Positions 1 to 33,645 of a DNA stretch of 33,645 nucleotides are shown here, piece after piece. Position 1 is the first letter of the stretch. Every line of letters begins with the position of its first letter. Source of the stretch: an uncultured Alphaproteobacteria bacterium (GTDB lineage Bacteria > Pseudomonadota > Alphaproteobacteria > CAAHEQ01 > UBA3637). The stretch spans positions 1 to 33,645 of the forward strand of contig CALXZG010000002.1 of the NCBI GenBank assembly GCA_944393195.1, given 5' to 3'. The notes beneath the pieces were generated by a model that was not told where the DNA came from, did no database searches, and saw nothing but the letters and a program-made list of their open reading frames with translations. The position numbers were made by a program, and so were the translations under genes.

Positions 1-185
1 AAGATGCGTTGTTGACTTGCCGTCACGGCCCGTTTCCGCACTTCGTTGATAATGTCATTCGCATTCATTTTATCAATTGCATATCTGTATCCGGCAACAC
101 CACCGATTGACAATACGCCAGCCACAGCCAACACGCCCAACATTTCAACCATACTCCGTCCATTTTCCATTTTGATTTCAGTCAT
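1..185 (-). CDS. Type IV pilin-like protein, N-terminal part (cut by window edge)
   Basis: The first 61 codons of a minus-strand gene are present; the rest lies beyond base 1. The protein starts MTEIKMENG and continues GRSMVEMLGVLAVAG, a class III-like prepilin signal: a short leader ending in Gly, Glu at mature position 5, then a hydrophobic helix. After the helix it reads YRYAIDKMNANDIINEV. AGGAG lies 7 bases before the ATG and fixes the start. It is nearly identical over this stretch to the N-terminal region of the 14216-15619 gene, but its leader is only 9 residues long. The two genes also share upstream DNA, so they are paralogues. It is presumably cleaved by a prepilin peptidase and membrane-anchored or assembled into a pseudopilus; that is inferred from the family signature. 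Confidence 0.8.
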   Translation of the reverse strand, partial: MTEIKMENGRSMVEMLGVLAVAGVLSIGGVAGYRYAIDKMNANDIINEVRKRAVTASQQRI

Positions 186-203
186 TTAATACTCCTTTTC
201 AAC

Positions 204-235
204 TATAACAAAAAAATGTTCCTTTTTTTGTTATA
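204..235. repeat. Perfect 13-bp inverted repeat upstream of pilin-like start
   Basis: TATAACAAAAAAA (204-216) and its exact reverse complement (223-235) are separated by TGTTCC. It lies 19 bases from the start codon of the edge pilin-like gene. It could be a protein-binding site or a hairpin in the mRNA leader. The 15620-15670 region has a related but shorter dyad, CTATAACA at 15637-15644 with TGTTATAG at 15663-15670. Confidence 0.6.
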
Positions 236-360
236 CTTTTTATACCCAAATTCCCTCTTTCGACGGCCTTACATAACCATTTCAAAAAAATGCAAAATAT
301 TAAAAAAAGAGCTTGTATTCGATTATAGTTTTATGTTATAAAAATCTATAACATTTTAAT

Positions 361-448
361 GAACATTAAATTGTTACACTCGTCAAATAACCAATTGAAA
401 AATAATCACTTCCCAAAACGATTGTTACATTTTAATATGTAACACATA
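361..448 (-). repeat. 88-bp conserved upstream element, copy 1
   Basis: It matches 15785-15872 at 85 of 88 bases by direct reading. Both copies sit about 170 bases upstream of the ATG of a long pilin-like gene on the minus strand. The 8-bp dyad at 423-444 is intact in both copies. The conservation exceeds what is expected for AT-rich intergenic DNA, so it probably carries regulatory sites or reflects duplication of the whole gene with its control region. Confidence 0.7.
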
Positions 449-504
449 AATATATCATAAAATAAAAAAAATCATTTTATTCAATACATTCTTGCCATTT
501 CCAT

Positions 505-532
505 ATAAAAAAGGGCAGGAACCCCTGCCCTT
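505..532 (-). terminator. Rho-independent terminator of secA
   Basis: Read on the minus strand, AAGGGCAGG pairs with CCTGCCCTT across a 4-base loop and is followed by a run of Ts (507-512 on the plus strand is all A). It lies 17 bases after the secA stop codon. Confidence 0.85.
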
Positions 533-548
533 AATAAACCGCGGCGGC

Positions 549-3191
549 TTAATCCACCTGACCACAGCAATGCTTGTACTTTTTCCCCGAACCGCAAGGA
601 CACGGCGCATTTCGTGCCACCCGCTCTGCCGGTTGAGCCGTCGCCTCATTCGCGGACTGTTTCGGCATCGGTGCCGGCACATCCGGTTCCGGCTTTTCCG
701 CCCGCCCGACGACATCGCTCGGCTTGCGAATCTGAAATTCGGCAAAGCAAATCAACTTTGTCACCCGCTCCCGAACGCGTGCCAACAATCCCTCAAACAG
801 AGTAAAAGCCTCCTGCTTGTAAGCATTCAACGGATTTTGTTGCCCGTACGACCGCAACCCGATAGATGTTTTCAAAAAGTCTAACATCTGTAAATGTTCT
901 TTCCAGTATTGGTCAATTGCTTGAATTAAAATCCCCTTCTTTAAATCCCGCTGTACTTCCGGCGGCAAAATAGCCATCTTCGTTGCGATAGCCGTATTCG
1001 CCATATCGGATAGCCGCGCCACCATGTCTTCCGGCGTGATTCCGGGTTCCCCGGCCCAAGCGCCGAATGGCACGTCCAAGCCTAACAATTCGGCCGCCCC
1101 GCGCCGCAAAGCCTCAACATCCCAATCTTCCGGCACGGACTTTGACGGAGCCAGCGAATACACTAAATCCTGAATGCAATCATCCCGCATGCCCTGAATC
1201 GTGTCATCCACACTATCGGAAGTCATCAACTCGCGCCGTTGCTCATAAATAACTTTCCGTTGATCATTCATGACGTCATCAAATTTCAACAAGTTTTTCC
1301 GCACATCAAAATGATACGCTTCCACTTTTTGCTGAGCCTTTGCAATCGCCTTGCTGATCCAAGGGTGAACAATCGCCTGCCCCTTCGGCATACCCATTGT
1401 TTTTAAAATATTGCCAATGCGCTCCGATCCGAAAATCCGCATCAGATCATCTTCCAAAGACACATAGAACTTGCTGAGTCCCGGATCCCCCTGTCGTCCC
1501 GACCGACCGCGCAGCTGATTGTCAATCCGGCGACTTTCATGGCGCTCGGAACCTAACACATACAACCCGCCGGCCTTTAAAGCCACCTCTTTACCGGCTG
1601 CAATTTCCGCCCGAATTTTATCGGCCAAAGCCGCTTCATCCGCTTCCGGATTTTTGGCCTTTTCCTCGGCCATTCGCATTTCAAAGTTACCGCCCAACTG
1701 AATATCCGTTCCCCGACCGGCCATATTGGTGGCAATTGTCACAGCCCCCGGCCGCCCTGCTTGCGCCACGATTTGAGCTTCTTTTTCATGATGCCGCGCA
1801 TTTAAGACATTAAACGGAAAGTCCGCTTTTTTCTTGAGCAATTCGGCCAAGATTTCCGATTTTTCAATAGAGGTTGTCCCCACCAACACCGGTTGTTGCC
1901 GCTTGTGCGCCGCAATGATGTCATCGATAATAGCCGTATACTTTTCTTCGGCCGTCCGATAAATCACATCATGCTCGTCGATTCGACCGGAGGGCTTATT
2001 TGTCGGAATTTCAATGACTTCCAAATGGTAAATATCATCAAATTCGCCGGCTTCCGTCATAGCCGTTCCCGTCATCCCCGCCAATTTCGGATATAGCCGG
2101 AAATAATTCTGGAACGTAATCGACGCCAACGTCTGATTTTCCGCCTGAATAGCCACCCCCTCTTTGGCTTCCAAAGCCTGATGCAGACCGTTTGAATAAC
2201 GCCGCCCTTCCATGATGCGACCCGTGAATTCATCGATAATCATGACCTTGCCGTCTTTGACGATATAGTCCACATCCCGCGTGAACAACGTATGCGCCCG
2301 CAAAGCCTGATCCACATGATGCACAAAGGCAATATTGTCAATGTCATAGAGGGAACCCTGAATCAATCCCATATGCCGCAACTCTTCTTCCACGAACTCC
2401 GTTCCGGCATCCGTCAAGGTCACATTTTTGTGCTTTTCGTCTTTTTCGTAATACTCCGGCTTTAAGCGCGGCATAATGCTGTCCACCGCCTTGTATCGTT
2501 CGGAAGAATCCTCGGCCTGCCCCGAAATGATCAAAGGTGTCCGCGCCTCGTCAATTAAAATAGAGTCGACCTCATCCACAATCGCATAGTAAAAAGGCCG
2601 TTGAACCATATCTTGCAAAGAAAAACGCATGTTGTCGCGCAGGTAGTCAAACCCCAACTCATTGTTCGTCGCATACGTAATATCACACGCATACGCCGCT
2701 TTGCGCGCGGCGCCCTCCAAATCATGCGTCAAACACCCGACCGTTAAGCCCAAAAAGCGATAGACCTGTCCCATCCATTCACTGTCGCGCTTGGCCAAAT
2801 AATCATTGACCGTCACCACATGAACCCCCTTGCCGACAAGGGCGTTTAAGTACACCGGCAACGTTGCGACAAGGGTTTTTCCCTCGCCCGTCCGCATTTC
2901 CGCGATTTTGCCGTCATGTAAAACGATACCGCCCAACAATTGCACATCAAAAGGCCGCAACCCTAACGTTCTTTTGGCGGCTTCCCGCACGGCGGCGAAA
3001 GCCTCCGGCAATAAATCATCCAAAGTTTCCCCATCATGTAAACGGTTTTTAAATTCGACCGTCTTGGCGCGTAAAGCCTCATCGGATAAAGCCGCATACG
3101 TCGGCTCCAAAGCGTTAATTCGTGCGATAGTCTTTTTAAACCGCCGCAAATACCGATCATTGGCCGAGCCGAATAAGTTTTTTAAATTCAT
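549..3191 (-). CDS. secA: Preprotein translocase ATPase SecA
   Basis: SecA is the motor ATPase that pushes unfolded preproteins through the SecYEG channel at the inner membrane. The 880-residue protein has the full family layout: Walker A MRTGEGKT at residues 99-106, the [15 protein letters not shown] Walker B/DEAD-like stretch, the preprotein cross-linking domain, the second helicase half with the [11 protein letters not shown] motif, and a C-terminal zinc-binding tail [13 protein letters not shown] (Cys 864, 866, 875, 876) that contacts SecB or the ribosome in known homologues. The open frame runs further upstream, but the start at 3191 (MNLKNLFG) fits homologues and has AAGGAA 7 bases before it. 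A candidate promoter lies at 3237-3265 and a terminator at 505-532, so it is probably transcribed alone. The gene is complete. Confidence 0.98.
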
Positions 3192-3236
3192 ATTGTTCCT
3201 TACATCAACGTTAGTCTGTTTAAAATCATATGTAAT

Positions 3237-3265
3237 GACATAGGACACTTTGCCGAAAAAGTCAA
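3237..3265 (-). promoter_or_regulatory. Candidate sigma70 promoter of secA
   Basis: Minus-strand TTGACT (3265-3260) and TATGTC (3242-3237) are separated by 17 bases, 46 bases upstream of the chosen secA start. The -35 is strong and the -10 is imperfect. Confidence 0.5.
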
Positions 3266-3400
3266 GAAAAAGAACGGATTTTTACCTGCATTCCGGGGAC
3301 TCCTTTCTGCTTTTGACACCCGATATCCCCGTATTTGATAACCACCGCCGCGTCAAAATAGCCCCTAAAATCGAAAAAAAGTGTTAAAAATCAGGAAAGG

Positions 3401-3499
3401 ACTATACATTATATGCATTATGCGACAATGGACGAAAGTCTGGGGTTTGACGGGGGTAAAGGACACGTAATGTTAACATTAAAGTAAAGGATAAAAAAG
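3401..3499 (+). promoter_or_regulatory. Conserved 99-bp leader of short pilin-like genes, copy A
   Basis: This stretch is identical base for base to 4875-4973 and to the reverse complement of 4500-4598. It contains TATACATTAT near its left end, a mini-hairpin GGAC-GAAA-GTC with a GNRA-type loop (3430-3440), TTGACG, the 14-bp perfect palindrome TAATGTTAACATTA (3468-3481) and the ribosome binding site AAGGA 8 bases before the ATG. It probably holds promoter, operator and 5' UTR. Which hexamers are the promoter is not clear: TTGACG with ATGTTA at 17 bp is one reading, and the TATACATTAT box is another. Confidence 0.6.
3468..3481. promoter_or_regulatory. Perfect 14-bp palindrome, operator-like
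   Basis: TAATGTTAACATTA is its own reverse complement. It lies 18 bases before the start codon and is present in all three short pilin-like gene leaders. Confidence 0.5.
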
Positions 3500-3937
3500 A
3501 TGACAATGAAAAATGAATCCGGCCGTTCTATGGTCGAAATGTTGGGTGTGTTGGCCATTATCGGCGTTCTGTCCATCGGTGGTATCGCCGGTTATACAAT
3601 GGCGATGAACCGCTATCGTGCCAACGAAATCATTGATGCCGCTTCCAAAGTTGCGATTATCGGTATGACGATGAATAATGGAACAGGTGGTCAGGCCTCT
3701 CTGGCAGATATCGGAAACCCGAAGATTCCGTGTACAACATCAATAGCTGCAACCACTGATACGAATGGTGCTCAGGGTTTAGTGCAGGTTACTTTAAATG
3801 ACAGTTGTTCAGGTGTTGCCACTGTTCTTAATACTATTGCCGGGGATCGTTTAAGAGGTGCCGGTTGTACTGACAATGGTTCTTGTACTTTAAATTTCGG
3901 TGAACGCGCCGCTGCCAATGATGATGACGATGCATAA
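3500..3937 (+). CDS. Short type IV pilin-like protein A
   Basis: The 145-residue protein begins MTMKNESG then RSMVEMLGVLAIIG, a prepilin-type leader with predicted cleavage after Gly8, Glu at mature position 5 and a hydrophobic helix of about 20 residues. It is probably inserted in the inner membrane and may be processed into a pilus or pseudopilus subunit; the assembly machinery is not in the window. Four Cys residues in the C-terminal half could form disulfides. The tail is acidic (NDDDDA). Codons 1-46 are almost identical in DNA to those of the genes at 4005-4499 and 4974-5411; after about base 3637 the sequence diverges sharply. AAGGA sits 8 bases upstream of the ATG. A hairpin terminator follows at 3959-3991. 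Confidence 0.85.
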   Translation: MTMKNESGRSMVEMLGVLAIIGVLSIGGIAGYTMAMNRYRANEIIDAASKVAIIGMTMNNGTGGQASLADIGNPKIPCTTSIAATTDTNGAQGLVQVTLNDSCSGVATVLNTIAGDRLRGAGCTDNGSCTLNFGERAAANDDDDA

Positions 3938-3958
3938 TCACGTCTATCCCTAATACAG

Positions 3959-3991
3959 AAACGCCCTGCCGTTAGACAGGGCGTTTTTTTT
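3959..3991 (+). terminator. Rho-independent terminator between convergent pilin-like genes A and B
   Basis: AAACGCCCTG (3959-3968) pairs with CAGGGCGTTT (3977-3986) around an 8-base loop, and eight Ts end the structure at 3991. It lies 21 bases after gene A. On the minus strand the T tail is short, so it is a better terminator for A than for B. Confidence 0.85.
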
Positions 3992-4004
3992 ACGCGAAAA
4001 GAGG

Positions 4005-4499
4005 TTATCCGGCACCACCCTGGCCACCACCCTGGCCACCACCCTGGCCACCACCCTGGCCACCACCCTGGCCAGGAGCACGGGCGTTTTGTTCACCAAA
4101 GTCCAATTGACAGGCGGCAGCGTTATCGACTGTACAACCATTTGTTTCCAAACGGTTAGCAGCCAATGTCGCGATAATGTCGGCAACACCGTCACATGCA
4201 TCGTCCAATTTGATGGAAACAACACCCGTCGCATTGGAAGCGATATCCGTATCAGCAGCGATACACGGAATTGTGATGTTGGAACCTAAATCGCTGATAT
4301 CAGCAGCACCACCGGCACCGGCGTTAGCCGTCATAGCAACGATAGCGACTTTGGAAGCCGTATCAATGATTTCGTTGGCACGATAGCGGTTCATTGCCAT
4401 TGTATAACCGGCGATACCACCGATGGACAGAACGCCGATAATGGCCAACACACCCAACATTTCGACCATAGAACGGCCGGATTCATTTTTCATTGTCAT
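4005..4499 (-). CDS. Short type IV pilin-like protein B with Gly-Gln repeat tail
   Basis: The 164-residue protein has the same leader and helix as proteins A and C (MTMKNESG, RSMVEMLGVLAIIG). Its mature part is nearly identical to that of C (4974-5411) up to LDFGEQNA, with small differences such as GSN versus GNN and DDACDG versus QETCDG. It then ends in five GQGG units encoded by five perfect 12-bp repeats. It is convergent with gene A and divergent from gene C. The upstream 133 bp is an inverted copy of the DNA upstream of A. Function as a pilus or pseudopilus subunit is inferred from the prepilin signature only. Confidence 0.85.
   Translation of the reverse strand: MTMKNESGRSMVEMLGVLAIIGVLSIGGIAGYTMAMNRYRANEIIDTASKVAIVAMTANAGAGGAADISDLGSNITIPCIAADTDIASNATGVVSIKLDDACDGVADIIATLAANRLETNGCTVDNAAACQLDFGEQNARAPGQGGGQGGGQGGGQGGGQGGAG
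4013..4072 (-). repeat. Five perfect 12-bp tandem repeats in the 3' end of pilin-like gene B
   Basis: The unit on the plus strand is CACCACCCTGGC, present five times without change. In the protein it gives five Gly-Gln-Gly-Gly blocks just before the stop. The 12-bp unit keeps the frame, so copy number could change by slippage without breaking the gene. Genes A and C lack it. Confidence 0.9.
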
Positions 4500-4973
4500 C
4501 TTTTTTATCCTTTACTTTAATGTTAACATTACGTGTCCTTTACCCCCGTCAAACCCCAGACTTTCGTCCATTGTCGCATAATGCATATAATGTATAGTCC
4601 TTTCCTGATTTTTAACACTTTTTTTCGATTTTGTTTTCTTTTTTTGCATAATCGCATATCACGATATGTCTAAAACAAGTATTTTAAATTAAATTTTTAT
4701 AGAAATAAAAATAAAATACATCCCCTTTAAAAAGTAAATTTTTGGTAAATAAGCTGCTCTTTTTTGCAAATCGCCGATTTTTATTATAAATAATTCTTGC
4801 AATTAGTTATCAAACATGCTAGACACAAATCGTGAAGGGTGTCGCACACTGCTTCAAATCGCGTCGAAAATGCAACTATACATTATATGCATTATGCGAC
4901 AATGGACGAAAGTCTGGGGTTTGACGGGGGTAAAGGACACGTAATGTTAACATTAAAGTAAAGGATAAAAAAG
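4500..4973. promoter_or_regulatory. Divergent control region between pilin-like genes B and C
   Basis: This 474-bp stretch without a gene has inverted copies of the conserved leader at its two ends: 4500-4598 for gene B and 4875-4973 for gene C. On the B side the match to the DNA upstream of gene A runs on to base 4632. The middle (about 4640-4870) is AT-rich, has no reading frame of note and no hairpin with a T run. CATATCACGATATG near 4653-4666 is a small dyad. Confidence 0.6.
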
Positions 4974-5411
4974 ATGACAATGAAAAATGAATCCGGCCGT
5001 TCTATGGTCGAAATGTTGGGTGTGTTGGCCATTATCGGCGTTCTGTCCATCGGTGGTATCGCCGGTTATACAATGGCAATGAACCGCTATCGTGCCAACG
5101 AAATCATTGATACGGCTTCCAAAGTCGCTATCGTTGCTATGACGGCTAACGCCGGTGCCGGTGGTGCTGCTGATATCAGCGATTTAGGCAACAACATCAC
5201 AATTCCGTGTATCGCTGCTGATACGGATATCGCTTCCAATGCGACGGGTGTTGTTTCCATCAAATTGCAAGAGACATGTGACGGTGTTGCCGACATTATC
5301 GCGACATTGGCTGCTAACCGTTTGGAAACAAATGGTTGTACAGTCGGTGGCGCTGCCAACTGTCAATTGGACTTTGGTGAACAAAACGCCCCCGATCCCG
5401 ATGGCGAGTAA
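4974..5411 (+). CDS. Short type IV pilin-like protein C
   Basis: The 145-residue protein begins with the shared prepilin-type leader and helix (MTMKNESG, RSMVEMLGVLAIIG) and carries the mature domain found also in B: AIVAMTANAGAGGAADISDL, four Cys, and the closing LDFGEQNA. It ends PDPDGE where B has the Gly-Gln repeats. The start is fixed by AAGGA 8 bases upstream and by exact conservation of the leader. A terminator follows at 5436-5464. As with A and B, no assembly ATPase, prepilin peptidase or secretin gene is near, so the product must use machinery coded elsewhere. Confidence 0.85.
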   Translation: MTMKNESGRSMVEMLGVLAIIGVLSIGGIAGYTMAMNRYRANEIIDTASKVAIVAMTANAGAGGAADISDLGNNITIPCIAADTDIASNATGVVSIKLQETCDGVADIIATLAANRLETNGCTVGGAANCQLDFGEQNAPDPDGE

Positions 5412-5435
5412 TCGTTATTGGATAGTGACATGCAA

Positions 5436-5464
5436 AAACTCCCGCTTCCCGCGGGAGTTTTTTT
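5436..5464. terminator. Bidirectional terminator between pilin-like gene C and htpG
   Basis: CTCCCGC (5439-5445) pairs with GCGGGAG (5451-5457) around 5 bases. As run to the left, Ts run to the right, so it can stop transcription from both sides. It lies 24 bases after gene C and just beyond the htpG stop. Confidence 0.85.
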
Positions 5465-5478
5465 ATTCCGATCCTCCT

Positions 5479-7332
5479 TTACAACCCCGCCATTAAAAAG
5501 CGTTCAATCCGCGCGGCAAACCCCGCCGGATCCCGAATCGGTTCCCCGGCCGCAATCAAAGCCTGATCAAACAATACCCGCACGGCATCCGCAACAACAG
5601 CTTCCTGATCCGCCTGTCCAACCGCCTCGGCCAATTTCCGGATCATCGGATGCCGTTGATTGATTTCCAAAATACGCGTGCTGTCAAAAGCCGTCGCTTG
5701 CCCATGCGCTTTCATCAACCGTTCCAGATTCAAACTCATCTGCCCCTCCGGCGTAATCAAAGCCACCGGACTTTTCGTCAACCGATCCGTCATTTGTACC
5801 GCCCCGACTTCCTTGCCTAAAATCGTTTGAACCCGTTGTACCAAAGCATCCGCCGCCGCTTTATCCAAAGCCTCCCCGATATCCTGTTGATCCGCCGCCA
5901 CAGCATCAATATCCGCCCGCGCATGCATGACGGAAACAATCTTTTTCCCCTGATACGCATTAAATGTCTGCACCCAAAATTCATCAATCGGGTCGGTTAA
6001 TAATAATACCTCAATCCCCCGCGCGGCAAACCCTTCTAATTGCGGATTAACCCGCAAAGCATCCATATCCGTTCCGGTCAGGTAGTAAATATTTTCCTGC
6101 CCCGGCTTCATCCGCTTGACATAGTCGGCAAAGCTGACAAGCGCATCCCCCGCCGTCGTGTGGAAACGACACAACTCGGCCACTTCGTCCCGCTCATCAA
6201 TCGGTTCATACAACCCCTCTTTAAACACAATTCCGAAACTGTCCCAAAAAACCCGATAATCATCTGGTTTTTCCGCCCGCTTTTTCAATTCACCCAAAAT
6301 CCGATGCACAATGCCTTTCTTAATCTTGGCCATAACCGGCGTTTTTTGCAACATTTCCCGACTGACATTCAACGGCAAATCGTTCGTGTCAATTACCCCC
6401 GTCACAAACCGCAAAAAGTACGGCATTAACTCCGGCACATCATCGGTAATGAATACTTTGTTCGTGTATAACTGAATCCCCGACGGCCTGTCCGGCTGAA
6501 ATAAATTAAACGGCGGCTTTGTCGGAATAAACAATAACGCCGTGTAATCAATGACACCCTCCGCTTTGTAATGCAACGTCATCCACGGCGCGTCAAAAGC
6601 ATGCGATACCGATTGATAAAAATCTTTATACGCCGCTTCCGTAATATCTTGTTTCGGCTGCGTCCACAAAGCACTCGCCGCATTGATGGTTTCTTCCTTG
6701 TCCCCCTCACGCAACACAATCGGAATCCCGATGTGATCGGAATATTGCTTGACTAAATGCCGGATCCGAATCGGCTCCAAATACTCCCGCATGTCTTTCT
6801 TTAAAAACAACGTCACCGACGTGCCGGCCGGCGCATCCTTGTCCGGTGTCACGGTAAATGATCCCGCACCGTCCGATTCCCACAACCATCCGCTATCGTC
6901 CCCCGCTTTTTTCGTCCGAACAACAACCTTGTCCGCCACCATAAAGGACGCATAAAACCCAACCCCGAATTGTCCGATTAGGGCCATATCTTTTTGCTTG
7001 TCCCCGGTCAGATTTTTCATAAAGTCGGCCGAACCCGACCGCGCAATCGTCCCCAAATGATGAATCAAATCATCCCGATTCATCCCGATACCGTTGTCCG
7101 TCACCGTCAACGTTCCCGCCGCCGCATCCGGCGTAATCACAATCCGAAAAGCATCCGCCTTTCCCGCCAACTCCGGATGAACCAACAATGCGTAGCGTAA
7201 CTTATCACACGCATCCGACGCGTTTGAGATTAACTCCCGCAAAAAAATCTCGTGATTCGAATATAAAGAATGAATCACAATATCCAATACTTTGGCCACT
7301 TCGGCCTGAAAAGCCATTTTTTCTTCCGCCAT
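5479..7332 (-). CDS. htpG: Molecular chaperone HtpG (Hsp90 family)
   Basis: HtpG is the bacterial Hsp90, an ATP-driven dimeric cytosolic chaperone. The 617-residue length is close to the E. coli protein. The N-terminal GHKL ATP-binding domain shows ELISNASDACDKLRY at residues 33-47 (Glu33, Asn37 and Asp40 are the usual ATPase residues) and DNGIGM at 79-84, with GQFGVGFYASFMVADKV as the lid/glycine-rich motif. The middle domain has the typical LPLNVSREMLQ stretch, and a dimerisation domain closes the protein. The start has AAAGGGAA about 5 bases upstream. A promoter candidate is at 7367-7396. It is transcribed alone between two terminators. Confidence 0.97.
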   Translation of the reverse strand: MAEEKMAFQAEVAKVLDIVIHSLYSNHEIFLRELISNASDACDKLRYALLVHPELAGKADAFRIVITPDAAAGTLTVTDNGIGMNRDDLIHHLGTIARSGSADFMKNLTGDKQKDMALIGQFGVGFYASFMVADKVVVRTKKAGDDSGWLWESDGAGSFTVTPDKDAPAGTSVTLFLKKDMREYLEPIRIRHLVKQYSDHIGIPIVLREGDKEETINAASALWTQPKQDITEAAYKDFYQSVSHAFDAPWMTLHYKAEGVIDYTALLFIPTKPPFNLFQPDRPSGIQLYTNKVFITDDVPELMPYFLRFVTGVIDTNDLPLNVSREMLQKTPVMAKIKKGIVHRILGELKKRAEKPDDYRVFWDSFGIVFKEGLYEPIDERDEVAELCRFHTTAGDALVSFADYVKRMKPGQENIYYLTGTDMDALRVNPQLEGFAARGIEVLLLTDPIDEFWVQTFNAYQGKKIVSVMHARADIDAVAADQQDIGEALDKAAADALVQRVQTILGKEVGAVQMTDRLTKSPVALITPEGQMSLNLERLMKAHGQATAFDSTRILEINQRHPMIRKLAEAVGQADQEAVVADAVRVLFDQALIAAGEPIRDPAGFAARIERFLMAGL

Positions 7333-7366
7333 CTTGTTCCCTTTCGCAACATATCATGTTATTTGT

Positions 7367-7396
7367 ATCATATAGGATTCTTCCGCCCCGACGCAA
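7367..7396 (-). promoter_or_regulatory. Candidate promoter of htpG
   Basis: Minus-strand TTGCGT (7396-7391) and TATGAT (7372-7367) are 18 bases apart, 35 bases upstream of the start. No convincing sigma32-type heat-shock promoter was seen. Confidence 0.4.
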
Positions 7397-7409
7397 CCCC
7401 TCTGTCCAT

Positions 7410-7455
7410 AAAAAATATACCGCCGCCCACCCTTTGGGTGCAACGACGGTATACC
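7410..7455 (-). terminator. Terminator of the acyl-CoA synthetase gene
   Basis: On the minus strand TATACCGTCGT and GGCGGTATA form the outer stem, and CACCC/GGGTG with an AAA loop forms the inner stem, followed by ATTTTTTAT. It lies 17 bases after the stop codon at 7472. Confidence 0.8.
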
Positions 7456-7471
7456 TTGTTCAATTAATGCC

Positions 7472-9553
7472 TTACTTCAATAACATCTTAAAGTCCACCA
7501 CAACGGCGCGATCTTTCGTAATCAAAGCCGGATTGGCATCAATCGCCGTGATTTCCGGAATTTCCAACACAATCCGTTGAATCTTGGCCAACGTATCGGC
7601 AACGGCACCCACGGCTTTCGGCGCTTCACCCCGAACACCGTTCAAAATCGTCCCGACTTTCGTTTCCTTAATCATGGCATCAAAGTCATTCGCCGGCAAA
7701 ATCCGCATCGTCGTATCCCGCATGACTTCCGTGTAAATGCCACCCGTACCAAAGACCATCACCCGACCAAAGTTCTTGTCCGAGTTAACCCCGATAATCG
7801 TTTCCGTCGCCTTGACAATCATTTCTTGAATTAAGACGCTGGCCCCTTTCAATTGGAACTGCGCAATCGTCGCCGTTAATCCGTCAAAAGCCGCATTGAA
7901 CTTCGCTTCATCGTCAATGTTCAGGTAGATCCCCTTCATTTCCGTTTTGTGCAACGCATCCGGAGCCGACAACTTCAACACCACCGGCGCCGGGAAAATA
8001 CCGCGACAGAAAGCCAACGCTGCTTCTTTATCCACAAAATTACCGGATTTCGGATAATCAATTCCGTAATGATCCATAATCATGTTGACCGTCTTTTGCG
8101 GTAACGAGGCTAATCCTTCCGCTTTCGCCGCCCGAACAGCCGTCATGATGTCCGCCGGTACCTCCTGCGCCACAAAGTTAACATCGGCCACCCCGCGGAA
8201 AGCCATCTGCGCTTTTAACAAGCCCAACAACCGCACGATATCACACGGATATTCATACGTTAAAATACCCGCTTGTTGCAAAATGGTACGCCCTTCTTTG
8301 ACGCGCATACCGCCAACAAAACAGGTAAAGACATTCACATTCTGATAACGACCGGCCACACGCACAACCGCTTCCGCCGTTCCTTTTGCATCCGTCACCA
8401 TTTGCGGCGTTAATAACACAAGGATATTCTTGTATTCCCCGCTGGCACACAAAATGTCCAAAGCCGCTTCATAGCGATCGGCCCGCGCATCCCCGATCAC
8501 ATCGATCGGATTCCCCAAAGCCGCTTCCGCCGGCAACGCCGCTTTCAAAGCCGCAATCGTTTGTTCGGACGGCCGCGCCAAATCCAACCCGGCTTCTTCA
8601 CACAAATCGGAAGTTAACACCCCGACCCCGCCGGCGTTTGTTAAGACAGCCAAAGACCCGTCAAATTCCTGATGATGACAATGTTGCAGGATTTCCAACA
8701 ACCCGAACATATCCCGCGTGTTATACGCCTGAATAGCTCCCGACCGTTGCAAAGCCATTTCCAACACCCGATAATTCGGTGCCAAAGAACCCGTGTGCGA
8801 CAAACTGGCCGCTTGCGCTTTTTGGGATTTGCCCGGTTCCATAATCACAACCGGTTTGACCTTTGTCACGCGTTTTAACGCCTGCAAAAAGCGTGTCCCG
8901 TTCTTTAACGATTCCAAATAGAACACAAAAGCCGTCGTGTGCGGATCTTCGGCAATCGCATCCAACAACGCGTCTTCGGCCAAATCCGCCTTATTCCCGA
9001 TGGAAATAAAGTGCGAAAAACCGATTCCTTTTTCCCGCGCCCAATCCATAATAGCCGAACAATAAGCGCCGGATTGGGAAATAAACGCAACATTCCCTTT
9101 TGCCGGGAACCCGTCGGCGAAACTGGCATTCACCCGATCAAATGTCGAAATATGTCCCAAACAATTCGGGCCTAATAAATTAATACCGGCCGCCTGACAC
9201 TTACGCGCAATTTCATCTTCCAAATCATGATTGCCGACTTCACCAAAACCCGCCGTGATAATGCTGATGTTTTTAACCCCTTTGGCCACCGCATCGTCAA
9301 TAACCGGCATGGTAAAGCGCGCCGGCACCAACACAACAACTAAATCCACCGCTTCCGGAATATCCCGAACGGAAGCATAACACGGCCGCTCCATCACATT
9401 TTGACCGGCCAGTTTCGGGTTAACCCCATATAAATGACCGACAAAACCAGCATCAATGATATTTTTGAACACAACAGAACCCAACTTGGTCGGATCCGCG
9501 GATACACCGACAACAGCAATGGAGGCCGGCTTAAAAAATGAAGCTAAAGACAT
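7472..9553 (-). CDS. ADP-forming acetate/acyl-CoA synthetase family protein
   Basis: Enzymes of this family interconvert acyl-CoA, ADP and phosphate with the free acid, CoA and ATP, conserving energy as ATP. The 693-residue protein shows the fused order: a CoA-binding Rossmann domain (PASIAVVGVSADPTKLGSV near the N-terminus), two succinyl-CoA-ligase-like domains with GPNCLGH and the SLSHTGSLA motif that carries the phosphorylated His in family members, and a C-terminal ATP-grasp domain (PVVLKLSAPDALHKTEMKG). An upstream in-frame extension is possible, but 9553 is chosen because AAAGGA precedes it and a strong promoter at 9591-9619 places the transcript start downstream of the longer start. 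Exact acyl substrate cannot be read from sequence. A protein acyltransferase domain is absent. Confidence 0.9.
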   Translation of the reverse strand: MSLASFFKPASIAVVGVSADPTKLGSVVFKNIIDAGFVGHLYGVNPKLAGQNVMERPCYASVRDIPEAVDLVVVLVPARFTMPVIDDAVAKGVKNISIITAGFGEVGNHDLEDEIARKCQAAGINLLGPNCLGHISTFDRVNASFADGFPAKGNVAFISQSGAYCSAIMDWAREKGIGFSHFISIGNKADLAEDALLDAIAEDPHTTAFVFYLESLKNGTRFLQALKRVTKVKPVVIMEPGKSQKAQAASLSHTGSLAPNYRVLEMALQRSGAIQAYNTRDMFGLLEILQHCHHQEFDGSLAVLTNAGGVGVLTSDLCEEAGLDLARPSEQTIAALKAALPAEAALGNPIDVIGDARADRYEAALDILCASGEYKNILVLLTPQMVTDAKGTAEAVVRVAGRYQNVNVFTCFVGGMRVKEGRTILQQAGILTYEYPCDIVRLLGLLKAQMAFRGVADVNFVAQEVPADIMTAVRAAKAEGLASLPQKTVNMIMDHYGIDYPKSGNFVDKEAALAFCRGIFPAPVVLKLSAPDALHKTEMKGIYLNIDDEAKFNAAFDGLTATIAQFQLKGASVLIQEMIVKATETIIGVNSDKNFGRVMVFGTGGIYTEVMRDTTMRILPANDFDAMIKETKVGTILNGVRGEAPKAVGAVADTLAKIQRIVLEIPEITAIDANPALITKDRAVVVDFKMLLK

Positions 9554-9590
9554 ATTTGATTCCTTTTGTCTGATTAAAATTTTCGGGCGC

Positions 9591-9619
9591 AGTATACGCA
9601 AAATACCATGGAATGTCAA
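9591..9619 (-). promoter_or_regulatory. Sigma70-type promoter of the acyl-CoA synthetase gene
   Basis: Minus-strand TTGACA (9619-9614) and TATACT (9596-9591) with exactly 17 bases between. It is one of the best promoters in the window and decides the start codon of the downstream gene. Confidence 0.8.
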
Positions 9620-9686
9620 CCCGCTTTCGCTATTCTTTTTTGGCTTTTACAAACTTTTTAACGCCCTGTCATCCATGCTCTTTTTC

Positions 9687-10973
9687 CTACGGAATACGAT
9701 CGCGCGACGTGTCAACCGCCGCCACACCGGTTTCCTCTAACACATCCGCCGGTATCGGATCCGCAAACAACGCCGTCGGATCCGGAAAATCATCCGGTGC
9801 CGGCCCGACAATAACACGCCGCTGCTTACTTCCGATTTGATACATATCCAATAACCGCTCGTTCGTTCCGTCCGCTTTTAACCGGAACCGCCCGTCCACA
9901 CCGTTATATCCCGCCGGATTTGTCAGGTTCGCCGTCGTCAAAGCCCGCCGCTCTGCCAATACCGCCACTAACGATACCGCATCATAGGCCAACGAACTAA
10001 TGCGTGGCGGAGCCGATCCGAACGTCCGATTATACCGCACCGAAAATTGATGCGCCCGCCGCCCGTCCACACCGGGATAATAGGCCCCCCGCAAATTCGT
10101 ATCCCGCACTTCCTGCCAATTCGCCAGTCCGTAAAAAGGAACAACCTCGGGTGTCACATCATAAAAAGACAATAACGAAGCCACCTGCCGCAATTTAACC
10201 CCGTCTTCGAAAATAAACAACGCGTCGAAATCAACCCGTTCGGACATCGGCGTTGCCAACAATTCTTTTTCCTCTTCGGTTAAATCCTTTTTTCGCGCAT
10301 CAATCGGTGTCGGTACGATTTTGCGAACCGCCGGATCAAAATTGACCGTCCCCGGTTTGTACAAAGATACCTTGCTTAACGTCATTCCCGGACACCGCTC
10401 AATCGTCTCGGCCAAAACGTTCATCGTCATTTCCCCGACCTTATTCTCCGGCCCCAATACCGCCAACCGCCGTTGCCCCGCCGTACACGCATATTGCACA
10501 ATCCGAACCACCTGATCCGGAATAAGAACACCCATCGTATACATATCCGGCGCCATTAACGAATCATCTGACGTAAAGGAAATGACAGGCACCTCCGGTT
10601 CCTCCGCCCGCAAAGCCTTAACCTCTTCCGCAAAGATAGGTCCGATCACAATATCCGGTGCCTGTTCAACCGCTTCTGCCCACGCTTTCCGTACCCCGGC
10701 CGCCGTTCCCGCCGTATCAAAAAATAATAACTCCAACGGACTGTTCGGCCGTTCAAACAAAGCCATCATTCCCGCCTGTTGAAAAGCCGTTCCCGTTGCC
10801 GCCGCTTTTCCCGTCAATGGCAACAACATAGCCGCCCGCACCGGCTGAACCGGTTGAACGGCCTTATCCGAAGCCGATCCCGTCACCCATAAATTCCGAT
10901 CCGGTTCCGAAGATCGACATCCCCAAACCAACAACATCAGAGCAAATACGGTAAATATTTTCGCTTTGATCAT
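9687..10973 (-). CDS. Penicillin-binding protein activator (LpoA/YraM-like lipoprotein)
   Basis: The 428-residue protein begins with a lipoprotein signal peptide (MIKAKIFTVFALMLLVWGC, Cys at 19) and then a periplasmic binding protein type 1 fold: RAAMLLPLTGKAAATGTAFQQAG, PDIVIGPIFAEEV, PVISFTSDDSLMAPDMYTMG. In Gammaproteobacteria LpoA is an outer-membrane lipoprotein that stimulates PBP1a in peptidoglycan synthesis. In alphaproteobacteria homologues are annotated as PBP activators with less evidence. The call is strengthened by context: rsmI, yraN and a BON lipoprotein follow divergently, matching the yraL-yraM-yraN-yraP order of E. coli apart from orientation. AAAAGGGG lies upstream of the ATG. 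An ABC amino acid-binding lipoprotein is the main alternative. Confidence 0.8.
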   Translation of the reverse strand: MIKAKIFTVFALMLLVWGCRSSEPDRNLWVTGSASDKAVQPVQPVRAAMLLPLTGKAAATGTAFQQAGMMALFERPNSPLELLFFDTAGTAAGVRKAWAEAVEQAPDIVIGPIFAEEVKALRAEEPEVPVISFTSDDSLMAPDMYTMGVLIPDQVVRIVQYACTAGQRRLAVLGPENKVGEMTMNVLAETIERCPGMTLSKVSLYKPGTVNFDPAVRKIVPTPIDARKKDLTEEEKELLATPMSERVDFDALFIFEDGVKLRQVASLLSFYDVTPEVVPFYGLANWQEVRDTNLRGAYYPGVDGRRAHQFSVRYNRTFGSAPPRISSLAYDAVSLVAVLAERRALTTANLTNPAGYNGVDGRFRLKADGTNERLLDMYQIGSKQRRVIVGPAPDDFPDPTALFADPIPADVLEETGVAAVDTSRDRIP

Positions 10974-11003
10974 AAAAGACCCCTTTTCCGAACGAATTTA
11001 TTA

Positions 11004-11012
11004 TGTTATACT
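11004..11012 (+). promoter_or_regulatory. Extended -10 promoter of rsmI
   Basis: TGTTATACT gives an extended -10 (TG, one base, TATACT). The -35 region is poor, as is usual for extended -10 promoters. It overlaps the divergent promoter of the LpoA-like gene. Confidence 0.5.
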
Positions 11013-11033
11013 CTTTTTTAGCACAATTTTCAA
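11005..11033 (-). promoter_or_regulatory. Promoter of the LpoA-like gene
   Basis: Minus-strand TTGAAA (11033-11028) and TATAAC (11010-11005) with 17 bases between. Its -10 overlaps the plus-strand -10 of rsmI. Confidence 0.6.
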
Positions 11034-11054
11034 GTTATTTCGGAAAGGCAACGT

Positions 11055-11888
11055 ATGTTATACCTGGTTTCAACCCCTATCGGCAACCTCGGCGATATTT
11101 CGGATCGCGCCCGCCAAGTCCTCTCCTCCGTCGATTTGGTCGCTTGCGAAGATACACGGACAAGCGCCCACCTGTTCTCCCTGCTGGGTATTACCGTCGC
11201 CGCAACAACACCATACCATGAACATAACGCCGATACCGCTCGTCCGAAGCTGATAGACAAACTCAAACGCGGTGTCAATATTGCGCTTGTTTCCGATGCC
11301 GGCACCCCCCTGATTTCCGATCCCGGGTATAAATTGGTCCGCGATTGCTACGATGCCGGTGTTCCGGTCACCACCATTCCCGGTGCCAATGCCGTCCTGT
11401 CCGCACTCCAACTCTCCGGCCTTCCGTCGGACGCCTTTTATTTTGCGGGTTTTTTGCCACCTAAAAAAAGCCTGCGCCAAACCGCCCTTAAAAAACTGAA
11501 AGATATTCCCGCAACCCTCATTCTCTACGATACACCGAACCGATTGCCCGATGTCCTCGCCGACATTCACGCCGTTCTCGGCAACCGCCTCACCGCCGTT
11601 GTTCGCGAAATAACCAAAAAGTTTGAAGAAGTCCGACGCGCACCGGTTGCCGATCTCATTACCCGATACGCCGCCGAAGACGCTCCCAAAGGCGAACTTG
11701 TCATCGTGATTGACCGCGCCGGAAAAACAAATCAAGAATGGACACCGGATGCCGTCGATACCTTGATTCGCGAAACATTGGCCACCAACTCCGCACGGGA
11801 TACCGTTGATTTAATCACCGATATAACCGGCCTCCCCAAAAAACAAATCTATCAACGCGTCTTAACCATACAACATGACAAAAACTAA
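11055..11888 (+). CDS. rsmI: 16S rRNA (cytidine(1402)-2'-O)-methyltransferase RsmI
   Basis: RsmI uses S-adenosylmethionine to methylate the 2'-OH of C1402 in the decoding centre of 16S rRNA. The 277-residue protein has the tetrapyrrole methylase fold with the family motifs LVSTPIGNLGDIS at the N-terminus, CEDTRTSAHL at about 32-41, SDAGTPLISDPGYKLV near 80-95, and the GANAVLSALQLSGLPSDAF region that lines the SAM pocket. GGAAAGG precedes the ATG. The 3' end overlaps yraN by 14 bases, so the two are translationally coupled. Confidence 0.97.
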   Translation: MLYLVSTPIGNLGDISDRARQVLSSVDLVACEDTRTSAHLFSLLGITVAATTPYHEHNADTARPKLIDKLKRGVNIALVSDAGTPLISDPGYKLVRDCYDAGVPVTTIPGANAVLSALQLSGLPSDAFYFAGFLPPKKSLRQTALKKLKDIPATLILYDTPNRLPDVLADIHAVLGNRLTAVVREITKKFEEVRRAPVADLITRYAAEDAPKGELVIVIDRAGKTNQEWTPDAVDTLIRETLATNSARDTVDLITDITGLPKKQIYQRVLTIQHDKN

Positions 11889-12240
11889 CTACGCCCGTGG
11901 CCACCGCGCCGAAAAATGGGCCATGCTCTATTTAATGCTGAAAGGTTGGCGCCCCGTCGCCCACAACTATGTCACCGGTCGCGGTACCGGTGCCGGGGAA
12001 ATCGACCTGATTATGACCCGTGGCCAAACCATTGCGTTTATCGAAGTCAAATACCGCCCGACGCTGTCCCAAGCACTCGAAGCCATCACTCCCGATACCC
12101 AAATTCGCATCACGCGGGCCTCGGCGGCTTTTTTGCAACGCCATCCGATGTTTCAACACTACCGGGTGCGATACGACGCCGTGTTAATGAGCCCCCGCCA
12201 TTGGCCTAAACATCTGCCGGGAGCGTGGCGCATTCTATGA
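11875..12240 (+). CDS. yraN: UPF0102 family nuclease-fold protein YraN
   Basis: The 121-residue protein belongs to UPF0102, small proteins with a restriction-endonuclease-like fold. The core motif is visible as GEIDLIM followed by IAFIEVKYR at about residues 40-62: Asp and E-x-K are the metal-binding residues of that fold. The N-terminal RGHRAEKWAMLYL stretch is the family start. The true function is not settled. It overlaps rsmI by 14 bases and shares the ATGA stop/start with the BON gene, so the three form one transcription unit. Confidence 0.93.
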   Translation: MTKTNYARGHRAEKWAMLYLMLKGWRPVAHNYVTGRGTGAGEIDLIMTRGQTIAFIEVKYRPTLSQALEAITPDTQIRITRASAAFLQRHPMFQHYRVRYDAVLMSPRHWPKHLPGAWRIL

Positions 12241-12824
12241 TAATACCCGGCGGCCATTTTATCCGAATCTGCTTTTTTCTGATATTCTTCGGCATGTTAC
12301 CCGTCGGGTGCCAATTCATCGGCACCATTGCCAACGGCACGCACAAAGTCTATACTGTTTTAGCCGACGACCGTTCCCTTGCCGACGATGTATCCGATAT
12401 CCGGATTAACCTCGAAATTCGCGATGCACTGGCGCGCCACAAAGGCAGCCTCGCCTTCGATATCGATGTCACCGTTTTTGAAGGCGAAGTTCTCCTCACC
12501 GGTGCCATTCCGGATATTCTGCTTATTCATGAAGCCATTGCAACTGCTTGGTCGGTGGCGGGCGTCCGGAAAGTCTATACCTATATCCGGTTGAATGAAC
12601 CGTTGTCGGTTGACGAAGTGGCTCGGGACGCTGCCGTCGCCGCCAAAGTCCGAACCGAACTCGGCCTGACCAAAGGTGTTGCGTCCAGTAATTATAAACT
12701 CGTCGTCGAAAATAAAACGGCCTACCTGATGGGTATTCGCGCCTCCGATGCCGAATACGAAACCGCCCTGGCCGTCTTAAAAAATTCCGTCGGCATTGAT
12801 CAGGTCATCTGCCTGATGCGCTGA
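12237..12824 (+). CDS. BON-domain lipoprotein (DolP/YraP-like)
   Basis: The protein (195 residues from the ATG at 12237) has a hydrophobic signal ending LPVGC (Cys25), which reads as a lipobox with a weak -3 position, then two BON domains: about residues 50-115 (DDVSDIRINLEIRDAL through GVRKVYTYIRL) and 125-195. DolP in E. coli is an outer-membrane lipoprotein with two BON domains that binds anionic phospholipids and supports envelope integrity. The ATG overlaps the yraN stop as ATGA; a GTG at 12225 is in frame but has no properly spaced ribosome binding site. Position after rsmI-yraN supports the DolP-like call. Confidence 0.85.
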   Translation: MIIPGGHFIRICFFLIFFGMLPVGCQFIGTIANGTHKVYTVLADDRSLADDVSDIRINLEIRDALARHKGSLAFDIDVTVFEGEVLLTGAIPDILLIHEAIATAWSVAGVRKVYTYIRLNEPLSVDEVARDAAVAAKVRTELGLTKGVASSNYKLVVENKTAYLMGIRASDAEYETALAVLKNSVGIDQVICLMR

Positions 12825-12921
12825 TTTACCTATTTTTTTCAATAATCAACAACGATTACACTTCCTTTTTTGAAAACACCTTTTCATTCAAGATCATACC
12901 CCTGCTTACAGACAATCCCGC

Positions 12922-12950
12922 TTGACGCAAAATCGATTTTGTGGTATACT
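12922..12950 (+). promoter_or_regulatory. Sigma70-type promoter of the gene at 12981
   Basis: TTGACG (12922-12927) and TATACT (12945-12950) with 17 bases between, 30 bases before the start codon. Confidence 0.75.
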
Positions 12951-12980
12951 GATTTTTCGTTTCTGAAAGGATAATACGAT

Positions 12981-13607
12981 ATGTCGACAGCGCAATCTAC
13001 ACAAGCTTTTACATCATTGACGATGTTGCAGTATTTAGCCGCAACGATCGGTATGGGGAAAACTTCGTCGATTCCGATTATTCAAGACAAAAAAATCGTC
13101 GCCCATGTTATGGCGCGCACGGACGATCAACACTATACCGTCCAATTCTGGCGGAAAGACGACACTTTTTCGTTTGAGGCCTACGCCCGCGTTCCGTCGG
13201 ACGCCGTTATGAAATATAATAGACAATTGAAAGAATTCGAACGCCGGCAACCGGTCATCCGGTTTGGTCATGAAGTCGGCTATTGGTCCTATGGCGCACC
13301 TGACAAGAAAACCGGCTGGGCCAAAATTAACGGTTTTTTCACACATAACACCCGTTTCAATTTCGGCGACCGCGATTGCGCACCGTATATCGCCGATATC
13401 GCACATGTAACGGTCCGCCTCCCGAATATGATGGGACAACAAATGTGCCGTATTGTGATTCAAAAAGGCGAACTCATTCAATGTGATAAATTAGCCGGCT
13501 TTGCTGCCGCAGCCGACTTGGCCTTGGAATATCGCATGGCGCATAAAGCATGTCAGCCGATTATCCTCCGCCACCAAATTGAACGCTTCGGCGGCCGCCA
13601 CCGTTAA
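12981..13607 (+). CDS. Hypothetical protein, 208 residues
   Basis: I do not recognise this protein. It is soluble in appearance, with no signal peptide and no membrane segment, and mixed alpha/beta composition. The first half has alternating charged and aromatic residues (DDQHYTVQFWRKDDTFSFEAYARV), which suggests a beta-rich domain. The C-terminus is basic (RHQIERFGGRHR). AAGGA lies 8 bases upstream of the ATG and a near-consensus promoter sits at 12922-12950, so it is probably expressed on its own. Base composition matches neighbours. It is followed by the REP-like cluster. Confidence 0.8.
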   Translation: MSTAQSTQAFTSLTMLQYLAATIGMGKTSSIPIIQDKKIVAHVMARTDDQHYTVQFWRKDDTFSFEAYARVPSDAVMKYNRQLKEFERRQPVIRFGHEVGYWSYGAPDKKTGWAKINGFFTHNTRFNFGDRDCAPYIADIAHVTVRLPNMMGQQMCRIVIQKGELIQCDKLAGFAAAADLALEYRMAHKACQPIILRHQIERFGGRHR

Positions 13608-13631
13608 ATACCCTTTTATACCTTGGCTCCC

Positions 13632-14071
13632 CCTCCGTCATCCCCATTTTTCCTGTCATCCCTGCGAAAGCGGGGATCTTTCAACCCCCCCGCTCCATTA
13701 TAATCCCGTCATCCCTTATTATTAGTCCGTCATCCCCAACCCCATAAGTAATCCGTCATCCCCGACCTGATCGGGAATCTCATAACGCACACACCTTTCC
13801 AATTCCAACATCCGCTTGCCGGCGGCGACTTCCGCTGCCTTGGCACGCGGTGTTTCATTGCCTTACGCGAAAAAACAATTCACCGGATTGTTTTTTCTTG
13901 CGCGGTATCCTTGCGTAAGCGAGGATCTTTCAACCACCTCACTCCTCCCCTCCTACGTCATCCCATATAAATATCTCGTCATTCCCGCGCAAGCGGGAAT
14001 CTTTTAACACAATCCCTTATTATAAAACTGTCATCCTTGGGCTTGACCCGAGGATCTCATGACACGCACTC
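13632..14071 (+). repeat. Cluster of REP-like palindromic elements
   Basis: At least five hairpin units share the frame GTCATYC - stem - GRATCT: 13655-13684 (stem with GCGAAAGC), 13755-13791 (GACCTGATC), 13905-13931 (degenerate, GCGTAAGC), 13978-14005 (CGCGCAAGCG) and 14030-14071 (GGGCTTGACCC). Some carry the tail CATGACACGCACTCC and then TTTCCAATTCCAAC. Between them are partial CGTCATCCC copies without the stem. The stems differ but stay paired, so structure is kept. Such elements are spread by REP-associated tyrosine transposases in many bacteria; no such gene is in the window. Confidence 0.85.
13870..13896 (+). terminator. A/T-rich hairpin, possible terminator
   Basis: AAAAAACAAT (13870-13879) pairs with ATTGTTTTTT (13887-13896) around TCACCGG. 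It lies 260 bases after the nearest plus-strand gene, so it may be a terminator for it or part of a decayed repeat. Confidence 0.35.
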
Positions 14072-14080
14072 CATCCCTTT

Positions 14081-14126
14081 ATAAAAAACGCGCACGGCCA
14101 CCCCCGCGGGGAAAGCGGGGGCGGCC
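14081..14126 (-). terminator. Terminator of the Cys-rich pilin-like gene
   Basis: On the minus strand GGCCGCCCCCGC pairs with GCGGGGGTGGCC around a short loop, then GTGCGCG and a TTTTTTAT tail. It is a very GC-rich stem about 90 bases past the stop codon at 14216. Confidence 0.75.
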
Positions 14127-14144
14127 ATAATGACCTCTTTGCCC

Positions 14145-14172
14145 GTGTCGGGGCTCTTAAATGCCCCGACAC
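14145..14172. repeat. 10-bp perfect dyad downstream of the Cys-rich pilin-like gene
   Basis: GTGTCGGGGC (14145-14154) and GCCCCGACAC (14163-14172) flank an 8-base loop. It lies 44 bases after the stop of the gene at 14216 and before its terminator, so it would form a strong hairpin in the 3' UTR. No T run follows on the minus strand, so it may protect the mRNA end instead of terminating. Confidence 0.5.
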
Positions 14173-14215
14173 AAATAATTAAATAGGTAAAGGAGATATT
14201 AAAGAACTGGGAACC

Positions 14216-15619
14216 TTAGCGACACAGGGCGTAGCCGGCGAGGTGCCAACTGCCAGACTCGACCGCGCCTGAACTGCTATTCCATACATAATACGAACTA
14301 CACCCGCTTAATTTAGTTGCTGTCCAATAATGCTTACCCGTCGTGTGTGCCCATCCACTACAACTACCATAATAATTATTTGCCTTAACTGTTGCTAATT
14401 CTTCCGCTGTACACCCGTCTGTCACCGGTGCTAAACGCTTCCCAAGTGCATCACAGAAATTCTCCGCCGCATGATATGACATATAATCCGTTGACGCTGT
14501 GTATTCGGTTCCGTTAATTGTTACACTCGTGCTACTGATTGTTTCACACGTTCCGTTCAAGGCCTGACAACCATAGGTCGATTGGCAATATTGATTGTCC
14601 CCGGTGCAATCCGCATTCGTCAAACATTCTCCCTCTGTTTTAGTTGAAGTACATTCATAACTGTACGTTGATGCATTATATTGGCACCATTCCCCCTCAC
14701 CGCAACATTGATTAGCGCACGCTTCTCCATCCGGACAATAGACACAATAGTATCCACAAGGAGCACTCCCCTCTTTCGCACCCGGACATTTGGTACATGT
14801 ACCCATATAGGAATATCCGTGCCCGACAACCGGATTATCCGCATCCGGACACGTTAAACATTGACTTCCATATAAAAACTCTCCCTCATCACAATCTTCA
14901 TCAACCACACATTCCCCGGTGTTAAAGTCATGATACTCATTCGCACCACATTCCTGCGCCCACGGATCATCCCCGTTCTCTTCTCCCCCTTCTCCCGGGA
15001 CTAACGAATTATCCAATGTATTCGCAAATGCAAACAACATCTCATTATCCCCTTCGGCGCACGTTGTATCGTCATCGACCACAACACCTCCGACCGCTGT
15101 TTCTACCGGCATATTCCAATCCTGTTTCAGAATTTCATCACACACCCGTTGCGGCACATTTGATACCGTCAAAGCAAAAAATTTCTTATCCCCCACATAG
15201 TCGTTTATGGTCACAACATCATACAATCCTTTAATCCGGCCGTTGTCCCCATATTCCGATAAATTAATATCGTGTCCCAAGATGCGTTGTTGACTCGCCG
15301 TCACGGCTCTCTTTTTCACTTCATTGATAATGTCATTCGCATTCATCTTGTCCATCGCATATCGATACCCGGCCACCCCGCCAATCGACAGGACACCCGC
15401 CACCGCCAGAACACCCAACATCTCAACCATACTCCGTCCCCGCTCACCACGGCTACTTTCCGTCATCCCTGCGAAAGCAGGGATCTTTGAACACGCACTC
15501 CCTACTGTTAAACCGTCATCCCCGACCTGATCGGGGGTCTTATGACACACACCCGATGCCCCTAAATCACTATTTTGATACACACCACTTTTTCCGTTTT
15601 TATTTTTTGTTTCAGTCAT
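14216..15619 (-). CDS. Long Cys-rich type IV pilin-like protein with REP-derived leader extension
   Basis: The 467-residue protein has four parts: a 61-residue leader, the prepilin-like helix RSMVEMLGVLAVAG with YRYAMDKMNANDIINEV, a Cys-rich middle (about residues 215-360) with many short CxxC and CxC spacings like small disulfide-rich modules, and a C-terminal domain with YMSYHAAENFCDALGKRLAPV and YWTATKLSGCSSYYVWNSSSG that resembles the DUF1566/C-type-lectin-like fold, often a binding domain at the cell surface. The paralogue at 1-185 has a 9-residue leader. Here about 156 bp have been added in frame, including two REP-like units (peptides HKTPDQVGDDG and SKIPAFAGMT). AAGGAG at good distance supports the start at 15619. 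Role in adhesion is inferred. Confidence 0.85.
   Translation of the reverse strand: MTETKNKNGKSGVYQNSDLGASGVCHKTPDQVGDDGLTVGSACSKIPAFAGMTESSRGERGRSMVEMLGVLAVAGVLSIGGVAGYRYAMDKMNANDIINEVKKRAVTASQQRILGHDINLSEYGDNGRIKGLYDVVTINDYVGDKKFFALTVSNVPQRVCDEILKQDWNMPVETAVGGVVVDDDTTCAEGDNEMLFAFANTLDNSLVPGEGGEENGDDPWAQECGANEYHDFNTGECVVDEDCDEGEFLYGSQCLTCPDADNPVVGHGYSYMGTCTKCPGAKEGSAPCGYYCVYCPDGEACANQCCGEGEWCQYNASTYSYECTSTKTEGECLTNADCTGDNQYCQSTYGCQALNGTCETISSTSVTINGTEYTASTDYMSYHAAENFCDALGKRLAPVTDGCTAEELATVKANNYYGSCSGWAHTTGKHYWTATKLSGCSSYYVWNSSSGAVESGSWHLAGYALCR
15460..15490 (+). repeat. REP-like unit inside the coding sequence of the Cys-rich pilin-like gene (type 1 stem)
   Basis: CGTCATCCCTGC-GAAA-GCAGGGATC forms a hairpin and matches the units at 13655 and 30834. 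On the coding (minus) strand it encodes SKIPAFAGMT, in frame, immediately before the prepilin motif. Confidence 0.85.
15513..15557 (+). repeat. REP-like unit inside the coding sequence of the Cys-rich pilin-like gene (type 2 stem)
   Basis: CGTCATCCCCGACCTGATCGGGGGTCT matches the unit at 13755 and carries the tail TATGACACACAC, a variant of CATGACACGCAC. On the coding strand it encodes CHKTPDQVGDDG in frame. Confidence 0.85.
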
Positions 15620-15784
15620 TTATCGCTCCTTTTAAACTATAACAAAAAAATGTTCATTAAAATGTTATAGATGTTGTGTATCACAAAAAGAAAGGTAAAG
15701 CAAGAAGAAAATATTTATATTATAAAGGGTTCCTGTTCATTTGGTTAAAAGTCAGGTAAGGTGCAAAAAGTATAACAAAAAAGG

Positions 15785-15872
15785 GAACATTAAATTGTTA
15801 CACTCATTAAATAACCAATTGAAAAATAATCACTTCCCAAAACGACTGTTACATTTTAATATGTAACACATA
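15785..15872 (-). repeat. 88-bp conserved upstream element, copy 2
   Basis: It matches 361-448 at 85 of 88 bases. The dyad TGTTACAT (15847-15854) and ATGTAACA (15861-15868) with 6 bases between is unchanged from copy 1. Confidence 0.7.
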
Positions 15873-15968
15873 TACATACCTATCAAAGGATTCTAACCTG
15901 TCGGGACAAAAAAACCATCAAAAAAGGTGTTTCTTGTTTAATTCTCCCCTGTTGACACACACACGTCA

Positions 15969-15998
15969 CCCATTCCATAGAATAATCTATGAAATGGG
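15969..15998 (-). terminator. Stem-loop downstream of alaS
   Basis: CCCATTCCATAG and CTATGAAATGGG pair at 11 of 12 positions around AATAAT, 26 bases past the alaS stop. There is no T run on the minus strand, so intrinsic termination is doubtful. Confidence 0.35.
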
Positions 15999-16024
15999 AT
16001 GTGTTTATGAAAAAAGGATGTGCT

Positions 16025-18667
16025 TTACCCTTTTAAACGGCCGCGAATAACCGTCAGAGCTTCCGACATACGGGATGTATCCGATCCGCCGGCCTGAGCC
16101 ATATCCGGTCGACCGCCACCGCCTTTACCACCGACAGCTTCGGCCGCAGCCCGAACCAAATCAACCGCATTTATTTTATCCGTTAAATCCGCCGTAACAC
16201 CGATGACAATAGATACTTTATCGTCATTAGCTGCAATCAAAGCAACAACGCCTGAACCGATTTTCTTTTTAAATTCATCGGCCAACGGTTTTAATTCTTT
16301 CGCCGGCGTGTCCGTCAGGATTTTCCCGATAAAAGCCGTCCCGTTAATTGTTTCGGTATTGGTTGCCGTATTCCCCCCCGCCAACGCCAATTTTTGACGC
16401 AAATCGGCAATCTCTTTTTCCAACCGTTTTTTGTCTTCCAACGCATGTTGAATTTTGGTTTTCATATCCGTAGCGGACGTGGATTTTACGATATTCATCA
16501 GGTCGGCTAACATTGCATCATTTTCCCGTGCTTTGACCAAAGCAGCCGTCCCGACCACAGCTTCAATCCGGCGAACACCGGCCGAAACAGCGGATTCCGA
16601 AACAATACGGAATTGCCCGATATCTCCGGTTGCACGGACATGCGTTCCGCCGCAAAGTTCACACGACAAACGATTGGCCCCCTGCCCCATAGAAACAACG
16701 CGAACGGTATCACCGTATTTTTCATCAAAAAGAGCCATCGCACCTTGTTGCACGGCTTCCTCCGGCGTCATAATATCGGTAGTGGCCGGCACGTTTTGCA
16801 GGATCATGGCATTGACACGATCTTCAACCCGGCGTAATTCATCCGAAGTTAACGCCTGGTCATAGGTAAAGTCAAAACGGAAACCGTCCGGCGTAACCAA
16901 AGATCCCTTTTGATGCACGGTCGGTCCTAAAACCTGTTGCAACGCCGCTTGAAGTAAGTGCGTGGCCGAATGGTGACCGCGAATGTTAAAACGGCGGTCA
17001 TGATCAATAGTCAAGGTCGCGGCGGTATCGGTTTGAATCAACCCCTCTTCAACCGTTCCATAATGCACAATTAAGGCGCTGTCGGCTTTGCGTTGCGTAT
17101 CCGTGACACGCAAACGTCCGGTCGCCGTTTGAATCGTACCGGTATCGCCGACCTGACCACCCATTTCACCGTAAAACGGTGTTTGATTGACAATAACGGC
17201 CACGGTATCACCGGCACGGGCTTCGGTTGTTAAGGCCCCGTCTTTAACCAACGCGCCAATTTGGGCTTCGGCCGTATCGGTGTCATAGCCCAAAAATTCG
17301 GTAGCGCCTTTTTGATCCGCAATTTGGAACCAAATTTTTTCGTCCGCGGTATCGCCTGACCCGACCCAAGATTGACGAGCTTCGGCTTTTTGACGTTCCA
17401 TAGCGGCTTCAAATCCGGCAACATCAACCGTCATATTTTGGGCGCGCAAAGCATCTTGTGTTAAATCAAGCGGGAAACCATACGTATCGTATAATTTAAA
17501 GGCTGTTTCCCCCGGCAAAGCATCGCCGGCACTCATATGTTCCGTTTCTTCGGTTAACAATTTTAACCCTTTATCAAGCGTTTGTTTAAAACGCTCCTCT
17601 TCACGCCGAAGCGCATCGGTAATCCGTTTTTGGTGCGTCACCAATTCCGGATAAGCTTCCCCCATGGTATTGACAAGGGAGGGAACCAATTGATACATCA
17701 ACGGATCTTTACACCCGATCAAGTGGGCATGACGCATGGCACGACGCATAATCCGGCGCAACACATAGCCCCGCCCTTCGTTTGACGGCAAAACGCCGTC
17801 GGCCAACAGGAACGACGTTGAACGCAAATGATCGGCAATAACACGCAGGGATGTTTTGGCTTCCCCGTACGGTTCAACACCGGCAATAGCGGCGGATTGT
17901 TCAATCAAGTTCCGGAAAATATCGATTTGAAAATTATCGTTTGTTCCGTGCAGAATGGCACTAAGCCGTTCCAAACCGGATCCGGTATCGATACATTTTT
18001 TCGCCGATTCAATCCGACGTCCGTCGGGAAGATCTTCAAATTGATCAAAAACCAAATTCCAAACCTCGATAAAACGATCCCCGTCTTCTTCGGGCGTACC
18101 GGGTTTACCACCCCAATATTGTTCACCGTGATCATAAAAGATTTCGGAACAAGGACCGCACGGCCCCGTATCGCCCATTTGCCAGAAATTATCTTTGGTG
18201 GCTATCCGGATAATATCGTTATCGGATAAACCGGCTATTTTTTTCCAGAGCGCAAAGGCTTCATCATCGGTGTGATAGACTGTGACAAGCAGGCGCTTTT
18301 TATCCAAACCGATTTCTTTTGTCAGTAAATCCCATGCATAGTAAATAGCCTTTTCTTTAAAATAATCGCCAAAAGAAAAATTGCCGAGCATTTCGAAAAA
18401 GGTATGGTGACGAACGGTATAACCGACGTTATCAAGGTCATTATGTTTACCGCCGGCGCGCACGGACTTTTGCACGGTTGCCGCACAAGGAAAAGGAGCC
18501 TTTTCGGCACCGGTCAGGTAATTTTTAAATTGAACCATCCCACTGTTGGTAAACATCAAGGTCGGATCGTTTTGGGGAATCAGAGAGCTGGCCGGTACGA
18601 TTGTATGGTCATTTTTTCGAAAGTAGTCGATAAAAGTTGAGCGAATTTGCGCCGTAATATTTTTCAT
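16025..18667 (-). CDS. alaS: Alanine--tRNA ligase
   Basis: AlaRS charges tRNA-Ala with alanine and clears mischarged Ser and Gly. The 881-residue length is that of complete bacterial AlaRS. It starts MKNITAQIRSTFIDYF and continues NDPTLMFTNSGMVQFK, the class II motif 1/2 region; the RVIADHLRSTSFLLADG stretch belongs to the aminoacylation/tRNA domain; the editing domain has HHSATHLLQAAL and CGGTHVRATGDIG with the zinc-binding His and Cys; the C-Ala domain ends with GGKGGGGRPDMAQAGG. An 84-codon in-frame extension upstream is rejected: a promoter (18698-18726) lies inside it and AAAGGACG precedes the ATG at 18667. Divergent from the gene at 18888. Confidence 0.98.
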   Translation of the reverse strand: MKNITAQIRSTFIDYFRKNDHTIVPASSLIPQNDPTLMFTNSGMVQFKNYLTGAEKAPFPCAATVQKSVRAGGKHNDLDNVGYTVRHHTFFEMLGNFSFGDYFKEKAIYYAWDLLTKEIGLDKKRLLVTVYHTDDEAFALWKKIAGLSDNDIIRIATKDNFWQMGDTGPCGPCSEIFYDHGEQYWGGKPGTPEEDGDRFIEVWNLVFDQFEDLPDGRRIESAKKCIDTGSGLERLSAILHGTNDNFQIDIFRNLIEQSAAIAGVEPYGEAKTSLRVIADHLRSTSFLLADGVLPSNEGRGYVLRRIMRRAMRHAHLIGCKDPLMYQLVPSLVNTMGEAYPELVTHQKRITDALRREEERFKQTLDKGLKLLTEETEHMSAGDALPGETAFKLYDTYGFPLDLTQDALRAQNMTVDVAGFEAAMERQKAEARQSWVGSGDTADEKIWFQIADQKGATEFLGYDTDTAEAQIGALVKDGALTTEARAGDTVAVIVNQTPFYGEMGGQVGDTGTIQTATGRLRVTDTQRKADSALIVHYGTVEEGLIQTDTAATLTIDHDRRFNIRGHHSATHLLQAALQQVLGPTVHQKGSLVTPDGFRFDFTYDQALTSDELRRVEDRVNAMILQNVPATTDIMTPEEAVQQGAMALFDEKYGDTVRVVSMGQGANRLSCELCGGTHVRATGDIGQFRIVSESAVSAGVRRIEAVVGTAALVKARENDAMLADLMNIVKSTSATDMKTKIQHALEDKKRLEKEIADLRQKLALAGGNTATNTETINGTAFIGKILTDTPAKELKPLADEFKKKIGSGVVALIAANDDKVSIVIGVTADLTDKINAVDLVRAAAEAVGGKGGGGRPDMAQAGGSDTSRMSEALTVIRGRLKG

Positions 18668-18697
18668 GGTTAGTCGTCCTTTGTTATTATGGGAAAT

Positions 18698-18726
18698 ACA
18701 ATACCACAAAAAGGGCGTCGGGTCAA
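18698..18726 (-). promoter_or_regulatory. Promoter of alaS
   Basis: Minus-strand TTGACC (18726-18721) and TATTGT (18703-18698) with 17 bases between, about 30 bases upstream of the ATG. Confidence 0.65.
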
Positions 18727-18829
18727 TCAGATAGTGGAAAACACGTTGTTTTTTTAATGGAAAAATCTGACGAATCAAGAATGTAAAAAAACACCCTGTC
18801 CTTTTTGGGGGATAAAAATTTGATATAAC

Positions 18830-18858
18830 TTGACAAAAAATAAAAGGCATGATATACT
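18830..18858 (+). promoter_or_regulatory. Sigma70-type promoter of the gene at 18888
   Basis: TTGACA (18830-18835) and TATACT (18853-18858) with exactly 17 bases between. Near consensus. Confidence 0.8.
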
Positions 18859-18887
18859 GACACTTATTCAATACAGGAGGAGCTTTA

Positions 18888-19583
18888 ATGACAAAACATT
18901 CTGATGACATGGGTCGCATTTTTCAAGATTCTTTATTTCCCGCCGTTGCCACGATGCCATCGTCTACACAACCTAAAAAGGGGGACGATTTACTCGCGGC
19001 CATGCTGATGCGAAAATTACAGGAAAAAGAAGCGGCCAAACACCCACAAAAATCGCGAAAAAACAACAACGCCTGTCGTGCCTTATTACTGAAATTCGCG
19101 GCCATTGCGGCGGTTTTGGGTGCGGCCGGTACCGGTTTGTATAAAGCGATGCCCCACATTCAAACACAATGGGAAAAAAGCACATATAATCGTTTCATAA
19201 CTGCCGTTTCACCGGATAGCCGAACCGAAGCCGATACACTCTATGCGGCTCGTAACCAAAACGTTAAAATGGTCTGGTACGATGTCGGCGAAGACGAAAA
19301 ATCCGGAAAGGGCTTCTTTGCTACCTATCAAACTCCGTTGACCATGGACTACGATATTGACGGGGATAACGTCGCCGACTATCGCGTTTTTCAAAAGGTC
19401 GATAGCGAACTTTTTTACGGCTATGGGGCAGGGGCTGTCCAAAATGAAGTCCACGGCTCTTGGGAAAACTATGCGCATCCGTTTAAAGATGTCTTGCACG
19501 AAACACGGATTGCCAAAGGCTCGATTGAAAACTTGAAAACCGGTGCTTTCGTTGACTTTTCCCATCAAAATATCCGGGAATAA
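18888..19583 (+). CDS. Hypothetical single-pass membrane protein with a DxDxDG loop
   Basis: I do not recognise this 231-residue protein. Residues 1-65 are polar and basic near the end (HPQKSRKNNN), about 66-86 form one hydrophobic segment (LLLKFAAIAAVLGAAGTGLY), and the rest would lie outside the cytoplasm given the positive-inside rule. Residues 154-164 read DYDIDGDNVAD, which fits the calcium-binding loop DxDxDGxxxxD of EF-hand/dockerin or FG-GAP-like motifs. AGGAGG precedes the ATG, a near-consensus promoter lies at 18830-18858 and a terminator at 19604-19630, so it is a well-expressed single-gene unit. The calcium role is inferred. Confidence 0.82.
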   Translation: MTKHSDDMGRIFQDSLFPAVATMPSSTQPKKGDDLLAAMLMRKLQEKEAAKHPQKSRKNNNACRALLLKFAAIAAVLGAAGTGLYKAMPHIQTQWEKSTYNRFITAVSPDSRTEADTLYAARNQNVKMVWYDVGEDEKSGKGFFATYQTPLTMDYDIDGDNVADYRVFQKVDSELFYGYGAGAVQNEVHGSWENYAHPFKDVLHETRIAKGSIENLKTGAFVDFSHQNIRE

Positions 19584-19603
19584 CCTCCTTTTTTCCCGTA
19601 CCC

Positions 19604-19630
19604 TACCCCGCCACCGGCGGGGTATTTTTT
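19604..19630 (+). terminator. Terminator of the gene at 18888
   Basis: TACCCCGCC (19604-19612) pairs with GGCGGGGTA (19616-19624) around 3 bases, followed by six Ts. Confidence 0.9.
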
Positions 19631-19649
19631 ACCCCTGTTTTCACCCGAT

Positions 19650-19684
19650 AAAAAAACGCCCTCGTTCAACCGACCGAGGGCGTT
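19650..19684 (-). terminator. Terminator of eno
   Basis: On the minus strand AACGCCCTCG pairs with CGAGGGCGTT around 10 bases, followed by TTTTTTAT. It lies 25 bases after the eno stop. Confidence 0.88.
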
Positions 19685-19708
19685 TTTCGTTTAGCTTGTC
19701 AAGCGCTC

Positions 19709-20998
<1,290 letters not shown>

Positions 20999-21066
20999 CT
21001 ATCCTTTCTTGTTTTGATTTTGACGTCCGCCGGGAAACCACATCGCCTCCCGTCGATATTTTTCCT

Positions 21067-21351
21067 TTATTGTGCCTGCTCGGTTTGAACCGGAATAATC
21101 GATACCGGTACTGCCACATCCGCCCGTTTAGCCATAATGACCAACGATAAACTTGTGACAATAAACCCCGCAAACAAAAATCCCGTCGTCCGGCTTAAAA
21201 AATTACCCGCCTGACGCCCGGTTAAAAAACTGTTAGCCCCTTGGCCGCCGCCCAGGCCGCCCAAAGCACCGCCTTCCGACCGTTGCAGTAAAACAAAGAT
21301 CGTAATTGCAATCGCTAATAAAATATGAATGGCTAAAACAACTGTCTGCAT
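21067..21351 (-). CDS. secG: Preprotein translocase subunit SecG
   Basis: SecG is the small accessory subunit of the SecYEG channel. The 94-residue protein has two hydrophobic helices (about 3-20 and 55-73) joined by the family stretch VLLQRSEGGALGGLGGG, with FLSRTTGFLF before the second helix. It starts 12 bases after the tpiA stop, the common tpiA-secG pairing. The tail after residue 75 is variable, as usual in the family. Confidence 0.95.
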   Translation of the reverse strand: MQTVVLAIHILLAIAITIFVLLQRSEGGALGGLGGGQGANSFLTGRQAGNFLSRTTGFLFAGFIVTSLSLVIMAKRADVAVPVSIIPVQTEQAQ

Positions 21352-21363
21352 GCCGTTTCCTTT

Positions 21364-22113
21364 CTACATTTGAGTTTCCGCAATAGCCCAAAAATCATCG
21401 GCCTTTAAACTGGCCCCACCGATTAAAGCACCGTCCACATTGTCAACGGCCAACAATTCTTTTGCATTGCTCGGCTTGACCGACCCGCCATATAAAATAC
21501 GCATACCTTCCGCGATTTCCGATCCCAAAATAGCTGCCAATTCTGCCCGAATGGCCGCATGAACTTCGGCCACATCCGCCGTTGTCGGAACTTTGCCCGT
21601 TCCGATTGCCCATATCGGCTCATACGCAATCACGCAATTTTCCGCCGTCGCAATGACCGGAACCGATCCGCGTACCTGATCCGTCACAACGTCCAAAGCT
21701 TTTCCCGCTTCACGTTCTTCCAACGTTTCCCCGATACAAATCACCGCAGTCAAACCGGCCTCAATAGCACGTGCCGCCTTTGTCTGCACAATAAAATCTT
21801 CTTCATCATGCAACGCCCGCCGTTCCGAATGCCCGACAATCGCATGCGTCGCCCCCAAATCCCGCACCATTTCCGCGGAAACATCCCCCGTATAAGCTCC
21901 GGAAGCCTTCGGTGCCACTGCAACATCCTGCGCCCCGACACCAATCGTATGCGGTAAAGCCGCAACCATCCCCAATAAACTCATCGGCGGACAAATCAAC
22001 ACATCAAACGGTAAATCCCCGCGCGCTTTGTCAAAGACAGCCTTGGCCAAAGCCATTCCGTCTGCCTTTAAGCAATTCATTTTCCAATTACCTGCAATTA
22101 GTTTTCGACGCAT
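21364..22113 (-). CDS. tpiA: Triosephosphate isomerase
   Basis: TpiA interconverts dihydroxyacetone phosphate and glyceraldehyde 3-phosphate. The 249-residue protein has all active-site motifs: GNWKMN near the start (Asn and Lys), GHSERR (electrophilic His), AYEPIWAIGTGK (catalytic Glu) and LYGGSVKPSNA with GALIGGASL for the phosphate site. The start MRRKLIAGNWK has AAGGAG 8 bases upstream; an in-frame extension of 20 codons is rejected because it would begin inside the promoter at 22145-22173. First gene of a likely tpiA-secG-eno operon. Confidence 0.98.
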   Translation of the reverse strand: MRRKLIAGNWKMNCLKADGMALAKAVFDKARGDLPFDVLICPPMSLLGMVAALPHTIGVGAQDVAVAPKASGAYTGDVSAEMVRDLGATHAIVGHSERRALHDEEDFIVQTKAARAIEAGLTAVICIGETLEEREAGKALDVVTDQVRGSVPVIATAENCVIAYEPIWAIGTGKVPTTADVAEVHAAIRAELAAILGSEIAEGMRILYGGSVKPSNAKELLAVDNVDGALIGGASLKADDFWAIAETQM

Positions 22114-22144
22114 TTTTGCAACTCCTTTGTTAAAATAATGACTT

Positions 22145-22173
22145 GTCATACCACATTTTAAAAAGGATTTCAA
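22145..22173 (-). promoter_or_regulatory. Promoter of the tpiA-secG-eno unit
   Basis: Minus-strand TTGAAA (22173-22168) and TATGAC (22150-22145) with 17 bases between. Confidence 0.6.
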
Positions 22174-22185
22174 GCCCTAATCACA

Positions 22186-22214
22186 TTGACAGAATCCCTT
22201 TCTTCTGTTATTCT
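22186..22214 (+). promoter_or_regulatory. Promoter of the gene pair at 22245
   Basis: TTGACA (22186-22191) and TATTCT (22209-22214) with 17 bases between, 30 bases before the start codon. Confidence 0.7.
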
Positions 22215-22244
22215 ATAAAAAGAGAGCAACCAAAGGAGGTTCCC

Positions 22245-22604
22245 ATGACACCTATTGATACTGACGATCTGGCCCCCGAAAAAATCGGCTGGCTGCGTGC
22301 TTTTGAAAACAGCAAAATAACGGATGAGGAATTAGAGGAAGCCACGGCTGATATCCCGGCTCCAACGAAACAACCGGCAACGCCCGTTCCACCGGCATCG
22401 CCAACTCAAACCGATACAAAATCACCTATTCGGGAACAATTGGAACAGGCTGCCCAACAACCCAAAGCTGAACAAGCCACGTTTGATGAACTGTTTCCCG
22501 ACTTTTTGCCGAAAGAACCACGCCACTGTTGCGATCATGACGACGACACACATGTCATGCGCCATCCCGGTGGTTGGCGAAAAAATCGCGGGCGGGAGGG
22601 GTAA
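22245..22604 (+). CDS. Small hypothetical protein with His/Cys/Asp-rich tail
   Basis: I do not recognise this 119-residue protein. The N-terminal 45 residues are acidic and helical in appearance (LAPEKIGWLRAFENSK, EELEEATADI), followed by a Pro/Thr-rich linker (about 46-70), another helix with FDELFPDFLPKEP, and a tail HCCDHDDDTHVMRH that could bind a metal ion. The start at 22245 is set by a strong AAGGAGG; an earlier in-frame start lies upstream of the promoter. The next gene starts 3 bases after its stop, so the two are probably made together. It may be a partner or adaptor of the exported protein that follows; that is inference. Confidence 0.75.
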   Translation: MTPIDTDDLAPEKIGWLRAFENSKITDEELEEATADIPAPTKQPATPVPPASPTQTDTKSPIREQLEQAAQQPKAEQATFDELFPDFLPKEPRHCCDHDDDTHVMRHPGGWRKNRGREG

Positions 22605-22607
22605 TTG

Positions 22608-23405
22608 ATGCTGGCGCGCCTGCTGCTCGTTCTGTTTCTAATCTGCCAAACAGGAACCGCCGCGGCGCAGCTATACGGTTTGATAGATAACCGTGCCAAA
22701 ACCGCCACATGGGAACAAGCGACCGACAAACAAAGTTTGGTGCAACACCTGACCCAAAACCTGACATCTGATACGGATAAAGCCCGCGCCATCGCTGCAT
22801 GGATTGCTTTTCAAATGCAACGCGACGGTTATCGTCGTTATGTTCTGATCAAAGCTTCCGACCAAAATCGACTGGCTCCGGAACCACTGCCGAACGATCC
22901 GTTTATCACCCGAATCGGAACCCCGCGCGATTTTGCCGAACTATTCCAAGAACTGGCCTCTCTGGCCGGTTTAAAAGCCGTCACAATCGACGGTTTTGCC
23001 GGTAAAAATATCCGCGCTTTCCGGTATCAGGCACCCAAATACCGCGCCGGTGAAACACTCTACCATTTTTGGACACAAACCAACTATCCCCTGCAACGCT
23101 ATCAGGCAACATGGAACGCGGTTCAAATTGATGATGAATGGCGCTTGCTCGATACCTACTTTATGATCGCCGATGACGACCTGTACGCCGCTAAAACCAT
23201 TCGCACCGATTTTGCCATGAAATCATTCCTGAAACAACGCCTGCGCCGCCACCCGACCGTGCGCACACTGACCTCCGCCAAACGAATCGATAACGATTAC
23301 TTCTTGGCCAAGCCGCGCCGGTTTGCCAAAACCCACTTTCCGCTCGACTCCCAATGGCAATTGCTGTCCGTTCCCTTAACGTGGGCCAGCTTTATCAACC
23401 AATAA
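22608..23405 (+). CDS. Exported transglutaminase-fold protein, apparently without catalytic Cys and His
   Basis: The 265-residue protein begins with a signal peptide (MLARLLLVLFLICQTGTAAA, cleavage near Ala20). Residues about 55-185 follow the transglutaminase-like (kyphoscoliosis-type) layout: DTDKARAIAAWIAFQMQRDGY, then RDFAELFQELASLAGLKAVTIDGFAG, then TWNAVQIDDEWRLLDTYF. In active members the first block is C-x-x-[YF]-A; here Pro106 stands at the Cys position. The block H-x-W-N has Ala167 in place of His. The Asp (182) is kept. So it is probably a binding or structural pseudo-enzyme. The alignment is by eye. It ends with an 11-base overlap with the convergent hslO. Confidence 0.72.
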   Translation: MLARLLLVLFLICQTGTAAAQLYGLIDNRAKTATWEQATDKQSLVQHLTQNLTSDTDKARAIAAWIAFQMQRDGYRRYVLIKASDQNRLAPEPLPNDPFITRIGTPRDFAELFQELASLAGLKAVTIDGFAGKNIRAFRYQAPKYRAGETLYHFWTQTNYPLQRYQATWNAVQIDDEWRLLDTYFMIADDDLYAAKTIRTDFAMKSFLKQRLRRHPTVRTLTSAKRIDNDYFLAKPRRFAKTHFPLDSQWQLLSVPLTWASFINQ

Positions 23406-24246
23406 CATCCCCGAATTCATCCGGCGTAAATATATACTTTTCCCCACAAAATTGGCACGCCACCTCAATCTGACCGTTCTGATATAAGGCCGTTCGCTCC
23501 GCCGCCGGCATTTGTCGTAAAAACTTTTCCATCCGCCCCCGATAACACCGACAGGAAAACACCGGTGTCACCGCCGGATAAACCACTAATTGATTGGCAT
23601 GAAATAACCGAAATAAAATAGCATCCGGTGTCAACGTTTCCGAAAACAACTCGTCATCCCGAACACTGGCCGCCAAAATGCCGACCGTTTCCCAAATATC
23701 TGCCCGCTCTGCCGCATCAACACCCGGCTTTTCCGGCATTTCCTGAACCAATAAACACCGCACCGAATCCCCGAGCCGCCGAATCACAATCTGCGTCGGA
23801 ATCTGCTCGGATAGCGCAAAGTAATCCGCCGCCGTTTCGGCCAAAGAGGCTTTTGTTATCGCAATAACCCCCTGATACGGCTCCTGCCCGACTACCCCGA
23901 CCGAAAAGATCATCTGCGCCTGCCCGAATAAATCTGCCAAACCTGAAACAGTCTCCGGCATTCGCTCTGCCTCATAAACGGCATAGGCCCGCACCTTTTT
24001 GTCCTGCGTCACATCCACAAATAAGGAAGAAACCGGCCCGCCCCCCCGAATCTGTACCGAAAAAAGACCGTCATACTTGAACCCGGCACTCAAAGCCAAA
24101 GCCACCGTCACGGCCTCAGCCAATACCGGCCGCAAAACCGCCGGATACGTATGCCGTTTCCAAATGTCATCCACCACGCCGTCCGCCGCGATCAAAACAC
24201 CGCGCGCCAACCCGTCATTTACCATAAACGATTTTACAATATCCAT
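23395..24246 (-). CDS. hslO: Redox-regulated chaperone Hsp33
   Basis: Hsp33 is a cytosolic holdase switched on by oxidation and heat. Reduced, four Cys bind zinc; oxidised, they form disulfides and the chaperone unfolds partly. The 283-residue protein has the N-terminal domain (FMVNDGLARGVLIAADGVVDDI, LSAGFKYDGLFSVQIRGGGPV) and the C-terminal switch: CRC at 232-234 and CQFC at 264-267, all four Cys present. The ATG at 24246 has AAAGGAA 7 bases upstream; a TTG two codons earlier is less likely. It is divergent from recX and convergent with the gene at 22608. Confidence 0.97.
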   Translation of the reverse strand: MDIVKSFMVNDGLARGVLIAADGVVDDIWKRHTYPAVLRPVLAEAVTVALALSAGFKYDGLFSVQIRGGGPVSSLFVDVTQDKKVRAYAVYEAERMPETVSGLADLFGQAQMIFSVGVVGQEPYQGVIAITKASLAETAADYFALSEQIPTQIVIRRLGDSVRCLLVQEMPEKPGVDAAERADIWETVGILAASVRDDELFSETLTPDAILFRLFHANQLVVYPAVTPVFSCRCYRGRMEKFLRQMPAAERTALYQNGQIEVACQFCGEKYIFTPDEFGDVIG

Positions 24247-24275
24247 TTGCAATTCCTTTCTGTTCTGTGTATTAT
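24247..24275 (+). promoter_or_regulatory. Promoter of recX
   Basis: TTGCAA (24247-24252) and TATTAT (24270-24275) with 17 bases between. Its -10 overlaps the divergent hslO -10 by five bases. Confidence 0.6.
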
Positions 24276-24299
24276 GCGGTTTGAAAGGTCTTTTGTCAA
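24271..24299 (-). promoter_or_regulatory. Promoter of hslO
   Basis: Minus-strand TTGACA (24299-24294) and CATAAT (24276-24271) with 17 bases between. The -35 lies directly before and over the first base of the recX start codon. Confidence 0.65.
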
Positions 24300-24805
24300 T
24301 GGTAAAAGAAATAACGCAACAACGCCTGCGGAATATAACCCTCTACTATCTGGCCCGCTTCGACGCCTCGGCTGACAAAGTACGCGCCATGCTGAAACGC
24401 CGAATTGCCAAAACCATATCGGCCGGCCTGCCCGTCCCGCCCGAAACACCTCAATGGATAGAAAACATTATCACCGATATGCGCCACCTCGGCTACCTGA
24501 ATGATACCCGCTACGCCGAAAACCAAATCCGCCTCCTGACAAACCAAGGCAAATCGACCCGCTTTATCATTCTGAAATTAAAAGAGGACGGCATCGATGA
24601 ATATACCATCCGATCCTTACTGACCGCCGCCGATACGTCTGACGGGGATCAAGCCCGCCGCTTTGTCAAGCGTAAAAAAATAGGCCCCTACCGACCACCG
24701 GAACAACGTTTGATGTATCGCCAAAAAGATTTGGCCGCCCTTGCCCGCGCCGGCTTTTCATACGAAACCGCCCGTGAAGCCCTCATGCTACCGTCGGACG
24801 ACTAA
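24299..24805 (+). CDS. recX: Regulatory protein RecX
   Basis: RecX binds RecA filaments and limits their activity in recombination and SOS. The 168-residue protein has the three-helix repeat structure of the family: RLRNITLYYLARFDASADKVRAMLKRRI in the first repeat, LGYLNDTRYAENQIRLLTNQGKSTRFIILKLKEDGI in the second (the DxxxA and G-x-S motifs), and FVKRKKIGPYRPPEQRLMYRQKDLAALARAGFSYETAREAL in the third. The longer in-frame reading upstream is antisense to hslO and is not real. Start at 24299 follows homologues. No recA is nearby. Overlaps the convergent lipoprotein gene by 4 bases. Confidence 0.93.
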   Translation: MVKEITQQRLRNITLYYLARFDASADKVRAMLKRRIAKTISAGLPVPPETPQWIENIITDMRHLGYLNDTRYAENQIRLLTNQGKSTRFIILKLKEDGIDEYTIRSLLTAADTSDGDQARRFVKRKKIGPYRPPEQRLMYRQKDLAALARAGFSYETAREALMLPSDD

Positions 24806-25107
24806 CGCCCGCCCGCGTCGGCCACAGAGCGCGCACATTCACCGCGCATATCCACAAAACACGATTTTTCCGCGGCATCAAAATAAATCAACGTTGAACA
24901 ATCTCCCGTACGATACGCCCACATCTGATACGGTTTTTCCTCTCGCGCCACCGTCGGCTTTCCCATTAACCGCTGAATCTGTTCCGGCGTTTTACCGCTT
25001 AAATAAGCGGCCTGTTGTGCCGGAGGCTGTCGCCGCATCACCGCCCGATCAACCATCGAACATCCGACACACGTCATACAGATTAAAATCAGGAAAATTT
25101 TTTTCAT
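24802..25107 (-). CDS. Small lipoprotein, BamE/SmpA-like
   Basis: The 101-residue protein begins MKKIFLILICMTCVGC: a lipoprotein signal with Cys16 as the likely acylated residue, although the -3 position (Cys) is unusual. The rest contains GKTPEQIQRLMGKPTVAREEKPYQMWAY and then a short beta stretch with two more Cys (GDCSTLIYFD, KSCFVDM), the layout of BamE/SmpA/OmlA-fold lipoproteins. A role in the envelope is likely; that it is the true BamE of the BAM complex cannot be said. It follows comEC by 44 bases and closes the seven-gene run. No strong ribosome binding site is visible before the ATG. Confidence 0.75.
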   Translation of the reverse strand: MKKIFLILICMTCVGCSMVDRAVMRRQPPAQQAAYLSGKTPEQIQRLMGKPTVAREEKPYQMWAYRTGDCSTLIYFDAAEKSCFVDMRGECARSVADAGGR

Positions 25108-25151
25108 GCCGATTATCTTACCGATTTTTGAATCAAAAATCAAGCCCCCCT

Positions 25152-27140
25152 TTACCGCATGTACCAAGGTTGCTCCTCATTCGTCCCGACCGTTAATACC
25201 CGAATCCCGTTCGGCTGAATATAAACCGCCCGTGTTTCCCATTGATATAACGGTAAAATATGCTCTTCCGCACCGGTCGGTACATCCGGCAGAAAACATA
25301 AATCGGCCCCGCGACACTCTTTTTCCGTCAAAGCAATCTTTTTCTCTTTCACCCAGACAAAATCCTTAGGTTGTGACTCTGCCCGAGCCTCTCCCGCCTC
25401 CCCGTTATGCGTCCTCCAAACCCGCGCCACAAAATCACTCTTCCCTTTTCGGATAAAATCAAGTCGCCCATCCTCTTCTCGAACCGCAATCGTACGCCCA
25501 CCGTCACCAACCAACATATCCGGTCGTGGCGCAATCACAGCCATCCCGATTCCGATCCCCATCACAATCACCCCGCATAACCGCAGCCGCGTCCGCATCA
25601 CACAAAGCATTACTATTCCGACACCGATGACCAACAAAGCCGTTGTCGGATACCCCGGGAAAACCGTTATTGCCCGCGGCCAATCCTGTATGGCCGAACA
25701 AACCGTAATGACATAAGACAATCCCCACCCCGCCATTTTGAAAAAGAGAACATCCCACCCGAACGGCATGAATAAAACCGCGAATAATAATAACGGCATA
25801 ATCCAAAAGGAAAACAAAGCTCCCGTCAATAAATTACCGATTCCGCTATACAAAGCGTATGTCTGAAAATGATAAATAATGAAAGGTGTTGTCGCCACAC
25901 TAACCAACACATCCACAATCATAAATCCGCCGATAAAAGCCAACACCCGCCGAATGACGGACATATGCCGCCGAACAAAAATAAACCGGTAAATCGGCTG
26001 ATACAACGTTACTAAAACCAACACAGCCAAAAATGATAATTGAAATCCGATATTCAATACCATTTCCGGCCGAATCAACAAAATAATAACCGCCGCAATA
26101 CTGACCGATCGAACGGATAACGCATTCCGATCAAACAAAACGGCGATTAACACAATCGCAATCATCAATAAAGACCGTATCGCTGGAATTTGCAGTCCTG
26201 ATATCCCGATATATCCGATTGCAACCAAAAGGGCGACAACCGCGGCAATCTTTTTGGGCGGAACCCGCTCCACCAACACGGGAAATAAAGATAACACCCC
26301 ACGTACCAACAAAAAGACAAAAGCCGCCAATAAACTCAAATGAAAACCGGATACGGATAAAACATGCGTAATTCCCGCACTGCGGAATAAATCATACAAC
26401 CGCGTCGACACAACCCCTTGCTCTCCGATAATCAACGGAATAGTAATCCGGGCCTCCTCATCCGGCAAAACAGAACGAACCCGATGACTGATAACTGCCC
26501 GAATCCGCTCTAACCGTCTCTTGATAACAGACACCTCCGATGTCGATTGAACCGACACCACCTCATCAATTTGACCAACTGCTCCGATTTGCTGAAACCA
26601 TAACACACGCCCCTCGTGATACCCGCCGGGAATCACCGGCTTTCCCGGTGGCCGTAAAAAAGCCCGTACGACCACAGACGATCCCACCTGTAAAACAGGC
26701 TTCTCCGAATTATACCGTAATTTTACCCGTATCGGCGGCATAATCGTTGCTTCATTTAAGAACCGAACATCCGACAGCACAACCTGTTGCCGCCCCATTA
26801 ACAATCCCGATTCAACCACAACACCGGAAACTAAAACATGGGATACGGGCCGTTCTAAAACCGGTGCCGTGACAACGCGTCCCCGAAACGAGGCAGCCCC
26901 ATATCCGATAGCCCCAAATAAAAAGAAAAAGACCAAATACCGACTGATATACCACCGCCGCCAACCGATTAAGCCGACCAAAGTGACAAGGACAACCGCA
27001 CTCCCTACCCCGATTGCCGACGGAACAAATCCGTTAAAGCACGCTAAAATCCCACCGATGAAACACAGAACCGAAACCCATCCCAGATGCCGGTATTCTT
27101 CCTGCCATAACGCGCGCCAATCGGGGGAGAGCCGCTTCAC
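25152..27140 (-). CDS. comEC: ComEC/Rec2-type DNA uptake channel protein
   Basis: ComEC forms the inner-membrane channel that passes single-stranded DNA in natural transformation. From the GTG at 27140 it has 662 residues: an N-terminal membrane pair, the DUF4131 region (VLVSGVVVESGLLMGRQQVVLS), and the Competence domain with THVLSVSGFHLSLLAAF and LQIPAIRSLLMIAIVLIA in many membrane helices. The C-terminal part (RPDMLVGDGGRTIAVREEDG) is the short tail typical of alphaproteobacterial ComEC; there is no HxHxDH metallo-beta-lactamase domain. GAGG lies 6 bases before the GTG, and the preceding stop is 1 base upstream, so coupling is likely. A TTG at 27182 is in frame but overlaps the previous gene. 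Confidence 0.92.
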   Translation of the reverse strand: MKRLSPDWRALWQEEYRHLGWVSVLCFIGGILACFNGFVPSAIGVGSAVVLVTLVGLIGWRRWYISRYLVFFFLFGAIGYGAASFRGRVVTAPVLERPVSHVLVSGVVVESGLLMGRQQVVLSDVRFLNEATIMPPIRVKLRYNSEKPVLQVGSSVVVRAFLRPPGKPVIPGGYHEGRVLWFQQIGAVGQIDEVVSVQSTSEVSVIKRRLERIRAVISHRVRSVLPDEEARITIPLIIGEQGVVSTRLYDLFRSAGITHVLSVSGFHLSLLAAFVFLLVRGVLSLFPVLVERVPPKKIAAVVALLVAIGYIGISGLQIPAIRSLLMIAIVLIAVLFDRNALSVRSVSIAAVIILLIRPEMVLNIGFQLSFLAVLVLVTLYQPIYRFIFVRRHMSVIRRVLAFIGGFMIVDVLVSVATTPFIIYHFQTYALYSGIGNLLTGALFSFWIMPLLLFAVLFMPFGWDVLFFKMAGWGLSYVITVCSAIQDWPRAITVFPGYPTTALLVIGVGIVMLCVMRTRLRLCGVIVMGIGIGMAVIAPRPDMLVGDGGRTIAVREEDGRLDFIRKGKSDFVARVWRTHNGEAGEARAESQPKDFVWVKEKKIALTEKECRGADLCFLPDVPTGAEEHILPLYQWETRAVYIQPNGIRVLTVGTNEEQPWYMR

Positions 27141-27141
27141 A

Positions 27142-27705
27142 TCACGCCTCGGACAAAATAAAGCCCGGCGGCATGTCCGCAATCACTTTTCGATTGACTT
27201 TACGCAGCATTTCATTGATTAATTCCTGCCACACTTCCTCTTTGGCCGCCAAAGAACTCTGCTCGGGAATACTCTTTTTTTCAAATCCGCTGACCGTTTG
27301 TGTTTGCATGATACGCCCGTTTTGATGATACGCCATCTCAATCCGGTATTGCAACTCATACACCACATTGTCCAACATGTACCAATGCCCCGACGGTTTT
27401 TCTTCCTGAATCATCGACGCTTCCTGTATCGTTAACACCAAAGCGCTGTCCGCTGTCGGCCGACCGGCCCGAAACCGATGCTCCGCCCAATCACTCAAAG
27501 CCCGCTCCGGTGTTACCGGCATTCGCTTTTCAATATGCGGTAAAACCGACGACGGCACAACATCCGATTGCACAATGACCGCCCCTGCCGCCACCACAAT
27601 CGGCGCTTCCTCCCGATAATCCCGAATCTGAAAAGCCGTTAACGACGGCGCCGTGCAAGCCGCCATTCCGATACAACATCCGATTGTCCACAACCATCGA
27701 CGCAT
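27142..27705 (-). CDS. Hypothetical lipoprotein
   Basis: I do not recognise this 187-residue protein. It begins MRRWLWTIGCCIGMAAC, a lipoprotein-type signal with the acylated Cys at 17. The rest has alternating beta-like stretches (APIVVAAGAVIVQSDVVPSS, SALVLTIQEASMIQ, VVYELQYRIEMAYH) and a C-terminal helix rich in Glu/Lys (AAKEEVWQELINEMLRKVNRKV). The pattern recalls small envelope lipoproteins, and LptE is one thought, but no family motif supports it. GGAGG precedes the ATG. It lies one base from its neighbours on each side, so it is made with the nucleotidyltransferase and ComEC. Confidence 0.8.
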   Translation of the reverse strand: MRRWLWTIGCCIGMAACTAPSLTAFQIRDYREEAPIVVAAGAVIVQSDVVPSSVLPHIEKRMPVTPERALSDWAEHRFRAGRPTADSALVLTIQEASMIQEEKPSGHWYMLDNVVYELQYRIEMAYHQNGRIMQTQTVSGFEKKSIPEQSSLAAKEEVWQELINEMLRKVNRKVIADMPPGFILSEA

Positions 27706-27706
27706 G

Positions 27707-28621
27707 CTAGCCCTCCGCCAACAATGCCCGCGCGGCCGCTCGGTTTTCTTCCTGAAACCGTGATAAACACAATAAAGCCCGCAATTGTGCCTTTTCATAT
27801 AACGGCAAAGTCCCCGTATCTAATAAGATATCCTCTTCTTCTTTCGGAAACATCCGGATGTAATACCCGGCCGCATCACCGCCGGCATCCAAAAACTGAT
27901 TGATACCGTCCGTATACACCCATTCTTTCATCTTTAATCCCGCCGGTAATTGTCCCGTCCGTTCATAAGTCGTCACCTGATCCGTCATAAAATCAAGCAC
28001 CGCCTTCGGAATAACCATCGGTGAATACCCCGCCAAATGATTGTAGGCCTCAACCGGCTTTTCAATCAACCGCCCCTCATGCAAAATAGCATTATTACTC
28101 ACATTTTCCTGCTCCACGCCGGTCAATAAAATCTGACGCTCATCTTGGGCAAAAGCCGCCACCAACCGTTGAATGTGCGTCTTATCCGGATGCCGGGAAA
28201 CAATAATATCATCCGGAAAAATCATCACGCCGTGCCGATCGGCCGACACCCGATGCGCCAATCCTAACACATGCGCCGTTCCGATCGGCTCCGATTGTAC
28301 CACAAACTTTAAATCCACATCTGCCGGCAAAAAAGTCGCTGCCAAAGCGTCCGCAATGGCAATCCGTCCCTGCGCCCGTAATTTATCCTCAATCGATTTG
28401 TCTGTACCCAAAGCTTCCTTAAACAAATCAATTGTTGTCTGATTCGAACACACAATCGTGATATGCCGTCCCCCCATCCGGATAATATCCTGCAAAACAT
28501 GGTCAATTAACCGCCCGTCGCCAAAAGGCAACAAACTCTTATGCGCCACACTTTTGGAATGCGGATAATTCCGCGTACTTTTCCCGCCACAGGGAATGAT
28601 AAACTCAATCTTATCCAACAT
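27707..28621 (-). CDS. Sugar-phosphate nucleotidyltransferase (GalU/RmlA superfamily), atypical motif
   Basis: The 304-residue protein has the NTP_transferase fold. The nucleotide-binding loop reads IIPCGGKSTRNYPHSKSVAHKSLLPF at residues 8-33 where the usual form is GxGTRxxPxTxxxPK. Later motifs match the superfamily: SEPIGTAHVLGLA, GVMIFPDDII (metal-binding Asp pair), EKPVEAYNHLAGYSPMVIP and YTDGINQFLDAGG. Family members join NTP with a sugar 1-phosphate, releasing pyrophosphate. The likely donor is UTP and glucose 1-phosphate by similarity to GalU, but the changed loop makes substrate uncertain. AAGGAG precedes the ATG. It overlaps pgeF by 11 bases. Confidence 0.82.
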   Translation of the reverse strand: MLDKIEFIIPCGGKSTRNYPHSKSVAHKSLLPFGDGRLIDHVLQDIIRMGGRHITIVCSNQTTIDLFKEALGTDKSIEDKLRAQGRIAIADALAATFLPADVDLKFVVQSEPIGTAHVLGLAHRVSADRHGVMIFPDDIIVSRHPDKTHIQRLVAAFAQDERQILLTGVEQENVSNNAILHEGRLIEKPVEAYNHLAGYSPMVIPKAVLDFMTDQVTTYERTGQLPAGLKMKEWVYTDGINQFLDAGGDAAGYYIRMFPKEEEDILLDTGTLPLYEKAQLRALLCLSRFQEENRAAARALLAEG

Positions 28622-29258
28622 TCTCTTCTCCTTTAATTTGAATGCAACTGTATTGCCGCCCCGGATTTTTCGGGTTCCGCCGATAACTGTAATATAACCG
28701 ATCAAAATACGTATCCCCGCCGGTTGATTCAACAGACCCTACCCCGGCACGCCGCAACCGATGACACACATACGCGTCAAAATCAAAATGAACCTGCCCG
28801 TCTTCCCATGCGACAAAAAATCGCTCTTCCGTCACCGGAAATAAAGACTGCATACTTTGATCCACCACAAAATTCGCCGCCTGTAAATGGGGCCCGACCG
28901 CCGCCCGAATGTCCGATGCCTTAGCCCCCTGCGCAATCATAGCCAACACCGCGTTTTCTAAGACTCCCTGAAAAGCCCCGCGCCATCCCGCATGAACCGC
29001 CGCCACTTGCCGCGTTACCGGATCCGCCAATAAAACAGGCGCACAATCTGCCGTCTTAACCGTTAACCGTAAACCGGCCCGAGATGTTACCAACCCGTCT
29101 ACCCGCGGCAATTCCGACGGAACCGCCGTTATCCGCATCACATCCGCCGAATGCACCTGCTGCATTAAGACCGGCCCGTCAACGCCGGCACTCTCCGCCG
29201 CATCATAAAACCCATGCTCCAACCATTCCAATTCCGCTAAATTAGCCGCCCACTTCAT
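28611..29258 (-). CDS. pgeF: Polyphenol oxidase family / peptidoglycan editing factor PgeF
   Basis: PgeF (YfiH) hydrolyses wrongly made UDP-MurNAc-L-Ser, so that L-Ser does not replace L-Ala in peptidoglycan. The 215-residue protein has the family motifs in order: LMQQVHSADV, VDGLVTSRAGLRLTVKTADCAPVLL and AAVHAGWRG, which hold the metal-binding His and Cys, and TGGDTYFDRLYYSYRRN near the end. AAAGGAG precedes the ATG. It overlaps the DUF2062 gene by 17 bases and the nucleotidyltransferase by 11. Its place after lgt is common in alphaproteobacteria. Confidence 0.94.
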   Translation of the reverse strand: MKWAANLAELEWLEHGFYDAAESAGVDGPVLMQQVHSADVMRITAVPSELPRVDGLVTSRAGLRLTVKTADCAPVLLADPVTRQVAAVHAGWRGAFQGVLENAVLAMIAQGAKASDIRAAVGPHLQAANFVVDQSMQSLFPVTEERFFVAWEDGQVHFDFDAYVCHRLRRAGVGSVESTGGDTYFDRLYYSYRRNPKNPGRQYSCIQIKGEENVG

Positions 29259-29826
29259 AATCGTCTCCTTTGCTCATCATAGATTTCCGGCGCCGCCGTG
29301 CTGCCCGGGACCGCATAAACCGTAGCGTGATATAATACCCGCCGACCGAAAATATCACGGCCCAAGGCAAACACCCGATTGCCATCGATATTCCCCAATC
29401 CTGTAATAATAACTTGAAAAATAAAAGCCATTTATCACCAAAGCTTAAATCACTCATGAACGTATCACGAATGATGCGGGATAAATTGCTGTATCCGCCG
29501 ATTGATTCGACACGCCACCGCATAATTTGCCCCGTCACGTAAAAAATATAATACGTCGGAATCATCGTAAAAACATTCGTCAACCATGTCCAAGCAATCG
29601 CCAACGGAAGCGAAAAATCCCATTTAAAGAACTTGCGCGACCCGACCCACGTCATAAAGACAAGCCACATCTGAATCCCGACCAACGGCGTCATGGCCCA
29701 AGCCAACCCGACGGCCACCCCGCGCGCCGCATGTTCCGGTGTATGTTGTGATCGCAATAACGGCACCACCAACCGCATCCGCATCAACCGTGTCCCCTTT
29801 TCCCAAATCGATCTCGCTTTTCGCAT
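29242..29826 (-). CDS. DUF2062 family membrane protein
   Basis: The 194-residue protein matches DUF2062 in layout: a basic N-terminus, the stretch HTPEHAARGVAVGLAWAMTPLVGIQMWLVF, and ITLRFMRSRAARRRRKS at the end, with about four hydrophobic segments between. The biochemical role of the family is unknown; members are inner-membrane proteins often near envelope genes. The ATG at 29826 overlaps the lgt stop by one base (TAATG) and AAAGGAG lies 8 bases upstream. A GTG three codons earlier is less likely. Confidence 0.88.
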   Translation of the reverse strand: MRKARSIWEKGTRLMRMRLVVPLLRSQHTPEHAARGVAVGLAWAMTPLVGIQMWLVFMTWVGSRKFFKWDFSLPLAIAWTWLTNVFTMIPTYYIFYVTGQIMRWRVESIGGYSNLSRIIRDTFMSDLSFGDKWLLFFKLLLQDWGISMAIGCLPWAVIFSVGGYYITLRFMRSRAARRRRKSMMSKGDDYEVGG

Positions 29827-30653
29827 TACTCCCACTCCTTTATTTTACGCATGATCGCTTTCGGCGAACTCCGCCCGATGAGCCACAGACCGAACAAAAC
29901 CATCGGCACACACAACACCTGCCCCATGGAAAGCCATCCGGCCACAAATCCTAATTGCGCATCCGGTTCCCGGAAAAATTCAATACCGAACCGAAATAAA
30001 CCGTATAACACAAAAAACAGGCCCGTCATAAACCCCGGCCGCCGCCGATACCGCCCGCCAAACCACCAAACGGCATTTAAAATGCAAAATAAAACGACCC
30101 CTTCCAAAGCCGCCTCATATAGCTGACTCGGATGTCGCGGCATATCCCCGCCACCCGGAAAGATAACAGCCCAAGGCACCGCCTGCGTCACACGCCCGTA
30201 TAACTCCCCGTTGGCAAAGTTCGCCAACCGTCCCAAAAATAATCCGATCGGCGCAACACAAACCACAATATCCCCAATGGCTAAAACCGGTATCTGCTTT
30301 TTGCGCGCGAATAAAACCGTCGCTAAAATAACACCGATAAGCCCGCCGTGAAAAGACATTCCCCCTTGCCATACGGCCAATACCTGCCACGGAAATTCGA
30401 TGTAATATCCCAGGTTGTAAAATAAAACATACCCGAGCCGCCCGCCGATAATAATACCTGCCGTTGCCCATAACAAAAAATCATCAATTTTTAAAACGGT
30501 AAAGACACTTCCCGACACCCGCGACATCCGCCGCGCCAAAAGCCAAGCGCCTATCAGGCCGAAAATATAAGCCAACGAATACCACCTGATCGGAAATAAT
30601 CCGATCTGAAAAGCCACAGGATCGATATCGGGAAAAGCCAATCCGGAATACAT
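29826..30653 (-). CDS. lgt: Phosphatidylglycerol--prolipoprotein diacylglyceryl transferase
   Basis: Lgt transfers diacylglycerol to the lipobox Cys of prolipoproteins in the inner membrane. The 275-residue protein has the seven-helix pattern and the motifs IRWYSLAYIFGLIGAW, MSFHGGLIGVI (catalytic His region), GRLANFANGELYGRV (the Lgt signature) and PRHPSQLYEAALEG. TGAGG precedes the ATG and a promoter lies at 30682-30710. It heads the seven-gene run. At least four lipoproteins encoded in this window would be its substrates. Confidence 0.97.
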   Translation of the reverse strand: MYSGLAFPDIDPVAFQIGLFPIRWYSLAYIFGLIGAWLLARRMSRVSGSVFTVLKIDDFLLWATAGIIIGGRLGYVLFYNLGYYIEFPWQVLAVWQGGMSFHGGLIGVILATVLFARKKQIPVLAIGDIVVCVAPIGLFLGRLANFANGELYGRVTQAVPWAVIFPGGGDMPRHPSQLYEAALEGVVLFCILNAVWWFGGRYRRRPGFMTGLFFVLYGLFRFGIEFFREPDAQLGFVAGWLSMGQVLCVPMVLFGLWLIGRSSPKAIMRKIKEWE

Positions 30654-30681
30654 AAAACCTCACTTTATTTTCTTTTTTGTT

Positions 30682-30710
30682 AAATTAAGCCAATTCCGCC
30701 CAAAAGTCAA
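30682..30710 (-). promoter_or_regulatory. Promoter of the lgt operon
   Basis: Minus-strand TTGACT (30710-30705) and TAATTT (30687-30682) with 17 bases between. Confidence 0.6.
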
Positions 30711-30756
30711 ACCAAAAACACGCGCCTCCCTCGTTCCCGTTCCCCGTCACCCCTTT

Positions 30757-30893
30757 TTTATTTACGTCATCCCCATAACCATCCTGTCATCCTCGCCACC
30801 CTCTACGTCACCCTTGCGCTTTTTATTTTTCCTGTCATCCTCGCGAAAGCGAGGATCTCATGACACGCACTCCTTTCCAATTCCAACGTCCCA
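30757..30893 (+). repeat. REP-like array upstream of the gene at 30982
   Basis: Partial CGTCATCCC copies lead to one full unit at 30834-30893: GTCATCCTCGC-GAAA-GCGAGGATCTCATGACACGCACTCC, then TTTCCAATTCCAAC. The same tail follows the unit at 13755. The stem CCTCGC/GCGAGG differs from other units by paired changes. Confidence 0.8.
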
Positions 30894-30929
30894 CACGCAC
30901 CTCCACCATTCTCCTTTCATAATAAATAC

Positions 30930-30958
30930 TTGCTAATGATTTGACATTATGTTATATT
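30930..30958 (+). promoter_or_regulatory. Candidate promoter of the gene at 30982
   Basis: TTGCTA (30930-30935) and TATATT (30953-30958) with 17 bases between. A TTGACA at 30941-30946 lacks a partner at the right distance. Confidence 0.45.
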
Positions 30959-30981
30959 TCACCGCGAAAAAGGAGAACATC

Positions 30982-31587
30982 ATGATATTTTTGACCGAAG
31001 TTGATAAAATGTACTTGCGCCAAACCCTGGAAAAATTGGCATGGGGTGCAACCGCCTTGGTTTTAGTCCTGACCCTTGCCTGGTGGTTTAACGTTGATTT
31101 TTACCTCTACCAATGGCTGGCCGAACCGGCCGCTATTCCGGCCGATGTAGCCAAACAATATATTATCGAAAAACCGGTTAACCCGACCACGATTGACACA
31201 TACACCAACGATCTGTTGTCGGTCGACGTCAACACCGACACCCAAATGATGATCGCCGGCCCACTTGTCATGGCATATGACAGACCGGCTCGTGGCGGTA
31301 GTAATGATAAAAGCCGTGCCGAAGCGGATCTGGTGAACGATATGTTTTCTCATACCATTACGGTCAGTTTACCGCACCGTGAAGAATTCTTTGCCTACCT
31401 CATGACACCCTCCCGCACCCTCAAAACATTGCTGGATAAGTTGAACGACAACACAACCGTCGTCGCGCGTCTGCCGATTTATCTGGAAGGGTACCGCTTA
31501 ACCGTTACACCGGAACTGGACGAAATGAAACATCGATCGGCTTTGCTGGTCACTAAAATCATCTGGGACGGAAAAGCGTACGAATAA
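30982..31587 (+). CDS. Hypothetical single-pass membrane protein
   Basis: I do not recognise this 201-residue protein. It has a short cytoplasmic start (MIFLTEVDKMYLRQTLEK), one hydrophobic segment at about 20-38 (WGATALVLVLTLAWWF), and an outside domain of about 160 residues with no Cys. ADLVNDMFSHTITVSLPHREEFFAYLM and LPIYLEGYRLTVTPELDEMK look like alpha/beta elements. GGAG lies 7 bases before the ATG; an in-frame ATG 11 codons earlier lies in the promoter. It is flanked by a REP-like array and a terminator. Confidence 0.78.
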   Translation: MIFLTEVDKMYLRQTLEKLAWGATALVLVLTLAWWFNVDFYLYQWLAEPAAIPADVAKQYIIEKPVNPTTIDTYTNDLLSVDVNTDTQMMIAGPLVMAYDRPARGGSNDKSRAEADLVNDMFSHTITVSLPHREEFFAYLMTPSRTLKTLLDKLNDNTTVVARLPIYLEGYRLTVTPELDEMKHRSALLVTKIIWDGKAYE

Positions 31588-31636
31588 TATCCTGTTCTCT
31601 CCCAACCTACCCTCCAACCGGTCATCTGTCACAACC

Positions 31637-31665
31637 AAAAAATCCCCCGCTTTAACGGGGGATTT
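31637..31665 (-). terminator. Terminator of the repetitive protein gene
   Basis: AATCCCCCG (31641-31649) pairs with CGGGGGATT (31656-31664) around 6 bases. On the minus strand six Ts follow, 16 bases after the stop at 31681. The plus-strand T tail is four bases, so it may also serve the gene ending at 31587. Confidence 0.8.
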
Positions 31666-31680
31666 TGGCGTTGGCCCGAT

Positions 31681-33645
31681 TTAATCAAAATCGATTTTGG
31701 TCGGATTGGTCGTCAAGGTTACCCCACCAACGGCACCAACCGCATTATCCATAAGCGATTGACCGGTGGCACCATAGTCCGTATCCACCAACCCATGCCA
31801 TGTCATCCCTTCAAACTGAGTTCCTTTAAACAAAGTATCCGTCGAATCCTTTGTCGCAACGCCCCACCGGCTTAAATTCATCGTCCGTGTCACGTTACCT
31901 TTGGCATCCTTGATAATAACAACCGAAGACTTGTCCTTTGCATAATTTTGTGTAATAGTTCCCGTCACATTTCCGTCGGTATCCTTCGTCGTTTGCACAA
32001 TATTCTGCGTTCCATCCGGATTCGTCGTCGTCACCGTTTCAACGGATTTACCATCCGCATCTGTTTGAATATCCGTCTCAATAATGGTTCCGTCTTTTTT
32101 CGTAACAGCAGTCACCTTAGAAGACGACCTGTCCGCATTAACCGTTGTGACAGAGCTTACTTTTTCACCGGTCTCATTATTAACGGCATCGTATGTTTCG
32201 GTATAACTCTCAACCGTTCCGTCTGCCTTTAATTTTTCCGTTTTTGTTCCACTGCCACTGCTTAATACCTGACCATCGGCATCCACAATGGCTGTACTGC
32301 TACTCGTCACTCGGTTTCCGTTGGCATCATACGCCACATTTTTCGAATCATTAATCGTATTTCCCTGAGGATCCTGCGCAACGGTCTCCCGTGTCGAACT
32401 GACGCGCCCGTTGGCATCTGTCTTTTCCGTCACCACATTCGATAAAATCGAGTTGCCGTCCTTATCCTTCGTCTCACCCGTCCTATCAACTTGCTTCTTC
32501 GTCACGCTGCCGTCGGGATTGTTCGTCTGACTGTCTTCCTTAATTAAAGCACCCGACGCATCAAAAGTCGTGTTACTGTACTCCCCCGTCACATTATTTT
32601 TCATTTGTGTTTCTGTGACACCATAAGAATTCGTCGTCGTTGTTTCCGTTTTTAACACCTTACTGGCATCATTCGGATCCGCAACAACCACCGACTTTTC
32701 TTTGGAACCGTCCGCCCGTTCCGTCGACGTTATCGTTGTTCCCGTCCGCTCATCAAAGCTGCTTGTTTTGACATCCCCGTTGGCATCCGTGTATTTCGTT
32801 TCACTGGCCACTACTTTACCATCAACCGTCACTTCCTTCTTATAACCGGTTTCCGTGTTAACGGTTTCCGTCGTCGAAGCCAATTTTCCATCGGCCGCAT
32901 ACGCCCATTCCGTCGTTCCTGTTGGGTACGTTTCTGTTACGGTTTTTGTTCCGTCTTTCCGCTCAATCGTCGTCGAAACCGCCCCGGTTTCCTCATTCGC
33001 CTTAACGGTTGTTTTGTTACCAAGGGCATCCGTCGTTTCTACCACATCAATTTCGACATCATGCATTTTACCGTCATTTCCCAGCCTCTGCACAATCTCC
33101 GTCGAACTCTTTGATGAACTTCCATCCGGATATTGCTTTTCGGTCACCCAATTGCCGTTTTCATCCTTATAGTTTGTCATGGTCGACTCTGTTGTTAGGC
33201 CATAACCGCTTTGAACCGTTGTCACCGTTTTGCCCGTTTCGGGATCCGTCGTCACCGTCTGGATAATATCCCCCCGTGTTGTCACCTCTTTTGATTCCAA
33301 CACATTTCCTTTTTCATCCGTCTTTGTTGTTACGGCAACCTCTTCATTATTGGCACCATACGTATATTTGGTCTCTGTCACTTCGCCCGTATCACTGTCA
33401 ACTGACTTGACACCAACTTTGTTCCCCGACTCATCATAACTCGTTGTTGTCGTCACAACCGAATCTCCGGTGAAAAGTCCCCCTTTCTTCGTACTTGTTT
33501 CTACTTCTTCCGTGATCTGACCATTTTCATCATATACTGTTTTCTTCGACGATACCACATCACCGGCAAAAACACCCATACCGCCTTCCGAAGTCACCGT
33601 TGTTGTTTCTTCAATTTTTCCGTCTGCATTTTTTTGACGGTTTAC
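31681..33645 (-). CDS. Thr/Asp/Gly-rich repetitive protein, C-terminal part (cut by window edge)
   Basis: The reading frame stays open to base 33645, so the N-terminus is missing; the GTG at 33597 is internal. The visible 654 residues are tandem beta-like units of about 18-30 residues, each with a turn such as YDENGQITEE, TDEKGNVLES or DADGKSVETV followed by Thr/Val-rich strands. The spacing and the x-D-x-x-G-x-x-x-x turn recall Rhs/YD-repeat or toxin-stalk proteins, although the classic YD motif is sparse. No Cys is present. The last 65 residues (after MNLSRWGVATKDSTDTLF) are not repetitive and may be an end cap or sorting domain. Probably a large secreted or surface protein; the secretion route cannot be seen. 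Confidence 0.85.
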   Translation of the reverse strand, partial: VNRQKNADGKIEETTTVTSEGGMGVFAGDVVSSKKTVYDENGQITEEVETSTKKGGLFTGDSVVTTTTSYDESGNKVGVKSVDSDTGEVTETKYTYGANNEEVAVTTKTDEKGNVLESKEVTTRGDIIQTVTTDPETGKTVTTVQSGYGLTTESTMTNYKDENGNWVTEKQYPDGSSSKSSTEIVQRLGNDGKMHDVEIDVVETTDALGNKTTVKANEETGAVSTTIERKDGTKTVTETYPTGTTEWAYAADGKLASTTETVNTETGYKKEVTVDGKVVASETKYTDANGDVKTSSFDERTGTTITSTERADGSKEKSVVVADPNDASKVLKTETTTTNSYGVTETQMKNNVTGEYSNTTFDASGALIKEDSQTNNPDGSVTKKQVDRTGETKDKDGNSILSNVVTEKTDANGRVSSTRETVAQDPQGNTINDSKNVAYDANGNRVTSSSTAIVDADGQVLSSGSGTKTEKLKADGTVESYTETYDAVNNETGEKVSSVTTVNADRSSSKVTAVTKKDGTIIETDIQTDADGKSVETVTTTNPDGTQNIVQTTKDTDGNVTGTITQNYAKDKSSVVIIKDAKGNVTRTMNLSRWGVATKDSTDTLFKGTQFEGMTWHGLVDTDYGATGQSLMDNAVGAVGGVTLTTNPTKIDFD

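Follow-up and report, generated by a model that had tools for sequence, protein, structure and literature searches.

fimS, the invertible promoter of the Escherichia coli type 1 fimbriae, is a short (~300 bp) segment that lies between facing repeats and follows a tyrosine-recombinase logic. In the shufflon and in Moraxella pilin inversion, the head stays constant and dedicated recombinases swap the C-terminal tail attached to it. The recombination site dif serves the resolution of chromosome dimers, normally near the chromosome terminus, where FtsK activates it; phages and resistance modules use copies of dif for docking. Acinetobacter plasmids have been shown to undergo inversion at pdif sites whose spacers are identical (PMC13141974). 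In Ureaplasma, XerC inverts DNA at mba/UU172 and alternates surface proteins; the inversion repeats differ from its putative dif sites, and a separate recombinase binds them (PMC3599477). Our literature searches joining invertible promoters with dif sites, or invertons with XerC, returned no such case, a weak negative from a search that covered few subscription papers.

The window analysed here is a stretch of 33,645 nucleotides (bases 1-33645 of contig C2) from a 1.15 Mb genome in 24 contigs (G000), and the relatives with which we compared it are uncultured, mostly gut, Alphaproteobacteria. We identified three pilin-like genes in the order secA(-) A(+) B(-) C(+) htpG(-). Each is preceded, ~70 bp 5' of its start codon, by the same 28-bp site, which consists of an 11-bp XerD arm, a 6-bp spacer and an 11-bp XerC arm, as dif does (Table 1). 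The window contains three matches to this site, against 0 in 100 dinucleotide shuffles. Set against the genome's own chromosomal dif, the sites have an identical XerC arm, agree at 10 of 11 positions of the XerD arm and differ at 2 of 6 spacer positions. They are very likely dif-derived Xer sites. A chromosomal dif proper is defined by being a single copy at the replication terminus; since three copies stand in one locus and the true dif is on contig C18, we refer to the window sites as dif-like.

Table 1. Features of the pilin locus and related elements (window coordinates).
Feature	Position	Strand	Description
Left arm, A/B inverted repeat	3367..3637	+	
Dif-like Xer site, gene A	3401..3428	+	ACTATACATTA (XerD arm) TATGCA (spacer) TTATGCGACAA (XerC arm)
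A/B module	3429..4570		convergent A and B between facing sites; XerC arms inside ('C module' layout)
Gene A	3500..3937	+	type IV pilin-like protein, 145 aa
G+C-rich hairpin	3959..3993		between 3' ends of A and B; AAACGCCCTGCCGTTAGACAGGGCGTTTTTTTT; read from sequence
Gene B	4005..4499	-	type IV pilin-like protein, 164 aa; tail is a Gly/Gln repeat
12-bp tandem repeat	4013..4084		Gly/Gln tail of gene B
B/C inverted repeat	4075..4598 and 4875..5398		524 nt, 97% identity
Right arm, A/B inverted repeat	4362..4632	-	
Dif-like Xer site, gene B	4571..4598	-	same 28 bp; inverted relative to A and C sites
Promoter-bearing spacer	4599..4874		276 bp between facing B/C sites; XerD arms inside ('D module' layout); proposed invertible element
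Putative promoter	4797..4825	+	TTGCAA-N17(TGC)-TAGACA, toward gene C
Dif-like Xer site, gene C	4875..4902	+	same 28 bp; C becomes homologous to A/B exactly from here
Gene C	4974..5411	+	type IV pilin-like protein, 145 aa; 92% identity to B when aligned
Further pilin-like heads	3..185 and 14216..15619	-	

The chromosomal dif of this family came from a search of 43 family genomes with the leader common to the pilin genes, in which many genomes gave one strong match of 27-29 bp. In G000, the chromosomal dif (G000:C18:20640-20667) reads ACTATACATAA TATAAA TTATGCGACAA, a sequence that recurs across the family. The reverse complement of E. coli dif is ATTTAACATAA TATACA TTATGCGCACC, which identifies the family match as dif. 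In a pattern scan, nearly every genome with any dif had just one, and a control scan of the family genomes with the reversed pattern gave 0 matches. On long contigs, dif lies at the start of a broad cumulative GC-skew maximum in G003 and ~15-20 kb off the maximum in G013. At G000:C18:20640-20667 and homologous places, one to three DnaA boxes (TGTGGATAA) stand within ~60-130 bp beyond dif, an unusual neighbour for a terminus site. We considered an origin element as the identity of the motif beside these boxes and rejected it because GC skew puts the motif at or near the terminus.

The proteins encoded by A, B and C have the hallmarks of type IV pilins. In each, GRSMVEMLGVLAIIGVLSIGG comes after a class III prepilin leader, and the mature N terminus presents G, E at +5 and a long hydrophobic helix. 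Their matches to Pfam accession PF07963 in a profile search (E 0.005-0.014) are below the family cut-off. In a predicted model of C (mean pLDDT 76), a small domain at the C terminus accompanies a long N-terminal helix. Foldseek returned zero significant matches for this model; upon re-alignment of the Foldseek candidates with VIA-align, the first eight rows were type IV pilins with modest Z (3-6). The predicted fold of C thus appears closest to type IV pilins, at a modest level of similarity. Secretion ATPases and a prepilin peptidase are encoded in the same genome.

A pilin query against the source genome gave 41 matches, almost all confined to the head. The pilin-like head family has ~40 members per 1.15 Mb, many of them with long Cys-rich tails, and two further stretches of the window encode such heads. 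The 12-bp repeat in gene B could change copy number in frame through slippage. The hairpin between A and B is plausibly a bidirectional terminator common to both genes, judging from its sequence and position.

The initial annotation described A and B as an inverted repeat with different tails and proposed an invertible cassette in which a constant head is joined to alternative tails. The repeat is as described: after reverse complementing, its arms differ at the single base 3604 (G/A) and contain the leader (133 bp 5' of the ATG) and 46 codons. Past the arms, A and B are no more than 55% and 30% identical in their tails, which are ~50% identical as protein and are as distant from one another within this genome as some tails are between species. 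Fourfold-site counts bear out the constant head and variable tail, in the form of concerted head evolution with diverged tails: 0-1 of ~22 such head sites differ within the genome, versus 9-10 between species. We also identified a longer B/C inverted repeat that had not been singled out earlier. Homology of C to A and B starts at base 4875, the outer edge of the dif-like site.

An inversion arrangement is likely, but the crossover is probably the 28-bp dif-like site and not the 271-bp arm itself. The joining of heads to new tails would not be the outcome. With the dif-like site lying 5' of each gene in its entirety, it is A and B in full, not their tails, that inversion would swap. The boundaries of the cassette (3367-4632) also need revision, as the more informative element is the spacer between B and C, which falls partly outside them and carries a promoter motif.

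The promoter in this spacer is putative and depends on a short motif. TTG-N17-TGNTA is enriched in the leaders of short pilins in the family (14 of 48, versus 1 antisense and 1.5 in shuffles). Single-copy relatives that lack the dif-like site have the same motif, mostly ~70-150 bp 5' of the ATG. In the window, it precedes C only, beyond the site, and is absent from A and B. A promoter downstream of the site but before the ATG (TTGACG in the window) was set aside as less likely because the dif-less relatives carry the motif further out. Generic sigma-70 scoring of the spacers gave best scores inside the random range (95% = 11.1), and the comparative motif alone was therefore used for the promoter call.

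Related spacers contain similar motifs. The G003 spacer has a single such motif, directed at whichever of its two pilins lies away from htpG, and the G029 spacer has a related TTGACA motif directed at pilins. The spacers of the window and G003 also have a common 73-bp block that extends up to the -35 element (score 42, versus a maximum of 40 in 200 shuffles). This block is oriented toward htpG in the window and away from htpG in G003. Opposite orientation is the difference that inversion would leave, though here it is seen between species.

Beyond the chromosomal dif, G000 and four more genomes carry dif-like sites that have good arms and precede paired or tandem pilins. G000 has three such sites (TATGCA in all). 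G003, from the same genus, has a good site and a second whose XerD arm is degenerate (both TATACA). Two good-arm sites are present in G029 (both TGGAAA) and in G030, which belongs to another genus (both AGTAAA), and G032 has one. In G003, divergent pilins also adjoin htpG, and the two sites face each other across a 529-bp spacer; their XerD arms are strongly different, yet the two agree fully in the 6-bp spacer and the XerC arm, where homology starts. G029 has facing sites that make up a perfect inverted repeat of 28 bp, with flanks that share no homology. They bound a 234-bp promoter spacer; tandem pilins lie to one side of it and, beside the site at the far end, the dnaJ 3' end lies to the other. 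In G030, two facing sites flank two convergent pilins, which is the A/B layout (L204), and further pilins are next to them. The G032 site is upstream of tandem pilins at the extreme end of a contig.

The 6-bp spacer is identical inside each multi-site locus (window, G003, G029 and G030) and differs between species. It is also unlike the spacer of each genome's own chromosomal dif (TATAAA; TAAAAA in G029). One spacer per locus would be expected because strand exchange would need spacer identity, and the pattern is consistent with the trace of private recombination sets.

Two observations weigh against a pilin switch. Single pilins with no dif-like site in their leaders are retained in the close relatives G001, G002 and G013, and in G022 and G024 three weaker dif-like sites stand away from pilins. 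These sites (G022:C70:12178, G024:C33:10330 and G024:C51:7082) are of a different type, TTTAAATAATATTTATTATGCGACAT with a conserved GGGGCCGGCGGGGC flank, and ankyrin-like repeat genes are close to the one on G024:C51. G025, G027 and G028 have many copies per genome of a AAAATCAAAAAAAAGTGTTGCAAAAATC-like sequence that resembles the 30 bp preceding the sites of A and B. In G017 (another genus), a 288-bp perfect inverted repeat (L209:5528-5815 and 6108-6395) accompanies two divergent pilin heads beside htpG. We set its palindromic facing site aside as a dif-like site, as it is too diverged for a confident call.

On balance, we favour the view that this locus is a pilin phase-variation switch that operates through Xer-type site-specific recombination at dif copies, and we lean toward promoter switching as the purpose of the inversion; both proposals draw on sequence comparison. 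XerC/XerD or a related recombinase would act on the facing sites. Inversion of the promoter-bearing spacer, the main invertible element, would turn the promoter from C to B. Inversion of the A/B module would cause A and B to trade places, so that A could also be placed beside the promoter and a single promoter could serve any of the three pilins. Switching between B and C would change little, as these genes differ little outside their C-terminal tails, and this weighs against the proposal. The sites of A and C are in direct orientation, and a crossover between them would remove A, B and the spacer. Conversion between the genes would keep leaders and heads alike while the tails diverge. Such a switch would call for dif-type activity away from the terminus, a further point against it.

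A xerC-type gene adjoins a priA-like gene and a xerD-type gene adjoins an lptF-like gene in the source genome (neighbours named by reading), which also encodes FtsK-gamma. Three integrase-family matches are present in the genome, on contigs C1 and C3. Among the window open reading frames, no recombinase gene was recognised beside the element, where fimB/fimE would be its counterparts. We identified a 198-aa tyrosine recombinase of FimB size that lacks the N-terminal SAM-like domain (G000:C1:232120-232716; L222:3121-3717), and this protein could be the acting enzyme instead of XerC/XerD. Similar small tyrosine recombinases occur in several relatives.

Contig ends provide indirect signs of heterogeneity. 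Contig C4 of G032 stops precisely at the outermost base of its site, the point where two spacer orientations would diverge. Contigs C6 and C23 of G003 have a 99-bp overlap that begins at the site centre, and they part where recombinant junctions would diverge. Other causes are possible in both cases, and the G003 contig is unbroken at the second site, contrary to expectation under full orientation mixing. Overall, the dif-like sites probably invert DNA.

Homogenised heads within genomes would also result from plain tandem or inverted duplication followed by RecA-dependent gene conversion, in which the sites ride along with the leader and there is no programmed inversion. The 271- and 524-bp arms suffice for homologous recombination. 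We nonetheless consider this explanation unlikely. Homology of the 271-bp arms was rejected as a sufficient account because the facing repeats of G029 are exactly 28 bp, with nothing more in common. Duplication and conversion also leave unexplained that spacers are kept within loci but differ between species, that homology of C begins at a site edge, and that the site is identical at 26 of 28 positions between G000 and G003 whereas the remaining leader matches at only 41 of 71.

The alternation of C and D layouts is equally a property of dif modules, and the sites may instead be pdif-like elements that move pilin cassettes between places or genomes, phase switching not being their function. 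Neighbours do vary by genus (secA/htpG, dnaJ or a deaminase-like gene). However, the htpG neighbourhood is common to G000 and G003, pilins adjoin htpG in G013 and G017 as well, the cargo is pilins alone, and viral contigs gave no match; mobility of this kind is improbable. We assign a still lower probability to sites that bind XerC/XerD or another protein for transcription control only, or that are relics from a pilin beside the chromosomal dif. Pilin-like genes at most ~2 kb from the chromosomal dif in several genomes (e.g. G003 and G004) would fit a relic, but relics are expected to decay, and binding alone needs no strict spacer identity within a locus.

Returning to the phase-variation switch, we see an about even chance that the housekeeping XerC/XerD dimer resolution machinery of this gut alphaproteobacterial family has been co-opted, through private dif copies with changed spacers, into a switch with one promoter and several pilins in at least two genera. 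If so, dif copies can be domesticated as an expression switch under housekeeping recombinases, with no adjacent dedicated invertase, and surface variation would be linked to the cell-division and terminus machinery. It would also supply a search rule for any genome, namely a private 6-bp spacer that is the same within a locus and unlike dif, and a handle on surface variation in uncultured gut Alphaproteobacteria with ~40 pilin-like genes per 1.15 Mb.

Among known systems, the locus resembles fimS in having a short promoter segment between facing inverted repeats beside fimbrial or pilin genes, a layout seen by sequence in the window, G003 and G029. It differs from fimS in its repeats (28-bp dif-like Xer sites versus the 9-bp fim type), in having no adjacent recombinase gene, in having alternative pilins on both sides, and in its subunits, which are type IV pilin-like instead of chaperone-usher subunits. 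As in the shufflon and Moraxella, inversion would set which pilin is made, but here entire genes would move. The sites share with Acinetobacter dif/pdif modules the 11+6+11 anatomy, the inverse orientation (+, -, +) that alternates C and D modules, and identical spacers within each reacting set, TATGCA in all three window sites (PMC13141974, PMC12907356, PMC6449649). The Acinetobacter modules carry resistance or toxin-antitoxin cargo, whereas the cargo here is pilins and a promoter spacer; unlike those modules, the pilin locus is chromosomal and partly conserved beside htpG, and no plasmid was seen. Ureaplasma mba offers the likeness of Xer-family inversion of surface genes, but the window sites are instead near-copies of dif.

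Follow-up and report, generated by a model that had tools for sequence, protein, structure and literature searches.

What does an exported protein do when it keeps the scaffold of a transglutaminase and lacks the catalytic cysteine and histidine? The question is raised by the second of two adjacent genes in a 33,645-nucleotide stretch of DNA from an uncultured alphaproteobacterium (the window), corresponding to contig 2 of an assembly 1.15 Mb in size and 88.6% complete. An earlier note on the sequence had described a two-gene unit at 22245-23405, and we find its two open reading frames there, at 22245-22604 (119 amino acids, here called X) and 22608-23405 (265 amino acids from the ATG), both on the forward strand, with 3 bases between the stop of the first and the ATG of the second.

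The second protein scores 24.7 bits with the Pfam family PF01841 (Transglut_core), whose cut-off is 23, and at E ≤ 1 no Pfam family beyond PF01841 was found in it. Its relatives number 59 after exclusion of an 84-residue fragment (L089, from genome G040); the intact rows L054, L064, L072 and L078 were left out before the 55-row alignment A1, and the near-identical rows L042 and L090 before A3. PF01841 matches 55 of 55 rows of A1 at E ≤ 0.1. An AlphaFold model from 55 natural rows has a pLDDT of 92.1 and a pTM of 0.87, and its best matches in VIA-align are FAP246 (Z 14.8) and TglA from Streptococcus pyogenes (Z 14.1), with the next best at 9.2. The same two proteins lead the Foldseek search, and the sequence profile of the family finds both (E 2e-10 for FAP246 and 4e-15 for TglA). 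Pfam, the model and the two fold searches agree on the transglutaminase scaffold that the earlier note had proposed, and the predicted papain/transglutaminase-like fold and the placement in the transglutaminase-like superfamily (PF01841) carry high confidence. A putative hydrophobic signal peptide, read from the sequence, spans approximately residues 1-21 (22608-22670, + strand), where the relatives also have a hydrophobic N-terminus and the model has a helix (residues 2-15), and the protein is probably exported to the periplasm. At the other end, the relatives share a conserved tail, H.P.D..WQLL..P....F (residues 238-263; 23319-23396, +), in which H243 and P245 are nearly invariant over the 55 rows.

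In the alignment with 36 intact relatives, residues 106, 167 and 182 fall in the columns of the catalytic Cys, His and Asp, and the profile places them opposite the Cys, His and Asp of TglA (PDB 9crn). The window protein has Pro106 (22923-22925, +) and Ala167 (23106-23108, +) at the first two of these columns and keeps Asp182, as had been read from the sequence before. Among the 59 relatives the triad is complete in 36, three are Ala-His-Asp, and 20 have lost both Cys and His, while the Asp is kept in 59/59. The double-loss proteins combine their three residues as PAD (six), SAD (five), SSD (four), PSD (three), AAD (one) and ASD (one). They form one clade, supported at 96/89 in a tree built without the insert described below and without both catalytic columns, and at 97/96 once three rows from outside the order are added (trait columns left out). 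Cys and His are each absent in all 20 members of the clade, and intact relatives exist outside it, which answers whether homologues of the window protein always lack the two residues. The refutation test set in the earlier note (a fold unlike transglutaminase, or an intact triad in close homologues under another alignment) did not overturn its reading. A double loss shared by 20 of 59 relatives as one clade is more than chance. The triad is complete in the two most distant rows (L036 and L037), as expected if the residues were lost and not gained.

The three Ala-His rows are placed among intact rows, and outside the order one relative is Ser-His (G207) and two are Ser-Trp (G063 and G194), the Asp being kept in all; these three have 8-10 residues where the double-loss clade has its insert. 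The maximum-likelihood tree requires Cys to change three times and His twice. A single clade of all 26 Cys-less rows was not rejected (p-AU 0.107), nor was the joining of the 20 double-loss rows to the Ser-Trp rows (p 0.109), whereas their joining to the Ala-His rows was rejected (p 0.016). Because these single-origin tests are mixed, independent losses of the Cys are likely, not proven. The Ala-His rows (L048, L049 and L050, genus g8) are a second type of Cys loss, with Cys replaced by Ala, His kept and no insert; their genomes contain one PF01841 match each.

The 43 family genomes examined, all draft assemblies, are also the whole of the order sampled; 42 carry a relative of the second protein and 20 carry a full-length double-loss member, in host genomes of 1.1-1.8 Mb. 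A profile of the double-loss form matches 8 of 385 genomes in a sample of the class, three of them outside the family of the window, and 1 of 398 in a sample of the phylum, which is the window's own. Double-loss and intact members occur together in 11 of the 20 genomes (all ten of genus g11, plus G001), as would suit a regulatory pseudo-subunit, that is, a dead protein that would associate with, and control, an intact paralogue of the same cell. However, the other nine (G000, G003, G006, G007, G008, G009, G013, G041 and G042), six of which are at least 94% complete, have no intact family relative, and nothing but the dead protein exceeds the PF01841 cut-off in them, G042 having an additional match below it. 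The intact members of g11, moreover, are scattered over several divergent clades, and we regard control of an intact paralogue as improbable.

The gene is embedded in a compact locus. On one side lies a divergent gene that we take to be tpiA, and on the other a gene on the opposite strand, presumably hslO. Ahead of X there is a promoter-like site, TTGACA-N17-TATTCT (22186-22214, +; consensus score 10/12), followed by the Shine-Dalgarno sequence AAAGGAGG (22232-22239, +). Fourteen of the 20 double-loss loci adjoin a divergent tpiA-like gene, five do not and one (G009) is at a contig end. In 13 of the 14, an open reading frame of about 90-306 amino acids sits between the tpiA-like gene and the transglutaminase-like gene, so that the arrangement is found in 13/20 loci and five genera. 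In all 13, an exact TTGACA and a -10-like box, spaced by 16-17 nt, lie 25-39 nt before the open reading frame and are followed by a Shine-Dalgarno sequence, a recurrence beyond chance. When 120-nt stretches were shuffled by mononucleotides, the observed promoter score was equaled in 0-4 of 1000 shuffles for eight loci and in 63-79 of 1000 for five, the window's included; in G001, which is without the upstream open reading frame, the best promoter-like site scores only 9/12. By position, the two-gene unit with its own promoter-like site is real in 13 of the 20 loci, which bears out the earlier proposal of a unit with its own promoter, and the layout suggests that X and the transglutaminase-like gene are co-transcribed.

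Nine relatives outside the clade (L039, L040, L045-L050 and L052), intact forms together with the three that lost only the Cys, lie directly behind a gene that we take to be corC-like; the double-loss clade does not, and is found elsewhere, mostly beside tpiA. Other parts of the window hold pseudopilin-like proteins (3500-3937, +; 4005-4499, -; 4974-5411, +; 14216-15619, -) with a near-identical N-terminus (GRSMVEMLGVLA..GVLSIGG.AGY) and divergent C-termini. A 2-kb stretch holds three of these genes, their strands alternating; it looks as though a shared 5' part had been joined to different tails. A repetitive, threonine/aspartate-rich protein of 638 amino acids (31681-33597, -) presumably consists of RHS-like repeats.

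The first protein, X, is as it had been described: 3 bases upstream, acidic (pI 4.7; rich in Pro, Ala and Gln), with an HCCDHDDDTH tail and of no known family. Ankyrin-like repeats, suspected from the sequences, may be present, but Pfam gave no match over a cut-off for seven X proteins. No signal peptide is visible in the sequence of X, which is apparently cytoplasmic. A model of an X protein from g11 is mediocre (pLDDT 68) and mostly helical, and no PDB match to it was found at E ≤ 0.001. X sequences are hardly conserved between genera and are recognizable within groups only: the window with G003, G006/G007 with G041/G042, and the g11 set. The alignment score of the window and G003 proteins is 89, against a maximum of 58 in 2000 shuffles. 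A search of the 43 family genomes with the window X gave no convincing match besides its own copy; G003 came at E 0.018, and the best other match (E 0.002, in G031) does not share a contig with the transglutaminase-like genes of that genome. One common X family was considered and rejected, as a profile comparison joins just G006/G007 and G041/G042 (81%) and leaves the window/G003 group, the g11 group and G008 unlinked to the rest. Whether the pair stays together, a point raised at the outset, thus has two answers: the genes do by position, and the sequence of the first protein scarcely persists between genera.

The suggestion of a metal-binding tail in X found no support, and as a family trait we reject it. 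HCCDHDDDTH is seen in this genome only, and the sole recognizable homologue (G003) has no counterpart to it; with the motif confined to the window, metal binding is unsupported. The X of L041 has a stretch containing Cys and His, SCPHMHDKKH, at a similar place, in a protein that is unalignable to the window X. A further motif at the end of X, WxKNRGR, overlaps in the window a purine-rich stretch that is a possible ribosome site of the transglutaminase-like gene, so its conservation may be at the level of DNA and not that of a protein motif.

The tight arrangement of the genes raises the idea that X and the pseudo-transglutaminase act directly on each other, X for example holding or guiding the precursor before export. 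Adjacency behind one promoter-like site in 13 loci from five genera would fit such a two-protein system, as would the abutting genes (a 3-nt gap in the window and a TGATG overlap in G003) and the purifying selection on X (dN/dS 0.15-0.22, six pairs). Yet the transglutaminase-like protein has a signal peptide and none is visible in X, so that any direct contact would have to precede export. X is also missing beside the transglutaminase-like gene in G001, G013, G020, G021, G022 and G024, and it diverges far faster than its neighbor. Direct action of the two proteins on each other is therefore unlikely in our judgment.

As judged from the alignment, the active site of the double-loss proteins is rebuilt and not merely broken. 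Between the Cys-helix and the His-strand, an insert specific to the clade (approximately residues 134-161; 23007-23090, +) measures 27-32 residues in 20/20 double-loss rows and 0-11 in 39/39 others. It is modeled as a flexible loop with a short helix (pLDDT block means of 77, 53 and 69 over residues 131-160; helices at 147-155 and 160-165). Around the kept Asp182 the motif has been remodeled to D-T-Y-F/W-M (residues 182-186; 23151-23165, +). Tyr165, Thr183, Tyr184, Met186, Met204 and Leu208 are fixed in 16/16 non-redundant double-loss rows, while 30 non-redundant intact rows favor a different residue at each of these positions. The reverse applies to Tyr72 and Asp73: they are present in 30/30 of those intact rows, and the double-loss rows have Arg/Lys and Asp/Asn in their place.

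Such strict residues might mean that the protein is still an enzyme and works through other side chains, for example Asp182-Thr183-Tyr184, Tyr165 or His243. Tyr165, Thr183, Tyr184 and Met186 are invariant in the 16 rows, as is Asp182, and the papain-like superfamily includes cases of active sites that have migrated (PMC10318531). However, the only conserved His, His243, is kept in 30/32 intact rows and is not a replacement, there is no fully conserved Cys, and the substitutes vary (Pro, Ser or Ala for Cys; Ala or Ser for His), a spread that speaks against a replacement nucleophile. A relocated activity strikes us as quite improbable. The mature part is free of Cys in 7/20 double-loss members, the window protein among them; in the remaining 13 the only Cys falls in the column of residue 117, which holds a Cys in 1 of 32 intact rows, and some of these 13 could carry out Cys-dependent chemistry. 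The residues around 117 (22953-22961 in the window) are some three turns down the former active-site helix.

The frames are open in 20/20 full-length double-loss members, and dN/dS within the clade is 0.05-0.20 (nine close pairs), as compared with 0.07-0.19 for intact relatives (five computable pairs, two more being saturated). By these sequence measures the dead form is a conserved, selected protein and not a decayed gene. Together with the single 20-member clade and its newly fixed residues, they agree with the earlier suggestion of selection for a non-catalytic role. That both Cys and His are gone might reflect a functionless, decaying gene or an alignment artefact, which is scarcely credible given the open frames, the low dN/dS, the conserved promoter-like site and Shine-Dalgarno sequence of the unit, 30 invariant columns among 18 rows and a confident transglutaminase-like model.

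We propose that the product of the second gene is a transglutaminase-like protein of the periplasm that is catalytically dead and derives from an intact Cys-His-Asp ancestor. After loss of Cys and His, the cleft would have been rebuilt into a binding surface by the insert of about 28 residues and the fixed Tyr165, Thr183, Tyr184 and Met186. Its most likely role would be to bind, without catalysis, a protein or peptide of the envelope, as a scaffold or an allosteric regulator, with co-transcription of the fast-evolving, apparently cytoplasmic X. The signal peptide, the conserved fold and the rebuilt active site all point to a periplasmic binding protein, and the binding function is suggested by analogy. 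On balance we consider it probable, with considerable room for doubt, that the protein is a binding or scaffold pseudo-transglutaminase of the periplasm, analogous to Cyk3 and co-transcribed with X. The further suggestion that the pair forms an envelope or cell-wall module has the signal peptide as its sole basis and may apply. More tentatively, we speculate that binding is the old and primary role of this exported family, that catalytic residues were lost more than once (in the double-loss clade, the Ala-His proteins of g8, the Ser-His protein of G207 and the Ser-Trp proteins of G063 and G194), and that one lineage rebuilt its dead site for binding and kept the gene in one operon with that of a cytoplasmic partner that diverges rapidly; this wider scenario is possible, though we would not expect it to hold.

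The proposed binding protein can be compared with several known systems. Intact relatives of the same family (PF01841, Cys-His-Asp; for example L046 of G011) share the fold, the hydrophobic N-terminus, the Asp and the C-terminal H.P.D..WQLL tail at about 30-34% identity, but they keep Cys and His, lack the 28-residue insert, have other residues at 165, 183, 184 and 186 and lie in another neighborhood. TglA is alike in its transglutaminase core, but its aligned positions carry the complete Cys-His-Asp set. LapG (PDB 4fgo), an active Cys protease, has a periplasmic papain/transglutaminase-like fold that is a weak fold match only (Z 8.1); the window protein has no Pfam family of that type at E ≤ 1 and no triad. 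FAP246, from the Chlamydomonas central pair (PDB 7n6g), is the best structural match at 21% identity and has Ser at its catalytic Cys column, but it is a large axonemal protein in which the His column is kept. The H.P....WQLL..P tail that follows the core aligns with FAP246 weakly (5.5 bits only), and such a tail after the core, as in FAP246, may be a link to Cyk3.

Pseudo-transglutaminases are already known from eukaryotes (Cyk3, EPB42 and FBXO21), the latter two being named as inactive in PMC10318531. In open-licence PMC literature, including passages of PMC4758748, PMC10318531 and PMC10919355, we found no description of a conserved, exported bacterial lineage of this kind. Fungal Cyk3 has a transglutaminase-like domain without the catalytic Cys, binds the chitin synthase Chs2 and needs this domain to stimulate it, thus acting on a wall-polymer synthase, and mutation of its His and Asp abolishes function (PMC4758748). 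The analogy is imperfect because the His lost here is retained in Cyk3, which requires both His and Asp for function; Cyk3 is also an intracellular cytokinesis protein with an SH3 domain, for which the window protein, with PF01841 as its only Pfam match at E ≤ 1, has no equivalent. If the wider, more speculative scenario holds, bacteria would have their own equivalent of Cyk3 in this protein, a pseudo-transglutaminase of the periplasm by which an envelope-polymer machine is activated or anchored. Since intact, Cys-less and double-loss forms coexist in one bacterial family, a comparison of close relatives offers a direct test of the timing of, and the reason for, the loss of catalysis.
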